The notes beneath the pieces were generated by a model, which worked only from the letters and a program-made list of their open reading frames with translations, did not search any database and was not told the origin of the DNA. Position numbers and translations under genes: made by a program. Positions 1 to 64,000 of a stretch of 64,000 nt of DNA are shown one piece after another (the first letter of the stretch is position 1; each line of letters opens with the position of its first letter). The stretch is taken from positions 2,869,588 through 2,933,587 of the forward strand of contig NZ_CP062788.1 in assembly GCF_025136295.1 (NCBI RefSeq), written 5' to 3'. Source of the DNA: Aestuariispira ectoiniformans (lineage in GTDB: Bacteria > Pseudomonadota > Alphaproteobacteria > UBA8366 > Aestuariispiraceae).

Positions 1-1
1 C

Positions 2-1027
2 GCTGGTGGCGTTATGGGTGAAACCGTCGTTCTGGACGTAAAGGACACCCAGTTGAACCCGCAGGTGGCAATCGACGCCGCACAGAAACTGGTATCCGTT
101 GACGGTGCAGTTGCCTCCGTTGGTCCGCTGGCGTCCGGCATCACGGCGACGGTCGCCCAGACGGTAACAATCAATGCGCATCATCCGATTGTTTCCCCGT
201 CCGCAACGGCCCCGACGATCACAACACTCAATGACAATGATTTTGTTTTCCGCACCACGGCGTCCGATGCCTACCAGGGCGTTGCCATGGCGCAACTTCT
301 GAAGGAAAGCGGGTCCGACAAGATCGCGATCATTTACGTCAACAACGACTATGGTCAGGGCCTCGCCAAAGCCCTTGAAGATGCATTCGGCCTGACCGGC
401 GGCACCATCACCGGTTCGCTGGCCTATGAAGAGAAGGCACCGTCCTATCGCGGCGAACTCTCCCAGTTGGCCGAAGGTGGCGCGGACGAGTTGATCGTTA
501 TCGGCTACCCGGATAACGGTGGTATCAACATCGTCAAACAGGCCCTGGAAGAAGGTTACTTCTCCAAGTTCGTATTCTCCGACGGCATGAAATCCGATAG
601 CCTGATCGAAACCCTGGGCGCGAAATATCTCGAAGGCGCCTACGGTACTGCGCCGAAGGGTGTTGAAACCGAAGCGGCAAAACATTTCAACACTGCATAT
701 GAGGCAGAATTCGGCAGCAAGCCGACGGGCCCCTATATCAACAACAACTACGATGCAGCGATGATCCTCATGCTGGCCATTGAAAAGGCGGGTTCCACCG
801 ATGGGACGAAGATTCGCGATGCCATGCGTGAAGTCGCCTCCGCACCGGGTGAAATTGTCGGCCCGGGCGAGTTTGCCAAAGCAAAAGAACTGATCGCTGC
901 TGGTAAAGACATCAACTATGAAGGCGCTGCCGGTTCTCAGGACTTCGATGAAAACGGCGATGTCGCCGGTACTTTCGAACATTGGGAAATCGCGGGCGGT
1001 CAGATCAAAACGGTCAAAATCTTCTAA
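2..1027 (+). CDS. Branched-chain amino acid ABC transporter substrate-binding protein (5' partial)
   Basis: This is the C-terminal three quarters of a periplasmic type I binding protein of the LivJ/LivK family. The reading frame stays open to the left edge (residues AGGV precede the first Met at position 14), so the signal peptide and N-terminus lie outside the window. Family hallmarks are the early SVGPLASGITATVAQ stretch, which forms the ligand-binding cleft, the YVNNDYGQGLAKAL segment and the repeated GPYINNNYDA near the end. It is expected to bind leucine, isoleucine or valine, or a related amide, and deliver it to the LivHM channel; livGFHM lies a few kb away on the opposite strand, but ligand identity cannot be read from sequence. 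A strong terminator follows the stop codon. Confidence 0.9.
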   Translation, partial: AGGVMGETVVLDVKDTQLNPQVAIDAAQKLVSVDGAVASVGPLASGITATVAQTVTINAHHPIVSPSATAPTITTLNDNDFVFRTTASDAYQGVAMAQLLKESGSDKIAIIYVNNDYGQGLAKALEDAFGLTGGTITGSLAYEEKAPSYRGELSQLAEGGADELIVIGYPDNGGINIVKQALEEGYFSKFVFSDGMKSDSLIETLGAKYLEGAYGTAPKGVETEAAKHFNTAYEAEFGSKPTGPYINNNYDAAMILMLAIEKAGSTDGTKIRDAMREVASAPGEIVGPGEFAKAKELIAAGKDINYEGAAGSQDFDENGDVAGTFEHWEIAGGQIKTVKIF

Positions 1028-1058
1028 TTTGAAAGACCGTTTTAGACTTGCGGGAAGG

Positions 1059-1087
1059 CCCGTGGACAATCGTCCACGGGTTTTTTC
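1059..1087 (+). terminator. Rho-independent terminator after the Liv binding protein
   Basis: A perfect 9-bp stem (CCCGTGGAC / GTCCACGGG) with loop AATC is followed immediately by TTTTTTCTTG, 31 bases after the stop codon. Confidence 0.9.
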
Positions 1088-1202
1088 TTGTCCGGTTTTT
1101 TTGTTCCTTCTAGGCTTGTAACAAATTTTTAAACAATATTGGGTCGATCGCTTCTCAAAAAGGCGTGGCCCATATTTGGGGCGTTCGGGAGAAAAACAGA
1201 AG

Positions 1203-3350
1203 ATGAGTGTAAGAGCGAAATTAATCGCATCTTTTGCCGCAGTTGTGTTGCTGACGGTAATCGTTGGCGGAACAGGCCTATATGCATTCCGAGAAATTGA
1301 AGGTGTTTTCAAAGATATTGCCGAAGACCGTCTGACAGAGATGACTCTGGCTCAAAAGCTGGCTAGCCAGAGCCAGACAATCGTGTCTACAGCACCGTTA
1401 ATGCTGACGGCGGAGACTGAAGAACAGAAAAACGATATTTACGAATCAATCCGCCAAGAACTTGGCGGCCTTTATGAAACCACAGGGCTCCTTCAGGATC
1501 GCCTTGGGGAAAATGATCAGATTGATCAGATCAACACCGAAGCTCATGAATTGGAAACGGCGATCGATTCGATGAATGAGGCCTTGGGGCGTTTGATTAA
1601 TGCCCGCCTTTCCATGGATGACCGGCTCGCTCTTCTGGACAAAACAATGGGCGAATACCACAAAACCCTGGACACGCTGGCACGTTTTTCATCCATGGGA
1701 ATCCAAAGCACGACCAAGCAGGTTGCCTCGCTGAAGAAAGAGGCTGAGACGAACCCCGCTGTGCTGGCGGAAAAACAGAAGAAGATTGCCGAATTGCTTT
1801 TTGCCATGAGCAAGGCCGTCGAAGACGGTGCCCCCATCCGCCGTTTGCAGGAACTTGGCGACAAGGCGCAAGGGTTGATCCTTTCCGTCGTGGCAGAAAC
1901 CGACGAGGCGAAATTGAACGCCGTTAATGTGCGCTCAAAGATTGTGACGAAAGAAATCCCCAAACATCTGGGCGGTTTTAACGACAAAGTAAAAGACGCC
2001 TATATTGCCCATGCAAAGACCTTTTCCGAATTGGCCAGCGGCGAGAATTCAGTACCAAATCTGCGGCTGGAAATCCTGAAGGCAGATGCAAATCTGACAG
2101 ACCAGTTTACGGCCGTTCGTAACATCGCCGGTGAAATGAATACCGCAACGGCTTCCCTCCTGGGCGACGCAAAGGCAGCCATCGGTCAGTCCCAGGATTC
2201 TGCCAAGGAGACGATGAAAACCCTTTCAGGTGTCATTCTTGCGACAATTGCCGCCAGCATTGTGGTGTCCGGCATTCTTCTGTGGCTGGTCGTTGTCCGT
2301 AACCTCCTGCGGCGCCTCTCAGGGCTGCAGTCCAGCATGACAAAACTTTCCAACGGCGATCTGGAAGTTGATATTCCAACCGGCGCATCCGACGAGCTGG
2401 GCGCAATGGCGAATACCGTCGAGGTCTTTCGGGACAATGCCCTGCAGGTGCGCAAGCTTGAAGAAAATCAACGCGCACAGGCAGAACAGGCAGAAGCGGA
2501 AAAACGTGAACTGATGAACAAGCTCGCCAACGACTTCCAGGCTGAAGTTGGCGATGTTCTCCAGGCTGTCGACAAGGCAATCGAAGAAATGCGTGGCGAA
2601 GCCAACGCGATGCTGGAAACGGCGGAGAATACCAATACGCAGGCGGCGGCGGTTTCCTCCGCATCCAATCTGGCATCGGAAAACGTTCAGGCGGTGGCCT
2701 CTGCGGCAGATCAGCTTTCCGCATCTATTACCGAGATCAGCCAACAGGTGTCCAGTGCGGCCCAGACCACGTCTGAAGCGGTGTCGGAATCCGAACGATC
2801 CAACAAAATGGTGCGAGAACTGGCCGAGTCTGCAGAGCGGATTGGAGAGGTCGTTCAGTTGATCAGTGACATCGCCGAACAAACCAACCTTCTCGCGCTG
2901 AATGCCACGATTGAGGCCGCCCGTGCCGGTGATGCAGGGAAAGGTTTTGCCGTCGTTGCCAATGAGGTGAAGTCCCTCGCCTCGCAAACGGCCAAGGCAA
3001 CGGATGAAATCGGTCAGCAAATGGATGGTATCCAGCGTGCCACCTCCGGCGCGGTTCAAAGCATCCAGGGGATTGGAGAAGTCATCGCCAGGATCAATGA
3101 AATCAGCGGCGGCATCAGCGCCGCGGTTGAGGAGCAAGGGGCAGCGACCAATGAGATCGCAGGCAATGTGCAACAGGCTGCCTCTGGCACGGACAGGGTC
3201 AATGTTTCCATCAACGATGTAACCAATGCGGCAGAGACAACCGGCCAGTCCGCACGTCACGTCCTTGAGGCAGTGCAGCGGGTCGACAGCCAGGCAGAAG
3301 CCCTGCGCAATCAGGTAGAGCTTTTCCTGGAAAGGATCAGGGCCGCCTAG
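1203..3350 (+). CDS. Methyl-accepting chemotaxis protein
   Basis: This is a transmembrane chemoreceptor that signals to CheA/CheW. From the ATG at 1203 (715 aa) the order is: a first membrane helix at about residues 9-29, a long mostly helical periplasmic sensor to about 340, a second membrane helix at about 342-366, a HAMP domain to about 420, and the cytoplasmic coiled-coil signalling domain. The highly conserved hairpin tip ([19 protein letters not shown]) lies near residues 555-575. An upstream TTG at 1176 could add nine residues, but ATG 1203 has GGGAG upstream and gives a better N-terminal membrane anchor. The sensor domain ligand is unknown. Its position beside amino-acid transport genes makes an amino-acid signal possible but unproven. 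I see no C-terminal CheR-tethering pentapeptide. Confidence 0.92.
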
Positions 3351-3379
3351 GCTCCGCTTTCTGATCTGTCTACGGTTGA

Positions 3380-3414
3380 GGGCGGTCCGGTTTCGGGCCG
3401 CCCTCTTCTTTTTG
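3380..3414 (+). terminator. Rho-independent terminator after the chemoreceptor
   Basis: The stem GGGCGGTCC / GGGCCGCCC (one G-T pair) has a 6-nt loop and is followed by TCTTCTTTTT. Confidence 0.85.
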
Positions 3415-3419
3415 CAGAC

Positions 3420-3451
3420 AAAAAAACGGCGACCCGTGGAGGATCGCCGCC
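3420..3451 (-). terminator. Terminator of the livGFHM operon
   Basis: Read on the minus strand, a GC-rich hairpin (GGCGGCGATCC ... GGGTCGCCG, with one bulge) is followed by a run of seven T, about 20 bases after the livM stop. It sits back to back with the chemoreceptor terminator. Confidence 0.85.
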
Positions 3452-3472
3452 TTTATGAGGAAGCAAGGAACT

Positions 3473-4420
3473 CTATTCTTTACCAGGCCTTGGCGGGTTC
3501 TCAGGGATAAGTCCCTGCGGCCGCGTCAGGAGAATAACCTGCAACAGCACACCGATAAGCAACACGCGGATATAGGCACCCTGGGTGCTCATATCAGCCG
3601 GCAGAATGCGGCTGGTCAGGAATTCCGTACCGGACCAGACGACCCAGATCGCGAATGCGCCCAGCATTGCACCCTTGTTGTTGCCACTGCCTCCGGCGAT
3701 CAACATCACCCAGACGATGAATGTTGCAATCAGAGGATCGAAGGCTTCCGGACTGACAAAGCCCACGAAGTTGGCATAGACCGCACCGCCTAACCCCATG
3801 ATGCTAGCCCCCAGAACAAAGGCCTGGAGACGGAAGCGCATGGTATCCTTACCCATGGCCCGCGCTGCCAGCTCATTCTCCCGGATACAGCGCAGAACGC
3901 GCCCCCAGGGCGATTTGTAGGCTCGCTCACACAGGAAATAGAGAACGGCCAGCACAACCAGAACCAGAACCATATAGGCGACGGGACTGCCGCCCTCGAC
4001 AATGTTGTTGAACTTGCCGGGGATCGTGCCAAAACCATTCACCCCGCCCGTCAGCCAGGACTCGTTTTTCAGGACCAGTCGAATGATTTCAGCAATACCG
4101 ATGGAGGCAATCGCCAGATAGTCCGACCGCAGGTTCAACGTCACAAGTCCCACCAGGAATGCGATGATCCCCGAGGCAATCGCCGCAACTGCAAAGCCGA
4201 TGATAAGCGGCATGCCATAGCCGCCAAGATGCGGCAGGTCCGGCCCCAGCGAGGTCAGGATCGCGCTGGAATAGGCTCCGATTGCGAAGAAGGCCGCGAT
4301 ACCGACATTCAACATGCCGGTAAAGCCCCACTGGACATTCAGACCGAGGGTGAGAATGCCGTAGATACCTGCCAATGTCAGGAAGAAGACAAAGAAATGG
4401 ATAAGACCAATCAGTTCCAT
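3473..4420 (-). CDS. livM: Branched-chain amino acid ABC transporter permease LivM
   Basis: This is an inner-membrane permease of the hydrophobic amino-acid transporter family. At 315 aa it is the usual length for LivM-type subunits. It has many hydrophobic helices starting at the N-terminus (LIHFFVFFLTLAGIYGILTLG). The conserved GLNVQWGFTGMLNVGIAAFFAIGAYSSA region is typical of LivM, and the EAA-like cytoplasmic loop is near RAMGKDTMRFRLQAF. It pairs with LivH to form the channel driven by LivG and LivF. It is the last gene of the livG-livF-livH-livM operon, two bases behind livH, and is followed by a terminator. Confidence 0.93.
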   Translation of the reverse strand: MELIGLIHFFVFFLTLAGIYGILTLGLNVQWGFTGMLNVGIAAFFAIGAYSSAILTSLGPDLPHLGGYGMPLIIGFAVAAIASGIIAFLVGLVTLNLRSDYLAIASIGIAEIIRLVLKNESWLTGGVNGFGTIPGKFNNIVEGGSPVAYMVLVLVVLAVLYFLCERAYKSPWGRVLRCIRENELAARAMGKDTMRFRLQAFVLGASIMGLGGAVYANFVGFVSPEAFDPLIATFIVWVMLIAGGSGNNKGAMLGAFAIWVVWSGTEFLTSRILPADMSTQGAYIRVLLIGVLLQVILLTRPQGLIPENPPRPGKE

Positions 4421-4422
4421 AA

Positions 4423-5283
4423 TCAGGTACTCCTTCCTGCAAAGATACCCGTCGGGCGCACAATCAGAATGACAACCATCAAGGCAAAGGCAATGGCCGG
4501 CTTGTAGGCCGGGTCCAGGAACAACGTCGACATCTCCTGTGCAATGCCGATGATAATCCCACCGGCAACGGCCCCATACGGGTTACCAATGCCGCCCAGG
4601 ATCGCCGCCGCAAAGACCGGCAGCAGGATGTTCCAGCCCATTTCCGGGAACAGTCGTGTATCCAGGCCCAGGAAGATACCGGCCGCTGCGGCCAGCGCGC
4701 CCCCCATAACCCAGGTCCACATGATGACCTTTTCCGTATCGATGCCGGTCAGGCGGGCAAGTTCCGCGTTATCGGCAACGGCACGCATGGCCTTACCAAC
4801 CTTGGTTTTCTGAAGGAACAGATGCAGCGCAATGACAAGAACAGCCGTGCCGACAAGGATCGTGATCTGGTCTGGCTTGATCCGCAGGCCCGCGAATTTT
4901 TGCGCAATCTGAATCCCCTGCTCGAAGACCTGGTTATCCGGCCCCCAGATCAACTGGATCAGGGAACGCAGGATCAGGGCGACGCCAAAGCTGGAGATCA
5001 GCAGGATGATCGGCTGGCTGCGCCGGAAATTGCGATACAGCAACTTGTCGATAAGGACGGCGAGCGCCGCTGTGACGACGAGGGCGACAATAAAACCGAT
5101 CCAGAAAGGCATTTTCAAAATGCCGAATACCACCAGCGTTACATAAGCGCCGATGGTCATCAGGTCACCGTGAGAGAAGTTTGCGAAACGCAAAATACCA
5201 AAGGTAAGCGAAACGCCAATGGCACCAAGGGACAGAATGCTGCCCAGAATAATGCCGTAAAGAAGTAGTTGTAGAATTTCCAT
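4423..5283 (-). CDS. livH: Branched-chain amino acid ABC transporter permease LivH
   Basis: This is the second membrane subunit of the Liv importer (286 aa). Signature features are the N-terminal LLLYGIILGSILSLGAIGVSLTFGILRFANFSHGDLM, cut here to key residues: the RFANFSHGDLMTIGAY motif typical of LivH, and the cytoplasmic ATPase-contact loop with GKAMRAVADNAELARLTGID. It lies 19 bases after livF and 2 bases before livM, so translation is probably coupled. Confidence 0.93.
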   Translation of the reverse strand: MEILQLLLYGIILGSILSLGAIGVSLTFGILRFANFSHGDLMTIGAYVTLVVFGILKMPFWIGFIVALVVTAALAVLIDKLLYRNFRRSQPIILLISSFGVALILRSLIQLIWGPDNQVFEQGIQIAQKFAGLRIKPDQITILVGTAVLVIALHLFLQKTKVGKAMRAVADNAELARLTGIDTEKVIMWTWVMGGALAAAAGIFLGLDTRLFPEMGWNILLPVFAAAILGGIGNPYGAVAGGIIIGIAQEMSTLFLDPAYKPAIAFALMVVILIVRPTGIFAGRST

Positions 5284-5302
5284 GAGTCTGTGCCCCCTGC
5301 CC

Positions 5303-6007
5303 TTAACCGCCTAGGAACATTTCGGCCACCTCACGGTTGGCCAGGAGGTTCGCACCGGTGTCTTCATATCGGTTCTTGCCACTCGCCAGGACATAGCCCC
5401 GGTCAGCAAGACCCAACGCCTGTTTCGCGTTTTGCTCCACCATCAGAATTCCGATTCCCAAGTCATTGACTTGTTTCACGATTTCAAAAATCTGATCCAT
5501 GTATTTGGGGCTGAGACCCGCAGTCGGTTCATCCACCAGAAGCAATTTGGGGTCCAACATCAGCGCCTTGCCCATGGCAACCATCTGACGTTGGCCACCG
5601 GAAAGCGTGCCCGCGGCCTGGTTCCGCTTTTCTTTCAGCGGCGGAAACATGTCATAGACCTGCGCCAGACTGTCGGAGATATCGTCTTTCCGGACAAAAG
5701 CACCCATTTCAAGGTTCTCGTGAACAGACAGCGTTGGAAAGATATTATTGGTCTGCGGCACATAACAAATACCGCGGCGCACGATCGCGTCGGGGCTGTC
5801 ATGTGTGATTTCATCACCCTGAAAGGTGATCTTGCCGCTTCTGATCTTCAGAAGACCGAAAACCGATTTCATCGCTGTGGATTTGCCTGCACCATTCGGG
5901 CCGACAATGACAACGATCTCGCCTTCATTCACGGTCATCGACAGGTCTGACAGGATATCCGCCTCCGAATATCCGCCTGTCACTTTGTCTAGGGTAAGCA
6001 AAGGCAT
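5303..6007 (-). CDS. livF: Branched-chain amino acid ABC transporter ATP-binding protein LivF
   Basis: This is an ABC ATPase of 234 aa, the normal LivF length. It has Walker A (GPNGAGKST), a Q-loop, the signature LSGGQRQMVAMGKAL, Walker B (LLLVDEPTAGLSP) and the H-loop replaced by the family's VEQN. It energises uptake through LivHM together with LivG. The start ATG overlaps the livG stop codon by one base (TGATG) and has GGAG about 8 bases upstream, consistent with translational coupling. Confidence 0.93.
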   Translation of the reverse strand: MPLLTLDKVTGGYSEADILSDLSMTVNEGEIVVIVGPNGAGKSTAMKSVFGLLKIRSGKITFQGDEITHDSPDAIVRRGICYVPQTNNIFPTLSVHENLEMGAFVRKDDISDSLAQVYDMFPPLKEKRNQAAGTLSGGQRQMVAMGKALMLDPKLLLVDEPTAGLSPKYMDQIFEIVKQVNDLGIGILMVEQNAKQALGLADRGYVLASGKNRYEDTGANLLANREVAEMFLGG

Positions 6008-6792
6008 CAGGCTGCTCCCCCCTCTTGGCTGTCATGGGCGGAACTGCCCAGATAGGCCTCCAACACTTCTTCGTTGGAGCGCACCTCTTCGAATGACCCC
6101 TGGCACAGAACGCCGCCTTGCGCCATGCAGACAACCGGATCGCACAGGCGACCGATCAGGTCCATATCATGTTCGATGAGGCAAAATGTGTAGCCCCGTT
6201 CATCCCGAAGCGTCTGGATCATATCGGCAAGCTTGGCCAAAAGGGTCCGGTTCACGCCGGCACCGGGTTCATCAAGCAGAACCACCTTGGCGTCGGTCAT
6301 CATCGTGCGCCCAAGTTCCAGAAGCTTTTTTTGCCCACCGGAAAGGTTCCCCGCCAACTCGTCACGAATATGCGTGAGTTGAAGAAACTCCAGGACTTCC
6401 TCGGCTTTTTTGAGAACCTCACGGTCCTGCTGGCGTACGGACTTCCAGTTAAACCAGGTATTGAACAGATTCTCGCCCTTCTGCCGAGGCGGTACCATCA
6501 TGAGGTTTTCCAACGCGGTCATGCGCTCAAACTCATGCGGAATCTGGAAGGTGCGCACAATGCCCATATGGAACAATTTGTCTGCACTCAGCCCCGTAAC
6601 ATCCTTGCCGTCATAAACGATACGACCGTCCGTCGGCGCAAAGGCCCCGGCGATCATATTAAACAATGTGGTTTTTCCCGCCCCATTCGGACCAATCAGC
6701 CCGGTTATTGTCCCTTTTTGGATGTCAAAGCTGCAATTTTTAACAGCCTGCACGCCTCCAAAGGACTTTGAGAGGGATTGAATAGAAATCAA
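6007..6792 (-). CDS. livG: Branched-chain amino acid ABC transporter ATP-binding protein LivG
   Basis: This is the first gene of the livGFHM operon and encodes an ABC ATPase. It has Walker A (GPNGAGKTT), signature LSGGQKKLLELGR, Walker B (VVLLDEPGAGVN) and the switch His in LIEHDMDLI. The frame is open further upstream to a TTG at 6828. I chose the TTG at 6792 because it is preceded by GAGGG with a 7-base spacer and gives the standard N-terminus (MISIQSLSKSFGGVQAV). Either start needs a non-ATG codon. The AT-rich stretch upstream (6800-6950) presumably holds the promoter, though no clear -35/-10 pair stands out. Confidence 0.92.
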   Translation of the reverse strand: MISIQSLSKSFGGVQAVKNCSFDIQKGTITGLIGPNGAGKTTLFNMIAGAFAPTDGRIVYDGKDVTGLSADKLFHMGIVRTFQIPHEFERMTALENLMMVPPRQKGENLFNTWFNWKSVRQQDREVLKKAEEVLEFLQLTHIRDELAGNLSGGQKKLLELGRTMMTDAKVVLLDEPGAGVNRTLLAKLADMIQTLRDERGYTFCLIEHDMDLIGRLCDPVVCMAQGGVLCQGSFEEVRSNEEVLEAYLGSSAHDSQEGGAA

Positions 6793-6972
6793 TTCCGAAC
6801 CCTCGCTCTTGTTATAAATTACGAACAAACCCCCACGGCCTTATAACGATTTCACTCTGTTCAGGCTAGTTGATTGTTACATAATTTCGTTACAATCCGT
6901 ATATATTTTAAGCTTAAAACATAAGAAAGAAAGATCGAAATCTAAACACCTATTCCGTTAAAACGGATAAAA

Positions 6973-7626
6973 CTAATTATCTGCATTTTCAGCAATACAA
7001 TTACCTTTTTGCGCTGCAACAAGAGGCCACGCAGTTGCAACAGCACGACCGCCTTTCTGAAAATAACCTTGAATTGTTAGAATCGATTCGTCCTCACCCA
7101 GACAGTATTGGTTCTGCGCGCCGGTCTGCGTATGACTTGGCGCCGACTGGCCGCTCCACTTCCCATTCCGGTATCGGCAGATGATGTTGGAGGCGGCAAA
7201 GCGGATACTTCGGAAAACCTGTGCAGCAGTGCAACTATCTGGAAAGAAGCTCGAAAAGCCCTTTTTGAGAAGCCATCGTTCACCGTTCCAGACTTTTATC
7301 CCCTTTGCCATATAGACACCCGTTGCCTGGTTTTTACGCGTTATTTGCCCGATGCGTGCTGTCCTGGCGTCTTTACCTGTCTGGCGGTGATGATAACCGA
7401 CAGGCTTTCCCCGGCTATTGATTGCGCCACAAAAAATATGAGCAATATCAACCGTCGGACTGTTGTCCGTCACAGCGGCAAGGTCACGCGCGCGAGGGCA
7501 GCTCCCCCCTCCTGACATAACGCTGTCAGCATGGGCTTGATAAGAGACGGCACCACCACACAACAAAAACCCGTAAAACAGGGCGGCAAGCAACCTTGAC
7601 AGACGCTCTGGCATAGCGTGAATCAT
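6973..7626 (-). CDS. Secreted protein with bacterial EndoU-type ribonuclease domain
   Basis: This 217-aa protein has an N-terminal signal peptide (hydrophobic residues about 11-29, likely cleavage after AHA at 33). A domain follows that I recognise as the bacterial EndoU fold seen in polymorphic and CDI toxins: AHIFCG (His63), GKPVGYHHR (His79, His80), GVYMAKG, SSFFPDS, and a C-terminal strand pair ending in VATAWPL. The family usually ends in a TAYP- or SAFP-like motif whose Thr/Ser and aromatic residue are near the active site; here the aromatic is Trp200 after Thr198. Six cysteines lie in the mature part (43, 66, 132, 150, 175, 210), fitting disulfides outside the cytoplasm. A second ATG four codons downstream (7614) is an alternative start; the GAGGA is adjacent to the first. 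The gene is divergent from uvrA and no immunity gene is visible. The fold call rests on motif memory only. Confidence 0.7.
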
Positions 7627-7693
7627 TCCTCGAAAACAGATTGGGCAATGACCATATTCTGTTTCTGCATGAGTAAAAAAGAAAGATCTGGCA

Positions 7694-10534
7694 ATGACCC
7701 CTAACATTCGGGTTCGCGGTGCGCGTGAACATAACCTGAAAAATGTCGATGTAGATATCCCCCGGGATAAACTCGTGGTCATCACCGGCCTGTCAGGATC
7801 CGGCAAGTCGTCACTCGCCTTCGATACCATTTATGCAGATGGCCAGCGCCGGTATGTGGAATCGCTTTCCGCCTATGCGCGCCAGTTCCTGGAAATGATG
7901 CAGAAACCGGATGTCGACCTCATTGAAGGCCTCAGCCCGGCCATTTCCATCGAACAAAAGACGACGTCCAAGAACCCGCGCTCCACAGTCGGTACGGTTA
8001 CCGAAATCTACGACTATATGCGCCTGCTATGGGCGCGCGTCGGTGTCCCCTATTCTCCTGCGACAGGCCTGCCGATTGAAAGCCAGACCGTCAGCCAGAT
8101 GGTCGATCGGATCATGGATATGGAGGACGGGACGAAACTCTATCTGCTTGCCCCGATCGTGCGTGGCCGCAAAGGGGAATACCGGAAAGAATTTGGCGAG
8201 CTTCAGAAAAAAGGGTTTCAGCGCGTCAAGGTCGACGGGGAGTTTTACCTGATTGAAGACGCCCCGGAACTGGACAAGAAAATCAAACACAATATCGATG
8301 TTGTCGTAGATCGCGTTGTCGTGCGCGATGGCCTGCAGTCCCGGCTGGCGGATTCCATTGAAACGGCGCTTGGCATCTCCGAAGGTCTGCTCTTTGCAGA
8401 AGATGCGACCAGCGGCGAACAAACAATTTTCTCCGCAAACTTCGCCTGCCCTGTCAGCGGGTTCACCATTGAGGAAATCGAACCGCGCCTGTTCTCCTTC
8501 AACAATCCCTTTGGCGCCTGCCCTGCCTGCGACGGCCTCGGGACCGAAATGTATTTTGACGAAGAACTGGTCGTTCCGGACCGTAACCTCTCCCTGCAGA
8601 AAGGGGCTATTGCCCCCTGGGCCAACTCCAGTTCTCCCTATTACAAGCAGACGCTGAAGGCGATCACGGACCATTACGGCGTCGCCATGACGGTGCCCTT
8701 TGTCGAACTACCCCTGAAGGTTCAGGAATGCATTCTATACGGCAGCGGCAAGGAACAGATTGAGTTTTCCTATGACGACGGCCTGCGCTCCTACAAAACG
8801 AAGAAGGTGTTCGAGGGGATCATCCCGAATATGGAACGCCGTTATCGTGAGACCGACAGTAACTGGGCACGCGAAGAACTCGGCAAATATCAGGCAGTTC
8901 ACCCCTGTGGCAGATGCCACGGGCATCGGCTGAAGGACGAAGCCCTTGCGGTCAAAATCGACCAATTGCACGTTGGCGAAGTCGCCCAGATGTCCATTCG
9001 CGATGCAGGTACATGGTTTCAGGAGGTCCATGACAAACTGAGCCAGAAAGACCAGGAGATTGCACATCGTATCCTCAAGGAAATCAACGAGCGACTTGGC
9101 TTCCTGAACAACGTCGGGCTCAGTTATCTCACCTTGTCACGTGCTTCCGGCACCTTGTCGGGCGGGGAAAGCCAGCGTATCCGCCTCGCCAGCCAGATCG
9201 GATCAGGCCTGACAGGGGTTCTCTATGTGCTGGACGAACCCTCGATCGGCCTGCATCAACGCGACAACGACCGGTTGTTGGCGACGCTGCAGCATCTGCG
9301 TGATCTTGGAAACACCGTCATTGTCGTTGAACATGACGAAGACGCCATTCGTTGTGCCGACTATCTGATTGATATGGGACCAAAGGCGGGTGTCCACGGT
9401 GGCGAAGTTGTCGCACAGGGACTGCCGGAAGAGGTGTTCAAGAATATGAACAGCCTGACAGCCCAGTATATTACCGGTTTCAAGCAGGTTCCCATCCCGA
9501 AGAAACGCCGTAAGGGGCATTCGCGTCAAAAACTGGTAGTGGAAGGCGCGCGGGAGAACAATCTCAAGAATGTCTCCGCGAAAATCCCGCTGGGCACCTT
9601 TACCTGTGTTACAGGCGTCAGCGGCAGCGGTAAATCCACGCTTGTGATCGAGACACTCTGGAAAGCATTGAACCGGCGTTTGATGAAAGCGCGCGAACAC
9701 CCCGGTGCCCATGACAAAATCACTGGTGTTCAGCATCTCGACAAAGTCATTGATATCGACCAATCCCCGATCGGGCGCACCCCGCGGTCAAACCCGGCAA
9801 CCTATACCGGGGCTTTCACTCCCATCCGCGAATGGTTCTCCGGTCTGCCTGAAGCCAAGGCGCGCGGCTACACCCCGGGCCGCTTCAGCTTCAACGTCAA
9901 AGGCGGACGTTGTGAGGCCTGTCAGGGTGACGGTGTCATCAAGATCGAGATGCACTTCCTGCCGGACGTCTATGTCCAATGCGACCAGTGTAAAGGACAT
10001 CGCTATAATCGCGAGACGCTGGAGGTCACCTACCGGGAAAAATCCATTTCTGACGTGCTGGAAATGACCGTTGACGAGGCGGCGGAATTTTTCAAGGCCG
10101 TCCCATCCATTCGGGATAAAATGGAAACCCTGCAGCGGGTTGGCCTTGGATATATCAAAGTCGGTCAACAGGCGACCACGCTTTCCGGCGGCGAAGCGCA
10201 GCGCGTGAAGCTTGCCAAGGAACTGAGCCGCCGCGCAACCGGCAAAACCCTGTATATCCTCGACGAACCGACAACGGGTCTGCACTTCGAGGACGTAAAC
10301 AAGCTGCTGGAAGTGCTTCACACCCTCGTTGACAACGGCAACACCGTCGTTGTCATCGAACATAACCTGGAAGTCATCAAGACCGCAGACTGGATCATAG
10401 ATATTGGTCCCGACGGCGGGGACAAAGGCGGTGAAATCGTCGCCATGGGCACACCTGAAGCAATCGCGGACGAGCCACGCAGCTATACCGGGCAATATCT
10501 TCTGCCCTATCTCGCCAAACAAGCTGCTGAGTAG
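7694..10534 (+). CDS. uvrA: UvrABC excision nuclease subunit A
   Basis: This is the DNA damage-recognition ATPase of nucleotide excision repair, 946 aa and full length. It has two ABC modules, each with Walker A (GLSGSGKSS near residue 35 and GVSGSGKST in the second half) and a signature ([24 protein letters not shown]). It also has the zinc-binding CxxC clusters (CPACDGLG with [16 protein letters not shown] with CDQCKGHR). It loads UvrB on lesions. The start ATG has only a weak purine-rich upstream region, and the bases around it (GGCAATGACC) are repeated 46 bases upstream. No clear alphaproteobacterial LexA box lies upstream. A strong terminator follows. Confidence 0.97.
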
Positions 10535-10554
10535 AACGATACATGCAGAACCAG

Positions 10555-10595
10555 CAGCCGCCCTTGTCGATATGACGGGGGCGGCTGTTTCTTTT
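10555..10595 (+). terminator. Rho-independent terminator after uvrA
   Basis: The 9-bp stem CAGCCGCCC / GGGCGGCTG has a 15-nt loop and is followed by TTTCTTTT. Confidence 0.85.
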
Positions 10596-10646
10596 GAACC
10601 CAAGGTCCTGTATCGTTCAAGGAGATTGAGGTGATAGGAGGCCTGG

Positions 10647-11477
10647 ATGAAGGAGTTCTGGTGGATACCAATCCGACTGATCTGCTTCTGCGTCCTTCTT
10701 CTGGCCACCTCACCGTTACAGGCGCAAGAACCCCTCAAAATACGGGTTATTGGGCAGGCTGAGGGTACTTCCAACTATTATCATGACCTCCTCAAGCAGG
10801 CCCTGACGCAGGCGGGGCATCCCGTCGAACTGGATATTCGATACGACATTCCGCAAAAGCGCTATATAGCAATGTTCGAACATGGTCTGATCGACGTCGT
10901 ATGGTTATTGAAGAGCGCAGAGCGAAACCAAAAATACCAGCATGTAGATATTGACCTGACCAATGGCTTGCTTGGACAACGTGTCCTGATGATCCCACCC
11001 GGGACAGGCCAGGACTATGCCGAGATAAAGAACCTGGACAATTTTCGTAAATCAGGAAAAGTCGGTGCATTCGGGACGAACTGGTTCGATATAGATGTCT
11101 GGGAGGTCAATGACCTTCCCTATGTTGTCCTCGACGGCGACTGGCGTCGCATCTACGATCTTCTCTTATTACCAAGGCCGAGGCGGAATACCCCGCCCTT
11201 CGACTATTTTTCAAGAGGCGTCTCGGAAATATCCTACGAGATTTCCATCCATCCCTCTCTCAAGATCGAACCGCATCTCCTTTTCATCTATGACCGCGAT
11301 TTTGTCTTTTATATCAGTGATAAATCTAAATATCTTCAGCCAATCATTGAACAAAGCCTGCACCAAGCACAAGCAAGCGGACTAATGCAACGTCTGTTCA
11401 AACACTATTTTTCCGAGCCATTGGCCAATCTGGACCTGGACAAGCGTGTACGCCTAAACCTGAAGACACCGAAGTAA
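10647..11477 (+). CDS. Periplasmic solute-binding-like protein, function unknown
   Basis: This 276-aa protein has a signal peptide ([27 protein letters not shown], shown by its hydrophobic core and the LQAQ cleavage region). The mature part resembles family 3 (amino-acid type) binding proteins: an opening strand [23 protein letters not shown], a two-lobe-like pattern, and a C-terminal helix [19 protein letters not shown] as in the last helix of such proteins. The usual basic-amino-acid ligand motifs are not evident. No permease or ATPase gene is adjacent, so it is more likely a sensor, accessory or orphan protein than part of a local transporter. It stands alone between the uvrA terminator and trmFO. 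Confidence 0.75.
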
Positions 11478-11571
11478 ACGGTGCCCACCTTTTTCCAGAC
11501 ACCGCTTGACTACTGGATTTGCCAAGGTAAACCACCACATCAAATACAGCATTCAAGATTGGGTATCTTTC

Positions 11572-12921
11572 ATGGGTAACGACATTCGACCTGTTCACGT
11601 CATCGGCGGCGGCCTCGCCGGCTCGGAAGCCAGTTGGCAATTGGCTCAGGCCGGTGTGCCTGTAGTGCTGCATGAAATGCGCCCGGTCGTGCGCACCGAT
11701 GCCCATCAGACTGAAGACCTGGGTGAACTGGTTTGTTCCAACTCCCTTCGTTCCGATGACCACGAATATAACGCGGTCGGTCTTTGCCATCAGGAAATGA
11801 GGCAATGCAATTCACTTGTCATTGCGTCCGCCGATACCGCCAAGGTTCCGGCTGGCGCCGCGCTTGCGGTCGACCGTCATGACTTTTCTGGGCACATTAC
11901 GAAAGCATTGACCGATCACCCGCTGGTCACAATCGAACGTGAAGAAATCACAGGTCTGCCGCCAGAGGAATGGGACTCTGTCATCGTGGCGACCGGCCCC
12001 CTCTCCTCACCGGCGCTGACCAAGGCTATCCTTGATGTTTCCGGTGAGGAACAATTGGCCTTTTTTGACGCCATTGCCCCAATTGTACACAGAGACAGCA
12101 TTGATATGTCGCAGGCCTGGTTCCAGTCGCGTTACGACAAGGGCGAAGGCAGCGACTATATCAACTGCGCCATGGATAAGGAGCAATATGAAGCCTTTAT
12201 CCAGGCTCTGCTGGATGGAGAGAAGACAGAATTCAAGGAATGGGAAAAGGATACGCCATATTTTGAAGGTTGCCTGCCCATCGAAGTCATGGCCGAACGC
12301 GGCATTGAAACCTTGCGATACGGCCCGATGAAACCGGTCGGCCTGACCAACCCGCACGCCCCGGAAAAGCGTCCTTACGCGGTGGTGCAGCTTCGCCAGG
12401 ACAACAAGCTTGGCACATTGTGGAATCTCGTCGGGTTCCAGACGAAACTGAAATACGGTGCGCAGGCCGAAGTCTTCCGAACGATTCCAGGGTTGGAAAA
12501 TGCCGAATTTGCCCGACTGGGCGGCATTCACCGCAATACATTCCTGAACAGCCCACGCCTTTTGGATAATGAACTGCGGTTGAAGGCCGATCCCCGTCTG
12601 CGTTTCGCCGGACAGATCACAGGTGTGGAAGGCTATGTTGAATCGGCCTCCATTGGTTTGCTTGCAGGCCGTATGGCCGCGGCCGAACGACTTGGCCAGG
12701 ACTTCACTCCGCCACCGGCGACAACAGCCCTGGGGGCCTTGCTCAATCATATTACTGGTGGTGCGGAGGCTGACACCTTCCAGCCGATGAACGTGAATTT
12801 CGGCCTCTTTCCGCCGCCGCAGCCGCCGGCAGGAAAACGCAAAATCAAAGGGCGTGACCGTAAGCTCGCCATGACGGAGCGGGCAAAACAGGACCTTGCA
12901 GACTGGATGTCTCAGTCATAA
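11572..12921 (+). CDS. trmFO: Methylenetetrahydrofolate--tRNA-(uracil-5-)-methyltransferase TrmFO
   Basis: This FAD-dependent enzyme makes ribothymidine at position 54 of tRNA, using 5,10-methylene-THF as carbon donor and FADH2. The 449-aa product starts with the dinucleotide-binding motif [18 protein letters not shown]. TrmFO hallmarks follow: [20 protein letters not shown] (the conserved region carrying a functionally important Cys), AGAALAVDR and the C-terminal [21 protein letters not shown] chose ATG 11572 over an upstream TTG at 11506 because it gives the standard N-terminus; TTGACT at 11506 may instead be a -35 element. Folate-type TrmFO occurs in many alphaproteobacteria in place of SAM-dependent TrmA. 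Confidence 0.95.
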
Positions 12922-12983
12922 TAACTTGATTTCATAAGCTATTTAATCGTAGCGTCAACACAGTCGAAGCAAGGAATCCGCAC

Positions 12984-13625
12984 GTGGAAACGGCGCTGAT
13001 CGCATTAACGACTTTTTTTGCCGTCATCGGACCGGCCGATGTTGCTGCGCTGTTTGCGGCCCTGACCCCCAACAGCACCGCAGTCGAACGCCGGGCCATG
13101 GCACTGAAGGGCATCCTGCTTGCCACCGGCATCCTGCTGCTCTTCGCGTTTTTCGGAAAAGCCATCCTCACGCTCTTCGGCATATCCCTGCCTGCCTTGC
13201 GTATCGCGGGGGGAATCCTGCTTCTTCTGATTTCGATCGACATGGTCTTTGCACGTTCATCAGGCAGCACAACGACCACAAGCGAGGAAAACCAGGAAGC
13301 CAGCCGCAAAGATGATATTTCGGTATTTCCGCTTGCAACCCCCCTGATCGCGGGCCCGGGCACCATCGGCGCCACGATCCTGCTGGTGTCGGAGGCGCAT
13401 GGCGACTGGCAGCAAATCGGGTTTGTGATCGGGGCATTGCTCGCAATTCTGCTGCTGACCTTCGTGCTTCTGCTTTTGGCCTCACAGGTGCAAAAAGTCC
13501 TCGGCGTAACCGGTCTTCACGTAGTTTCCCGTATCGTGGGCGTTTTGCTGGCCGCCCTGGCCATTCAGTTCATATTGGATGGAATCAACGCAAGCGGACT
13601 GATCCCGACAGGATTACCACGCTAA
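12984..13625 (+). CDS. MarC family integral membrane protein
   Basis: This 213-aa polytopic inner-membrane protein of the MarC/UPF0056 family (six predicted helices) starts at a GTG preceded by AAGGA with an 8-base spacer. Family features are the opening FFAVIGPADVAALFAALTP, the ALRIAGGILLLLISIDMVFA helix pair and the central PLATPLIAGPGTIGATILL motif, which repeats the N-terminal half. A hydrophilic linker rich in Thr, Ser and Glu separates the halves. The molecular function of MarC proteins is unresolved despite the multiple-antibiotic-resistance name. The stop overlaps the stop of the convergent gene by a few bases. Confidence 0.9.
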   Translation: METALIALTTFFAVIGPADVAALFAALTPNSTAVERRAMALKGILLATGILLLFAFFGKAILTLFGISLPALRIAGGILLLLISIDMVFARSSGSTTTTSEENQEASRKDDISVFPLATPLIAGPGTIGATILLVSEAHGDWQQIGFVIGALLAILLLTFVLLLLASQVQKVLGVTGLHVVSRIVGVLLAALAIQFILDGINASGLIPTGLPR

Positions 13626-14470
13626 AATTGCCCGGTCAGATGCTTGGCGATCAGGCCCATGACCCGCAACGCAGGCTTTTCTGCAAGCGTAGGGGAAAAA
13701 GGATCATTATCCGCACGTCGTAGCTGTCGTAGATAGCTGTCACAAAGTGATGCCAATCGAAGTGCAGGCAGGGCTTCTTTCCGGCAGTCCCGGCGCAATT
13801 CCCGCGCCAGATGAAGTTCCTGCAAAGCAAGGGTACAGACGTCCCCCACAGCAGCGGACACAACGCTACTGCCCTCACCTTTCGCCAAATCCTTGCCCTC
13901 AATCCCATGTTTGGCCTGCAGGGTTTCGGGAATCGACACCCAATGTCGCCGCAGGTGGAATGGCAATGCTCGCATAAGTCCAATCAAAGCCCATGCCGTC
14001 CCAATATGGCCTGCTGCCCTTCTGGATTTCTCACAGTCACCGGCGAGAACAACAGTCATCAGTTCAGATAGGTTTCCACCGGTTGCCCGCGCATACTGGA
14101 GCAGCGCTTCTTCGTTTGCGAAACCCGCATTATCCAGATCGCATTCCCGTTTATCGATCAGTGAGGAAAAGAGCTCCTCCGGCAAATCATGGTTTCGGAT
14201 CGCCTGATGCAGTGGAATGACGACTTCATGACGTCTCGGCTGATCCTGAAAACATTCGTCGATGGACTCGCGCCACCATTGAAGCCGGATCTGACCCAAC
14301 ATGGGTTCACTGACAGTATCGCCGGTCTTGGCAATCTCATGGTTAAACGCAATCAGCGCAAACAGCGCTTCTCTTTTATCCGCCGGAGCCAGCATCGCAA
14401 TCGTGAAACGGTCGGAATCCTTTTCCTTTGCAATAGTTGCACAGCGCGACAGTTCAGTTGTTTCCGTCAT
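13622..14470 (-). CDS. NDUFAF6-like protein with non-catalytic squalene/phytoene-synthase fold
   Basis: This 282-aa member of the squalene/phytoene synthase superfamily lacks the Asp-rich metal-binding motif that catalysis needs. Where DDxxD should be it reads AFNHEIAKTGDTVSEPMLGQ, followed by RLQWWRESIDE. That block closely matches the mitochondrial complex I assembly factor NDUFAF6 (a VELA..KDSVSE..IG..R.QFW pattern). By analogy it may assist assembly of respiratory complex I at the inner membrane. It is the last gene of the yajC-secD-secF operon region, and its start overlaps the upstream synthase-like gene by 4 bases, together with an NDUFAF3-type gene. Substrate-free function in bacteria is inferred, not shown. 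Confidence 0.8.
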   Translation of the reverse strand: MTETTELSRCATIAKEKDSDRFTIAMLAPADKREALFALIAFNHEIAKTGDTVSEPMLGQIRLQWWRESIDECFQDQPRRHEVVIPLHQAIRNHDLPEELFSSLIDKRECDLDNAGFANEEALLQYARATGGNLSELMTVVLAGDCEKSRRAAGHIGTAWALIGLMRALPFHLRRHWVSIPETLQAKHGIEGKDLAKGEGSSVVSAAVGDVCTLALQELHLARELRRDCRKEALPALRLASLCDSYLRQLRRADNDPFSPTLAEKPALRVMGLIAKHLTGQF

Positions 14471-15369
14471 GCCTCAGCCTTCTCACGACACATCTCGTCG
14501 AGTTCGTTCGGATCTTCCTGAAACACACATGACGGATCCCGGCAAATATTCGAAAACAACTTGCCGTAAATTGCGAGTAAGGCTTTGAAGCATTTACGCT
14601 CGGCCCAAGGCATATCGTCCGACAAATGGCTCACATAGGGAGCCATCTTCCTACGATGTCTCTCCGCTTTTTCTGCGATTTCCGCAATCAGTGAATTTCC
14701 GGGCAAGGACCCGGCCAGCAGTTGATCCCGTAACGAATAGGGAATCGTCAGAAGCTGTGCACATCCCGCTGCATCTTTGGCGATGTCACGCATGATATGC
14801 ACAAGATAGCAGAAGATCGCCATGTCCTGTGCCATCGGATACAACTGCTCCGAGGACGGGCCGTGGAAAACGCCATCCGGCTTCTGGTTTGCCAGCAAAA
14901 TATAGAGATAGACGACCGCAGGAGAAACGGTCGCACCAACACTATAACGATCGAAATCGTCCCAATCCTGAATTGGCTCTTCGTTGACGTCCCTCTTCAT
15001 CGCCATAGCCAGATTATGCCAGGGAGCTGTTCCCAAATTTGAGAGGCAAACCGTTTCTGCCAGGGCGCGGTAGATCGCATCTTCCGCCTTGTTGCCAGCG
15101 GCCCTCAGTCCAACGGACTTCAGTTCCCAATCATCAATATGCCGGATGTATGCCTCGCGATGCTCCTCCCTATCCTTTTGGGACATGGTCAGGAAGTCAT
15201 CGTCAATCAGGTCGTCGATGAACCGCATAGAGGCATAGCTTGCTGCAAAGAGCGGTTTTTTTGCCGATGGCAGCATCTTGCTGACAAACCAGAGGTTCGA
15301 TCCTCCGCCGCGGGTAACAGAGGCACAATAGCTGAGATCATCGGCCAAGGAATGGCTGGCTTTTGACAT
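14467..15369 (-). CDS. Squalene/phytoene synthase family protein
   Basis: This 300-aa protein has the trans-isoprenyl diphosphate synthase head-to-head fold. Unlike its downstream neighbour it keeps acidic motifs: FIDDLIDDD near residues 50-58 and HIMRDIAKDA near 195. It also has GGGSNLWFVSKMLP at the N-terminus and the internal DRYSVGATVSPAVVYLY, like the YCYxVAGxVG segment of phytoene synthases. It could therefore be catalytically active on prenyl diphosphates. No squalene-hopene cyclase, desaturase, hpn or crt gene is nearby, so a hopanoid or carotenoid role cannot be assigned. It sits 11 bases downstream of the Mth938-domain gene and overlaps the NDUFAF6-like gene by 4 bases. Confidence 0.8.
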   Translation of the reverse strand: MSKASHSLADDLSYCASVTRGGGSNLWFVSKMLPSAKKPLFAASYASMRFIDDLIDDDFLTMSQKDREEHREAYIRHIDDWELKSVGLRAAGNKAEDAIYRALAETVCLSNLGTAPWHNLAMAMKRDVNEEPIQDWDDFDRYSVGATVSPAVVYLYILLANQKPDGVFHGPSSEQLYPMAQDMAIFCYLVHIMRDIAKDAAGCAQLLTIPYSLRDQLLAGSLPGNSLIAEIAEKAERHRRKMAPYVSHLSDDMPWAERKCFKALLAIYGKLFSNICRDPSCVFQEDPNELDEMCREKAEA

Positions 15370-15380
15370 TCACTTCCGCC

Positions 15381-15764
15381 TCAGTCAGCGGGCATGGCGA
15401 TAAGCGCTGCGGCGACCCTGCGGCCCTCAGACAAGAGAATATTATACGTGCGGCAGGCAGCGCCTGTGTCCATCTGGTCTATGCCCACGCCCCGGTCACG
15501 CAGCGCCTGTTTGAAGTGGCTTGGCACCAACTCCATACTGCTACCGCACCCGAGAAGGAGAATTTCAACTGACGGCTCCGCATCGAAAACCATTTCAAGG
15601 CTTTCAACGGTCAAATCCGCAATGGATGTGATATTCCATTCGTGAACCATGTCGGGAAGAACCACAATCGACCCACGATATCGGGTCGTGTTCACTTTGA
15701 AGCGGTCGGGGCCATAGGAAACAATCACCTGCTTCCCATCCGGTGTCATCGGTGTAATGTCCAT
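15381..15764 (-). CDS. Mth938-domain (NDUFAF3-like) protein
   Basis: This small 127-aa protein of the DUF498/Mth938 family is homologous to the mitochondrial complex I assembly factor NDUFAF3. Diagnostic segments are YRGSIVVLPDMVHEW, the EILLLGCGSSMELVP motif (a Rossmann-like GxG turn) and GVGIDQMDTGAACRTYNILLSEGRRVAAALI at the C-terminus. No signal peptide or membrane helix is seen, so it should be cytoplasmic. It lies 33 bases after secF and just upstream of two synthase-fold genes, one NDUFAF6-like. Co-occurrence of both factors behind secDF suggests a role in assembling a membrane complex, most simply NADH dehydrogenase I. Confidence 0.88.
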   Translation of the reverse strand: MDITPMTPDGKQVIVSYGPDRFKVNTTRYRGSIVVLPDMVHEWNITSIADLTVESLEMVFDAEPSVEILLLGCGSSMELVPSHFKQALRDRGVGIDQMDTGAACRTYNILLSEGRRVAAALIAMPAD

Positions 15765-15797
15765 CCTATGGCCCTCCCAATACTGTACTAAACGGCG

Positions 15798-16733
15798 TTA
15801 GGCGCTTGCTTCCTGTCCCGGCACAGCTTCCTCCTCGTCACCACGGTTCGGCCGCAGGTAAAGCAGCAGCGGCACCGCCAGGGCGATGGAAGAATAGGTA
15901 CCAATCACCACCCCCCAGATCAGGGCAACGGAGAAGCCGCGAATAACCTCGCCGCCAAAGGCAACCAGTGCGATCAGGGCCAGCAATGTCGTGAAACTGG
16001 TCATGACCGTACGGGACAATGTCTGGTTGATCGACAGATCAAACAACTCGGCAAATCCCATCTTCTTGTATTTCCGCATATTCTCGCGAACGCGGTCGAA
16101 GACAACGACGGTATCGTTAATGGAGTAGCCTGCAATCGTCAGCACCGCAGCCACAGTTGCGAGGTTGAACTCCATTTGCAGAACCGAGAACAGCCCGACT
16201 GTGGTGATCACGTCATGCGTCAGTGCAATAATCGCGCAGACACCAAACTGCCATTCAAAACGGAACCAGATATAGACCATGATTGCCAGCACAGCCGAGA
16301 TCACAGCCCAAAGTGCTGCTTCCTGCAGTTCCTGTCCGACTGTAGGGCCAACCAGTTCGGTCCGGCGATATTCGCTGACCCGATCCCCCAATGCTTCCTT
16401 TACGGAAGCAATCGCGGCCTGTTGTTCCTTCTCCCCGCCTTCCTGACGCTGAACCCGGATCAGAAGATCGTTTTCTGCGCCAAACTGCTGGATAGAAACA
16501 TCACCAAGCCCCAATCCACCAAGATCGGAACGGATTTGAGAAACATCCGCCGGGCCTTCTGTCTGCACCTCAATCAGGATACCGCCCAGAAAGTCGATAC
16601 CCAGGTTCAGGCCCTTCACCCCAAAAGCCGAAATGGAGGCGAGCACAAGGAGACCGGAAAATGCAAATGCCAGAAAACGCCGACCGGTGAAGTTAATCGC
16701 GGGTGTTTCTGGAACAAGTTTCAAAAACTTCAT
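15798..16733 (-). CDS. secF: Protein translocase subunit SecF
   Basis: SecF is the membrane partner of SecD in the proton-driven SecDF complex that pulls preproteins through SecYEG. From ATG 16733 it has 311 aa: membrane helix 1 (FLAFAFSGLLVLASISAFG), a periplasmic P4-like domain opening with GLNLGIDFLGGILIEVQ, then the membrane cluster with TIAGYSINDTVVVFDRVRENMRKYKK, the conserved SecF signature, and SLSRT-like NQTLSRTVMTS. Upstream in-frame codons to 16802 would overlap secD and are rejected; ATG 16733 gives the normal N-terminus 19 bases after the secD stop. Confidence 0.96.
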   Translation of the reverse strand: MKFLKLVPETPAINFTGRRFLAFAFSGLLVLASISAFGVKGLNLGIDFLGGILIEVQTEGPADVSQIRSDLGGLGLGDVSIQQFGAENDLLIRVQRQEGGEKEQQAAIASVKEALGDRVSEYRRTELVGPTVGQELQEAALWAVISAVLAIMVYIWFRFEWQFGVCAIIALTHDVITTVGLFSVLQMEFNLATVAAVLTIAGYSINDTVVVFDRVRENMRKYKKMGFAELFDLSINQTLSRTVMTSFTTLLALIALVAFGGEVIRGFSVALIWGVVIGTYSSIALAVPLLLYLRPNRGDEEEAVPGQEASA

Positions 16734-16752
16734 AATACCAAACCTTCCGCAA

Positions 16753-18333
16753 TCAAATCGGTAACGTCTTGGGACGCTTGCGTGTGTACCATGCAACGAC
16801 AAGCAGACGGGTCACCATGATCGCAGTGAACATGGACGTGATGATGCCGATGGACAAAGTCACTGCAAAGCCCTTGATCGGCCCTGACCCGAAAGCAAAG
16901 AGGAGAGCCGCGGCAATCAGCGTGGTGAGGTTCGAGTCGACAATTGTCGTAAACGCCCGTTTATACCCCGCTTCAATGGAGTTGGACGCACCACGCCCGT
17001 TTTTGAACTCTTCCTTGATACGTTCGAAAATCAGAACGTTTGCATCAACCGCCATACCGATCGTCAGCACGATACCGGCGATACCCGGCAGTGTCAGCGT
17101 CGCCTGAAGTACAGACAGCGAGGACAGGATCAGGGCCACGTTGAACAACAGTGCAACGTTGGCCAACACGCCGAACAGGCCATAGGAGGCAATCATATAG
17201 CCCATGACAAGGACCAAGCCGATGATGCTGGCGATACGACCGGCATCAACAGAGTCCTGACCAAGCCCCGGACCGACAGAACGTTCTTCCAGAATGGTCA
17301 AAGGCGCCGGCAATGCCCCTGCCCTGAGCAACAAGGCGGTCTCATTGGTTTCCTTGACAGTGAAACGACCGGTAATGATACCGCTGCCACCCGGGATCGG
17401 CCCTTGGATCTGCGGCGCGCTGATCACTTTGCCATCAAGCACGATGGCAAAGAGTTTGCCTACATTTTCCGAGGTGATCTTGCTGAATTTCTTGCCGCCA
17501 ATGGCGTCAAACTGGAAGCTGACGGCCGGGCGGTTATTCTGGTCAAAGCTCGGTTGCGCATTGGTGAGATGTTCACCACTGACGCCGACACGTTTTTTCA
17601 CCAGATACATCCGCTCCGGCGTGCCATCGGGACGCGTCTCGATAGAGGGCAGCAGCATGCTTCCCGGCGGAACGCGGCCATTCATGGCATCCGCAACAGA
17701 GTTGGTCTCATCGACCATGTGGAAAGTCATCTTCGCGGTCTTACCAATACGCCGCTTGATGTCTTCGGTATTTTCCGCACCAGGCACCTGTACCAGAATA
17801 CGGTCCGCGCCCTGACGCTGGATGATGGGTTCCTTCGTGCCGTCTTCGTCGATACGACGACGAATAACTTCGATGGACTGCCCCACAACCTGGGAAACTT
17901 CCGCCTGAACGTCCTTCTCAGACATGGAAATCTGGAAATGGCCATTCTCGGAAACGTTGACCACCAGTCGATTATCAAAATCCCGGATAATCTGGCGGAC
18001 ATCGTCAATCTTGCTGACGTCTTTTAATGTGAAGACAGCGGCTTTCTTCGAAACGCCCAGACCGGAATACCGGAGACGGGCTTTACGAAGGTCGGAGCGT
18101 AGCTCATCGACAACGTTTTCAAGCCGTTCCTCCAGGACCTTGTCCGCTTCCACCTTGAACAGGAGATGTGCACCACCCTGCAGGTCGAGGCCGAGGTTGA
18201 TCTGTTTACTCGGCATCCAGGACGGCAGTCCGGCCAAGATCCCCACCGGGAGGAAGTTCGGTGCGGCGTAGAGAACCCCTAGCAGGCAAACCACGCCGAT
18301 CAGTGCTTTTTTCCAAATGGGAAAGTTTAACAT
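16753..18333 (-). CDS. secD: Protein translocase subunit SecD
   Basis: SecD has 526 aa: an N-terminal membrane helix (KKALIGVVCLLGVLYAAPNF), the conserved QINLGLDLQGGAHLLFKV segment, a large periplasmic P1 domain, and the C-terminal five-helix region. The latter has the proton-path motif GMAVDANVLIFERIKEEF and TTLIAAALLFAFGSGPIKGFAVTL. It works with SecF and YajC, driven by the membrane potential, after SecA-dependent insertion. Gene order yajC-secD-secF is the standard bacterial arrangement. Confidence 0.97.
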   Translation of the reverse strand: MLNFPIWKKALIGVVCLLGVLYAAPNFLPVGILAGLPSWMPSKQINLGLDLQGGAHLLFKVEADKVLEERLENVVDELRSDLRKARLRYSGLGVSKKAAVFTLKDVSKIDDVRQIIRDFDNRLVVNVSENGHFQISMSEKDVQAEVSQVVGQSIEVIRRRIDEDGTKEPIIQRQGADRILVQVPGAENTEDIKRRIGKTAKMTFHMVDETNSVADAMNGRVPPGSMLLPSIETRPDGTPERMYLVKKRVGVSGEHLTNAQPSFDQNNRPAVSFQFDAIGGKKFSKITSENVGKLFAIVLDGKVISAPQIQGPIPGGSGIITGRFTVKETNETALLLRAGALPAPLTILEERSVGPGLGQDSVDAGRIASIIGLVLVMGYMIASYGLFGVLANVALLFNVALILSSLSVLQATLTLPGIAGIVLTIGMAVDANVLIFERIKEEFKNGRGASNSIEAGYKRAFTTIVDSNLTTLIAAALLFAFGSGPIKGFAVTLSIGIITSMFTAIMVTRLLVVAWYTRKRPKTLPI

Positions 18334-18389
18334 CGGCCCCTATCCGCAATAGGCGCTGACTGAATAGTCAGGCCCATCTTTTGCTTTCT

Positions 18390-18782
18390 TTATTTATCTT
18401 TTTTACCGCCAAAGAGACCGGCGAGGCCGCCTTTTTTCTCTTGAGCAGCCGTCGTATCATTTGCGGGTTCGGTCTTGGTGAGAACGTCCATGACGGTCTG
18501 TTTTGCAACACGAACCTTAACGCCTTCTGCGAGTTCAACCTGCAGTTCGTTGTCGTCGATCACCTTGGTGACCGTGCCGTAGAAACCACCACCGGTCAGA
18601 ATCTTGTCGCCACGGCGAATGGAAGACAGTTTATTCTGGTGATCTTTCTGCTTCTTCTGCTGCGGACGAATCAGCAGGAAATAGAAAACAACAAAAATCA
18701 ACGCCAAAGGCAGCATGCTGGTCAACAGGCTACCGCCGCCAGCCGCGCCTGCAGTCTGAGCCCACGCTTCGGAAATGAACAT
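18390..18782 (-). CDS. yajC: Preprotein translocase subunit YajC
   Basis: This 130-aa accessory subunit of the SecDF-YajC complex has a single N-terminal membrane helix (LPLALIFVVFYFLLIRPQQKK, with the invariant RPQQKK stop-transfer sequence). A small beta domain follows (RRGDKILTGGGFYGTVTKVIDDNELQVEL), then a Lys/Gly-rich tail (GGLAGLFGGKKDK). The start ATG is preceded by GGAGGGAG. It is the first gene of the operon; its promoter must lie in the 168-bp gap shared with the divergent DUF815 ATPase. Confidence 0.95.
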   Translation of the reverse strand: MFISEAWAQTAGAAGGGSLLTSMLPLALIFVVFYFLLIRPQQKKQKDHQNKLSSIRRGDKILTGGGFYGTVTKVIDDNELQVELAEGVKVRVAKQTVMDVLTKTEPANDTTAAQEKKGGLAGLFGGKKDK

Positions 18783-18950
18783 GGAGATACTCCCTCCGGT
18801 TAACTACACATATGGTCTATATAGGAAGACAATTCCGCCGGGACTATACCCTTCATTACGGATTATGCAATGGAAAGGCGGCGCTTTCCCTTGCGGAACG
18901 ATCCACCTGTGATAGGGTCCGCAAAAATCTTCCTGCAAGAGGCTGTAAAT

Positions 18951-19808
18951 ATGAAAGAATCGACCCTGGTTCCCTTTCTGACACGAATCGCAGATGCCCT
19001 CGATCGCATGGCCCCGGAAAAGCGTCCTACGCTGGATCTGGCTTCTGCGGATGCCTTCGTCTGGGAGGCAGATGCCCTTGTCCTGGAACCGGTCCCGTCG
19101 GTGAACCGCGTCGCGATTGATCTTCTCAAGGGAATTGAACGCCAAAAAGACGCCTTGATTGCCAATACAGAAAGATTTGCCAAAGGCTTACCGGCAAACA
19201 ACGCCTTGCTTTGGGGCGCGCGCGGCGGCGGCAAAAGCTCCCTGGTGAAAGCAGCGCATGCCTTTGTAAATAAGCAGACGAACAAAGAGCTGGCCCTGGT
19301 TGAAATCCACCGGGAGGATATTCCCACGCTGCCGGCCCTGCTGAACCTGCTTCGCGACAGTTCCAGACGCTTCATCCTCTTCTGCGACGATTTGTCCTTC
19401 GACGGGCAGGACGACAGCTACAAATCCCTCAAGGCCGTGCTGGAAGGTGGCATTGAAGGCCGACCAGACAATGTTGTGTTTTACGCCACATCGAACCGAC
19501 GTCACCTGATGCCGCGGGATATGATCGAAAACGAACGCTCGACCGCGATCAACCCGTCCGAGGCCGTTGAAGAAAACGTGTCCCTCTCCGATCGCTTCGG
19601 CCTATGGCTTGGCTTCCACAATTGTGACCAGGATACATATTTCCAGATGATTGCCGGTTACGTGGACGCCTACGGGCTGAAGGTTACCGAAGAAGAATGG
19701 AAACCCAAAGCCGTAGAGTGGACCGTCACCCGTGGATCGCGTTCAGGGCGTGTGGCTTGGCAATTCATCCAGGATCTTGCCGGTGAACTTGGGCAGAAAT
19801 TGACCTGA
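18951..19808 (+). CDS. DUF815 family AAA-type ATPase
   Basis: This is a 285-aa cytoplasmic P-loop ATPase of the DUF815 family. It has Walker A GARGGGKSS at about residues 89-97, Walker B FILFCDDLSF at about 140-149, and the family block VVFYATSNRRHLMPRDM that acts as sensor 1. Downstream are SLSDRFGLWLGFHNCDQDTYF and a C-terminal GSRSGRVAWQF helix. The start is ATG 18951 (AGAGG 8 bases upstream); an in-frame ATG at 18870 is less likely. The family is widespread in alphaproteobacteria next to yajC, but its physiological role is not established. It ends 4 bases from the convergent nlpD-like gene. Confidence 0.88.
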   Translation: MKESTLVPFLTRIADALDRMAPEKRPTLDLASADAFVWEADALVLEPVPSVNRVAIDLLKGIERQKDALIANTERFAKGLPANNALLWGARGGGKSSLVKAAHAFVNKQTNKELALVEIHREDIPTLPALLNLLRDSSRRFILFCDDLSFDGQDDSYKSLKAVLEGGIEGRPDNVVFYATSNRRHLMPRDMIENERSTAINPSEAVEENVSLSDRFGLWLGFHNCDQDTYFQMIAGYVDAYGLKVTEEEWKPKAVEWTVTRGSRSGRVAWQFIQDLAGELGQKLT

Positions 19809-19812
19809 GTGC

Positions 19813-20862
19813 CTAGCTAGACAAGTATTTCTTGGGATTAAGGACTCTCTGCCCTTTTCGAACCTGGAAATGCAACTGCGGCCGATCGACATCACCCGAA
19901 CTGCCGACACGGGCAATGGTCTGGCCGCGTCGCACCTGATCACCCTGACGGACCAGAATGGTACCGTTATGGGCATAGGCCGTCATATAACCATCCGCAT
20001 GTTTCAACAGAACCAAATTGCCGTAACCCTGCAGGGAGCCACTATAGGCGACGACACCGTTTTCGGCGGCCTTCACTGCCGTTCCCCGTGGTGCGGCGAT
20101 ATTCAGACCGTCGTTGCGACGTCCCTTCCCTTTTGGCCCAAAGGTGGAGATGACCCGTCCGCGAACCGGCCACAGGAATTTTGACGAAGAACGCTTTGGC
20201 GGGCTGGGAATTGCTGCGACTTCCCTGCGGTGTCGCGGTTCCGCCGGTCGTGCTGCAGGTTTTGGAAAGCCCTTGGCTGTAAAAGTTGTCTTCTGCGGCG
20301 TTTGCGCTGCGACGGTCTGCGTTCTGGGTTTGCTGGTTTCAGTCACCGTCCGACTTTGCGGCGCACTGTGACTGGCCTGCTGAACAATTGTGGACGGCAA
20401 AACCAGCTTCTGCCCCACGGCAATTGTATAGGGTTCGCGAAGACTATTGGCCCGGACCAACTCGCTCATCGCCACATTATATTGCCGCGAAATCGCATAG
20501 ACTGTATCGCCGCGTTTCACCACATGCACCCGGGCTTTCGGAATGGTCAGCCTTTGACCGGTCTGCAGTTTGTAAGGAGGCGTCAGGTTATTCGCCGTAA
20601 TGATCGTACGCAAAGGTGTTCCATAGGCCCGGGCAATCGAATAGAGCGTCTGGCCTTTGCGCACCACATGGCGGCCATCCGCACGAACGGTAACCGGTAC
20701 TGAACTGGAAGGCGAAGACCTGGATTCAGTGCCTTTGTCCGAATCATCATAGATTCGCACATTCGGACCTCTATCCTTCAGGACGAGGCCACAGCCCGCA
20801 AGCAGGAAGGCCGCAGACAAAAGCAGAAATACCGGTCTGGCTGTTTGGCGAAGAATCTTCAT
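19813..20862 (-). CDS. nlpD: NlpD-like lipoprotein: two LysM repeats and a degenerate LytM (M23) domain
   Basis: This is an envelope lipoprotein of 349 aa with lipobox LLAGC after a hydrophobic signal. Two LysM repeats that bind peptidoglycan follow (starting VRKGQTLYSIARAYG and VKRGDTVYAISRQYN), then a Pro/Thr-rich linker and a C-terminal LytM domain. In catalytic M23 enzymes zinc is held by an HxxxD and an HxH motif. Here the first reads NDGLN and the second QLH, so ligands are missing. This matches E. coli NlpD, an activator of the amidase AmiC rather than an enzyme. Start ATG 20862 places the lipobox correctly. It lies downstream of pcm, as in many proteobacteria. Confidence 0.88.
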   Translation of the reverse strand: MKILRQTARPVFLLLSAAFLLAGCGLVLKDRGPNVRIYDDSDKGTESRSSPSSSVPVTVRADGRHVVRKGQTLYSIARAYGTPLRTIITANNLTPPYKLQTGQRLTIPKARVHVVKRGDTVYAISRQYNVAMSELVRANSLREPYTIAVGQKLVLPSTIVQQASHSAPQSRTVTETSKPRTQTVAAQTPQKTTFTAKGFPKPAARPAEPRHRREVAAIPSPPKRSSSKFLWPVRGRVISTFGPKGKGRRNDGLNIAAPRGTAVKAAENGVVAYSGSLQGYGNLVLLKHADGYMTAYAHNGTILVRQGDQVRRGQTIARVGSSGDVDRPQLHFQVRKGQRVLNPKKYLSS

Positions 20863-20894
20863 AGAGGAAACTGTAGACAGGACGGCCACAACAC

Positions 20895-21542
20895 TCAATA
20901 ACCTTGCCTGTCACCCGTTCCGGGCAAAAGCGGCACGAACCGCACCGGGCCGAGGTCCTCGACGTCGATTCCGTTGTCGGTCTTGGTCACTTTCAGGAGG
21001 TCCTGATGGTCGCGATGCTCGCCAACCGGCACAACCATGATGCCCCCAACAGCAAGCTGATCCACCAGGACAGGTGGAATATCCGCTGCCGCCGCCGTAA
21101 CCATGATGCGCTGGAACGGCGCCTGCTCTGGCCAGCCCAAGCCACCATCACCCGTTTTGCTGGTAATATTATGGCGACGCAGATCGGTAAAACGCTGCTC
21201 GGCCTGCTTGAGCAATTCCCGGTGACGTTCGATCGTGTAAACCCGTCGGCAAAGATGAGACAGGATCACGGCCTGATAGCCGGACCCCGTCCCGATTTCC
21301 AAAACCTTGACCCGTTTGTCGACATCAAGCGCCAAAGTCATGAGGGCGACAATCATCGGCTGGCTTATGGTTTGCCCCTTGTCGATAGGCAGGGCCGAGT
21401 TTTCGTAGGCATGCTCCCGGAAAGTCTCGGGAACAAACAACTCGCGGGGAACGCGCTCCATAACGTCGAGAATCGTCTTGTCGACGATCCCGCTGCGGCG
21501 CATCTCCAAGATTAAACGAGCTCTATCCTCGACCTGGGTCAT
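20895..21542 (-). CDS. pcm: Protein-L-isoaspartate O-methyltransferase
   Basis: This SAM-dependent repair enzyme methylates L-isoaspartyl residues in aged proteins. It keeps the family signature GQTISQP in the ALPIDKGQTISQPMI segment, the SAM motif VLEIGTGSGYQAVIL, and the GDGGLGWPEQAPFQRIMVTAA block. The 216-aa product from ATG 21542 is normal length; a GTG four codons upstream (21554) is an alternative. It lies between serS and nlpD. The surE gene that often separates serS and pcm is absent. The other pcm-type gene in this window (46093-46746) lacks the GQTISQP motif. Confidence 0.94.
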   Translation of the reverse strand: MTQVEDRARLILEMRRSGIVDKTILDVMERVPRELFVPETFREHAYENSALPIDKGQTISQPMIVALMTLALDVDKRVKVLEIGTGSGYQAVILSHLCRRVYTIERHRELLKQAEQRFTDLRRHNITSKTGDGGLGWPEQAPFQRIMVTAAAADIPPVLVDQLAVGGIMVVPVGEHRDHQDLLKVTKTDNGIDVEDLGPVRFVPLLPGTGDRQGY

Positions 21543-21581
21543 TGTTTGCTGCACGAAAACAGGGCCTTTACACCGACGTTA

Positions 21582-22868
21582 TCAGGAAGACGGCAATTCG
21601 ATCTTTTCAATACCACCCATATAAGGCCGCAATGCGTCAGGAATTGTTACGCTGCCATCCTCATTCTGGTAGTTTTCCAGAACTGCGATCAAAGTACGGC
21701 CTACAGCAAGGCCCGAACCATTCAACGTATGCACAAACTGCGTGCCTTTCTCACCTTTCGGGCGGAAACGCGCCTTCATGCGCCGCGCCTGGAAGTCGCC
21801 GCAAACAGAGCAGCTGGATATCTCACGATAGGTGTCCTGCCCCGGCAACCAGACCTCGATATCATAGGTCTTGCGCGCACCAAAGCCCATGTCACCGGTG
21901 CAGAGAACGATCACGCGATAGGCCAGACCAAGGCGTTTCAATACCTCTTCAGCACATCCGACCATACGCTCCAACTCATCCAGTGACTTATCCGGATGGG
22001 TTACGCTGACCATTTCCACCTTGGAGAACTGGTGCTGGCGAATCATGCCCCGCGTATCCTTGCCGGCGGCCCCCGCCTCAGAACGGAAGCAGGACGTCCA
22101 GGCCGTGAAGCGCATAGGCAGTTCCTCTTCGGCCCAGATATTGTCCCGCGCCAGATTGGTCAGGGGAACTTCTGCCGTCGGGATCAGCCAATAGTCGTCA
22201 TCGGTATGGAACAGGTCTTCCTTGAACTTGGGAAGCTGACCGGTGCCATACAGGGCGTCGTCGCGAACCAATGCAGGCGGAACCGTTTCAGAATAGCCAT
22301 GTTCCATGGTCTGCAGGTCCAGCATGAAGTTGCCCAACGCACGCTCCAGCCGGGCAAGCGCCCCTTTGAGGACTACAAAGCGAGCCCCGGAAATCTTGGC
22401 AGCCGTTTCAAAGTCCATCAGGCCGAGTTGTTCGCCCAACTCAAAATGCTGTTTCGGCTCGAAGTCACACTTACGTGGCTCACCGACACGGCGAATCTCA
22501 ACGTTTTCGTCTTCATCAGTACCAAAGGGAACATCGTCATGCGGCAGGTTCGGCAGAGTTTCAAGCAGGCCGGTCAGCGCTTGCGCAGCATCCCGCTCCT
22601 CCTGCTCTGCAGCGGCGAGTTTTTCTTTTAGTCCCTGGACTTCAGCCATAAGCTGGGAGGCTTTTTCTTCATCCCCGGACTTTTTGGCCTGACCAACCTC
22701 TTTGGAGGCGGTGTTACGACGAGCCTGCATCTCTTGCATGGTTGTCTGCAGAGAACGGCGGGACTCATCCAGGTTCAAAATCTCCTGCGCTTTGGGCTCA
22801 ACGCCACGGGCAGCCATAGCTTTATCAAAAGCGTCTGGATTCTCACGGATGAATTTCAAGTCATGCAT
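21582..22868 (-). CDS. serS: Seryl-tRNA synthetase
   Basis: This class II aminoacyl-tRNA synthetase has 428 aa. It has the N-terminal long coiled-coil arm for tRNA-Ser (residues about 30-100, Glu/Lys/Gln-rich) and the opening [22 protein letters not shown]. Class II core motifs include [28 protein letters not shown] (motif 2) and the C-terminal [19 protein letters not shown] (motif 3). It charges tRNA-Ser with serine in the cytoplasm. It is downstream of tatABC on the same strand, with a 128-bp gap. Confidence 0.97.
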
Positions 22869-22996
22869 AGCTGAAAACCTTGAACTGAATTGTTCTTATT
22901 GCATCACGGTTTATAGGAGACCGCGCGGCAGGCGTAAACCGTCCAATTCAAGGCGATTCAACTTCAGGCAAAGGCCCCGTTCCCTAAATCCGGGAT

Positions 22997-23851
22997 TTAT
23001 GAGTCTTTCGGGGCCTCTTCGCCTTCTTCTTCATCCTTTTCATCATCCTCGCCGACGTCCAAACCCAGTTCCTTGTCCCGGGCAATCTGCTGTTTGCGGA
23101 TCATGACCGCACAGATAATGGAAATTTCGTAGAGAAGGATAATGGGAATAGCCAAACCGATCTGGCTCAACGGGTCCGGCGGTGTCAGGACCGCCGCAGC
23201 CACAAATGCCAGCAGAATGGCATAGCGCCGCTTCTTGCGCAGACCTTCCGCCGTTACAATCCCGATGCGGGCCAACAGGGACAGGATTACAGGCAATTCG
23301 AAGCTGATCCCGAAAGCAAAGATCAAACGCATCACCAATGAAAGATATTCATTGGCTTTCGGTTCAAGCTGCACATCGAGTGAATTGGCCTGGCCAATCT
23401 GTTCGAACCCAGCAAAGAACTGCCAGGCAACGGGCAAGACCACGTAATACACGAAGGACGCACCAATCAGGAACAAGAGAGGTGTGGCGATCAAAAATGG
23501 CAGGAATGCATTTTTCTCGTGTTTGTAGAGGCCTGGAGCCACAAACATCCAGACTTGACTGGCAATGATTGGGAAGGAAATACAAAAGCCCGCGAAGAAC
23601 GCAATCTTCACATCAACAAAGAACTTCTCATGAAGCGCCGTATAGATAATGCGGCGCCCTTCCTGTCCGGCCCAGATATGGTTGAGAGGCTCGACCAGGA
23701 AGTTGAAGATGTAGTCTGCAAGCGGGAAACAAACGAAGAATGCGACCAAAAGCACGACGACGGAGATCATCAGTCGTTTACGCAACTCCACAAGATGCTC
23801 CAGAAGCGGAGCCTTACTCTCATCGACGGCCGCGTCACTATTATTAATCAC
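22997..23851 (-). CDS. tatC: Sec-independent protein translocase subunit TatC
   Basis: TatC is the polytopic receptor core of the twin-arginine translocase, which exports folded proteins. It has 284 aa and six membrane helices. Hallmarks are the cytoplasmic N-terminus [15 protein letters not shown] and the first-loop FYVDVKIA-like [20 protein letters not shown], plus the [11 protein letters not shown] helix. The C-terminus is an acidic tail rich in Asp/Glu. Its start overlaps the tatB stop by 4 bases. A window-encoded client is the Tat-signalled dipeptide-binding protein at 60967-62697. Confidence 0.96.
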
Positions 23852-24303
23852 GACGATTTTGCCTGCTGCTGCGACGTATCATCCGCGTCACCAGCCGTTT
23901 CGGCCTGGTCCGCAGTTTCCGTCGGCTTTACATTATTACCCTGATCCGAGTCCTGATTAGGAATGCTGCTGGGAGGAGCGATATTGGCCTTGGCTTTCCA
24001 GGATTCCATGTCGTCCTGCATTTCCTTGACCGACTGATTGATCTCCCCTGTCGGGTCAATCGAGTCTTCGATTTCCTTTTTCAGGTCAGATTCCCCAAGC
24101 TCGGACATCTGTTTCTTGATGTCCTGCAAATCAGCCTCGCGCGCGATGTCTTCCATGCTGTTCTGGAATTCACCTGCAACCATCCGGACCTTACGAACAA
24201 GGCCCATTACCGTTCGCAATACACGGGGAAGTTCCTGAGGCCCGACCACAATAACAGTCAGGACAGCAACAACCATTAACTCGGGCCAGCCGATATCGAA
24301 CAT
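23848..24303 (-). CDS. tatB: Sec-independent protein translocase subunit TatB
   Basis: This 151-aa protein has the TatA/B architecture: an N-terminal membrane helix with the TatB-type [26 protein letters not shown] (Glu8 and the GP hinge) and an amphipathic helix ([20 protein letters not shown]). A long acidic and Gln-rich tail follows. With TatC it forms the receptor for twin-arginine signal peptides. It lies between tatA and tatC. Confidence 0.95.
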
Positions 24304-24352
24304 TTGCCGACCGTCTCTATCCTAGTTTCAACGGAATAACTGCGAAAAGCGT

Positions 24353-24586
24353 TTAGCTGTTCGCAGTTTTGTCTTTGGAACCGGCAGAGGCGTCGTTTGC
24401 GGATTCACCGGAAATCTGCTTGGCATCATCGTCGTCGTTATTCTCGCCGTCCTTCATCTGCTTTTTGAAGGAGTTCAGGCCTTTGCCAAAGTCGCCCATC
24501 AATTGAGAGATTTTGCCACGTCCGCCAAAAAGAACCAGGACGATGACAAGTACGATCACCCAGTGCCAAATACTAAAAGTACCCAT
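24353..24586 (-). CDS. tatA: Sec-independent protein translocase subunit TatA
   Basis: This 77-aa pore-forming Tat component has the typical short N-terminus [26 protein letters not shown], the FGG-RGKI hinge and an amphipathic helix [20 protein letters not shown] polar tail rich in Asp and Asn follows. It is the first gene of tatABC; the 123-bp gap upstream holds a hairpin and perhaps the promoter. Confidence 0.95.
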
Positions 24587-24674
24587 AGAACTTCTTTCCC
24601 AATACTACGGCTTCTTACAGCCATTAACCCTATTCGGAGGGATCATTGCAGATGAATCCCGATCCGGCAACGCC

Positions 24675-24698
24675 CAATCCCTTCATAGCGCGGGATTG
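24675..24698. repeat. Inverted repeat in the gap between the ABC ATPase and tatA
   Basis: Perfect 7-bp arms CAATCCC / GGGATTG are separated by 10 bases, 12 bases past the ABC ATPase stop codon on the minus strand. There is no T-run after it, so it is not a classic terminator; it may be a 3'-end stabilising hairpin or a Rho-dependent end. Confidence 0.45.
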
Positions 24699-24709
24699 TT
24701 GCAGTATCT

Positions 24710-25786
24710 TTACTCCACAGGAAAAACAAATGCCTGATTTCGGTCAAGTTCGAGAGATAAAATACTATCTTCTTTTGGTAGGAAACGACCGGTGATTCGT
24801 GCATGTAAGTGGACCTCCTCACCGCTGGTTTCACAGGTGCACAGGTGAATCAGACTTGTCCGCCCGAGCATACGGGATGCAAGCACCTTGGCCAGCCCCT
24901 GCCCCGTCGTCCTGCCACCTGCGTCTGACAGGGTCAGAGCCTCCGGACGGACAACGACTTCGACTTTATCGCCATCGCAAAAACCGTTTGCAGGGATATC
25001 ACCCAGAACCGTCGGGACCGTGCCATTCTTGACCCGATAGAACATACGGTTCACGTCGCCGAAGAATTCCGCGACGAAGGCGGAATTGGGTTCGCAATAC
25101 AGCTCCTCCGGTGTTCCGACCTGGATGATTCTGCCCCCCTGCATAACGGCGATTCGATCCGCCATATACATGGCTTCTTCCGCATCATGTGTCACCATAA
25201 CCGAGGCCGCGCCGCTCTTTTTTAAGATATGCAGCGTGCTGTCCCTGACCTGATCACGCAGACGCGCATCCAGTCCCGAGAAGGGTTCATCCAGCAAAAC
25301 CAGGTCAGGTTTCGTTGCCAGCGCACGCGCCAGGGCAATTCTCTGTTGTTGACCACCGGACAGCATATGAGGGTAGGATTCGCCGTAGTCGGCCATACCG
25401 ACCTGCTCAAGTGCCTCGCGGACACGTTCTTTCCTTGTGGTGCCGCCGCCGTTCTCCAGTCCAAAGGCAACATTGGCTTCGACATTCAAATGGGGAAAGA
25501 GCGCATAATCCTGAAACACCAGTCCGATATTACGTTTTTCAGGTGGCACTGCATTGCCTGACGAGGCTACACAAACACCGTTCAGCAGGATTTCTCCGCT
25601 TTCCGGCACTTCCAGGCCTGCCGCCAGGCGCAATGCTGTTGTCTTTCCGCAACCGGACGGTCCCAGGAGACACACGACCTCTCCCGGATCAACAGATAGG
25701 GAAAGATCCCGGACGGCAGCCACCTTTCCGTAAACATGGCGGACAGAACGATATTCAAGGGCGGGAACTGATCGCATATTGCTCAT
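24710..25786 (-). CDS. Fe3+/spermidine-type ABC transporter ATP-binding protein (orphan)
   Basis: This is an ABC ATPase of the FbpC/PotA class: Walker A GPSGCGKTT, Q-loop VFQDYALFPHL, signature LSGGQQQRIALARAL, Walker B LVLLDEPFSGLD, switch MVTHDAEEAMY. The C-terminal regulatory TOBE-like region ends ELDRNQAFVFPVE. Such proteins energise uptake of iron, sulfate, spermidine or similar substrates, but no permease or binding protein is adjacent. It sits between scpB and tatA on the same strand. The start is uncertain: ATG 25786 (358 aa) gives a normal-length N-terminus, ATG 25777 is close by, and the frame is open to ATG 25849, just 23 bases after scpB. None has a good ribosome-binding site. Confidence 0.88.
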   Translation of the reverse strand: MSNMRSVPALEYRSVRHVYGKVAAVRDLSLSVDPGEVVCLLGPSGCGKTTALRLAAGLEVPESGEILLNGVCVASSGNAVPPEKRNIGLVFQDYALFPHLNVEANVAFGLENGGGTTRKERVREALEQVGMADYGESYPHMLSGGQQQRIALARALATKPDLVLLDEPFSGLDARLRDQVRDSTLHILKKSGAASVMVTHDAEEAMYMADRIAVMQGGRIIQVGTPEELYCEPNSAFVAEFFGDVNRMFYRVKNGTVPTVLGDIPANGFCDGDKVEVVVRPEALTLSDAGGRTTGQGLAKVLASRMLGRTSLIHLCTCETSGEEVHLHARITGRFLPKEDSILSLELDRNQAFVFPVE

Positions 25787-25872
25787 AACAGGCTTATATT
25801 GCGCCTTATTCGCAGCCGCAAGCCTGTTGAAGCGTGCCCTCTTCGACATTTGACATAGCTCAGCGTGAGAAA

Positions 25873-26547
25873 TCAGTCTTCGAGGGCAAGCGCATCGTCA
25901 CGCTCCACAGACTCAAGCTCCTGTTCATGCTCATCCAGGTCGAAGAGCATTTCTTCCTCATCCTCTTCGTCACTATCGAAATGCGCTTCGCTCTGCTGCA
26001 TTGCAATTGTTCCCAGGCCCGGACGTTTTTCCAGCAACCCGGCTGCCTGAAGTTCCTCGATCCCCGGTAGCGCCTTGACGCTCTCCAGTCCGAAGTGATC
26101 AAGAAATTTCGGTGTCGTGCCCCAGGTCACCGGACGCCCCGGCGCCCTGCGCCGGCCTTTCGGCCTGATCCATTCTGCCTCCAAGAGAATATCAATCGTC
26201 CCCTTACTCAGGGCGACACCGCGGATATCTTCGATTTCGGCTCTGGTGACCGGCTGATGATAGGCGATGATCGCAAGCGTCTCGATCGCCGCACGGCTCA
26301 GCTTTCGCGGTACTTCGCGGCTGACGGTCATATGGGAAGACAGATCATCCGCCGTTCGGAAGGCCCAGCCATTCTCGATACGCCGCAAGTTGATCCCACG
26401 GTTGGCATAGACGGCCTCCAGTTCTTCCAGAAGACCGGAAACTTCCACGCCTTCTGGCATCCGTTCCTGCAAGTGGCTTTCCGGAACAGGATCGGACGAA
26501 GCAAAGAGGATAGCCTCCAAAAGACGAAGCTGGTCAAAATGCTCCAT
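25873..26547 (-). CDS. scpB: Segregation and condensation protein B
   Basis: ScpB (224 aa) is a kleisin-associated subunit of the SMC-ScpAB condensin needed for chromosome segregation. It contains tandem winged-helix domains: RLLEAILFASSDPVPESHL at the start, KLSRAAIETLAIIAYHQPVTRAEIEDIRGV (the family signature) and GRPVTWGTTPKFLDHFGL. A strongly acidic C-terminal tail (SDEEDEEEMLFDLDEHE) is common in alphaproteobacterial ScpB. It lies 23 bases after scpA. Confidence 0.95.
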   Translation of the reverse strand: MEHFDQLRLLEAILFASSDPVPESHLQERMPEGVEVSGLLEELEAVYANRGINLRRIENGWAFRTADDLSSHMTVSREVPRKLSRAAIETLAIIAYHQPVTRAEIEDIRGVALSKGTIDILLEAEWIRPKGRRRAPGRPVTWGTTPKFLDHFGLESVKALPGIEELQAAGLLEKRPGLGTIAMQQSEAHFDSDEEDEEEMLFDLDEHEQELESVERDDALALED

Positions 26548-26570
26548 AAAACACCCCTACAATCTGCCTC

Positions 26571-27440
26571 TTAGGACCTGAGCAGGTCATCGTTATCATT
26601 GTCGTTATCGGCTGAAGGATTAGCACCGCTGTCTTCGGGACTCACATGCGGTTTGGGAGCGCCCTCCGCACCGCGCAGGAATATCGGTTCAAAAATGCCA
26701 TTTTGGCGAATTTCCAGAACACCCTCCCGGACCAGTTCCAGGCTGGCGACAAAATGCGCTGCCATCATCGACCGTCTGACAAGTGGATTTGTCATTGTGT
26801 CCGGCAAGAAGTCCACCAGGACTTTCCAATCCGGTATATTCCCCAACAGGCTTCGCAACCTTTCAACGGCCTGGTCCATGGAATAGAGGTCCGTCGGCAT
26901 GATACGCAGCGTGCTGGCAACCATCTTGTCCTGCATCCGACCGTAGGTGCGCAATAGGTCATAGAGCGTCAGATCGAAAGTGGTATGCGTTTCAACATGC
27001 ATCTTTTCTGGCTGTCCCCGCCTGAAGAAATCCTGACCAAGCTTTGGTCGGTCCTGCAGTTCCTGCGCCACTTTCTGCATTGCCTCGAGACGCTGCAACT
27101 GGAAGGCAAGCCGTGCCGCCAGTTCTGCCGGGTCTTCTTCCTCTTCATCCTCATGCTGGATCGGAAGCAACAGGCGGGACTTCAAATAGGCGAGCCACGC
27201 AGCCATCACCAGATAGTCTGCCGCAATCTCCAGACGCAGCTTCTGCGCCTGCTCTATGAAAGCAATATATTGCTCGGCCAGCGCCAGAATCGAAATTTTT
27301 GTAAGATCGACCTTCTGATCACGGGCCAGATTAAGCAACAGGTCAATCGGCCCCTCGTAACCGTCCAAATTCAGCATCAACAGATCAGGGTTCGCACGAG
27401 CGCCTGCGTCGTCTTCCTGGAAGTCGTCCTCAGCGCCCAT
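26571..27440 (-). CDS. scpA: Segregation and condensation protein A
   Basis: ScpA (289 aa) is the kleisin of the SMC-ScpAB complex. The N-terminal SMC-neck-binding domain is LNLDGYEGPIDLLLNLARDQKVDLTKISILALAEQYIAFI, here cited by its GYEGPIDLLL and DLTKISI cores. A variable linker follows, then the C-terminal winged helix (FLALLEL-type, here MMAAHFVASLELVREGVLEIRQN) that contacts the other SMC head. It sits between nagZ and scpB, the usual alphaproteobacterial order. Confidence 0.95.
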   Translation of the reverse strand: MGAEDDFQEDDAGARANPDLLMLNLDGYEGPIDLLLNLARDQKVDLTKISILALAEQYIAFIEQAQKLRLEIAADYLVMAAWLAYLKSRLLLPIQHEDEEEEDPAELAARLAFQLQRLEAMQKVAQELQDRPKLGQDFFRRGQPEKMHVETHTTFDLTLYDLLRTYGRMQDKMVASTLRIMPTDLYSMDQAVERLRSLLGNIPDWKVLVDFLPDTMTNPLVRRSMMAAHFVASLELVREGVLEIRQNGIFEPIFLRGAEGAPKPHVSPEDSGANPSADNDNDNDDLLRS

Positions 27441-27513
27441 CTGTGTCGAAATCCTTCGCTAAAACCTGCTGGTCATAATTACCGACCAGTTTATCCGCCT
27501 TTGCAGACAGATG

Positions 27514-28542
27514 CTATAGCAGGCCTGCCAGAAGAGATTCGAGGCGCCGTTCCGCGTCTGCCGTGTCAAAATCAGCAGGCCGCTTAAGGTCTTCCCGGAA
27601 TGACCGCCATTTACTCCACTGAGATTCGGTCATGGGGGGCGCAGCCCGCACGACAGCTTCCATTTCCGCAGGATCGCCATTGCAATGCAAGGCAAGATCA
27701 CATCCTGCCTCCAGGCATCCGCGCGCCCTGCATTCAAAATCCCCGGTCAGGGCATGCATGGAAAGATCGTCGCTGATCAACAATCCCTCAAAACCGATTT
27801 CCTGGCGAATCACGTCGTGAATCACTGTCGGCGAGGTCGTTGCAGGTCGGGCTGCATCGATTGCCTCATAGATAATATGGGCAGTCATGCCAAAGGGGGC
27901 ATCACGCAGGCTCTGAAACGGCTTGAAGTCAATCGCGGACAACTCGTCATGCGTTGCACTGACAACCGGCAGGTCCTGATGGCTGTCTACCGTTGCGCGC
28001 CCATGGCCGGGGATATGCTTGATAACGGGAAAAACACCATTTGCCATGAAGGCATCCATGGCAACGCGACCCAGGTCACAAACACTGTCAGCATCCGGTG
28101 AAAAGGCCCGGTCGCCAATTGCCGCGTGGGTGGCGGGATTGGACACATCCAGCAGTGGCGCGCAATCAACCGAAATGCCGACAGCCCGCAGCTCTGCCGC
28201 CAGCAAGGCAATATTAAGTGCCAGAGCCTCTCTCGCCTTTTCCGGCGATGATTTATAGAGCTCGCCAAAAACCTGCATGGCAGGCGCGGCACGCCAGTGG
28301 GGCGGTCGCATGCGCTGGACCCGTCCCCCTTCCTGGTCGACAAAAACCGGGGCATCCGGACGGTCCACCGATTCACGAAGGTCGGACGTCAACTGGCAGA
28401 GTTGATCGGGATTTTCCACGTTCCGCGCAAAAAGGATGAAACCAAACGGGTCGGCTTCCTTGAAGAAGGCCTGCTCGTCTGTGGTCAGCTTTGCCCCGGC
28501 GCAGCCGAGGATAACGGAACGACTAGGCGCCTGGTTTGACAA
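27514..28542 (-). CDS. nagZ: Beta-N-acetylhexosaminidase NagZ
   Basis: This is a glycoside hydrolase family 3 enzyme of peptidoglycan recycling. In the cytoplasm it removes GlcNAc from GlcNAc-1,6-anhydroMur peptides. The product is 342 aa with VFVDQEGGRVQRMRPP and the catalytic-loop motif KHIPGHGRATVDSHQDLP, whose His in the mobile loop serves as acid/base in NagZ, plus ISDDLSMHAL with the nucleophile Asp. The start overlaps the end of the upstream SPOR gene by 20 bases, so the two are co-translated. Confidence 0.95.
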   Translation of the reverse strand: MSNQAPSRSVILGCAGAKLTTDEQAFFKEADPFGFILFARNVENPDQLCQLTSDLRESVDRPDAPVFVDQEGGRVQRMRPPHWRAAPAMQVFGELYKSSPEKAREALALNIALLAAELRAVGISVDCAPLLDVSNPATHAAIGDRAFSPDADSVCDLGRVAMDAFMANGVFPVIKHIPGHGRATVDSHQDLPVVSATHDELSAIDFKPFQSLRDAPFGMTAHIIYEAIDAARPATTSPTVIHDVIRQEIGFEGLLISDDLSMHALTGDFECRARGCLEAGCDLALHCNGDPAEMEAVVRAAPPMTESQWSKWRSFREDLKRPADFDTADAERRLESLLAGLL

Positions 28543-29407
28543 CGATGCACCCTACCTTCTTCGCTTGCAGATCGGCACAGAGCTTGCGCGCGGCATTCTG
28601 GTCCTTCAACGGTCCGCCACGAACGCGATAGAACGTTCCCTTCCCCTGCACTTTGATTTTTTGCACCTGCAAGACAAGGCTGCTCAGAAGCCCCGGGTGT
28701 TCTTTTTGCTTCTGCGCCCACTCCGCCTTGGCCGATTCCTCGCTTTTCACCGCACTGATCTGAATGCGCCAGCTCTTGTTCAGATCGACGACTTCAGGCG
28801 CAGGCACCTTCGTTTCCGTCACCGTGGTGTCGGGCTTGCTTTCCGGCATGGGGGCTGCTGCAGGCGGGGCTTTGGGTTCGGCCAATTCCGGTTCCGGCAG
28901 CTGCGGTTTTTGCGGCGACTGGGGTTCTGGCGGCCTTGGCTGCCCGTCTGAACCTTTTCTCGTAACAGCCTGACTTTCCTCTACAACATTCTGTTCGACC
29001 GTGTCGCCAGCGGACTGAGCCTCCCCCTCAACCGTTACGTCTTCCAGTTTGGGCGTCTCGGGTTCTTCAGGCTGGGGAAGCAGCCGTTCAACACGGGTAT
29101 CGTCAACATTCTCATCTATCCGGTTGTAGACGAGTTTATCCTGATGAGGGATATCGAGCCCGCCCGGATCTTCCGGCTGAACCTTCGCGGAACCATCCGG
29201 TTGCAGGAGCGGTGCGGCTTCTTCGCTGCCACTGCGGACACCTTGATTATAGGCGTAATAAGTAATGACACCGAAACCAATCAGTGCAATCGCCGCAACG
29301 GCAATCGGCAATACCTTGCTGCCGCTGCTGAGTGCCGACATACGCCCTTTGGCCTCCCCTTCAATGGCGGCCAGTTCCTTATCAAGGTCGTCCATATCCG
29401 ATCCCAT
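28523..29407 (-). CDS. SPOR-domain membrane protein
   Basis: This 294-aa bitopic inner-membrane protein starts at an ATG with GAGGG 6 bases upstream. It has a cytoplasmic N-terminus, one membrane helix (VLPIAVAAIALIGFGVITYYAY at about 31-52) and a long Pro/Glu/Gln-rich periplasmic linker. A C-terminal SPOR domain follows (SWRIQISAVKSEESAKAEW ... FYRVRGGPLKDQNAARKLCADL). SPOR domains bind denuded septal glycan, so a role in cell division or septal wall remodelling is expected. In alphaproteobacteria this gene regularly lies between argS and nagZ. Confidence 0.92.
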   Translation of the reverse strand: MGSDMDDLDKELAAIEGEAKGRMSALSSGSKVLPIAVAAIALIGFGVITYYAYNQGVRSGSEEAAPLLQPDGSAKVQPEDPGGLDIPHQDKLVYNRIDENVDDTRVERLLPQPEEPETPKLEDVTVEGEAQSAGDTVEQNVVEESQAVTRKGSDGQPRPPEPQSPQKPQLPEPELAEPKAPPAAAPMPESKPDTTVTETKVPAPEVVDLNKSWRIQISAVKSEESAKAEWAQKQKEHPGLLSSLVLQVQKIKVQGKGTFYRVRGGPLKDQNAARKLCADLQAKKVGCIVVKPGA

Positions 29408-29434
29408 AGCTTACCCTCGCCTACAGATCCTTTG

Positions 29435-31186
29435 TTAGTGCATTTCCTTCACCGGCTCGACGCCGAATACGGCCAACCCGGAGGCAATGACATTCCGCAT
29501 GGCGGCAATCAGGGCCATACGTGCCCGGGTTGCCTCCAGATCATCAGCCACGACAAATCGCAGGCTGGTGTCTTCGCGCCCCTTGGCCCACAGACCGTGG
29601 AACGCCGCAGCAATATCCTGCATATAGAACGCAATCCGATGCGGCTCATGCGCCTCCGCAGCCCCTTCAACCATACGCGGCCACCCGGCCAGTTGTTTGA
29701 TAAGAGCCAGTTCGTGCTCACCGTCCAGCTTCGACAAATCCGCACTCAGCAGCGCTTCATCACCGAAATCGGCATCAGGGAATGCTTCATTCGCCATACG
29801 CAGCACAGAATAACTGCGCGCATGGGCGTATTGAACGTAGAAGACCGGATTATCCTTTGACTGTTCCCGAACGGCGGTCAGGTCAAAGTCAATCGGTGCA
29901 TCGTTTTTGCGGGTCAGAAGGAAGAAACGAACGACATCCTTGCCAACCTCGTCGACCAGATCGCGCAGAGTAACAAACGTCCCTGCCCGCTTGGACATTT
30001 TAATCGGCTGTCCCCTGTCCATCAGTTTCACCAATTGGCAAATTTTGACGTCAAGTTCCGCATGCCCTTCGCTGATGGCGGTCGTCGCCGCCTTCATGCG
30101 TTTGACGTAACCGCCGTGGTCCGCGCCCAGAACATCAATCAGGATTTCGGAACCGCGTTTGTATTTGTCGTAGTGATAGGCGATATCCGGCGCAAAATAG
30201 GTCCAGCTCCCATCGGATTTTTTCAGCGGACGATCAACGTCGTCACCGAAATCGGACGCTTTGAACAGGGTTTGCGGCCGTGGCTCCCAATCGTCCGGCT
30301 TCTTCCCCTTCGGCGGCTCAAGAACGCCCATATAAATCAGGCCACGGCTTTCCAGGGCGTTGAAGGCCTCATCCACGCGTCCTGCTTCGACAAGAGCGCG
30401 TTCAGAGGAGAATACATCATGCTGAACGCCCAGCTGCTTGAGGTCGTCCTTGATCAGGCCCAGCATCTCATCAATCGTAAAGGAACGCACGACAGGCAGC
30501 CATTCGCTTTCATCCTGGCCAAGAAGGCTGTCCCCGTATTTTTCTTTCAGCGCCTCACCTGCGGCTTTCAGATATTCACCGGGATAAAGACCTTCCGGAA
30601 TCTCGATGGCTTCGCCGTGAGCCTCGCGATAGCGCAGATAGGCCGACCGGCCCAATACATCGACCTGTGCCCCGGCGTCATTGACATAATATTCCTTGGT
30701 CACATTGTGACCGGCCTTGGCCAGCAGGGAAGCCAGAACATCACCGACAACCGCACCACGGGCATGCCCGATATGCAACGGACCGGTCGGGTTCGCGGAA
30801 ACATATTCCACATTAACGTTATGCCCTTGGCCGATATCGGAATCACCGAAGGCCTCACCCCGGCGCAGGATTTCTTTGGTAACATCCACCCAGACGGCAG
30901 TGGACAGTCGCAGGTTGATAAAGCCCGGTCCGGCAACCTCGGCCGTTTCGATATGATCGGACTCCAGTAACTTTTTCACGATGCTGTCAGCCAGATCGCG
31001 AGGTTTCGCGCCAGCCGGTTTCGCCAGGATCATTGCAGCATTCGTTGCCATATCGCCATGAGACGGATCGCGTGGCGGTTCGACGGTCACACGCCCGGTA
31101 TCGGCATCTGCCGGAATCACGCCTTCGGCTTTCAGCGCATTCAACGCTGCTTCAATATCGTCTCTCAGGTCTTTAAAAACATTCAT
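29435..31186 (-). CDS. argS: Arginyl-tRNA synthetase
   Basis: This is a class I synthetase of 583 aa. It has HIGH motif [14 protein letters not shown], the KMSKS equivalent [14 protein letters not shown], an N-terminal additional tRNA-recognition domain, and the C-terminal anticodon-binding helical bundle ([17 protein letters not shown], then [25 protein letters not shown]). It charges tRNA-Arg in the cytoplasm. It lies 6 bases after dgt and 27 bases before the SPOR gene in the same transcription unit. Confidence 0.97.
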
Positions 31187-31192
31187 CTTTTA

Positions 31193-32362
31193 CTAGCTCT
31201 TTCCAAACAAGCGTTCGGCTTCATTCAAGGCAAAACGATCTGTCATACCTGCAATATAGTCCGTCACGATGCGGGCGCTGTTGCGGCTGAACGGTTCGTC
31301 GCAATAGCTGCGCCATTCCGGCGGAAGCAAATCCGGATTCTTGAGATAATGACGGAACATGTCGCATACGATCTTAAAGGCCCGTTCCCGTTCAGCATTC
31401 ACGATCGGCGCGCGGTACATATGGCGAAAGAGAAAGGCCTTCAGACCGCGTTCCTTTTCTCTCATTCCATCGGAGAACGCAACCATTGGCCGGTCCAGGT
31501 GCCGAACTTCATTCGCGTCTTTCGGTGCTGATGCCACTAATCGCTGTTTGCTCTCGGATACCACATCCTCCACCATCTCGCCGATGAGACGCCTGACCGC
31601 TTCTGAGATCAGGACCTCACCGGCCAGATTCGGATGGGCTTTGCGGATATCGGCAAAGGTCTGCCCCACATGCGGAACTTCGTCTGATACCTCATCAATC
31701 GTGAACAGGCCTGCGCGCAAGCCATCGTCCATATCGTGATGGTTATAGGCCACATCGTCGGCAATGGCGGCGACCTGCGCTTCCATACCGGCAAAGGTAT
31801 GAAGGTCCAGGTCATGCTGGCGGTTATAGGTTGCGATTGTCGTCGGCAGGTCCGATTCGTCTTCTCCCGCCTTCAGCAGGGGGCCGTTATGCTTCACCAC
31901 CCCTTCGAGGGTTTCCCAACTCAGATTAAGTCCGTGAAATCCGACATAACGGTTTTCCAGAAGAACTAACACCCGAAGGGCTTGGTCATTATGGTCAAAG
32001 CCGCCAAATGGCCTGGTTACATCGTCCAGGGCATCCTCGCCGGTATGACCAAAGGGCGTGTGCCCCAAGTCATGGGCCAGGGCGACAGCTTCCGTCAGAT
32101 CCTCATCCACACCCAATGTCCGCGCCATCGCCCGGGCGATCTGTGCCACTTCGAGAGAATGCGTCAGGCGAGTCCGGAAATGATCCCCTTCCGGGGAAAT
32201 GAAAACCTGCGTTTTATGCATCAACCGCCGGAATGCCGTACAATGAATGATGCGATCGCGGTCACGCTGAAAGGGTGTGCGTGTTTCCGAGGCCGTCTCC
32301 GGGTGAAGACGACCGCGACTGTCCTGCCAGCGGGTTGCGTAAGGGCCTAAGGTATTTTTCAT
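31193..32362 (-). CDS. dgt: Deoxyguanosinetriphosphate triphosphohydrolase-like protein
   Basis: This HD-domain dNTP triphosphohydrolase (389 aa from ATG 32362) converts dGTP or dNTPs to the nucleoside and tripolyphosphate. Metal ligands are visible in RTRLTHSLEVAQIARAMAR and AHDLGHTPFGHTGEDAL (the HD motif), with HHDMDDGLRAGLF further on. The frame extends upstream to a TTG at 32401, within a palindrome, which is less likely. It is the first gene of the dgt-argS-SPOR-nagZ-scpAB run and divergent from erpA. Confidence 0.95.
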   Translation of the reverse strand: MKNTLGPYATRWQDSRGRLHPETASETRTPFQRDRDRIIHCTAFRRLMHKTQVFISPEGDHFRTRLTHSLEVAQIARAMARTLGVDEDLTEAVALAHDLGHTPFGHTGEDALDDVTRPFGGFDHNDQALRVLVLLENRYVGFHGLNLSWETLEGVVKHNGPLLKAGEDESDLPTTIATYNRQHDLDLHTFAGMEAQVAAIADDVAYNHHDMDDGLRAGLFTIDEVSDEVPHVGQTFADIRKAHPNLAGEVLISEAVRRLIGEMVEDVVSESKQRLVASAPKDANEVRHLDRPMVAFSDGMREKERGLKAFLFRHMYRAPIVNAERERAFKIVCDMFRHYLKNPDLLPPEWRSYCDEPFSRNSARIVTDYIAGMTDRFALNEAERLFGKS

Positions 32363-32381
32363 CGCAAATCGACAACTAACC

Positions 32382-32401
32382 TTGCCTTTAATAAAAGGCA
32401 A
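32382..32401. repeat. Palindrome between dgt and erpA
   Basis: Perfect 8-bp arms TTGCCTTT / AAAGGCAA around AATA lie in the divergent dgt-erpA gap, 20 bases upstream of the dgt start and about 24 bases upstream of the erpA -35 candidate. It is a possible operator. Confidence 0.5.
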
Positions 32402-32424
32402 CCTTTGTTAAACTATGCTAGACG

Positions 32425-32452
32425 TTGACAATCTATATGGACTGCTTAGATA
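32425..32452 (+). promoter_or_regulatory. Candidate sigma-70 promoter for erpA
   Basis: A consensus -35 TTGACA (32425-32430) is followed by TAGATA (32447-32452) as -10 at 16-base spacing, about 40 bases before the erpA start codon. Confidence 0.5.
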
Positions 32453-32491
32453 TCCCATATATCTCGTCGGAGATTATTTCGGAGCAAAAAA

Positions 32492-32857
32492 GTGTCAGAC
32501 CCCTTCGCCGTTGAAACTCAGGATCTCCCCCGCACGTTGACTGTATCGGATGCCGCGGCAAAGCGCATTGCTTTCTTGAAAGAACAGGAAGGCGACAAAG
32601 CGTTGATGCTGCGGATTACAGTATCTGGAGGTGGATGCTCCGGTTTTCAATATGGTTTTTCCTTTGACGACACTGTCACGCCCGATGATCTTGTCTTCGA
32701 AAAAAACGGCGTCCAGGTCGTAACCGATCAGGTGTCGATGGACTTGCTTGTCGGGTCCGAAGTCGATTTTGTCGATGACCTGATGGGCTCTTATTTCCAG
32801 ATTACCAATCCGAACGCGACTGCTTCCTGCGGCTGCGGCACTTCTTTCTCCGTCTGA
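32492..32857 (+). CDS. erpA: Iron-sulfur cluster insertion protein ErpA
   Basis: This A-type carrier (121 aa) delivers Fe-S clusters to apoproteins. The three ligand cysteines are in SGGGCSGFQYGF (Cys49) and the C-terminal SCGCGTSFSV (Cys113, Cys115). The sequence is ErpA-like (LRITVSGGGCSGF, VDFVDDLMGSYFQITNPNA). It starts at a GTG. It is divergent from dgt and followed 17 bases later by xth, an order common in alphaproteobacteria. Confidence 0.94.
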   Translation: MSDPFAVETQDLPRTLTVSDAAAKRIAFLKEQEGDKALMLRITVSGGGCSGFQYGFSFDDTVTPDDLVFEKNGVQVVTDQVSMDLLVGSEVDFVDDLMGSYFQITNPNATASCGCGTSFSV

Positions 32858-32874
32858 TAAGGTTTCCAGATTAC

Positions 32875-33654
32875 ATGCGTATTGCCACCTTCAACGTGAA
32901 CTCCGTGAAGGCCCGTTTGCCGCGCCTCCTTGAATGGCTCGATGAAAGCGGCCCAGATGTTGTCCTGTTGCAGGAGCTTAAATGCGTGGACGATGACTTT
33001 CCCCGCCTGGAAATCGAGGAAAAGGGCTACAAAGTCGAAACGCATGGCCAGAAAACCTATAACGGCGTGGCTATCCTGTCGAAGCACGACATAGAAGACG
33101 TCAAACGCGGCCTTCCCGGCGATGACGAGGATGTCCAGGCGCGTTATATCGAGGCAACAATTCAGGGCATTCGTCTCGCGTCCATCTACCTGCCCAACGG
33201 CAACCCGGTCGATACGGAGAAATATCCCTATAAACTGGGCTGGATGGATCGCCTTGCCGATCATATCCGCAATGATCTTCTGCCGCTGGAAATGCCGGTT
33301 GTCCTGGGGGGCGACTATAATATCTGCCCCGATGACCGCGATGTTTATGATCCCGACCGCTGGGCCAATGACGCCTTATGCCGACCGGAAAGCCGTGAGA
33401 AGTTCCGCACATTGCTGAACCTCGGTCTCACCGAGGCCTGGCGCGCGCTCCATCCGCACACAATCGGGCACTATTCCTATTGGGATTATGTCAAAGGCCG
33501 TTGGCAAAAGGACGAAGGATTGCGGATCGACCATTTCCTGCTGTCATCGCAGGCGGCTGACCGCCTTGTATCCTGTGAGATTGATAAATCTCCCCGCGGC
33601 AAAGAGAAGGCATCTGACCACACCCCGGTCGTCGTTGAGATCGCCGACGCCTAA
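32875..33654 (+). CDS. xth: Exodeoxyribonuclease III
   Basis: This is an AP endonuclease and 3'-5' exonuclease of base-excision repair (259 aa), of the exonuclease-endonuclease-phosphatase fold. It starts RIATFNVNSVKARLPRLLEWL (metal-binding Asn). The catalytic Glu is in LLQELKCVDDDFP, Asp/Asn in GGDYNICPDDRDVYDP, and His in the C-terminal LRIDHFLLSSQA and KASDHTPVVVEI. It is likely co-transcribed with erpA, and its end overlaps the convergent regulator gene by a few bases. Confidence 0.96.
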   Translation: MRIATFNVNSVKARLPRLLEWLDESGPDVVLLQELKCVDDDFPRLEIEEKGYKVETHGQKTYNGVAILSKHDIEDVKRGLPGDDEDVQARYIEATIQGIRLASIYLPNGNPVDTEKYPYKLGWMDRLADHIRNDLLPLEMPVVLGGDYNICPDDRDVYDPDRWANDALCRPESREKFRTLLNLGLTEAWRALHPHTIGHYSYWDYVKGRWQKDEGLRIDHFLLSSQAADRLVSCEIDKSPRGKEKASDHTPVVVEIADA

Positions 33655-34241
33655 ACTTCTTCCGGCGCGAGGCGGGCCTCTTTCGAGGGGTAATGGATAA
33701 CGAGCTGAAAGACGACCTCGCGATTAGTCCGATTACGATAGCCATGCTCCCGGTCCGCCGCAAAGCGGATGGCCTCGCCCGCCTCGAGGGACCGCCAGTC
33801 CCCATCGATGAGAACCCCCAGCTTTCCCTGGGTGACAACGATATGCTCGACAACGCCCGCTTCATGCGGCTGTGATATGCGTTGGTAGCCAGGGCGAAGG
33901 ATCAACTCAAAATACTCAAAGCCAAAACGCGGTTCATAGGGAAAAACCAACGCCGTCGACATCCCCTCATCGGCGGGGTCGCGGCGCAAGTCGTCCAACG
34001 TTTTGATTTCTGTCGTCGTTACGCTGTCTGGGCTGGGCTCCAGCAACGAAGACAAGGACACGGAAAAGCCGGTCGCAATTTTCCATAGGGTATCGATGGT
34101 CGGACTGGATTCCTGCCGTTCGATCTGTCCTAGCATCGCCTTGCTGACCCCGGTTTCCCGGGCGGCCCTGTCCAGGCTCCACGCCACCTTCTTCCGGTAG
34201 CTTTTCACTGCCCGGGCCAAATGTGCCTTACGATCATCCAA
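33651..34241 (-). CDS. XRE family regulator with C-terminal cupin domain (YdcN/SutR-like)
   Basis: This is a transcription factor of the XRE-cupin type. The N-terminal helix-turn-helix (SLDRAARETGVSKAMLGQIERQES) is followed by a linker and a cupin sensor domain (LRPGYQRISQPHEAGVVEHIVVTQGKLGVLIDG). E. coli SutR (YdcN), encoded next to the BenE-family ydcO, has the same architecture. I chose TTG 34241 (196 aa) because GAGGG lies 8 bases upstream. The ATG at 34283 has no ribosome-binding site and would put a palindromic operator inside the coding sequence. Three matching palindromes in the gap to benE suggest autoregulation and control of benE. The cupin ligand is unknown. Confidence 0.85.
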   Translation of the reverse strand: MDDRKAHLARAVKSYRKKVAWSLDRAARETGVSKAMLGQIERQESSPTIDTLWKIATGFSVSLSSLLEPSPDSVTTTEIKTLDDLRRDPADEGMSTALVFPYEPRFGFEYFELILRPGYQRISQPHEAGVVEHIVVTQGKLGVLIDGDWRSLEAGEAIRFAADREHGYRNRTNREVVFQLVIHYPSKEARLAPEEV

Positions 34242-34260
34242 AGTGTCCGCCCTCGCCTTG

Positions 34261-34274
34261 TGCGTTATAACGCA
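34261..34274. promoter_or_regulatory. Operator-like palindrome 1 (XRE-cupin/benE)
   Basis: TGCGTTATAACGCA is a perfect 14-bp palindrome, 20 bases before the chosen regulator start. It belongs to a set of three with consensus TGCGTTNTANCGCA. Confidence 0.7.
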
Positions 34275-34285
34275 TTTTTCCATTG

Positions 34286-34299
34286 TGCGTTTTAACGCA
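34286..34299. promoter_or_regulatory. Operator-like palindrome 2 (XRE-cupin/benE)
   Basis: TGCGTTTTAACGCA is flanked by G and C that extend the arms to GTGCGTT / AACGCAC. Its centre is 25 bp from that of palindrome 1. Confidence 0.7.
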
Positions 34300-34324
34300 C
34301 AAATGTTATAGCCACATCAGGATA

Positions 34325-34338
34325 TGCGTTATAGCGCA
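34325..34338. promoter_or_regulatory. Operator-like palindrome 3 (XRE-cupin/benE)
   Basis: TGCGTTATAGCGCA differs from a perfect palindrome by one position. It lies 28 bases before the benE start, with its centre 39 bp from that of palindrome 2, close enough to block ribosome or polymerase access. Confidence 0.65.
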
Positions 34339-34366
34339 CAAACTCTTTAAAGCGAAAGCTGGAATT

Positions 34367-35545
34367 ATGCTCAGGTTCTTCTCCCCCTCCCAGATATCTG
34401 CGGGATTTGTGTCTATCCTTGTCGGCTACACCAGTGCCGCCGTTATCATTTTCCAGGCAGCGCAAGCCGGTGGTGCGACAGCAGAACAGACAGGTTCCTG
34501 GCTATGGGCGCTTGGGTTGGGGATGGGGATTTGCAGTGCAGCCCTATCCATTTACTACCGCACACCTGTTCTGATTGCGTGGTCCACCCCGGGGGCCGCC
34601 CTGCTCGTCACCAGCCTGCACGGCGTTCCGATGAGCGAGGCCATAGGGGCGTTTATCTTCTCTTCGACCCTTATCACCCTTTGCGGCCTGACTGGCTGGT
34701 TCAACCGGATCATGGCGTTGGTGCCAAAGTCTCTGGCTGCCGCGATCCTCGCCGGCGTGCTATTAAGGTTTGGGTTGGCGGTCTTCCCCGGCCTTGAGCA
34801 GCAACTTCCTATGGTCGGCTGTATGATTGCAAGCTACCTGATCGGGAAAGTTCTTATTCCACGATATGTTATTCCCCTTACCTTCGGATTTGGCATAGCT
34901 TTCGCCGCCCTCTCCGGGCAGCTTCATTTCGACAATGTCGACTTTGCGCTGACGTCCCCGGTCTTCGTCATGCCCACCTTCAACATCAATACATTAATCA
35001 GCGTTGGCATCCCGCTTTTCGTTGTCACGATGGCATCGCAGAACGTACCGGGCCTGGCAACTCTGCGGGCCCACGGTTACCAGGTGCCCGCCTCCCCGCT
35101 TATTACCTGGTCCGGAATTACCGGATTGCTTTTGGCGCCATTCGGCGGATTTGCCTTTAACCTGGCTGCGATCACGGCTGCCATCTGCATGGGTAAAGAG
35201 GTCGATGAGGATCCGGACAAACGATATATTTCAGCGATTTATGCCGGGTTCTTTTACATGATTGCGGGTTTTTTCGCGGCCACCATCGTGGCGCTGTTCG
35301 CCGCCTTTCCGGAGGAGCTGGTCGCAGCGATCGCCGGGCTGGCGCTCCTCTCGACAATCGGCAATAGCCTGCATGCGGCCATGCAGGACGTAGATCACCG
35401 GGATGCGGCAATGATGGCTTTCGCCGCAACCGCATCCGGCTTCTCACTTTTCTCGATTGGAAGCGCCTTCTGGGGCCTCCTTCTGGGGCTGGTGATATTC
35501 GGCATTTCTACGCACCAGCGCCAACGGGCACAGCAGGCAGGTTAA
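34367..35545 (+). CDS. BenE/YdcO family benzoate:H+ symporter-like transporter
   Basis: This 392-aa inner-membrane transporter of the BenE family has about 12 hydrophobic segments. It opens with SPSQISAGFVSILVGYTSAAVIIFQAAQAGG, and family blocks follow: YYRTPVLIAWSTPGAALL, VSVGIPLFVVTMASQN-type (here ISVGIPLFVVTMASQNVPGLATLRAHGY) and FGGFAFNLAAITAAICMG. Some members carry benzoate, but no benzoate-degradation genes are nearby, so the substrate is open. The start is ATG 34367. It is divergent from an XRE-cupin regulator, as E. coli ydcO is beside ydcN. Confidence 0.92.
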   Translation: MLRFFSPSQISAGFVSILVGYTSAAVIIFQAAQAGGATAEQTGSWLWALGLGMGICSAALSIYYRTPVLIAWSTPGAALLVTSLHGVPMSEAIGAFIFSSTLITLCGLTGWFNRIMALVPKSLAAAILAGVLLRFGLAVFPGLEQQLPMVGCMIASYLIGKVLIPRYVIPLTFGFGIAFAALSGQLHFDNVDFALTSPVFVMPTFNINTLISVGIPLFVVTMASQNVPGLATLRAHGYQVPASPLITWSGITGLLLAPFGGFAFNLAAITAAICMGKEVDEDPDKRYISAIYAGFFYMIAGFFAATIVALFAAFPEELVAAIAGLALLSTIGNSLHAAMQDVDHRDAAMMAFAATASGFSLFSIGSAFWGLLLGLVIFGISTHQRQRAQQAG

Positions 35546-35551
35546 ACCGAC

Positions 35552-37042
35552 CTATTTTCCGGGTGAAAGACGAACGCCGGCACGCAGACGCCTGAATTCC
35601 AACCGGGCCGGATCCGCATAAACGGGGCCCGGTGCCGCGCCGACAAGAACTTCTTCCGCCAAGGGCTGGAAGTCCGCACGGAAGTGTACGGAGCTTTTCA
35701 ACGCTATGATCGGAAGGTCGGCTGGCTCTACACCCAGGTGACGGAGCATCGCGGTATCACCCGCCTGCATGCCCTTGGAGGCAAGAATAACTTTCACGCC
35801 CCCTGTCTCAAGAAGGGCCATATTCCCCAATTGGAAACGCGCGCCGCCCCACATAGGGCCGGTTCCGGTGAATACACCGTCCCCCAAGGCCAACACCGTG
35901 CAGTCACAAACAAAGGGCTCGTCGCCCGGGAACTCCCGGCCGCCCAGGGCCAGAGACAGCGTCGCCCCCTCACCGGCCTCATGGGCCTGTGCCGCAGAGA
36001 CGGGATCAATCAGCATGGCCAGAAGCGCGCCTTCTGCCTGACCGGCAACCAGCGCACGCAGCATCCCTGTTGTATCTCCAGGGCCGCCACCACCGGGATT
36101 ATCCTGCGTATCGGCAATGACGACGGGTTTGTCAGCATCCTCCGCCATAGACCTGGCAAGCTTCACCACTTCGGCAGCGTCATAGATCGGGCCGCCGAAA
36201 CCAGCCTCACAGGCATTCACTGCCGCGATCATTGCATCCGCAGCGGCATCCGCGGCTTCCTGCGTCTCTCCATAAGCCACAACAGAGGCCCCGGCATGTT
36301 CAATATCCGCCAAGGCAAAACCGCAGGCAAAAGACAGTCCGGTCACAGCAGAGGTATTCCTTAGAAGCTGTGGCAGCGTCTGCTCATACAGGCCTTTTGC
36401 AGGGTCCATATAGGTGCAGCCCCAGTTCAACGGAATCAGGAATTCCGCCTGCCGGAACGCCTTCTTCGGTTTCGGTGCGCCTGCCAGGATATTGTTCAAC
36501 TGCTGTGCTGCCCTGGCGCCGGTCTCCCCCATATCCACATGCGGATAGGTCCGGTAAATCTCCAAAACATCTGCTAATTCAACAAGTAACGGCGTCACAT
36601 TGGCATGAAGGTCCAAACTGACGGTTATTGGAAGGTCATCCCCAACAAGGCCCCTAATGCGGCGCAGCAACTCGCCCTCACCGTCTTCCAGATGCTCCGT
36701 CACCATCGCGCCATGCAGGTCCAGATAGATACCATCCAGTGGCCCCGCTGCTTTCAAATCCTCAAGGAACATTGCAGCGATGCGTTCAAAGGCATCTTCC
36801 GTTACATGCGCGCTGGGCGTTGCGGAACACCACAACAGCGGGACGAGATCATGCCCCGCCTTCTTCAGTTCTTCCACGCCACCGGTAATGGGCAGATGAA
36901 CACCGTCAATTCCAGGAAGAAGGTCCTCTCCGCGTACCAGGGCCGGCCAGCCGTCGGCGCGCACGAATTTATCGAAATCGGCTTTCACCGGAGCAAAAGT
37001 ATTGGTTTCATGCTGAAAACCGCCAACCGCGATCCGCGCCAT
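35552..37042 (-). CDS. M81 family metallopeptidase (MlrC-like)
   Basis: This 496-aa zinc-type hydrolase is homologous to MlrC of microcystin degraders. It has the N-terminal M81 domain with GFQHETNTFAP, YLDLHGAMV and SLDLHANVTPLLVE (probable metal ligands His/Asp) and the C-terminal MlrC domain with DTQDNPGGGGPGDTTGMLRAL. Start ATG 37042 has GGGGGT a few bases upstream. Most family members have no known natural substrate; peptide or dipeptide-like substrates are plausible. The local neighbours (benE, ilvD) give no clear pathway. Convergent with benE, 6 bases apart. Confidence 0.88.
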   Translation of the reverse strand: MARIAVGGFQHETNTFAPVKADFDKFVRADGWPALVRGEDLLPGIDGVHLPITGGVEELKKAGHDLVPLLWCSATPSAHVTEDAFERIAAMFLEDLKAAGPLDGIYLDLHGAMVTEHLEDGEGELLRRIRGLVGDDLPITVSLDLHANVTPLLVELADVLEIYRTYPHVDMGETGARAAQQLNNILAGAPKPKKAFRQAEFLIPLNWGCTYMDPAKGLYEQTLPQLLRNTSAVTGLSFACGFALADIEHAGASVVAYGETQEAADAAADAMIAAVNACEAGFGGPIYDAAEVVKLARSMAEDADKPVVIADTQDNPGGGGPGDTTGMLRALVAGQAEGALLAMLIDPVSAAQAHEAGEGATLSLALGGREFPGDEPFVCDCTVLALGDGVFTGTGPMWGGARFQLGNMALLETGGVKVILASKGMQAGDTAMLRHLGVEPADLPIIALKSSVHFRADFQPLAEEVLVGAAPGPVYADPARLEFRRLRAGVRLSPGK

Positions 37043-37095
37043 ATTGACCCCCAAATTACCCATACAGACCAAATTGTTACTAAGAGTTTCCCATA

Positions 37096-37134
37096 AAACA
37101 GGAAAAGGCCGCTATACCATACGCGACCTTTTCC
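37096..37134 (-). terminator. Terminator-like hairpin after ilvD
   Basis: On the minus strand, stem GGAAAAGG / CCTTTTCC with an inner CGC/GCG extension is followed by TGTTTTATG. It lies 26 bases past the ilvD stop and before the M81 gene. Confidence 0.6.
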
Positions 37135-37159
37135 GGGATTCCAGCAAAGTTATTGTTAC

Positions 37160-39010
37160 CTATTCAACGTCGCCAAGATCACGCACCGCGCCCTTGTCTG
37201 CAGACGTTGCAAAGGCCGCATAGGCTTTAAGCGCCCTGGAGACCTTGCGCTTGCGCGGCACAACAGGCTTCCAGGCGTCCTTGCCCCGCGTTTCCATCGC
37301 ATCACGGCGGCGCTGTAATTCGGCATCATCGGCCAGCACGTTGATTGTGCGGTTGGGGATATCGATCTCAATGGCATCCCCCGCCTCGACGAGGCCAATA
37401 TTGCCGCCTTCGGCTGCTTCCGGTGAGACATGACCAATCGACAGACCGGAAGTGCCGCCGGAGAAACGACCATCGGTAATCAGGGCACAGGCCTTACCCA
37501 GGCCCATGGATTTAAGATAGCTGGTCGGGTAGAGCATTTCCTGCATGCCCGGGCCACCTTTCGGCCCCTCATAGCGAATGACAACCACATCGCCTTCAGT
37601 AACTTCGCCGCCGAGAATACCGGCAACAGCCGCATCCTGGCTCTCAAAAATCTTTGCTGACCCTTTGAATTTCAAGATGCTTTCGTCAACGCCCGCCGTT
37701 TTAACAATACACCCGTTCTGGGCGATATTGCCGAACAGCACCGCCAGACCACCTTCCGAACTGAATGCCGTTTCACCGTCACGGATGACACCGGATGCCC
37801 GGTCTGTATCCAGTTCCGTATACATGCGGTTCTGGCTGAAAGCCTCCGTCGTGCGTACACCGCCTGGGGCGGCGCGATAGAAGTCGACAATGGCCTGATC
37901 AGACGTGCGGGCAACATCCCATTTCTCAATTGCATCCCCGATCGTCTTTTCATGCACGGTAGACGTATCGCGGTTGATCAGCCCCATGCGGTCCAACGAC
38001 CCGAGAATCCCCATAATGCCGCCGGCACGATGAACATCTTCCATATGCACCGTCTGCGTGGACGGCGCGACCTTGCAGAGCTGCGGCACCCGGCGGGACA
38101 ACTGATCCATATGGTTCATGTTGTAATCCACCTCACCTTCGCGTGCGATGGCAAGCAGGTGCAATACCGTGTTGGTCGAGCCCCCCATGGCGATATCCAA
38201 CGCCATGGCGTTTTCAAAGGCCGCTGCCGTTGCGATACCGCGCGGCGTTACACTTTCGTCGCCGTCCTCATAGTAGCGGCGCGCAAGACCGACAATGCGT
38301 TGTCCCGCCTCTTCAAACAGGGATTTGCGCAGGCCATGCGTTGCCAGAACCGACCCGTTACCCGGCAGGGCAAGACCGATTGCTTCGGCAAGACAGTTCA
38401 TCGAGTTCGCTGTGAACATGCCGGAACAGGACCCGCAGGTCGGGCAAGCGGAGCGTTCAAATTCAGCAACTTCCGCGTCCGACCGTTTGGGGTTTGCAGC
38501 CTCGACCATGGCATCCACCAGATCGACCATACGCTCCCCTTCCTGCAGGACGACCTTGCCGGCCTCCATCGGGCCGCCGGAGACAAAGATCGCCGGGATA
38601 TTCAGGCGCATTGCCGCCATCAGCATCCCTGGCGTGATCTTGTCGCAGTTGGAAATGCAGATCATCGCATCCGCACAATGAGCGTTGACCATATATTCAA
38701 CGGAATCGGCGATCAGCTCACGCGACGGCAGGCTGTAAAGCATCCCGTCATGCCCCATGGCAATACCATCGTCCACGGCGATTGTATTAAATTCCTTGGC
38801 AACACCGCCTGCCTTTTCGATCTCGGCTGCAACAAGGCTGCCCATATCCTTCAGGTGGACATGACCCGGCACAAACTGGGTGAAGGAGTTGACCACGGCA
38901 ATAATAGGCTTCCCGAAATCTTCATTCTTCATTCCCGTCGCACGCCATAAAGCGCGTGCGCCCGCCATATTACGGCCGTGGGTGGTCGTCTTGGAACGAT
39001 AGTCGGGCAT
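37160..39010 (-). CDS. ilvD: Dihydroxy-acid dehydratase
   Basis: This enzyme converts 2,3-dihydroxy-acids to 2-keto acids in valine, isoleucine and pantothenate synthesis. The 616-aa protein is full length, with Fe-S ligands in [13 protein letters not shown] and [19 protein letters not shown], the signature [14 protein letters not shown] and the C-terminal [23 protein letters not shown]. It opens [25 protein letters not shown] as usual. It stands alone on the minus strand; no attenuator or leader peptide is visible in the 200-bp upstream gap. Confidence 0.97.
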
Positions 39011-39214
39011 GCCTGATCCTCGTGCAGCTTATAAATTGTTACAGTCCCGGCAACATAACTTCGTCAGGCAATACATAAAAGCCAAAAACATTCGCTGAAT
39101 ACCTATTCAAAGCAGTTTTCATATGTCGTCAATAATGCGCTTGTTGCATTAGCCATTTGTTCAAGTAAGATAGCCGTCCATAATTATACATTTGTAAAAC
39201 AATGGGTGAAGACG

Positions 39215-40081
39215 ATGGCATTCAATGAATACGGTCGAATTGAACAACTTGCTATTCGACCTGCTCAAGCCGCTTTTCGCGATCAGGCCAAGGCGACAGC
39301 TGAATGGCAGGACTTGCGATTTCATGCGGAGCCTGATGTAGAAGAAGCTTTCCGCGAATATGAAACACTGCTGTCAATCTACGAGAATGCAGGGATTTCC
39401 CTGCACAAGTTGCCGGCGGACAACAGCTTGACGCTGGACGCCATTTACGTCCGCGATGCCGCCATCATTTCCCCAAACGGCCTTATTCTGTGTAACATGG
39501 GCCGTGAATCGCGGAACAACGAACCCGCCATCCATGGGGAAATCCTCGCATCGAAAGGCATCAACGTCCTTGGGCGGATCGAAGCGCCGGGCAAGGTAGA
39601 AGGCGGCGATTTTATCTGGCTGAATGAAAAAGCAGCAGCGGTCGGGCTTGGCCCGCGCACAAACGAAGAAGGCATTCGCCAGTTGCATGGGCTTCTGGGC
39701 GAAGATGTGGACCTGCATGTCGTCCCCCTTCCCGCACCGGATCACCCGGATGACGTCTTCCACCTCATGTCCATGATCTCTCCCGTCGATGCGGACCTGG
39801 CCGTGATCTATCGGCCATTAATGCCGCAAAGCTTCCTGGACTGGCTTGACGGGCATGGCCTTGGTTACGTTGAAGTGCCGGAAGAAGAATTCCTGCCCAT
39901 GGGATGCAACGTCCTTGCCATTGCCCCGCGCGAGGTGGTGATGTTGGATCGGCTGCCCGAAACCAAACGCCGCCTGGAAGCGGCCGGGTGCAAAGTCCAC
40001 GTCTATAAGGGCGACGAAATCAGCCGCAAAGGCGAAGGCGGCCCGACCTGCCTGACCAGGCCATTGGTACGATCAGCATAA
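39215..40081 (+). CDS. ddaH: Dimethylarginine dimethylaminohydrolase (DDAH) family protein
   Basis: This 288-aa pentein-fold hydrolase matches dimethylargininase/amidinotransferase relatives. Candidate catalytic residues are visible: Cys279 in GEGGPTCLTRP, His183 in DDVFHLMSMI, and the acidic KVEGGD stretch (Glu129, Asp132) after IYVRDAA (Asp81). DDAH turns N-methylated arginines into citrulline and methylamines; related enzymes act on arginine or agmatine, so the exact substrate is unproven. GTG 39206 is an alternative start three codons upstream; ATG 39215 has GGTGAAG upstream. It is monocistronic, followed by a terminator. Confidence 0.85.
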   Translation: MAFNEYGRIEQLAIRPAQAAFRDQAKATAEWQDLRFHAEPDVEEAFREYETLLSIYENAGISLHKLPADNSLTLDAIYVRDAAIISPNGLILCNMGRESRNNEPAIHGEILASKGINVLGRIEAPGKVEGGDFIWLNEKAAAVGLGPRTNEEGIRQLHGLLGEDVDLHVVPLPAPDHPDDVFHLMSMISPVDADLAVIYRPLMPQSFLDWLDGHGLGYVEVPEEEFLPMGCNVLAIAPREVVMLDRLPETKRRLEAAGCKVHVYKGDEISRKGEGGPTCLTRPLVRSA

Positions 40082-40098
40082 GTCTGCAGTCACATGAT

Positions 40099-40124
40099 AG
40101 GCCCGGTTTTGCCGGGCCTTTTTC
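40099..40124 (+). terminator. Rho-independent terminator after ddaH
   Basis: The 8-bp stem AGGCCCGG / CCGGGCCT with loop TTTTG is followed by TTTTCT. It abuts the stop codon of the convergent tdk. Confidence 0.85.
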
Positions 40125-40699
40125 TATTTGAGAGCTTCTTTCCAGTGCTTTCGGCACATGGAGACATAGCGGTCATTGCCGCCGATTGCGACCTGGTCAC
40201 CATCCTTGACCGGATTGCCCTGTTCGTCCATGCGCACCACCATCGTTGCCTTGCTGCCGCAATGGCAGATGGTTTTCACCTCACGCATTTCATCAGCCCA
40301 GGCCAATAATGCCTCGCTACCGGGGAACAGATTGCCCTGAAAATCGGTCCGCAAACCATAACAGATGACCGGGATGCCCAAATGGTCGGCAACGTCGGTC
40401 AACTGATAGACTTGATCACGCGTAAGGAACTGCGCCACATCCACCAGGGTGCAGGACATGGTGTCGTTGGCGTGGGCTTCCTCTACCATCTCCAACAGAT
40501 TGTCGTCGGCGCGATAGATATGGGCATCCGCCTCCAAACCGATGCGCGATGCAACCCGCCCGATACCATAACGATCATCCAAGGAGGCGGTGAACAGCAT
40601 CGTATTCATCCCGCGCTCACGATAGTTATAGCTGGATTGCAGCATGATCTTGCTTTTCCCAGCATTCATTGATGAATAGTAAAAGTGAAGTTTTGCCAT
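40124..40699 (-). CDS. tdk: Thymidine kinase
   Basis: This is a type II thymidine kinase (191 aa) of pyrimidine salvage. It has the P-loop [14 protein letters not shown] at the N-terminus, the [15 protein letters not shown] segment (Walker B-like plus lasso entry) and [22 protein letters not shown]. Structural zinc cysteines/His are in [10 protein letters not shown] and the C-terminal MCRKHWKEA. It phosphorylates thymidine to dTMP with ATP. The adjacent upstream small gene at 40726-41046 is on the same strand 26 bases away. Confidence 0.96.
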
Positions 40700-40725
40700 A
40701 GCCTTAACGAATAAAATTAATCTTA

Positions 40726-41046
40726 TTATTTAACTTTTTGCCAGGCCATTGCGATGCCACCGTCAATCACGATTCCAAATCCGTGATATATGAATTTGCC
40801 TTTTTCGAACCATCGGCCAACGAAGATTTCACCCTCCTTCTCAATGGAAAGGTCGAAGCAATCGTCATCCTCGTCGTCGGGACCGCAATAGAAGACTTTA
40901 TAATCCCCCTCGATCCTCCCCGGTATGCCGCCCTTTGCCACACCTTTGCAGACCACTTTCCGGTCCAGTTCATCCGAATACCAGTCTGCTTCCAGGGTGC
41001 CGGGTTCCCGCCCCGGCCGATAGACCACGATTCCCAGATCGGACAT
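40726..41046 (-). CDS. Conserved-looking small acidic protein, function unknown
   Basis: This 106-aa protein has a very good ribosome-binding site (GGGAGGT, 7 bases before the ATG), so it is probably real. I do not recognise the family. Visible features are a mostly beta pattern with many Gly and aromatic residues, a [10 protein letters not shown] acidic stretch, two cysteines and a C-terminal half reading [26 protein letters not shown]. There is no signal peptide or membrane helix. It lies between the valS terminator and tdk on the minus strand and may be co-transcribed with tdk. Confidence 0.7.
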
Positions 41047-41063
41047 GACATTTACCTCCCCAA

Positions 41064-41099
41064 GAAAAAGGGCCCTGCGTTAATCCGCAGAGCCCGTTT
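41064..41099 (-). terminator. Terminator after valS
   Basis: The stem GGGC-CTGCG / CGCAG-GCCC with one internal mismatch is followed on the minus strand by CTTTTTCTTG. A short TTTT on the other side could make it partly bidirectional. Confidence 0.75.
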
Positions 41100-41128
41100 T
41101 CACAACACAATGAGACCACAGCCCCTGT

Positions 41129-43780
41129 TTAAAGAGCTGCTTTAATTCGATCCAGAGAGTCCTGGAGCTTGGCCCGTGCGTCTTTTTCCGTTGCCAGGCG
41201 TTCCTTGTTCTCCTCGACAACTTCTTCAGGCGCCTTGGCCAGGAAACCCTCATTGGAAAGCTTCTTCTCGATCTTGGTGATCTCGCCATCTGCTTTTTTG
41301 ATGGCCTTTTCCAAACGTGCCAGTTCCTGGTTCAGGTCGATGACCTCTGCCAGAGGCAGGCCAACACGTGCACCATTGTGAAGCAGTTCAATCGAGCCTT
41401 TCGGCAACTCGCCGTCAAAAGCATAGCTTTCCAGGCGAGCCAGTCGGCCTATAACCGCCCAATTGCTTTCCAGCCAGGCCTTGTCCTGATCACTACCACC
41501 TTGCAACAACATCGGGATTTTAGCCGCAGGCGGCACATTCATTTCCGAACGGACCGAACGGACACCGGAAATAAGCCCCAAGACCCAATTCATCTCTTCC
41601 AAAGCAGAGGCGTCAATCATATCGTCTTCGAAAGACGGCCAAGCATCAGTGATAAGAGGCTGATCGGTGCCTTTGCCCAGCTTTTCCCAGAGTTCTTCCG
41701 TTATAAACGGTGTGAACGGGTGCATCAGGTGCAGGATCTGCTGCAGAACCCAACCGGCACAGGCACGAGTCTCGGCCACGACAGCGGCATCGTCGCTGTT
41801 GAGCAGCGGTTTGATCAGTTCGACATACCAGTCACAGAAAGTGCCCCAGACGAACTGGTAGATCGCGGACGCTGCATCGTTGAAGCGATAAACGGCAAGA
41901 GCCTCATCAATGGCACGGGTCGTTTTGACCACCTCACTGACAATCCAGCGATTGACCGTTTCCTTTGCTGTTTTCGGATCGAAATCCTGTCCCAGCACAC
42001 ATTCGTTCATCTCGCAGAAACGCGCGGCATTCCACAGCTTGGTGGTGAAATTCCGGTAGCCTTCCACACGTGACGTAGCGAGCTTGATGTCCCGCCCCGG
42101 AGCCGCCATGGAAATCAGCGTGAACCGCAAGGCATCAGCGCCATACTGGTCGATCAGCTTAAGCGGGTCGATCACATTGCCCTTGGACTTGGACATCTTG
42201 GCGCCCTTCTCGTCCCGGACAAGTGCATGAACGTAGACCGTGTGGAACGGCTCTTCTTCCATGAAATGCATGCCCATCATCATCATCCGGGCAACCCAGA
42301 AGAAGATAATGTCGAAACCGGTGACCAGAACGTCCGTCGGATAGTGACGGTCGACCAGTTCCGGCGTTTCGTCCGGCCAGCCCAGCGTCGAGAAAGGCCA
42401 AAGAGCTGAAGAGAACCATGTGTCGAGCACATCGTCGTCCCGTTTCAACTCGACGGCCTTGCCGTAATGGGCTTCCGCGGCTTTCTGGGCTTCTTCTTCG
42501 CTCGTCTCGACGAAGACCTCACCATCCGGTCCGTACCAGGCCGGAATCTGATGGCCCCACCAAAGCTGGCGGGAGACGCACCACGGCTGAATGTTATACA
42601 TCCATTCGTAGTAGGTTTTCGTCCATTGTTCCGGAACGAATTTCACCCGGCCGTCTTCAACAGCCTCAATTGCCGGTTTGGCCAGGGTTTTGGCGTCAAC
42701 ATACCACTGATCTGTCAGGAAGGGTTCGATCGGAACGCCACCACGATCCCCGAAGGGCACCATATGAACATGGTCCTCGACCTTTTCGTAAAGGCCCAGG
42801 GCATCCATGTCGGCGATCACGGCATCACGGGCCTCAAAACGATCCATGCCCCGGTATTTTTCCGGCGCATTGTCGTTGATGGTCGCCTTTGTCGTGAAGA
42901 CGTTGATCATCTCCAGGTCATGACGGCGACCGACTTCAAAGTCATTGAAGTCATGCGCAGGCGTCATCTTGACCGCACCGGTTCCCTGTTCCGGGTCCGC
43001 ATAGTCGTCACCGACAATACGCAGCTTGAGCCCCGTCAGCGGATGCACGCAGTCCTTGCCGATCAAATGCTGGTAGCGTTCATCATCCGGGTGGACGGCA
43101 ATACCGGTATCCCCCAGCATGGTTTCGGGCCGCGTTGTCGCGACAGTCAGAGATTCGTTGGAGCCTTCGACCGGGTATTGGAAATACCACATGTGGCCGT
43201 TGGTTTCCTTCTGCTCCACTTCCAGGTCGGAAATTGCGGTTTCCAACTTTGGATCCCAGTTGACCAACCGCTTGTCCCGGTAGATCAGACCCTGCTTGTA
43301 AAGTTCGACAAAGACCTTGAGAACCGCACGGCTCAACCCGTCATCCATGGTGAAGCGTTCACGGCTCCAGTCACAGGACGCACCCAAACGGCGAAGCTGA
43401 TTGGTGATGCTGCCGCCGGACTCGCCTTTCCATTCCCAGACCTTCTCCAGGAATTTCTCACGCCCCAGATCACGACGCTTGATCCCTTCAGCATCCAGCT
43501 TGCGTTCCACGACCATCTGCGTGGCAATGCCCGCATGGTCCATGCCCGGCTGCCAAAGGACATCCAGGCCCTGCATCCGCTTATGGCGGATCAGAACATC
43601 CTGCAGGGTGTTGTTCAGGGCATGGCCCATATGAAGACTGCCCGTCACATTGGGCGGCGGGATTACAATGGTATACGGGTCAGAATTTTCATTCTGACCA
43701 TGCTTGAAACAGCCTTCGTTTTCCCAACGTTTATAGTGCCTGTCTTCAACTTGAGCAGGCTCATAGGTCTTGTCCAGCAT
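41129..43780 (-). CDS. valS: Valyl-tRNA synthetase
   Basis: This class I synthetase has 883 aa. It has the HIGH-type motif NVTGSLHMGHALNN, KMSKS motif GAKMSKSKGNVIDP, an editing (CP1) domain with TVATTRPETMLGDTGIAVHP and GTGAVKMTPAHDFNDFEVG, and the C-terminal coiled coil (ELARLEKAIKKADGEITKIEKKLSNEGFLAKAPEEV) typical of ValS. It charges tRNA-Val and hydrolyses mischarged Thr. It is downstream of popZ, as in other alphaproteobacteria. Confidence 0.97.
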   Translation of the reverse strand: MLDKTYEPAQVEDRHYKRWENEGCFKHGQNENSDPYTIVIPPPNVTGSLHMGHALNNTLQDVLIRHKRMQGLDVLWQPGMDHAGIATQMVVERKLDAEGIKRRDLGREKFLEKVWEWKGESGGSITNQLRRLGASCDWSRERFTMDDGLSRAVLKVFVELYKQGLIYRDKRLVNWDPKLETAISDLEVEQKETNGHMWYFQYPVEGSNESLTVATTRPETMLGDTGIAVHPDDERYQHLIGKDCVHPLTGLKLRIVGDDYADPEQGTGAVKMTPAHDFNDFEVGRRHDLEMINVFTTKATINDNAPEKYRGMDRFEARDAVIADMDALGLYEKVEDHVHMVPFGDRGGVPIEPFLTDQWYVDAKTLAKPAIEAVEDGRVKFVPEQWTKTYYEWMYNIQPWCVSRQLWWGHQIPAWYGPDGEVFVETSEEEAQKAAEAHYGKAVELKRDDDVLDTWFSSALWPFSTLGWPDETPELVDRHYPTDVLVTGFDIIFFWVARMMMMGMHFMEEEPFHTVYVHALVRDEKGAKMSKSKGNVIDPLKLIDQYGADALRFTLISMAAPGRDIKLATSRVEGYRNFTTKLWNAARFCEMNECVLGQDFDPKTAKETVNRWIVSEVVKTTRAIDEALAVYRFNDAASAIYQFVWGTFCDWYVELIKPLLNSDDAAVVAETRACAGWVLQQILHLMHPFTPFITEELWEKLGKGTDQPLITDAWPSFEDDMIDASALEEMNWVLGLISGVRSVRSEMNVPPAAKIPMLLQGGSDQDKAWLESNWAVIGRLARLESYAFDGELPKGSIELLHNGARVGLPLAEVIDLNQELARLEKAIKKADGEITKIEKKLSNEGFLAKAPEEVVEENKERLATEKDARAKLQDSLDRIKAAL

Positions 43781-43855
43781 CTGGACCTCGCAACAGCTAG
43801 TATGTCTTCAACAAAATAAAATGAAATGCCCCGCCGCACACGAGGCACAGGCAGG

Positions 43856-44488
43856 TCAGTCCATGTCGTCGTTCTGACGCCTTGCACCGCCGGACATTCT
43901 TTCGATTTCCCGCTGTACAAGTCGCTCAACCATGTCCGGAAGGTTTTCGTCCAACCAGCCCTGAAGCATCGGCTTCAACAGGCCTTTGACAATTTCTTCC
44001 AGCGTCTCCCCTGCATGCCCCATCCGAATGGATTTTTCAAGATGCGCAAAGGAGGCAACTCCGGCCGCCTCGGTCAGATTCGACACTATGCGGTCTTCCC
44101 CCGTCTCTGCGGGTACCGGCGGCGTGAATTCTTCAAGTGGCTCCGGCGCGTCGTCCTGCAAGTCATTTTCTTCAACGAATGCAGCGACATCCTGCTCGAT
44201 GTCCATCTCCGGTTCGGGTTCCGGCTCTGGCTCTTCCATCACAGGTTCAGGCTCAGGTTCCGGTTCCGGCTCTGGTTCAGGCTCCGGCTCTTCTTCCTGA
44301 ACCTCATCGGTCAGTTCCAGGGCATCCTCTTCCTCAACCTCGTCGGTCAATTCCAGGGAGTCTTCTTCCGGTTGTGCCTCGGTGACGTCCTCGCCTTCCG
44401 AAGCATCTTCCTCTTCATCCTCCGAAATAATCTTTCGGATAGATGCGAGGATTTCCTCCATCGAAGGCTCTTGTTCTGCGTCACTCAT
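43856..44488 (-). CDS. popZ: Polar organizing protein PopZ-like (DUF2497)
   Basis: This 210-aa protein has the PopZ plan: a conserved N-terminal helix (EPSMEEILASIRKIISED), an acidic Pro/Glu-rich disordered spacer, and a conserved C-terminal helical assembly region (LEEIVKGLLKPMLQGWLDENLPDMVERLVQREIERM, cited by LLKPMLQGWLDENLP). PopZ self-assembles into pole microdomains that tether ParB/parS and recruit cell-cycle regulators. The spacer contains a tract of eight consecutive Glu-Pro pairs (about 67-82) and a second short one, with matching repetitive DNA. Its position next to valS also fits popZ. Confidence 0.92.
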   Translation of the reverse strand: MSDAEQEPSMEEILASIRKIISEDEEEDASEGEDVTEAQPEEDSLELTDEVEEEDALELTDEVQEEEPEPEPEPEPEPEPEPVMEEPEPEPEPEMDIEQDVAAFVEENDLQDDAPEPLEEFTPPVPAETGEDRIVSNLTEAAGVASFAHLEKSIRMGHAGETLEEIVKGLLKPMLQGWLDENLPDMVERLVQREIERMSGGARRQNDDMD

Positions 44489-44592
44489 ATCTTACCAGTC
44501 CCAAAACTCGGCGCGTGTTACGCCACCCATTCTGCTACCCTAACTAATCCTGCAAGCTATTTGAAGGGCTTACGAGACGATGGTACTCCGAT

Positions 44593-44628
44593 TCGAAAAA
44601 TGTCACCAATTTTCATTGGCAACATTTT
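44593..44628 (-). terminator. Terminator-like hairpin after tolC
   Basis: The arms AAAATGT / ACATTTT and CCAAT / ATTGG, separated by a CA/CA internal loop and with loop TTTC, end in a T-run on the minus strand, 17 bases past the tolC stop. Confidence 0.65.
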
Positions 44629-44644
44629 CCGGTCAGTATCGGCG

Positions 44645-46033
44645 TTATTCGTACTTGGGCAAATCGTCGCCCAGTCCCCACCATTTGTCTTTCACGCGAT
44701 TATAGTGATCCGTCTCGTCATAGTAATCGATGCCCAGACCGATTTCCTTGGCGGTCAGACCGCCCACTGCGGCGAGCAACCCGAACTGCGCAACCAGTTC
44801 ATCACGCTGACTGCGGACGAGGCTGACGTTGGCGTTCAGCAATTCCTGCTGTGCATCCAACACATCAAGAACCGTACGAGACCCGACAGATGCTTCCTGC
44901 TGCACCCCTTCCAGGGCAATGGTCGTCGCCCGGACTTCTTCCTCGTAGGCGCGGATTTCAGCCAATGCCGTCTGATAATCTTCCCAGGAACTGGTCGCGG
45001 ATTCAATCGAGGTACGGCGCGCTTCTTCAATTTGCTTGGAGCTTTGCGCCACAGTCTGTTTCGCCTGACGAACCTGGCTGGTTTCAAAGCCTGCCTGATA
45101 AACCGGGATGGACACCGAGGCTTCGATGGTCATGTCATCAACGGTTGTGTCATTACCGGATTTGTTCCGGGCGCGGCTGGCACTGCCTGTCAGGTCCACG
45201 CTTGGCAGCAGATCGGCAACCTGCGCACGCACCTGATGCAATGCCGATTCACGGTCGTAAACGCTTGCCGCAACATCCGGGTTCCGATCGGTGGCAAGTG
45301 TCACCGCCTCATCGCGGCTGGTCGGCAGATTGACGGCAAAATCCGGCTTGGCAAGGTCCTTCGGCTGCTCACCAACAATCTGCTCGTAAACAGCCCGGCT
45401 GGTCTCAAGGGCACCCTGTGCTGAGATGCGGTCGGCGCGAGCACGGGACACACGGGATTCAGCCTGAGCCACGTCAGTACGCGTCACTTCTCCAACTTCA
45501 AAACGGTCTCTGGTAGCCTCCAACTGCTTGGCGAGACGCGCCTCGTTCTGGATATTCAGTTCAAGAACCGCAGAATCCCGGTAAACGTCAAGATAGGCCG
45601 TCGCCGCGCGGAGCAGGATGGTCTGCTCTGTCGAGCGCAGGCGGGAACGCTGTGAGAGGATGTCTGACTCGGCCTTCGCAACGCCTGCCTCGGTCCCGCC
45701 ACCTGCATAAAGGTTTTGCGTAACCTGCAAGGTTCCTGAATAGGTTGTCCTCGTATCCCAGTCAGCATCAACAGTCGGGGTGTCCGACTTAATCCGCTTC
45801 TTGCCAAGATCACCAAGCAGGGTCACCGTCGGGCGCCACCCGGAACGCGCCTGAGGCAATCCTTCGTCGACAGCCCGCAAGGCAGCCCTTTGAGCCTGCA
45901 GGGTCGGGTTGTTGGCATAGGCCGCGCTAAGCGCCTCCTCCAATGTCTGAGCATCGGCCTGAAGGGGCAAGCTACTTACCCCCGCAAGCAAAAGCGCTGA
46001 AAAAGCTGCCTTCCCAAAGCCTTTCATCGTCAA
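44645..46033 (-). CDS. tolC: TolC family outer membrane channel protein
   Basis: This 462-aa outer-membrane efflux protein has a signal peptide (AAFSALLLAGVSSLPLQADA) and the two-fold repeat of the TolC family. It opens with TLEEALSAAYANNPTLQAQRAALRAVDEGLPQARSGWRP. The second half has ALHQVRAQVADLLPSVDLTGSAS and SVGSRTVLDVLDAQQELLNANVSLVRSQRDELVAQF, typical coiled-coil helices. As a trimer it forms the exit duct for RND pumps and type I secretion. No pump gene is in the window. It follows a pcm-like gene by 59 bases. Confidence 0.94.
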   Translation of the reverse strand: MTMKGFGKAAFSALLLAGVSSLPLQADAQTLEEALSAAYANNPTLQAQRAALRAVDEGLPQARSGWRPTVTLLGDLGKKRIKSDTPTVDADWDTRTTYSGTLQVTQNLYAGGGTEAGVAKAESDILSQRSRLRSTEQTILLRAATAYLDVYRDSAVLELNIQNEARLAKQLEATRDRFEVGEVTRTDVAQAESRVSRARADRISAQGALETSRAVYEQIVGEQPKDLAKPDFAVNLPTSRDEAVTLATDRNPDVAASVYDRESALHQVRAQVADLLPSVDLTGSASRARNKSGNDTTVDDMTIEASVSIPVYQAGFETSQVRQAKQTVAQSSKQIEEARRTSIESATSSWEDYQTALAEIRAYEEEVRATTIALEGVQQEASVGSRTVLDVLDAQQELLNANVSLVRSQRDELVAQFGLLAAVGGLTAKEIGLGIDYYDETDHYNRVKDKWWGLGDDLPKYE

Positions 46034-46092
46034 CCCCTTCGGTGATCTTTAATTGCTGTTTATAGACTAATATTTACAACGTTTCGTCTCAA

Positions 46093-46746
46093 TTAAAAGA
46101 CGAAGCCCTTCTTTTTCTCAAAGCCCGGCAACAACTTAACATTAGCGTCAAACAGCGGCCGGTGCGAGATAATGCCGCGTTGCTTCCAATAAAGCATTGC
46201 GCGTCCAATACCTTCCTCATCAATAACAACTGCCGCAAGACGACCGCCTTCCGCCAGTTGATCCAGCAAGGTCTGAGGTAAAGTTTCTACCGCACCATCC
46301 ACCAGAATAACATTGTAAGGTGCCTGTGAGGCATACCCTTCGGACAGGGCACCCTCCACAACGACAACATTGTCGATCGCCATGTCAGTCAATATCTGGT
46401 TGGCCTGGCTGAGCAAGGTCGCGTCATTTTCGAGGGCAAAAACAGATGCCGCCAGTTTGCTGGCAACCGCAGCCGAATAGCCGGAGCCACTGCCGACGAC
46501 CAGCACTGAATCCTGCTGCTGAACCTGCAAGGTCTGGAACAGGCGGGCAAGCACCATCGGTTCCATCATAAAGCGACTGTTGATGACCGGAATGTCTTCA
46601 TCAATATAGGCCAAACTGCGATTCTGGGCCGGAACAAACAGTTCGCGGGGCAGCTCACGCATGGCTGACAGAAGGTCTTCATCCGTGACTTTATTGGTCC
46701 GCAATTGGCTTTCAACCATATTGCGACGGGCGATGGCAAAATCCAT
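46093..46746 (-). CDS. Protein-L-isoaspartate O-methyltransferase family protein (divergent paralogue)
   Basis: This 217-aa methyltransferase has the PCMT fold: RRNMVESQLRTNKVTDEDLLSAMRELPRELFVPA at the start and the SAM motif VLVVGSGSGYSAAVASKLA. Where true Pcm has GQTISQP this protein reads INSRFMMEP, so the isoaspartyl-binding loop differs. It may use another substrate or be inactive on isoaspartate. Its place directly before tolC recurs in alphaproteobacteria to my knowledge. Compare the canonical pcm at 20895-21542. Confidence 0.85.
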   Translation of the reverse strand: MDFAIARRNMVESQLRTNKVTDEDLLSAMRELPRELFVPAQNRSLAYIDEDIPVINSRFMMEPMVLARLFQTLQVQQQDSVLVVGSGSGYSAAVASKLAASVFALENDATLLSQANQILTDMAIDNVVVVEGALSEGYASQAPYNVILVDGAVETLPQTLLDQLAEGGRLAAVVIDEEGIGRAMLYWKQRGIISHRPLFDANVKLLPGFEKKKGFVF

Positions 46747-46879
46747 GATCCGTTCTCTCCGTTTCAGGATAAGTATCAGAACACTCTTTCGGAGTTTGCT
46801 GATTTATAGGTTCCCCTGTCCTCCAATGCAATCCACAGCATCAGGATTACAATAAAGTTTTTATTTGCAAAAGTCGTCC

Positions 46880-46908
46880 TTGACCTATCCGTTCACGGTG
46901 CGTATATG
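46880..46908 (+). promoter_or_regulatory. Promoter of tRNA-Cys
   Basis: -35 TTGACC and -10 TATATG with a 17-base spacer lie about 65 bases upstream of the mature tRNA-Cys. Confidence 0.6.
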
Positions 46909-46977
46909 ACCTCCGTCCAAGGGACAAAGCTATCACACTCCGTCGGAAACAAGGCAGTTCGACGATACAGCGTTTGA

Positions 46978-47051
46978 GGCGCGGTGGCGGAGTGGCTACG
47001 CAGAGGACTGCAAATCCTTGTATACCGGTTCGATTCCGGTCCGCGCCTCCA
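46978..47051 (+). tRNA. tRNA-Cys (anticodon GCA)
   Basis: This is a 74-nt cloverleaf: acceptor stem GGCGCGG / CCGCGCC, anticodon GCA at 47010-47012 in the loop CTGCAAA, T-arm GGTTCGATTCC, discriminator U and encoded CCA. U73 and GCA are the identity elements for cysteine. Confidence 0.97.
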
Positions 47052-47332
47052 CTTCTCTCTCTTAAATCAAAATCTGATTTGTCTATCCTCCTAATGTAGT
47101 CGTGCTCGAGATATTATTGGCATGAATGGCGGCGCCTCCTGCCCGGTATGTGTTGGCACCAGAAAATATTTACATGCCGACATGAAATTGATTCCGATTC
47201 AGCCTCGAAATGTCAGCCGTCTTACGGTATCAGCCGCGTGTCGTCGTGGAATTTAACCTGTCCCTACCCCACTGAAATCCTTAGTTTTATTCACCCTCAC
47301 AAAAAAATGTCATTTTTTTTTTAAAACAGGTA
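47052..47332. other. Spacer between tRNA-Cys and tRNA-Asn; no gene seen
   Basis: Together with the promoter region to 47410 this makes about 360 bases without a supportable ORF. A weak hairpin (AAATCA / TGATTT) follows tRNA-Cys. A/T homopolymer tracts lie near 47300-47325. There is no integrase, attachment repeat or mobile remnant. Confidence 0.6.
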
Positions 47333-47361
47333 TTGGCAAACTCAAAGCAGCTTGATATACA
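47333..47361 (+). promoter_or_regulatory. Promoter of tRNA-Asn
   Basis: -35 TTGGCA and -10 TATACA with a 17-base spacer are followed by a GC-rich discriminator (CCGCCTCGCC), as in stringently controlled stable-RNA promoters. Confidence 0.65.
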
Positions 47362-47410
47362 CCGCCTCGCCGACGGGGAGCACCGCTCCTCAAAAAGCAA
47401 AACACGCTGA

Positions 47411-47486
<76 letters not shown>

Positions 47487-47493
47487 ATTCAAG

Positions 47494-47527
47494 AAGAGGC
47501 TTTGATTTACTCAAAGCCTCTTTTTCT
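47494..47527 (+). terminator. Rho-independent terminator after tRNA-Asn
   Basis: A perfect 12-bp stem AAGAGGCTTTGA / TCAAAGCCTCTT with loop TTTAC leads into TTTTTCTTTG. Confidence 0.92.
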
Positions 47528-47687
47528 TTGTCCACTTGCTCCCGTCTTTTTAGAACAGGGTTTACCCCTCCAACTTTCGAACCAAAATCATATGACTTGA
47601 ATTTCATTCCGTCATATAAATGGGCTAAAGATATTCCGGCACGGGGTACAATAAAAAAACGGCTGGGCAAGAAAGGGAGATATTGGC

Positions 47688-48443
47688 ATGCCATCGTATG
47701 AACCGCGTAAAGTCTATTCTATCGAGAAATCGATGAAGAAGCAGGCCGAAGGTTATCCTGAAATTACGACTGGAGAGATGGCATCCCCCGGCGGCATTAT
47801 TGAAATCATGGAAGCCCTTACTGCGTTGAGAGCAGAAGTGGCGGACATTAAACAAATGACCGGAACAGCGGATCAGCAGGACAAGGGCAACCTGGCCCAT
47901 CCGGATGAGGATGGCGCAGACTTACACCTGCGCATCGAGCTGGCCCAGATGGTGAAATCCATCGCAAAAGCGAAAACGGAACTTGCCCAAATCCGCCACC
48001 CTCACGCAGAGGACGACCGCATCGTCGAGGCCTCCGGCGAACTGGATGCCATTGTGATGGCCACAGAAAGCGCCACAAATGACATTCTCGAGGCAACGGA
48101 AAGCATCGAAAAGGAAATCACCCATATCGCTGCCCTCGCCCATGAGGACGAAGACATCCTGACCTGTTCGGACAAGATTGCCTCGCACCTGACACGGATC
48201 ATGGAGTCCTGCAACTTCCAGGACATTACAGGACAGCGGATCAACAAAGTCGTCACGACCATGCAGTTTATCGAAGAACGCATTCGGGCGATGATTGATA
48301 TCTGGGGCATTCAGGCGTTTGAAGAACTCCCCCTTCCCCAGGCCCAGGGAGATGATGCGGACCCGGATGCCGCTCTACTTGCAGGCCCACAGCAGGAAGG
48401 CGCAGGCATCACCCAGGACGAAATCGACAAACTGTTCGATTAG
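47688..48443 (+). CDS. cheZ: Protein phosphatase CheZ
   Basis: This 251-aa CheY-P phosphatase is all-helical, with a long four-helix-bundle hairpin (residues about 85-205). The catalytic block CNFQDITGQRINKVV aligns with E. coli CheZ FQDLTGQ, so Asp179 and Gln183 correspond to Asp143 and Gln147. The extreme C-terminus TQDEIDKLFD is the CheY-binding peptide. A GGGAG site precedes the ATG. It is separate from any che operon in this window, next to tRNA-Asn and convergent with ccoS. The only other chemotaxis gene here is the receptor at 1203-3350. Confidence 0.92.
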   Translation: MPSYEPRKVYSIEKSMKKQAEGYPEITTGEMASPGGIIEIMEALTALRAEVADIKQMTGTADQQDKGNLAHPDEDGADLHLRIELAQMVKSIAKAKTELAQIRHPHAEDDRIVEASGELDAIVMATESATNDILEATESIEKEITHIAALAHEDEDILTCSDKIASHLTRIMESCNFQDITGQRINKVVTTMQFIEERIRAMIDIWGIQAFEELPLPQAQGDDADPDAALLAGPQQEGAGITQDEIDKLFD

Positions 48444-48489
48444 GTTACAGGCACAAAAGACTATTTTCGGTGCTGCGGATATTTATCCG

Positions 48490-48645
48490 TCAGCCTTCTG
48501 TGTCTTCGTCGTCATCCAGCAGAATACGGTGGGCGGCACCGTCGAGGTCGTCGAACTGCCCCGATCTCAGTGCCCATAGGAACGCAAACAAACCTCCGAG
48601 CCCCAGGCATATCGCAAGTGGTATCAGGAGAAGCAGACCGTCCAT
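48490..48645 (-). CDS. ccoS: cbb3-type cytochrome oxidase assembly protein CcoS
   Basis: This is a 51-aa bitopic membrane protein: MDGLLLLIPLAICLGLGGLF helix, then FLWALRSGQFDDLDGAAHRILL and an acidic tail DDDEDTEG. The W.lrsGQFdDldg.a.rIL.dD pattern is the CcoS signature. It is needed with CcoI for copper and haem insertion into the oxidase. It starts 10 bases after the ccoI stop, the usual last gene of ccoGHIS. Confidence 0.93.
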   Translation of the reverse strand: MDGLLLLIPLAICLGLGGLFAFLWALRSGQFDDLDGAAHRILLDDDEDTEG

Positions 48646-48655
48646 GGGAAACTCA

Positions 48656-50917
48656 CTAACCGCGCTTGCCCGTCCAATTCAGGCGCAACGCATTACTAAT
48701 AACAACCAGCGAAGAAGAGGACATCGCAAGCGCCGCCAGTAACGGTGTCACAAATCCCATCATCGCGAGAGGAATCGTTACAATATTATAGGCAAATGCC
48801 AATCCGAAATTCTGCTTCACCAACCGCTCGGAGCTGACAGCAATTTTCATCGCGTCGATTACGGGCTGCAATCTACTGCCCTGGAATACGATATCGGCTG
48901 CATTCTGACTTATATCCGCTGCTGTTGTCGGAGACATGGAAACAAAGGCGGACGCCAGTGCGGGCGCGTCGTTGATACCATCCCCAACCATCATAACATG
49001 CTTGCCATCGCGGGCTAAAGTCTCAAGGGTATTCGCCTTGTCTGCTGGCGAGCATTCTGCCTGCCACGTAGCTATCCCGCAATCGCGAGCCGTATTCTCC
49101 ACTGTAGCCTTGCGGTCGCCGGACAAAAGAAGCACATCAATATTTTTATCCTGCAACCATTCGATAACCGGTTTTGCATCTGGACGGATTTGGTCATCAA
49201 ACCGGAAACAGACCGTGCGCCCGCCAGGATAGCTCAGCCATAACTCCGGCCCTGCACTTTGGTCTTCTTCAATCCCGATCCAGCGCCTGGCGCCCAGCTT
49301 GTAGGTCCCGTCAGGCATTTTCCATGTCAAACCACAGCCAGCGATCTCCTGGACATCCAGGTCGTGTGCGACCGTATCTCTCCCAATGGCTGCGGATGAT
49401 AGTGCCTGCGCCAATGGGTGCTTGCTGTGTTGCGCCGCCGCCGCTGCAAGATCCAGGTCGTCGTCGCTATAGTCGCCCGTATGACGCCGCAAGCTCGGTC
49501 TGCCGATGGTTAGCGTACCGGTTTTGTCGAATACAATGGTATCAACCTGAGACAGTCGTTCCAATGCGGAGCCCGACTTCAACAAGGTGCCATTGCGCAA
49601 CAACCTGCCGCTGGCGACCACCTGCACAACCGGTACAGCCAGTCCCAACGCACAGGGGCAGGTTATGATCAACACGGCCACAGCAACCATCAGCGATTCC
49701 TGCCAGCCGATACTGCCCCAGATCAGCCACCCTGCAAATGTCAGCGCGGCCAATGTGTGCACGACCGGAGCGTAAGCACGGGCAACCTTGTCCGCAAAGC
49801 CGACATAACGTGCCTTGCGTTGTTCGGCGTGCTCCATCAACCGGCAGATTTCCGCAAGCAGGGTCGACTCCCCTACTGCATCAACGCGCAGGGTCAAAGG
49901 ACCACTCACATTCAGCATGCCTGCGAAAACCTTGTCGCCTGGACCGACAACCTGCGGCACGGTTTCGCCGGAGATGACGCTGGTGTCGATATCCGATTTT
50001 CCAGAAATGACCGTACCGTCAATGCCGACCTTTTCACCGACCGCCACCAACACCTTCTGATCTGCCCTCACCGTTGCAGGTGGAACAACAGTGACACTGC
50101 CATCTTCATTCTGAACAGTGACGGCCACAGCATTCAGCGAAATAAGCTGCTCGGCAGTTGCCTGGGCCTTGCTACGGGCGCGTGTATCCAGATAGCGGCC
50201 AATCAACAGGAAGAACAGAAGTGTTATCGCGGAATCGAAATAGGCATGTTCAGCACCACGCATGGTCTCCGAAAGGCTCATTCCCGTGGCCAGCAAGACA
50301 GCCAGGGAAATGGGCACATCCATATTCGTGCGCCCCTGCTTCAAGACTGCCATGGCCGAATTGAAAAATGGACGACCGGCGTAGAGCACCGCAGGAATTG
50401 CGATCAATGCCGATACCCAATGAAGGAAGGTTCGCGTATAGGGGCCCATATCGGACACATTTCCCGCCCAGACTGCAACCGAAAGCAGCATAATATTGGC
50501 GGCGGCAAAACCAGCAACGGCCATCGCACGAAGCAATGACTTTTCCCGGCTGTCCCTGCCCTTTTCAAGCTGTTCGGCATTATAGGGAACGGCGCGATAG
50601 CCCAGCCCAGCAAGCTTGGAAACAAACAGCGTCGCCGGGACCTTATCCTGCTCCCAACGGACAACAAGCCGGCTGGTTGAAAGGTTTACACGCGCGTCCA
50701 CGACGCCATCTATTTCACCCAGCGCCTTTTCTATTGTCTGGATACAGCCGCCACAGTGGATACCATCGACCAGAAACCGGATGACGTGGAGCCCATCCGA
50801 GTCCTGCTCAATATAGGATGCGATGTCGCCAACGAATTCACCGGCCTTTGCAAGGCTGCTCTTGCCTTCTACATCCGTTACAACTGGGCAACACAAACCA
50901 CCGGCGAAATCAACCAT
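48656..50917 (-). CDS. ccoI: Copper-translocating P-type ATPase CcoI
   Basis: This P1B-type ATPase (753 aa from ATG 50917) supplies copper for cbb3 oxidase assembly. The order is: N-terminal Cys-rich region (GGLCCPVV), a metal-binding domain with GIHCGGCIQTIEKAL, membrane helices, the actuator motif SGETVPQ, the CPC metal-transport motif in ITCPCALGLAVP, phosphorylation site DKTGTLTIG, HP motif SKHPLAQA, and hinge VGDGINDAPALA. A TTG two codons upstream is an alternative start. It lies between ccoH and ccoS. Confidence 0.95.
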   Translation of the reverse strand: MVDFAGGLCCPVVTDVEGKSSLAKAGEFVGDIASYIEQDSDGLHVIRFLVDGIHCGGCIQTIEKALGEIDGVVDARVNLSTSRLVVRWEQDKVPATLFVSKLAGLGYRAVPYNAEQLEKGRDSREKSLLRAMAVAGFAAANIMLLSVAVWAGNVSDMGPYTRTFLHWVSALIAIPAVLYAGRPFFNSAMAVLKQGRTNMDVPISLAVLLATGMSLSETMRGAEHAYFDSAITLLFFLLIGRYLDTRARSKAQATAEQLISLNAVAVTVQNEDGSVTVVPPATVRADQKVLVAVGEKVGIDGTVISGKSDIDTSVISGETVPQVVGPGDKVFAGMLNVSGPLTLRVDAVGESTLLAEICRLMEHAEQRKARYVGFADKVARAYAPVVHTLAALTFAGWLIWGSIGWQESLMVAVAVLIITCPCALGLAVPVVQVVASGRLLRNGTLLKSGSALERLSQVDTIVFDKTGTLTIGRPSLRRHTGDYSDDDLDLAAAAAQHSKHPLAQALSSAAIGRDTVAHDLDVQEIAGCGLTWKMPDGTYKLGARRWIGIEEDQSAGPELWLSYPGGRTVCFRFDDQIRPDAKPVIEWLQDKNIDVLLLSGDRKATVENTARDCGIATWQAECSPADKANTLETLARDGKHVMMVGDGINDAPALASAFVSMSPTTAADISQNAADIVFQGSRLQPVIDAMKIAVSSERLVKQNFGLAFAYNIVTIPLAMMGFVTPLLAALAMSSSSLVVISNALRLNWTGKRG

Positions 50918-50935
50918 CGACAATCGTCCCTGAGA

Positions 50936-51433
50936 TCACGGCTTGACCATGATACGCTCTATAGCCTGGTAAGACCCGTCCTTATGGTGCACAACCTGGC
51001 GGATATCCCACTGCCCCTTCATGGGAAAGGTTACCACGCCTTCATAGGTTCCCGGTGCGGTTTCGCTCAACGCAATGGTCTGGTCGAAACCGGTTGTTGT
51101 AGGGCGCAATATTTCCGCTTTGAAATCCGCGCCGACGATGGGAACGTCGCCTGGCTTGACGAGATGCACGACAATACGACCGCTCAGACCGTGAACATCC
51201 CGAAGCGCCACGGTCGAGGACCAGCCACGCTCGGCCTGCTCCGAAGCCCCTTTCAGGGCTTCATTATAATGCACCCCTTTAATGTAGTAGTTCTTCGTTT
51301 CCAGGCCAGTCCAACTGGACAGGGCGATATAGATCATAATGCTGTTCGCCAGCAGCACTACGCCAAAGAAAGCAAAGAAAAACAGAGGGATTTTACTGCG
51401 TTTTGGAGTTTCAGCGACAGCTTCAGTCATCAT
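50936..51433 (-). CDS. ccoH: FixH/CcoH family cbb3 oxidase assembly protein
   Basis: This is a 165-aa single-pass membrane protein (helix IPLFFFAFFGVVLLANSIMIYIAL) with a periplasmic domain that has the FixH pattern NYYIKGVHYNEAL near residue 50-60 and GQWDIRQVV near the end. CcoH stabilises the assembling cbb3 oxidase. The exact start is uncertain: ATG 51433, ATG 51430 or GTG 51442, which would overlap the ccoG stop. Confidence 0.9.
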   Translation of the reverse strand: MMTEAVAETPKRSKIPLFFFAFFGVVLLANSIMIYIALSSWTGLETKNYYIKGVHYNEALKGASEQAERGWSSTVALRDVHGLSGRIVVHLVKPGDVPIVGADFKAEILRPTTTGFDQTIALSETAPGTYEGVVTFPMKGQWDIRQVVHHKDGSYQAIERIMVKP

Positions 51434-51438
51434 AACGC

Positions 51439-52914
51439 TCACTTCTTCGGCCCAATAAACACACTGTCTTTGACAACACTCTCGTGAGAGCCGTCCTTGT
51501 CCACCTCGGACAGGACAAGCTGCATATCCGTACTTTGACCGGACAAGGCCGCTTTCGGTGCCGTCACATAGAGCTTATAAGTCTTCACACTATCCGGTTC
51601 CGCCTTCAACTGCAGGCGTGCGCCGACATCGTCATGGCCCGTTACCTTCATCTGAGCCTGGTCGAGTCCCTTGATTTCCAGAACGTAACTCTGTTCCTGT
51701 TGGGTCTTGTTCAGGATTTTGAGCGTATAGCCATTGCGAATGGAACCGTCCTTCAACTGAATGAACAAGGGGTTACGATCACGCAACACACTCACATCAA
51801 GAAAAGAGCGTGTTGTCAGGCTATACCCCATGACACTGAAACCAATGATCATGAGGATTGCGTAGAAAATCGTCCTCGGTCGGACGAAGCGGATACGCGT
51901 TTTTTTCTGTTCGGAACGGGCGTGCTGACGGTTGGTCGAGTCATAGGCAATCAGATTACGGGGCAGATCCAATTTATCCATAACGTTGTTGCAGGCGTCG
52001 ATGCACAAACCGCAACCGATGCATTCCAACTGGTTGCCGTCGCGAATATCAATACCCGTCGGGCAGACAACCACACAGTTGTTACAGTCGATGCAATGCC
52101 CGCGGTTTTCATAATTACCATCCCGTGCCGGTTTGGAACGAGGTTCCCCGCGCCAAGCTTCATAGGTGACGATCATCGAGTCTTCGTCGAGCATGGCACT
52201 TTGAATACGCGGCCAGGGGCACATGTAGGTACAAACCTGTTCACGTGCAAAACCTGCCAGCAGATAGGTGGTGGCGGTGAACAAACCGGTAAAGAACAAT
52301 ACGTTCCCGCTCACTTCAAGGTTCATGACTTCTTTCACCAACGTCGGTGCATCAGCGAAATACATGATCCACGCCCCGCCGGTCAGCAAGGCAATCAACA
52401 ACCAAATAAAGTGCTTAACAACGCGCTTGCGGATCTTGTCAAAACTCCAGGGAGCCTTGTCCAGACGAATACGGGCAGCACGATCGCCTTCAACGAACCG
52501 TTCGACCCAGACATAGAAATCGGTCCAAACGGTTTGCGGACATGCAAACCCGCACCAAACGCGTCCAAATAATGACGTTGCCAGGAATAGTCCCAGTGCA
52601 CCGCAAATCAGGATGGCGGCAAGATAATATACCTCCTGCGGCCATATCTCGATGCTGAGGAAATAGGCCCGACGGGCCGGCATATCAATCAGGAAGGCCT
52701 GATCGGGTACGCCGGGCCCACGGTCCCATCGTAACCAGGGCGCAATATAGTAGATCGCCAGCAAAACGATCAACGCGACCCATTTCAGTTTGCGGTAGAG
52801 GCCCCAGACGCGTTTGGGATGGACTTTCTCACGCTTGGCATAGAGAGGTGCCAGCTCGGGAGCGTTTCCGCCTCCTCCTGCTGTTTCCTCTTTTCCTGCC
52901 ATAGCATTCGTCAT
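51439..52914 (-). CDS. ccoG: cbb3 oxidase accessory protein CcoG (FixG)
   Basis: This 491-aa polytopic membrane ferredoxin-like protein is implicated in copper reduction during cbb3 biogenesis. It has membrane helices, the region RVWCGFACPQTVWTDFYVWVER, and two [4Fe-4S] clusters in CIDCNNCVVVCPTGIDIRDG and CIGCGLCIDACNNVMD. A C-terminal periplasmic IG-fold domain follows. I chose ATG 52914 (GAGGG 7 bases upstream) over the in-frame ATG at 52959, whose GGAG is farther away. It opens the ccoGHIS block after ccoP. Confidence 0.94.
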   Translation of the reverse strand: MTNAMAGKEETAGGGGNAPELAPLYAKREKVHPKRVWGLYRKLKWVALIVLLAIYYIAPWLRWDRGPGVPDQAFLIDMPARRAYFLSIEIWPQEVYYLAAILICGALGLFLATSLFGRVWCGFACPQTVWTDFYVWVERFVEGDRAARIRLDKAPWSFDKIRKRVVKHFIWLLIALLTGGAWIMYFADAPTLVKEVMNLEVSGNVLFFTGLFTATTYLLAGFAREQVCTYMCPWPRIQSAMLDEDSMIVTYEAWRGEPRSKPARDGNYENRGHCIDCNNCVVVCPTGIDIRDGNQLECIGCGLCIDACNNVMDKLDLPRNLIAYDSTNRQHARSEQKKTRIRFVRPRTIFYAILMIIGFSVMGYSLTTRSFLDVSVLRDRNPLFIQLKDGSIRNGYTLKILNKTQQEQSYVLEIKGLDQAQMKVTGHDDVGARLQLKAEPDSVKTYKLYVTAPKAALSGQSTDMQLVLSEVDKDGSHESVVKDSVFIGPKK

Positions 52915-52989
52915 CACTTTACCCTCTTGCGCCTGACCAGATGTCTTCACAATACCCATCCTTCGGGGCTCCTATCCGCGAACAGTTAC

Positions 52990-53862
52990 TTACTCGCCGC
53001 CGCCCAGGGAATGGACGTAAACGGTGAGCATTTTGATGGTGGCTTCATCAAGACGGCCACTCCAGGCAGGCATTTGGCCGTGACGCGCTTTGGTCAACTG
53101 CTTCATGATTTCCTGCTTGTTGCCGCCATAGAGCCATACTTGGTCGTTCAGGGACGGCGCCCCGAATTCACGACCGCCAACGCCGCCTTCGCCGTGGCAC
53201 GCCACGCATTGTTCCTCGAAGACGACAGCACCTTGTTCGGCAAGCTTGCTGTCATGATCGATCCCGGACAACGACAGAACATATTCTGCCACGGCCGAAA
53301 TCTGGTCACTATCAAGCATGCCATCCGAGCCGAAGTTCGGCATTTCAGAAAAACGCGTATCCTCGTCTTTTTCCCAACGGATGCCATGGCTGATCGTGGT
53401 GTGGATAGCATCAAGGCTACCACCCCACAGCCAGTCATCGTCCGCAAGGTTCGGATAACCCGGACCACCCGTTGCCCCCGTGCCATGACAAGCCGCACAG
53501 TTGTCCAGGAATGCGACACGACCACCAGCCAGACTGAAGTTCAACAGTTCGTCATTGTGACGAATACTCTGCAGATCTTCATTCAGGATTCGCTGGTACA
53601 TCGCACCACGCGCTTCATTGGCCACTTCCATCTCTTTCGCAATGTCGACACGTTGCGAATAGCCCAACAACCCCTTGAAATAGGTCTTGCCGAGCGGAAT
53701 AGACGGATAGAGAACCACATAACCGATGGAAAACACGATCGTTGCATAAAACACCCACAGCCACCAACGGGGCAGCGGATTATCCAACTCGCGAATACCA
53801 TCCCACTCATGACCGGTGGTTTCGACACCGGCAATCGGATCAACGTTTTTATCTTTACTCAT
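52990..53862 (-). CDS. ccoP: cbb3-type cytochrome c oxidase diheme subunit CcoP
   Basis: This 290-aa membrane-anchored dihaem cytochrome c has an N-terminal hydrophobic helix (WWLWVFYATIVFSIGYVVLYP) and two CxxCH haem sites, CAACHG and CVACHG, each followed by a distal Met. It carries electrons to CcoO and the CcoN centre. Two bases separate it from ccoQ. Confidence 0.96.
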   Translation of the reverse strand: MSKDKNVDPIAGVETTGHEWDGIRELDNPLPRWWLWVFYATIVFSIGYVVLYPSIPLGKTYFKGLLGYSQRVDIAKEMEVANEARGAMYQRILNEDLQSIRHNDELLNFSLAGGRVAFLDNCAACHGTGATGGPGYPNLADDDWLWGGSLDAIHTTISHGIRWEKDEDTRFSEMPNFGSDGMLDSDQISAVAEYVLSLSGIDHDSKLAEQGAVVFEEQCVACHGEGGVGGREFGAPSLNDQVWLYGGNKQEIMKQLTKARHGQMPAWSGRLDEATIKMLTVYVHSLGGGE

Positions 53863-53864
53863 GA

Positions 53865-54038
53865 TTACGCTCCCGGCTTGGCGCGCGTCTCATCATCCAT
53901 CAGCGGGATGTTCGCCGCGTGGTCCATTTCCTGTTTACGGCGTTTTGACGGCCACAGGGCCCAGATCACAACGCCGGCAAACAAGGCAAACAGCCATATG
54001 TTCCAGAGATTATTGGCTAGAGAGACGATATTATCCAT
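53865..54038 (-). CDS. ccoQ: cbb3-type cytochrome oxidase subunit CcoQ (FixQ)
   Basis: This 57-aa single-helix protein reads MDNIVSLANNLWNIWLFALF, then AGVVIWALWPSKRRKQEMD and a short acidic tail. The WPSKRRK boundary after the helix is typical of FixQ. It stabilises the interaction of CcoP with CcoNO. It lies between ccoO and ccoP. Confidence 0.93.
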   Translation of the reverse strand: MDNIVSLANNLWNIWLFALFAGVVIWALWPSKRRKQEMDHAANIPLMDDETRAKPGA

Positions 54039-54047
54039 CACACCCTC

Positions 54048-54773
54048 CTACTGCCGCAGATCTTCTGGTTGGTACTGAGTAAAGTCGACCAAGGTGCCAA
54101 GCATCTGCAAATAAGCAACCAATGCATCCATCTCGGTCAGCTTGGTCGGATCACCGTCGAAATCACCGACAACCACTTTCGGGTAGCGTGCCTGCAAACC
54201 GTCCCAATCGGCTTCCGGGTCCGCCTGGGCCTTCAGGTCAGCCAGGGCGTTTTCGACCATTTCGTCCGAATAAGGCACACCGACAATCCGCAAAGTCTTC
54301 AGGTGTTCTGCGATATCATCAGCATCCAGTTCACGCTCCTTCAGGAACGGATAGCCCGGCATAATCGATTCCGGCACAACAGCGCGCGGATCGGTCAAGT
54401 GAGCGACATGCCAGTTGTTGGAGTATTTCCCCCCGACACGCGCCAGGTCCGGACCGGTACGTTTGGACCCCCACTGGAACGGATGGTCGTACATGCTTTC
54501 CGCAGCAAGGCTGTAATGGCCATAGCGTTCAACCTCGTCCCGGAACGGACGGATCTGCTGGCTGTGGCAGTTATAGCAGCCTTCACGGATATAGATGTTA
54601 CGACCGACAAGCTCCAGGGGAGAATACGGACGCACACCGTCTACTTTTTCAATCGTGCTCTCGATCGTGAAGAGAGGAACGATTTCGACGATGCCGCCGA
54701 TGGTTACCGTAATCAATGCGAGTACGGTCATCAGGGCAATATTGGTTTCAACCAACTTATGCTTAATGAACAT
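54048..54773 (-). CDS. ccoO: cbb3-type cytochrome c oxidase subunit CcoO
   Basis: This 241-aa membrane-anchored monohaem cytochrome c has an N-terminal helix ([24 protein letters not shown]) and haem site [12 protein letters not shown] with the downstream axial Met in [11 protein letters not shown]. It passes electrons to CcoN. It lies 14 bases after ccoN. Confidence 0.96.
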
Positions 54774-54787
54774 TGCTAGCGCCCCCC

Positions 54788-56269
54788 TTACTCAGCCGCT
54801 ACCGGCTTGGCGTTGCTGTCGTAAGCACGTTCTTTGCGCAGATCGCCGCGAATAGTGCGGAACACGTTGTACGCCATGATCAAACCACCACAGGCAAACA
54901 TGAAGCCACCACTTGCGCGAACGACGTTCGCCCAGAACTTCTTGTCGACGATTTCAACGAAGCTGTACTGCAGGAAGCCGAGATCGTCGTAGGTCCGCCA
55001 CATCAGGCCTTCCATGATGCCCGACACCCACATGGAGGTGATGTAGAGCAGGATGCCGACAGTTGCGACCCAGTAGTGCAGCTCAACAAGGCGAACACTG
55101 TACAGGCGCTGGCGCTTCCACAGGACTGGCGTGAGATAATACACCGCACCGAAGCTGATCATTGCAACCCAGCCAAGAGCGCCGGAGTGAACGTGACCAA
55201 TAGTCCAGTCGGTGTAGTGGCTCAGGGCGTTAACAGCCCGGATACTCATCAGCGGACCTTCGAAGGTGCTCATGCCGTAGAAGGCAATCGCGGTCACCAT
55301 CAAACGAAGGACCGGGTCGGTACGCAGCTTGTCCCATGCCCCGGAGAGGGTCATCAGGCCATTGATCATGCCACCCCAGGACGGCATCCACAGCATTACC
55401 GAGAAGACCATGCCGAGGGTTTGGGCCCATTCCGGCAGAGCGGTGTAATGCAGATGGTGAGGACCGGCCCAGATATACAGGAAAATCAAAGCCCAGAAGT
55501 GAATGATCGACAAACGATAGGAATAAACCGGACGCTCGGCCTGTTTGGGAACGATGTAATACATCATGCCCAGGAAGCCTGCCGTCAGGAAGAAGCCAAC
55601 CGCGTTATGACCGTACCACCACTGGGTCAGGGCATCCTGAACACCGGAGAAGTAGGTATAGCTCTTCGCACCGAAGAAGCTTACCGGCACAGTCATGTTG
55701 TTGACGACGTGCAGCATCGCGACCGTTACGATGAAGGACAGGAAGAACCAGTTGGCCACATAGATATGCGGCTCCTTACGCCGCATGATCGTACCAAGAT
55801 AAACCGTCAGATAGACAACCCATACGATTGTCAGCCAAAGGTCCACGTACCATTCAGGTTCCGCGTATTCCTTACCCTGGGTAATGCCGGTCACATAACC
55901 GACCGCAGCCATCACGATGAAAAGCTGATAGCCCCAGAACAGGAAACGGGCGACTTCCGGGCCACCCCACAGACGGGCGCGGCACGTGCGTTGTACAACA
56001 TGAAGTGAAGTCGCAAGCAGCGCATTGCCGCCAAAAGCAAAGATCGCCGCACTGGTGTGCAGCGGACGCAGTCGGCCGAAGCTCAGCCACTCTACGTCAA
56101 AGTTTAAGGCCGGAAAGGCCAATTGAAATGCAATAAAATCACCGGCCGCGAACGCAACAACTCCCCAAAAGACAGTTGCGATCGTGAACATACGGATGAC
56201 GCCTTCATCATAGGCGACAGCCTGTCCGGCCGGAGCAGAGCTGGTATTTACCACTGCTGCCTGGCTCAT
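54788..56269 (-). CDS. ccoN: cbb3-type cytochrome c oxidase catalytic subunit CcoN
   Basis: This haem-copper oxidase subunit I of the C family has 493 aa and about 12 helices. Haem and CuB ligands are in [13 protein letters not shown], the [22 protein letters not shown] segment and [10 protein letters not shown], with [16 protein letters not shown] near the C-terminal haem ligands. It reduces O2 at low oxygen and pumps protons. The start ATG 56269 has GGAGG with an 8-base spacer; a longer frame to 56293 is unlikely. An FNR/FixK box lies about 100 bases upstream. Confidence 0.97.
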
Positions 56270-56371
56270 ATGTCGATCCTCCAGGTTACCCAAATGCGCT
56301 GCCGTGAATTCCCCTTACAGCAGCGCTAATTTCCGACGGTTATTAAGTAATTCGCTTCCGGCGACAGTTCA

Positions 56372-56385
56372 TTGATACAAGTCAA
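56372..56385 (-). promoter_or_regulatory. FNR/FixK (anaerobox) site upstream of ccoN
   Basis: TTGATACAAGTCAA matches TTGAT-N4-ATCAA at 9 of 10 defined positions. Its centre is about 110 bases before the ccoN start, suitable for class II activation of ccoNOQP. Confidence 0.75.
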
Positions 56386-56628
56386 TGGCCTATCCCCCCA
56401 TGCGACATATGTTACCACCTAAGGTAAAATAGACGAAGCATCGACTGATGCTTGACGTCCAGACTTAGGTTTTCTGCCGGATCGTAAGGGGTGCGTCGCG
56501 GATGGTTTATTGTGACTGTGACAAAATGTCCTTGCTCCGGTGTATGGTGATCGAACTTGACTATAAGGGTCCAGATCATGCAGAGCGTTGAATCGAACAC
56601 ACAGACATTATCGGCAAAGGAGTTTTCC

Positions 56629-56787
56629 ATGGCAGGTTGGATCATTGGCATTTTTATGACGGTCGTGGCCGTCCTGGGGCTGTTCCTCGCCAGCGGCGCA
56701 CATGACGCCACTTTCTCATGGGTTGGCATTCTCCTGTTTGTCACAGGCGTCGCATTCGTTTATCGCCAGATTGTGAAAAACACCTGA
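56629..56787 (+). CDS. Small membrane protein of unknown function, divergent from ccoN
   Basis: This is a 52-aa protein with two membrane helices (IIGIFMTVVAVLGLFLASG and WVGILLFVTGVAFVYRQIV) separated by a short polar turn AHDATFS. Start ATG 56629 has a very good site (AAGGAG, 6-base spacer); longer frames from 56557 or 56578 are less likely. I do not recognise a named family. Its neighbour on the other side of the FNR box is ccoN, so an oxidase-linked or low-oxygen role is possible, but the box is about 245 bases from this gene. A terminator follows. Confidence 0.75.
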   Translation: MAGWIIGIFMTVVAVLGLFLASGAHDATFSWVGILLFVTGVAFVYRQIVKNT

Positions 56788-56800
56788 TTTAACACATAAG

Positions 56801-56840
56801 AAAAGCCGCCGAACCTATTGGTCCAGCGGCTTTTTCTTTT
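56801..56840. terminator. Bidirectional terminator between the small membrane gene and the dpp-like ATPase
   Basis: The arms AAAAGCCGC / GCGGCTTTT with a 16-nt loop are followed by TTTTTCTTTT on the plus side, with A-rich sequence on the other giving a T-run on the minus strand. Confidence 0.85.
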
Positions 56841-56851
56841 ACCAAAAATAC

Positions 56852-58975
56852 TCACTCACCAGTTGGGAGTTCGTCACCCTGTTTAGGTTTGAGGACGATC
56901 ACCGGATCCATTTCCCGAAGCTCTTCCAGCGGAATATGGCAAGCAATCTTGTGACCACCACCGGCATCATGTTCCGGCGGCCGTTGTTCATCGCAAATCG
57001 TACCCACTTTTCGCGGACAACGGCTTGCAAAGGGACATCCTAGCGGCGGATTCAAGACACTGGGCAGATTCCCTTCCAGGACGATTTCCTTCTTCTGCAC
57101 GCTGGTATCGGCAATCGGCACCGCCGATAACAAGGCTTCTGTATAGGGATGGTAGGGAGGCGCATAGACGTCATCAACCGCCCCCTGCTCCATAATCTGC
57201 CCCAGATACATCACCACCACACGGTCTGACAGATAGCGGACAACCGACAGGTCGTGGCTGATGAAAAGCAACGTCGTGCCATAGTCCCTCTGGATATCCA
57301 TCAACAGGCCCGTCACGGCCGCCTGAACGGATACGTCCAGAGCAGAAACAGGTTCATCCGCAATGACCATGGACGGGTTGCCTGCGAAGGCACGGGCGAT
57401 ACCAATGCGCTGCTTCTGACCGCCGGAAAGTTGCCTTGGGCGGCGATAGGCGAAATCCCGCGGTAGTTTCACCAGGTCAAGCAGTTCGTTCACCCGTTGC
57501 TTCACGTCACTACTGGACTTTGCGACACCGAATTTCCTGAGAACCCGACCGATCTGGCCGCCAACGGTGTGGCTGGGGTTCAGGGTATCATTCGGATTCT
57601 GGAAAACCATCTGCAAACTGCCGATCTGCTCCGGAGAACGCTTGTTCACTGGTAACTTCGATATTTCAGCGTTGTTGTAGATGATTTGACCGTCCGTGGC
57701 CCCTTCCAGGCCCATCAGGACCTTAGCGAAAGTCGATTTGCCGCAGCCCGATTCCCCCACAATCGCGACGGTTTCACGCTTACGTGCATCGAAGGTCAGG
57801 GTTTCGTTGGCCTTGACCCATATAGAGCCCCTGCCCGTCAACTTGGCCCACAGCCCACCAGCCTTGACCTCATAATATTTCTGAAGGTTTTGGACCGACA
57901 GGACCTTATCTCCCGATTCGACAGCCTCCTGCTGATCGTAATGCGGGTTGTAGTTTGCCCAGTCAATTTCCCGCCAGCGCACGCAACGCACGGCATGACC
58001 GCTGGAACCATCCACGGCCTCCCAGGGAAGACCATCCGGGTTATTACAACGCCCCTCGGCGAAATGATCGCATCGCGGCCCAAAGTAACAGCCCGGTGGA
58101 CGCTGATGCGGCAGGGGAAGCTGGCCTCGAATCGGGATCAGAGGAGCAGCGTTCTTATCCGCCGTCGGCAGGGGAATCGAATTGAACAGGCCACGCGTAT
58201 AGGGGTGCCGCATTTCATCGAACACCTCCTTGACCGTACCAAATTCAACAGCCTGACCGGAGTACATTACGCAGACCCGGTCGCAAGTCTCCAGGATCAG
58301 CCCCATATTGTGGGAGATGTAGATCATGGAGGTGCCGAATTCCTCACTGATCTCACGGATCAGCTTGATGATTCCGGCCTCAACCGTCACATCCAGCGCC
58401 GTTGTCGGCTCATCCAATAACAGAAGAGACGGTTTGGACAGCAATGCCATGGCAATCACGACACGCTGCTGCTGACCGCCGGAAATCTGATGCGGGAAGG
58501 CCCCCATAAGACGGGCCGGGTCCGGCAGATGCACCTTTGCCAGCATATCTACCGCCCGTTGATAGGCTTCCGCCTCCGTACAATCCGCTTCGTGATAAAG
58601 CGGCACTTCCGTCAACTGTTTGCCAATGGTCATGGACGGGTTCAGGGCCGACATGGGCTCCTGATAGATCATGGCAATATCGGAACCGCGCAACTGACGC
58701 AATTCCTCCCCGCTCATGGAGTTCATGTCGCGGCCCTTGAACTTGATGCTGCCGCCGACAATACCGCCATTCTTGCCGAGATACTGCATGAGGGCCATGG
58801 CCACGGTAGACTTACCGCAGCCTGATTCTCCCACAATCCCCACACTTTCACCCGGCTGCAGGACAAGATTGAAATCCTTGACCGCCGGAATTTCCCCGGC
58901 CCGGGTGAAATAGGAGATGTCCAGCCCCTCCACTTCCAGGATCGGGCCGTTATAACTGGCTTCTTGCGTTACCAT
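56852..58975 (-). CDS. Fused dipeptide/oligopeptide ABC transporter ATP-binding protein (DppD-DppF type)
   Basis: This 707-aa protein has two ABC ATPase domains in one chain. The N-terminal half (DppD-like) has GESGCGKSTVAMAL, signature ISGGQQQRVVIAMALL and LLLLDEPTTALD, with the Cys-rich oligopeptide C-extension (PPGCYFGPRCDHFAEGRCNN). The C-terminal half (DppF-like) has GESGCGKSTFAKVL, LSGGQKQRIGIARAF and IADEPVSALD, with GCPFASRCPRKVGTICDE. It powers the DppBC-type channel. Start ATG 58975 has GGAGGG 5 bases upstream. Last gene of the operon. Confidence 0.94.
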   Translation of the reverse strand: MVTQEASYNGPILEVEGLDISYFTRAGEIPAVKDFNLVLQPGESVGIVGESGCGKSTVAMALMQYLGKNGGIVGGSIKFKGRDMNSMSGEELRQLRGSDIAMIYQEPMSALNPSMTIGKQLTEVPLYHEADCTEAEAYQRAVDMLAKVHLPDPARLMGAFPHQISGGQQQRVVIAMALLSKPSLLLLDEPTTALDVTVEAGIIKLIREISEEFGTSMIYISHNMGLILETCDRVCVMYSGQAVEFGTVKEVFDEMRHPYTRGLFNSIPLPTADKNAAPLIPIRGQLPLPHQRPPGCYFGPRCDHFAEGRCNNPDGLPWEAVDGSSGHAVRCVRWREIDWANYNPHYDQQEAVESGDKVLSVQNLQKYYEVKAGGLWAKLTGRGSIWVKANETLTFDARKRETVAIVGESGCGKSTFAKVLMGLEGATDGQIIYNNAEISKLPVNKRSPEQIGSLQMVFQNPNDTLNPSHTVGGQIGRVLRKFGVAKSSSDVKQRVNELLDLVKLPRDFAYRRPRQLSGGQKQRIGIARAFAGNPSMVIADEPVSALDVSVQAAVTGLLMDIQRDYGTTLLFISHDLSVVRYLSDRVVVMYLGQIMEQGAVDDVYAPPYHPYTEALLSAVPIADTSVQKKEIVLEGNLPSVLNPPLGCPFASRCPRKVGTICDEQRPPEHDAGGGHKIACHIPLEELREMDPVIVLKPKQGDELPTGE

Positions 58976-58985
58976 ATCGCCCTCC

Positions 58986-59876
58986 CTAATCGCGCAGTGA
59001 GACTTCACGCAGGCCATCGGCCAGCAGATTAAAGCCCAGGACCAGTGATGATACCGACAAGGCCGGGAACAGGATCATGTAAGCAAATCCACCAGCCGCA
59101 AGCGAGCGTGATTCGTTGATCATCCCCCCCCAGTCCGGATCGGGTGGCGGCAGTCCGAGACCAAGAAAACCAAGGGCCCCGATCATGATCGTCGTATAGC
59201 CCATCCGCAAACAGGCATCGACAATCAACGGCCCCCGCGCATTCGGCAGAATCTCGATAAACATGATCCAAAGGCCGTTCTCACCGCGTGTCTGGGCCGC
59301 AGCCACATAATCACGGGTCCGAAGGTCCAGTGTCAGACCACGGACAATACGCATGATCCCGGGCGAACTGGCAAAGACGACGGCAAAGACGATGTTCGTG
59401 CCGGACGCCCCGATCAACGTAATGATCAGGACATAGAGAACCATCACCGGGAAGGACAGAATGACATTGGCCAGGAAAGAAAGGGCCTCATCCACCCAAC
59501 CGCGGTAATAGCCCGAGCAAAGCCCCATAATGATGCCGACGACATAGGCGCTGGCCGTGGCGAGTGATGAGTAAAACAACACTCGTTGCCCGCCCCAGAT
59601 GATGCGGGAGAGAATATCTCGCCCTCTCTGGTCTGCTCCAAACCAGAAAACATGCCCGTCCGGCCCGACCTCTCCCGGTCGTGCGAATGGCAACATTTGC
59701 AAGTTCGGGTCTACAGGCGCCAACAATGGCGCACAAACAGCCATCACGACATAGAACAAGACGATAAATGCGCCCAGCATCCCCACAGGGCTTTCGCGGA
59801 GATGGCTGACAGCCCGCAAAAACTGGATAATGGCCGGGGTTGGCTTCGTTACACCGTTTGCTGTTGTATCAGTCAT
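58986..59876 (-). CDS. Dipeptide-type ABC transporter permease (DppC family)
   Basis: This 296-aa inner-membrane permease has the DppC/OppC N-terminus (a cytoplasmic tail, then a first helix GAFIVLFYVVMAVCAPLLAP) and HVFWFGADQRGRDILSRIIWGG, a family hallmark. The EAA loop is YVAAAQTRGENGLWIMFIEILPN. It forms the channel with the upstream DppB-like subunit. It ends 10 bases before the ATPase start; specificity (dipeptide, nickel, glutathione or opine) cannot be told. Confidence 0.94.
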   Translation of the reverse strand: MTDTTANGVTKPTPAIIQFLRAVSHLRESPVGMLGAFIVLFYVVMAVCAPLLAPVDPNLQMLPFARPGEVGPDGHVFWFGADQRGRDILSRIIWGGQRVLFYSSLATASAYVVGIIMGLCSGYYRGWVDEALSFLANVILSFPVMVLYVLIITLIGASGTNIVFAVVFASSPGIMRIVRGLTLDLRTRDYVAAAQTRGENGLWIMFIEILPNARGPLIVDACLRMGYTTIMIGALGFLGLGLPPPDPDWGGMINESRSLAAGGFAYMILFPALSVSSLVLGFNLLADGLREVSLRD

Positions 59877-59888
59877 TGTGCACCTCCC

Positions 59889-60821
59889 CTAACTGAACCG
59901 GATGCGCGGGTTCAGCAGCGAATAGCCAATGTCCCCTAGCGTTTGACTGAGTACAGCAACAAAAACGGCCGCGAGGCCGCAGGCTTCGATCGAAAAGATA
60001 TCCTTCCTCAGCGCCGCCTCAAGAAGAAACGCACCGAACCCTTTATAGCCAAAGGCAAATTCGGTAACGACAACTCCTGACAGCAGCCAGTTCAACTGCA
60101 ACATGATCACCGTGAAAGGCGCGATCATCGCGTTACGAAGAGCATGCCGCAAAATGACCTTGCGTTGCGGAATCCCCTTCAGCACGGCCGTGCGGATATA
60201 ATGGGTCGTCATGACTTCTGCCATTGAGGCACGTGTCATACGGGCGATATAACCAAAACCATAAAGCACCAATACGGCCACAGGCAAAATCAGTTCCACA
60301 CCGTCGAAACCGTTGGACATTGACGAGGACCCCGGCAACCAACCCAACTGATATACAAAGATAATGGACAGGAAAGCAGCGCTTGCATATTCGGGGACTG
60401 ACGTGGTCCCGATGGACAGGACCGAAATAAAGCGGTCCAGGAAAGACCCTTCCTTGATCCCTGCCAAAACCCCCAGGATCAGCCCCAGAGGCACCATAAC
60501 AGCGAATGTCACACCTGCCAGAATACCGGTTCGCGCCAGGCGCTCCCAAAAAATATTGGCTACGGGCTGTTTGTAGATGACCGACTCGCCAAGATCCCCG
60601 GTCAAAATCCGTCCCAGCCATTCAAAATAACGAACAATGATTGCACGGTCATAGCCGTGTTCAACAATCCAGGCCTGAAGTTGGTGTTTTTGCGCATATG
60701 GACCCAATACACCGCGGGCGATTGAATACGGGTCCCCTTCATTTGCAAGGAACAGCAGCAGGGCCACGACCAGCATGACCAGCACCATCATTCCCAGCCG
60801 TTTTATGATTAATGTCCCCAT
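59889..60821 (-). CDS. Dipeptide-type ABC transporter permease (DppB family)
   Basis: This 310-aa permease has the N-terminal helix GMMVLVMLVVALLLFLANEGDP, the DLGESVIYKQPVANIFWER region of DppB, and the EAA-type loop HYIRTAVLKGIPQRKVILRHALRNAMIAP. It contributes the second half of the channel. It lies 12 bases before the DppC-like gene and is separated from the binding protein gene by a gap with a large hairpin. Confidence 0.94.
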   Translation of the reverse strand: MGTLIIKRLGMMVLVMLVVALLLFLANEGDPYSIARGVLGPYAQKHQLQAWIVEHGYDRAIIVRYFEWLGRILTGDLGESVIYKQPVANIFWERLARTGILAGVTFAVMVPLGLILGVLAGIKEGSFLDRFISVLSIGTTSVPEYASAAFLSIIFVYQLGWLPGSSSMSNGFDGVELILPVAVLVLYGFGYIARMTRASMAEVMTTHYIRTAVLKGIPQRKVILRHALRNAMIAPFTVIMLQLNWLLSGVVVTEFAFGYKGFGAFLLEAALRKDIFSIEACGLAAVFVAVLSQTLGDIGYSLLNPRIRFS

Positions 60822-60923
60822 TCAGTCTCTATCCTGACTTGATTCTATTTATTGGGGTGAAAAGCCGACACAAGAGCGCTTTTCTTGAAGCCAGGCGTGA
60901 GCGCCTCTTGTGACTGGCAAAAC

Positions 60924-60952
60924 TGCGGAGGTGGGACAGCACCACCTCCGCA
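60924..60952 (-). terminator. Intercistronic hairpin between binding protein and permease genes
   Basis: A perfect 11-bp stem (TGCGGAGGTGG / CCACCTCCGCA) with a 7-nt loop is followed on the minus strand by only GTTTTG. The weak T-run suggests partial termination or 3'-end protection that would keep binding-protein mRNA in excess. Confidence 0.65.
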
Positions 60953-60966
60953 ATTCCAGAAGCACC

Positions 60967-62697
60967 TTAGGCGTCTTCCAGCCAGACTGTTTCGAACTGA
61001 TGGTAATAGGTCGGATGGGTCTTGAACCCTTTCACCCGTTTGGTTGCCGCCTTGAAAATCGACCGCCAATACGGCTGAACCATGACGGCGCCGTCCTGAA
61101 GCAGACGCTCGACCTTCTCCATCTTCTTCGTCCGTTCCGCCACGTCCAGCGTGCCTTCGGCATCTGTAAGGGCGGCGTCGAACTCCGGACTGTTGAAGTG
61201 GGTTTCGTTCCACGGCACACCGGAACGGTAACCGAGCGCGAGAACCATGGTTCCCAGCGGACGGTGCGTCCAGGCGGTGAGACCAAAGGGTGTGGTATCC
61301 CAGACTTCCCAATACTGGTTGGCAGGCATCTTGTTGATATTGATGTTGATACCAGCGGGAGCGCACTGCCCTTTAAGCGCCTCACAAGCCGCGGTTTCCC
61401 AGGGGCCGTTTGTGTCGCCGACATCAATGGTAAGATCAATGCCGTCCGCATAGCCGGCTTCGGCCAGAAGCTTCTTGGCCTTGTCATAATCCTGCGAACG
61501 CTGCGGCAGTTTGAAGTATTCAGGGTGGATCTGGCAGACGTGATGGTCTTCCGCGATCATCCCCTTACCGCGATAGGCGACGTCCAGAATCTTCTGACGA
61601 TCAGCGCAAGCGGTTATCGCTTCACGCAGTTTCAGATTGTCAAAGGGCTTCTGGGTGATCTGCATCCGCATGCAATCCGTCTGCGCCGTCACGGCCTCGT
61701 GGATATCCACGTTGGGTAAACGCTCCAGGATCGGCAACTGGTCTGTACCAATCTGATACAGCATATCAACCTGATTGGAGGCAATGGCACCTACCGCAGC
61801 ATTGAGATCTTCGCCATGGTCGATATACACGATTTCATCCAGGTAGAAATTGCCATTCCACCAGTCGCGCTTCTTCTGCAGGACTGCTTTTTCACCGATG
61901 CGGAATTCCGCCAGTTCGAAAGCATGTGTGCCAATCGGATTTTTCGACAGGTCGGCTTCGTAATCCTTGCCAAAACCACGATGGGTAATCGCGGTCGGGT
62001 AGTTATAGAAGCTTTCCGGCATGGACAGAACCGGCTGCTTCAGATGGAAGCGGACGGTATAGTCATCCACTTTTTCCACAGCTCCCGCAATACCGCGTTT
62101 TTCCTTGATCGGGTTACCGTTTTCATCCTTCTTGCCGGTATCGACTTCTTCCACCATGGCATCGAACAGCCCCAGGTTGGAAGAACCGGTGGCTGGGTCC
62201 AGCCAGCGATTGACTGTGTGGACGACGTCATCGGCGCCGAAGTCATCACCGTTAGACCAAGTAATGCCCTTGCGCAGATAGAAGGTCCAGGTCTTCAGAT
62301 CATCGGACGCTTCCCAACGCTCAGCAAGATACGGACGCGTGATGTTGTCAGCACCGGTCAAGGCAAGATGTTCAACGATGAATCGGGCGACATTCGACTT
62401 CTGCACCCAGGCGAAAGTCGCCGGATCCGTCATTTCCTGGACAGCCATGGAGACGCGAAGCGATCCACCGGGTTTTCCCTGGGCCACGGCCTGGGGAATG
62501 AAATGTTTGCCGGTCAGCACTCCCGCCATGGAATAGGCAGCCGTGGCGGACATCCCCAGCAGAGCGGAGGTGCGCAAGAATTCACGCCTGTCGACCAGGC
62601 TTTTTTGCAATTGGTTGGCTAGTTCAGGAATATACTCATGGATATCGCCCCCTAGTTGCCTTGTGACGCGTCCAATATAGCGTTTGGTATTCCGCAT
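60967..62697 (-). CDS. Family 5 ABC transporter substrate-binding protein with Tat signal
   Basis: This 576-aa periplasmic binding protein of the DppA/OppA family begins with an unusually long n-region. The twin-arginine motif DRREFLRTS and a hydrophobic core (ALLGMSATAAYSMAGVLTG) follow, so export should be through TatABC, also encoded in this window. The mature chain has GSLRVSMAVQEMTDPATFAW, AEDHHVCQIHPEYF and a C-terminal lobe ending TYYHQFETVWLEDA. It likely binds peptides or a similar solute and passes them to the downstream permease genes. First gene of the operon. Confidence 0.93.
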   Translation of the reverse strand: MRNTKRYIGRVTRQLGGDIHEYIPELANQLQKSLVDRREFLRTSALLGMSATAAYSMAGVLTGKHFIPQAVAQGKPGGSLRVSMAVQEMTDPATFAWVQKSNVARFIVEHLALTGADNITRPYLAERWEASDDLKTWTFYLRKGITWSNGDDFGADDVVHTVNRWLDPATGSSNLGLFDAMVEEVDTGKKDENGNPIKEKRGIAGAVEKVDDYTVRFHLKQPVLSMPESFYNYPTAITHRGFGKDYEADLSKNPIGTHAFELAEFRIGEKAVLQKKRDWWNGNFYLDEIVYIDHGEDLNAAVGAIASNQVDMLYQIGTDQLPILERLPNVDIHEAVTAQTDCMRMQITQKPFDNLKLREAITACADRQKILDVAYRGKGMIAEDHHVCQIHPEYFKLPQRSQDYDKAKKLLAEAGYADGIDLTIDVGDTNGPWETAACEALKGQCAPAGINININKMPANQYWEVWDTTPFGLTAWTHRPLGTMVLALGYRSGVPWNETHFNSPEFDAALTDAEGTLDVAERTKKMEKVERLLQDGAVMVQPYWRSIFKAATKRVKGFKTHPTYYHQFETVWLEDA

Positions 62698-63006
62698 TCG
62701 CAGTCTCCCTCATGGCTAGTCAAGGCGGTCAGGTGAAAACACGGGCACAAGCGATCAGCATGCCGCTGACCCCTGAAAATCTTTCTTTAAAATCTTGATA
62801 AAAGGCTTTTTTCACGCCTTGCCCTGTCTTCGACCTTAATCGGTTCATCCAGACCGCTAATCGATTATGCTTGTTGACTACAAGCCTCCCTAGTGCCCAA
62901 GAATTTGAACACTAATCAAATTTGTAGTCAAATAATTAACCCTACTAATATCTTGTTTCCCCCAGGCTATGTCGTAAAAGCGTCAAGGGTATAAACAAAA
63001 TATCAA
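62698..63006. other. Intergenic region upstream of the dpp-like operon
   Basis: These 309 AT-rich bases contain no supportable gene. They presumably hold the operon promoter on the minus strand and the 3' end of the PhnD-like gene. The notable element is the 10-bp inverted repeat listed separately. Confidence 0.6.
62874..62931. repeat. Long-spaced inverted repeat
   Basis: TTGACTACAA (62874-62883) and its exact reverse complement TTGTAGTCAA (62922-62931) are separated by 38 bases. They could be paired operator half-sites, or -35 elements on opposite strands, as TTGACT is contained in each. Confidence 0.55.
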
Positions 63007-63804
63007 TTACGCGACACTTGTGTTGCATATACGATCATAGGATTTCAAGGGAAGTACGTGAACATTTTTTAAAAATAAGTCTTGCCTTGCCTCACATAAA
63101 GACTCATTGAGAACAACAGCTTGAATGGAGTCCCGCAGAATTCCAAGCATCTCATCGTCATGAACCAGAGACGTAATATAGGGAAGTGCCGGAGCGACCG
63201 GAGATTGCTCCAGAATGCGTAAATTCGACACCTCCTCCGGTGCGAAGCGGGCGATCAACGCGTAGGTCACGCAGTCGATGGCACAAAGATCCGCCTCGCC
63301 TTCCGAGACCATCGCCATACTCCACCGGTGCCCCCCGCTTTCGGAGATGGCGGAAAAGAATTCGTCCGGATCACAACCGGCTGCTGCCTGCGTCATCCAG
63401 CGAACGGTATTGAACCCCGATTGCGAGCCGCGCTCGTTAAAAGCAAAAGAAGCGCCCCGAATATCGTTAAAACTTTGGAATGGCGCATCCTGTCTGACAA
63501 GCAGGAAACTGCAATAATCTCCTGCATCGGAACAGCCCGGAGCGGTGTAAACCGGTGTGGCAAGATACCGGACCTTTCCGCGCAAAGCATGGGTGAGCGG
63601 ATAGCCGCATGTTTGTGAGAAAAGCAACGCCGGATCACACCAATGGGCAAGAAGATCCGGAATAGCCTCCGCACGTGCATAATTCACCGGGATGTCCAGA
63701 TCGGGCTTTCTCGCCAATATTTCTGTTCGCAATGCCGACCAGATCGCCGCCGTTGCCTCAGCAACGGGCTGAAAGTCATACATCGGCAGACTGGCAAACA
63801 TCAT
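63007..63804 (-). CDS. PhnD-like (phosphate/phosphonate-type) solute-binding fold protein without signal peptide
   Basis: This 265-aa protein has the PhnD/SsuA-type periplasmic binding pattern: opening strand FASLPMYDFQPVAEATAAIWSAL, PALLFSQTCGYPLTHALRGKVRYLATPVYTAPGC, a domain-switch segment DIRGASFAFNERGSQSGFNTVRWM and GEADLCAIDCVTYALIARF. No signal peptide, lipobox or Tat motif precedes it, so it should be cytoplasmic. The start ATG overlaps the stop of the upstream gene by 4 bases, so translation is coupled. Substrate and role are unknown; a ligand sensor or a biosynthetic enzyme subunit is possible. ATG 63801 is a second possible start. Confidence 0.78.
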   Translation of the reverse strand: MMFASLPMYDFQPVAEATAAIWSALRTEILARKPDLDIPVNYARAEAIPDLLAHWCDPALLFSQTCGYPLTHALRGKVRYLATPVYTAPGCSDAGDYCSFLLVRQDAPFQSFNDIRGASFAFNERGSQSGFNTVRWMTQAAAGCDPDEFFSAISESGGHRWSMAMVSEGEADLCAIDCVTYALIARFAPEEVSNLRILEQSPVAPALPYITSLVHDDEMLGILRDSIQAVVLNESLCEARQDLFLKNVHVLPLKSYDRICNTSVA

Positions 63805-64000
63805 GAGAAGCTTTCCTCTTTCAATCGGACAAAATAGTCCGCCGCTTCATTCGCCTGAACCACAGCTCCACGGACAAGATTGTCAAAATGGTCGGTCAGG
63901 CTCCGCACATGCTCCCTCGTGTTGAACACATAATACATTTGCCCGATGTAAATGACGGCCCGCTTGGGCCCGAAAACGGTATATGGCGCGGCATAATGGG
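63801..64000 (-). CDS. Unknown protein, C-terminal fragment (cut by window edge)
   Basis: The frame is open from the right edge to a TGA at 63803-63801, giving the last 65 residues. Readable features are FGPKRAVIYIGQMYYVFNT, a helical LTDHFDNLVRGAVVQAN and the tail DYFVRLKEES. I do not recognise the family. The stop overlaps the start of the PhnD-like gene, so the two are probably one functional unit. Confidence 0.65.
   Translation of the reverse strand, partial: HYAAPYTVFGPKRAVIYIGQMYYVFNTREHVRSLTDHFDNLVRGAVVQANEAADYFVRLKEESFS

What the first reader, a model, noticed from the sequence alone, without database searches (positions are those of the whole stretch)
13622..15764. NDUFAF3- and NDUFAF6-like genes linked in one operon behind secDF
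The Mth938-domain protein (15381-15764) and the synthase-fold protein with a lost DDxxD motif (13622-14470) resemble two mitochondrial complex I assembly factors. Finding both with 4- to 33-base spacings directly after yajC-secD-secF suggests an ancestral assembly module tied to membrane insertion. It may explain why these factors travelled together into mitochondria.
Basis: partly seen in the sequence, partly recalled or inferred. Interest (0 to 1): 0.6.

Follow-up and report, generated by a model that had tools for sequence, protein, structure and literature searches.

The report
Complex I helper genes beside secDF
An alphaproteobacterium keeps the bacterial versions of two human mitochondrial complex I assembly proteins close together behind membrane-insertion genes, an arrangement I believe was first noted in 2009, but here with a third neighbour that looks like a working relative of the broken enzyme.

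Summary
On the minus strand yajC-secD-secF is followed 33 bases later by a DUF498/Mth938 gene (NDUFAF3-like) and then by two, not one, squalene/phytoene-synthase-fold genes: 14467-15369 with intact aspartate motifs ("SPSa") and 13622-14470 ("AF6"), whose AKTGD/ALPFH fits the AxxxD/AxxxH published for human and Arabidopsis NDUFAF6. The linkage is real: of 143 Alphaproteobacteria, 65 hold both families (Fisher 3e-15), and in 51 of these AF6 lies within 10 kb downstream of DUF498 on the same strand. From memory, Saada et al. 2009 already tied NDUFAF3 to SecF/SecD/YajC and C8ORF38 (=NDUFAF6); that paper was not held, so this is unverified. Inherited synteny is a plain alternative to a functional module. 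New here: in all 6 class-sample genomes with SPSa (the window's own included), SPSa lies beside AF6, on either side, and in at least one genome far from DUF498. An enzyme/pseudoenzyme pair is the boldest reading left open.

The parts
13622..14470 (-). AF6: NDUFAF6-like squalene/phytoene-synthase-fold pseudoenzyme (282 aa)
   Evidence: PF00494 172.5 bits; AxxxD/AxxxH motifs; AlphaFold2 model pLDDT 92.5, TM 0.80-0.85 to dehydrosqualene synthases
14467..15369 (-). SPSa: second squalene/phytoene-synthase-fold protein with intact DDxxD and DxxxD motifs (300 aa); overlaps AF6 by 4 bases
   Evidence: PF00494 64.8 bits; motifs kept in its family; model pLDDT 91.8, squalene-synthase fold; next to AF6 in 12 of 12 same-family relatives
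15381..15764 (-). DUF498/Mth938-domain protein, NDUFAF3-like (127 aa)
   Evidence: PF04430 122 bits; PDB relatives 2fvt, 2fi9, 2gm2; 39% to human NDUFAF3 letters recalled by me
15798..16802 (-). secF (longest ORF; true start probably downstream, since it overlaps secD)
   Evidence: TIGR00966 340 bits
16753..18333 (-). secD
   Evidence: TIGR01129 497 bits
18390..18782 (-). yajC
   Evidence: TIGR00739 90 bits
12984..13625 (+). MarC-family membrane protein, convergent with AF6 (4-base overlap)
   Evidence: PF01914 181 bits
11506..12921 (+). trmFO, convergent neighbour
   Evidence: NF003739 684 bits; also found beyond AF6 in 16 of the 18 AF6-bearing stretches
18870..23851 (.). wider neighbourhood: DUF815 ATPase (+), then LysM/M23 (nlpD-type), pcm, serS, tatC (all -)
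   Evidence: Pfam scans

Best explanation
This is the alphaproteobacterial home of two complex I assembly factors. Shown: the DUF498 and AF6 genes resemble NDUFAF3 and NDUFAF6 closely enough to be their bacterial counterparts, they are co-distributed and mostly kept near each other in Alphaproteobacteria, and AF6 is a squalene-synthase fold without its metal-binding aspartates. Inferred: made together with SecDF-YajC, DUF498 and AF6 act at the cytoplasmic face of the inner membrane on the early intermediate of NADH:quinone oxidoreductase that joins the quinone-binding subunits to NuoH (ND1), AF6 as a membrane-associated scaffold and DUF498 as a partner that holds or checks the Q-module. In this family an extra, motif-intact synthase (SPSa) lies between them and directly beside AF6; most likely it works with AF6, by binding or making a prenyl diphosphate or as its dimer partner (inferred, the weakest step).
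For: Domain hits; AxxxD/AxxxH in the window as in human and Arabidopsis NDUFAF6 (passage of PMC12470011), 47 of 47 AF6 sequences lacking Asp at the first position of both motifs. Recalled human letters fit AF6 and DUF498 and not SPSa. Co-distribution 65/12/13/53 of 143, Fisher 3e-15, with 51 of 65 linked within 10 kb. All 78 DUF498 genomes and all 77 AF6 genomes have NuoH. In human cells depletion of NDUFAF3, with similar results for NDUFAF6, disrupts a 200-kDa early sub-complex, and NDUFAF6 may stabilise the sub-complex that meets ND1 (passages of PMC4938201). SPSa lies beside AF6 in 6 of 6 class genomes that have it, the window's own included.
Against: No bacterial mutant was found that ties either gene to complex I. 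51 of 129 NuoH-bearing genomes have no DUF498 match, and E. coli, a control, has NuoH but is not among the controls that match PF04430 or PF00494, so neither is generally required. 14 of 65 genomes with both families are not linked (9 of the 14 on different contigs, so some may be assembly breaks). Even in the window's own family the run DUF498-SPSa is tight (under 100 bases) in only 3 of the 10 relatives in which both were fetched. Adjacent genes of unrelated function are kept too.
Confidence: 0.6

Rival explanations
1. Inherited synteny only. The order nlpD-type gene, DUF815 ATPase, yajC-secD-secF, DUF498, AF6, trmFO goes back to an early alphaproteobacterium and persists because little broke it; neighbours need not work together, and the bacterial functions of DUF498 and AF6 may not concern complex I.
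For: These neighbours keep the same places in many relatives; in the window the block extends to pcm, serS and tatC (these three were not tested in relatives). Only 6 of 54 linked genomes have a gap of 200 bases or less.
Against: Insertions of several kb between DUF498 and AF6 have not dispersed them in most genomes; human orthologues act on the same assembly step.
Confidence: 0.3
2. SPSa is simply the cell's ordinary head-to-head prenyl synthase (squalene- or phytoene-type) that happens to lie here; its next-door AF6 is irrelevant to it.
For: Motifs intact, fold of dehydrosqualene/squalene synthase; no other PF00494 gene apart from AF6 in this genome; three CrtI/CrtO-like FAD oxidoreductases elsewhere in it, all below the NCBIfam cut-offs; relatives of SPSa in Thalassospira, Magnetococcales and other phyla are not next to AF6.
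Against: No SQHop_cyclase_C match in the genome; none of the NCBIfam HpnC/HpnD/CrtB cut-offs is reached; 5 of the 12 same-family genomes carry a strong synthase (240-253 bits) elsewhere and still keep SPSa beside AF6.
Confidence: 0.35
3. DUF498 and AF6 are not orthologues of NDUFAF3/6 but merely share folds with them.
For: Human sequences used were recalled, not fetched; another human DUF498 protein, AAMDC (C11orf67, PDB 2ab1), also matches the window protein, though weakly (E 2e-4).
Against: The motif pattern matches published human and Arabidopsis residues; recalled NDUFAF6 prefers window AF6 (30%, E 6e-45) over the synthase-type proteins in the test set (best E 9e-14) and over SPSa (no significant match).
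Confidence: 0.05

Closest known systems
NDUFAF3/NDUFAF6 gene linkage to secF-secD-yajC (Saada et al. 2009, Am J Hum Genet 84:718; content recalled, paper not held, only its reference line seen)
   Same: Same gene families, same neighbourhood, same inference of a tie to membrane insertion
   Different: I recall no mention of a second, motif-intact synthase; here spacing, frequency and the size confound are counted
NDUFAF6 (C8orf38; C. albicans NDU1)
   Same: Squalene/phytoene-synthase fold without the two DxxxD motifs (passages); window has AxxxD/AxxxH as in human and Arabidopsis
   Different: Bacterial; overlaps a motif-intact relative; no complex I phenotype tested
HpnC/HpnD and CrtB/CrtM head-to-head synthases (PF00494)
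   Same: Fold and both aspartate motifs of SPSa
   Different: SPSa is far below every NCBIfam cut-off (46.5 bits against 278.6 for HpnD), has an invariant His where the CrtM-like 8is6 has Asn (alignment), and Lys in RDxxKD in 12 of 12 same-family sequences though not in Thalassospira; no hopene cyclase match in the genome

Membership tests
NDUFAF6 (AF6, 13622-14470) | SQS_PSY fold | tested here: met
   PF00494 172.5 bits; model against CrtM-like 8is6 TM 0.85, rmsd 2.2
NDUFAF6 (AF6, 13622-14470) | Loss of both DxxxD motifs, with AxxxD and AxxxH/SxxxH in human and Arabidopsis | tested here: met
   AKTGD and ALPFH in the window; first Asp absent from both motifs in 47 of 47; published pattern, which also says Drosophila and nematode proteins depart from it
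NDUFAF6 (AF6, 13622-14470) | Groups with eukaryotic NDUFAF6 rather than with synthases | tested here: inconclusive
   Clear by score, but with human letters recalled by me and no tree
NDUFAF6 (AF6, 13622-14470) | Needed for complex I assembly | not testable with these tools
   Needs a deletion strain
NDUFAF3 (15381-15764) | Mth938/DUF498 domain | tested here: met
   PF04430 122 bits
NDUFAF3 (15381-15764) | Closer to NDUFAF3 than to AAMDC | tested here: inconclusive
   Recalled NDUFAF3 39%, E 4e-25; AAMDC 2ab1 E 2e-4; different programs and databases
HpnD/HpnC/CrtB (SPSa, 14467-15369) | NCBIfam equivalog cut-off | tested here: not met
   HpnD 46.5 of 278.6, HpnC 35 of 250.45, CrtB 20.4 of 550
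SQS_PSY superfamily (SPSa, 14467-15369) | Fold and both aspartate motifs | tested here: met
   PF00494 64.8 bits, cut-off 26; DDxxD in 42 of 42 and RDxxxD in 41 of 42 AF6-adjacent sequences, the 42nd being a gap there (duplicates included); fold

The most novel reading that the evidence does not exclude
SPSa and AF6 form an enzyme/pseudoenzyme pair: the motif-intact synthase fold binds or makes a prenyl diphosphate product and its inactive partner presents it, or the pair as a heterodimer, to the membrane part of nascent complex I. The AF6/NDUFAF6 family would then descend from the regulatory half of a lipid-binding pair, and mitochondria kept only that half.
Probability: 0.15. Interest if true: 0.7.

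Novelty: new variant of a known kind. Interest (0 to 1): 0.35.

Why it matters
What NDUFAF6, a synthase fold without catalytic residues and a Leigh syndrome gene (abstracts in the listing), does at the molecular level is, to my knowledge, not settled. If some bacteria keep it beside a motif-intact relative, the question of whether NDUFAF6 still binds a prenyl lipid becomes testable in alphaproteobacteria. The main linkage itself is not new, as far as I recall.

Tried and rejected
Considered and dropped: SPSa as the gene found generally between DUF498 and AF6. 20 of 54 linked genomes have a gap of 800-1010 bases, but of the 30 loci fetched (the best-scoring AF6 matches, 1.5 kb on each side) only 5 hold SPSa; three others looked at have an opposite-strand superoxide dismutase or Urate_ox_N protein, and several ORFs chosen there matched nothing in Pfam, some probably because I chose the wrong frame. 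SPSa as hopanoid HpnC/HpnD: cut-offs not met, no SQHop_cyclase_C match. Neighbours of SPSa outside the AF6-linked group (folE, PTPS, lepA and signal peptidase, SDR, GSDH, PGK genes) showed no common pathway. Literature: searches found no paper; searches gave capped listings (8 to 30 papers shown of up to 997) in which I saw no account of this gene order; passages only were read of PMC3436739, PMC8007014, PMC12470011, PMC7050145, PMC4938201 and PMC10910544. The library holds open-licence papers only, so this says little about print.

In one search, 14 duplicate rows were dropped (86 to 72) before the tree. In one search a cut of 110 bits, set by me, separated AF6 from other synthases; weaker best hits (21 of 98) were not counted as AF6, among them G069, G080 and G105, which lie just behind or near DUF498 and may be true but diverged AF6, so the linkage count is if anything low. 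NuoH was counted at any E <= 0.001, which includes a few divergent or partial matches.
Full report
What is there. The minus-strand run is yajC (18390-18782), secD (16753-18333), secF (15798-16802 as longest ORF), DUF498 (15381-15764), a 300-aa synthase-fold gene (14467-15369; SPSa here) and a 282-aa synthase-fold gene (13622-14470; AF6 here). Gaps from secF onwards are 33, 11 and minus 4 bases. MarC and trmFO follow convergently. The genome, one contig of 4.36 Mb, has one PF04430 and two PF00494 matches, all here. Its nearest named relatives in the SPSa tree are Curvivirga and Aestuariispira (Aestuariispiraceae).

What AF6 is. It has the fold (PF00494 172.5 bits; AlphaFold2 model pLDDT 92.5, TM 0.80-0.85 to dehydrosqualene synthases) but not the metal ligands. 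The two motifs read AKTGD and ALPFH. A passage of PMC12470011 states that human and Arabidopsis NDUFAF6 have AxxxD and AxxxH/SxxxH in place of DxxxD (and that Drosophila and a nematode depart from this); the window fits. Over 47 AF6 sequences the first residue is A 42, S 4, V 1 for motif one and A 40, G 6, S 1 for motif two: never Asp. The last residue is E in 39, D in 5 and other in 3 of 47 for motif one, and H in 32 of 47 for motif two (Asp in 2). With human letters that I recalled and did not fetch, NDUFAF6 matches the AF6 profile at 212 bits and window AF6 at 30%, E 6e-45, against E 9e-14 for the best synthase-type protein in the set and nothing significant for SPSa; NDUFAF3 matches window DUF498 at 39%, E 4e-25.

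Linkage. One search covered 19 genomes, the window's own and 18 relatives (12 of its family, 6 of its order); I fetched 20 stretches from these 18. In 15 of the 20, secF is followed by DUF498 and then AF6 on the same strand; G004 and G012 show SPSa-AF6-trmFO without secDF in the stretch, G014's contig starts near AF6, and two stretches (L038, L042) are other synthase loci. In a class-wide sample of 143 genomes (completeness 95% or more asked for; the window's own included), DUF498 is in 78, AF6 at 110 bits or more in 77, both in 65, AF6 alone in 12, DUF498 alone in 13, neither in 53 (Fisher 3e-15, not corrected for kinship). AF6 lies within 10 kb downstream on the same strand in 51 of these 65; with weaker AF6 matches counted, in 54 of 73 (43 within 3 kb). 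Linkage to secDF was not counted in the class sample. Gaps among the 54: 6 of 200 bases or less, 20 of 800-1010, 16 of 1010-2500, 12 above 2500, so a tight operon is the exception. Of the 14 genomes with both but unlinked, 9 have the two on different contigs, which may be assembly breaks.

Complex I. NuoH is in 129 of 143; all 78 DUF498 and all 77 AF6 genomes are among them, none among the 14 without NuoH (Fisher 7e-6 and 9e-6). This does not stand alone: all 14 are 1.8 Mb or smaller, and among genomes of that size DUF498 is in 2 of 22 with NuoH and 0 of 14 without (p = 0.51), AF6 in 1 of 22 and 0 of 14 (sizes counted by eye). 51 NuoH genomes lack a DUF498 match, and E. coli is among the controls with NuoH but not among those with DUF498 or PF00494. 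The functional tie therefore comes from human work: depletion of NDUFAF3 disrupts a 200-kDa early sub-complex, with similar results for NDUFAF6, and NDUFAF6 may stabilise the peripheral-arm sub-complex that meets ND1 (passages of PMC4938201). Evolutionary-rate work also groups NDUFAF3, C8orf38 and C2orf56 (abstract and passages of PMC3436739).

SPSa. It is far from AF6 (13% identity in a profile alignment) and from named synthases (NCBIfam cut-offs not met), but has the fold (pLDDT 91.8, TM 0.61-0.71 to CrtM-type structures, a looser match than AF6's) and the motifs. Across 26 sequences, the window's included, D52, D53, D56, H191, R194, D195 and D199 are invariant; the His stands where the CrtM-like 8is6 has Asn (alignment; that this Asn binds Mg is recalled). 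It is next to AF6 in 12 of 12 same-family relatives, with 28-150 bases between the matches, whereas DUF498 and SPSa lie under 100 bases apart in only 3 of the 10 relatives in which both were fetched. In the class sample SPSa (E <= 1e-25) occurs in 6 of 143 genomes, in 5 families, and lies beside AF6 in 6 of 6, at most 133 bases between the matched stretches: upstream in five, downstream in G041. In G004 the pair lies some 77 kb from DUF498, and in G076 on another contig. Two of the six, the window's genome and G004, are of the family from which the profile was made. In a wider set, 30 of 73 distinct SPSa rows, window included, are next to AF6. The exceptions are a Thalassospira clade of 22 rows (two genomes tested hold AF6, but not within 10 kb of SPSa), a related gene in G015, and rows from Magnetococcales, Verrucomicrobia, Eisenbacteria, Zixibacteria, Ignavibacteria and archaea; of six non-Thalassospira genomes tested, five have no AF6 match at E 1e-8 and one a weak one (39.5 bits). 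So SPSa is a family of its own that also lives without AF6; the tree needs at least four changes of the adjacency label, with long branches that make the number unsure.

Verdict. That paper was not held, and only its reference line was seen. Lemire 2017 on NDUFAF6 evolution was likewise seen only as a reference. What is added here is the count of the linkage, the size confound in the complex I argument, the syntenic alternative, and the SPSa-AF6 pairing. That pairing is the part worth following; its mechanism is inference.

Noticed in passing
   Followed up: partly
L065:8494-10903; L071:9375-10924: In an unnamed bacterium and a Candidatus Eisenbacteria MAG, an SPSa relative directly follows GTP cyclohydrolase I (with a PTPS gene nearby in L065): an unexplained tie to pterin/queuosine-type genes.
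   Followed up: no
L059:1985-3823: In a Magnetococcales MAG an SPSa relative is convergent with an HpnC-like synthase (184.6 bits, below the 250.45 cut-off).
   Followed up: no
L038:7238-9991: In G015, of the same order, an SPSa-like gene lies away from the secDF locus and next to a carotenoid-isomerase/CrtI-like oxidoreductase, which fits an enzymatic role for that branch.
   Followed up: partly
window 10647-11477: A 276-aa protein whose N-terminus looks by eye like a signal peptide matches no Pfam family at E 0.01; it lies between uvrA and trmFO.
   Followed up: no
G000:C1:2264490-2267690 (outside the window, same genome): Two divergent CrtI/CrtO-like FAD oxidoreductases side by side in the window's genome, although its only PF00494 matches are SPSa and AF6.
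   Followed up: no
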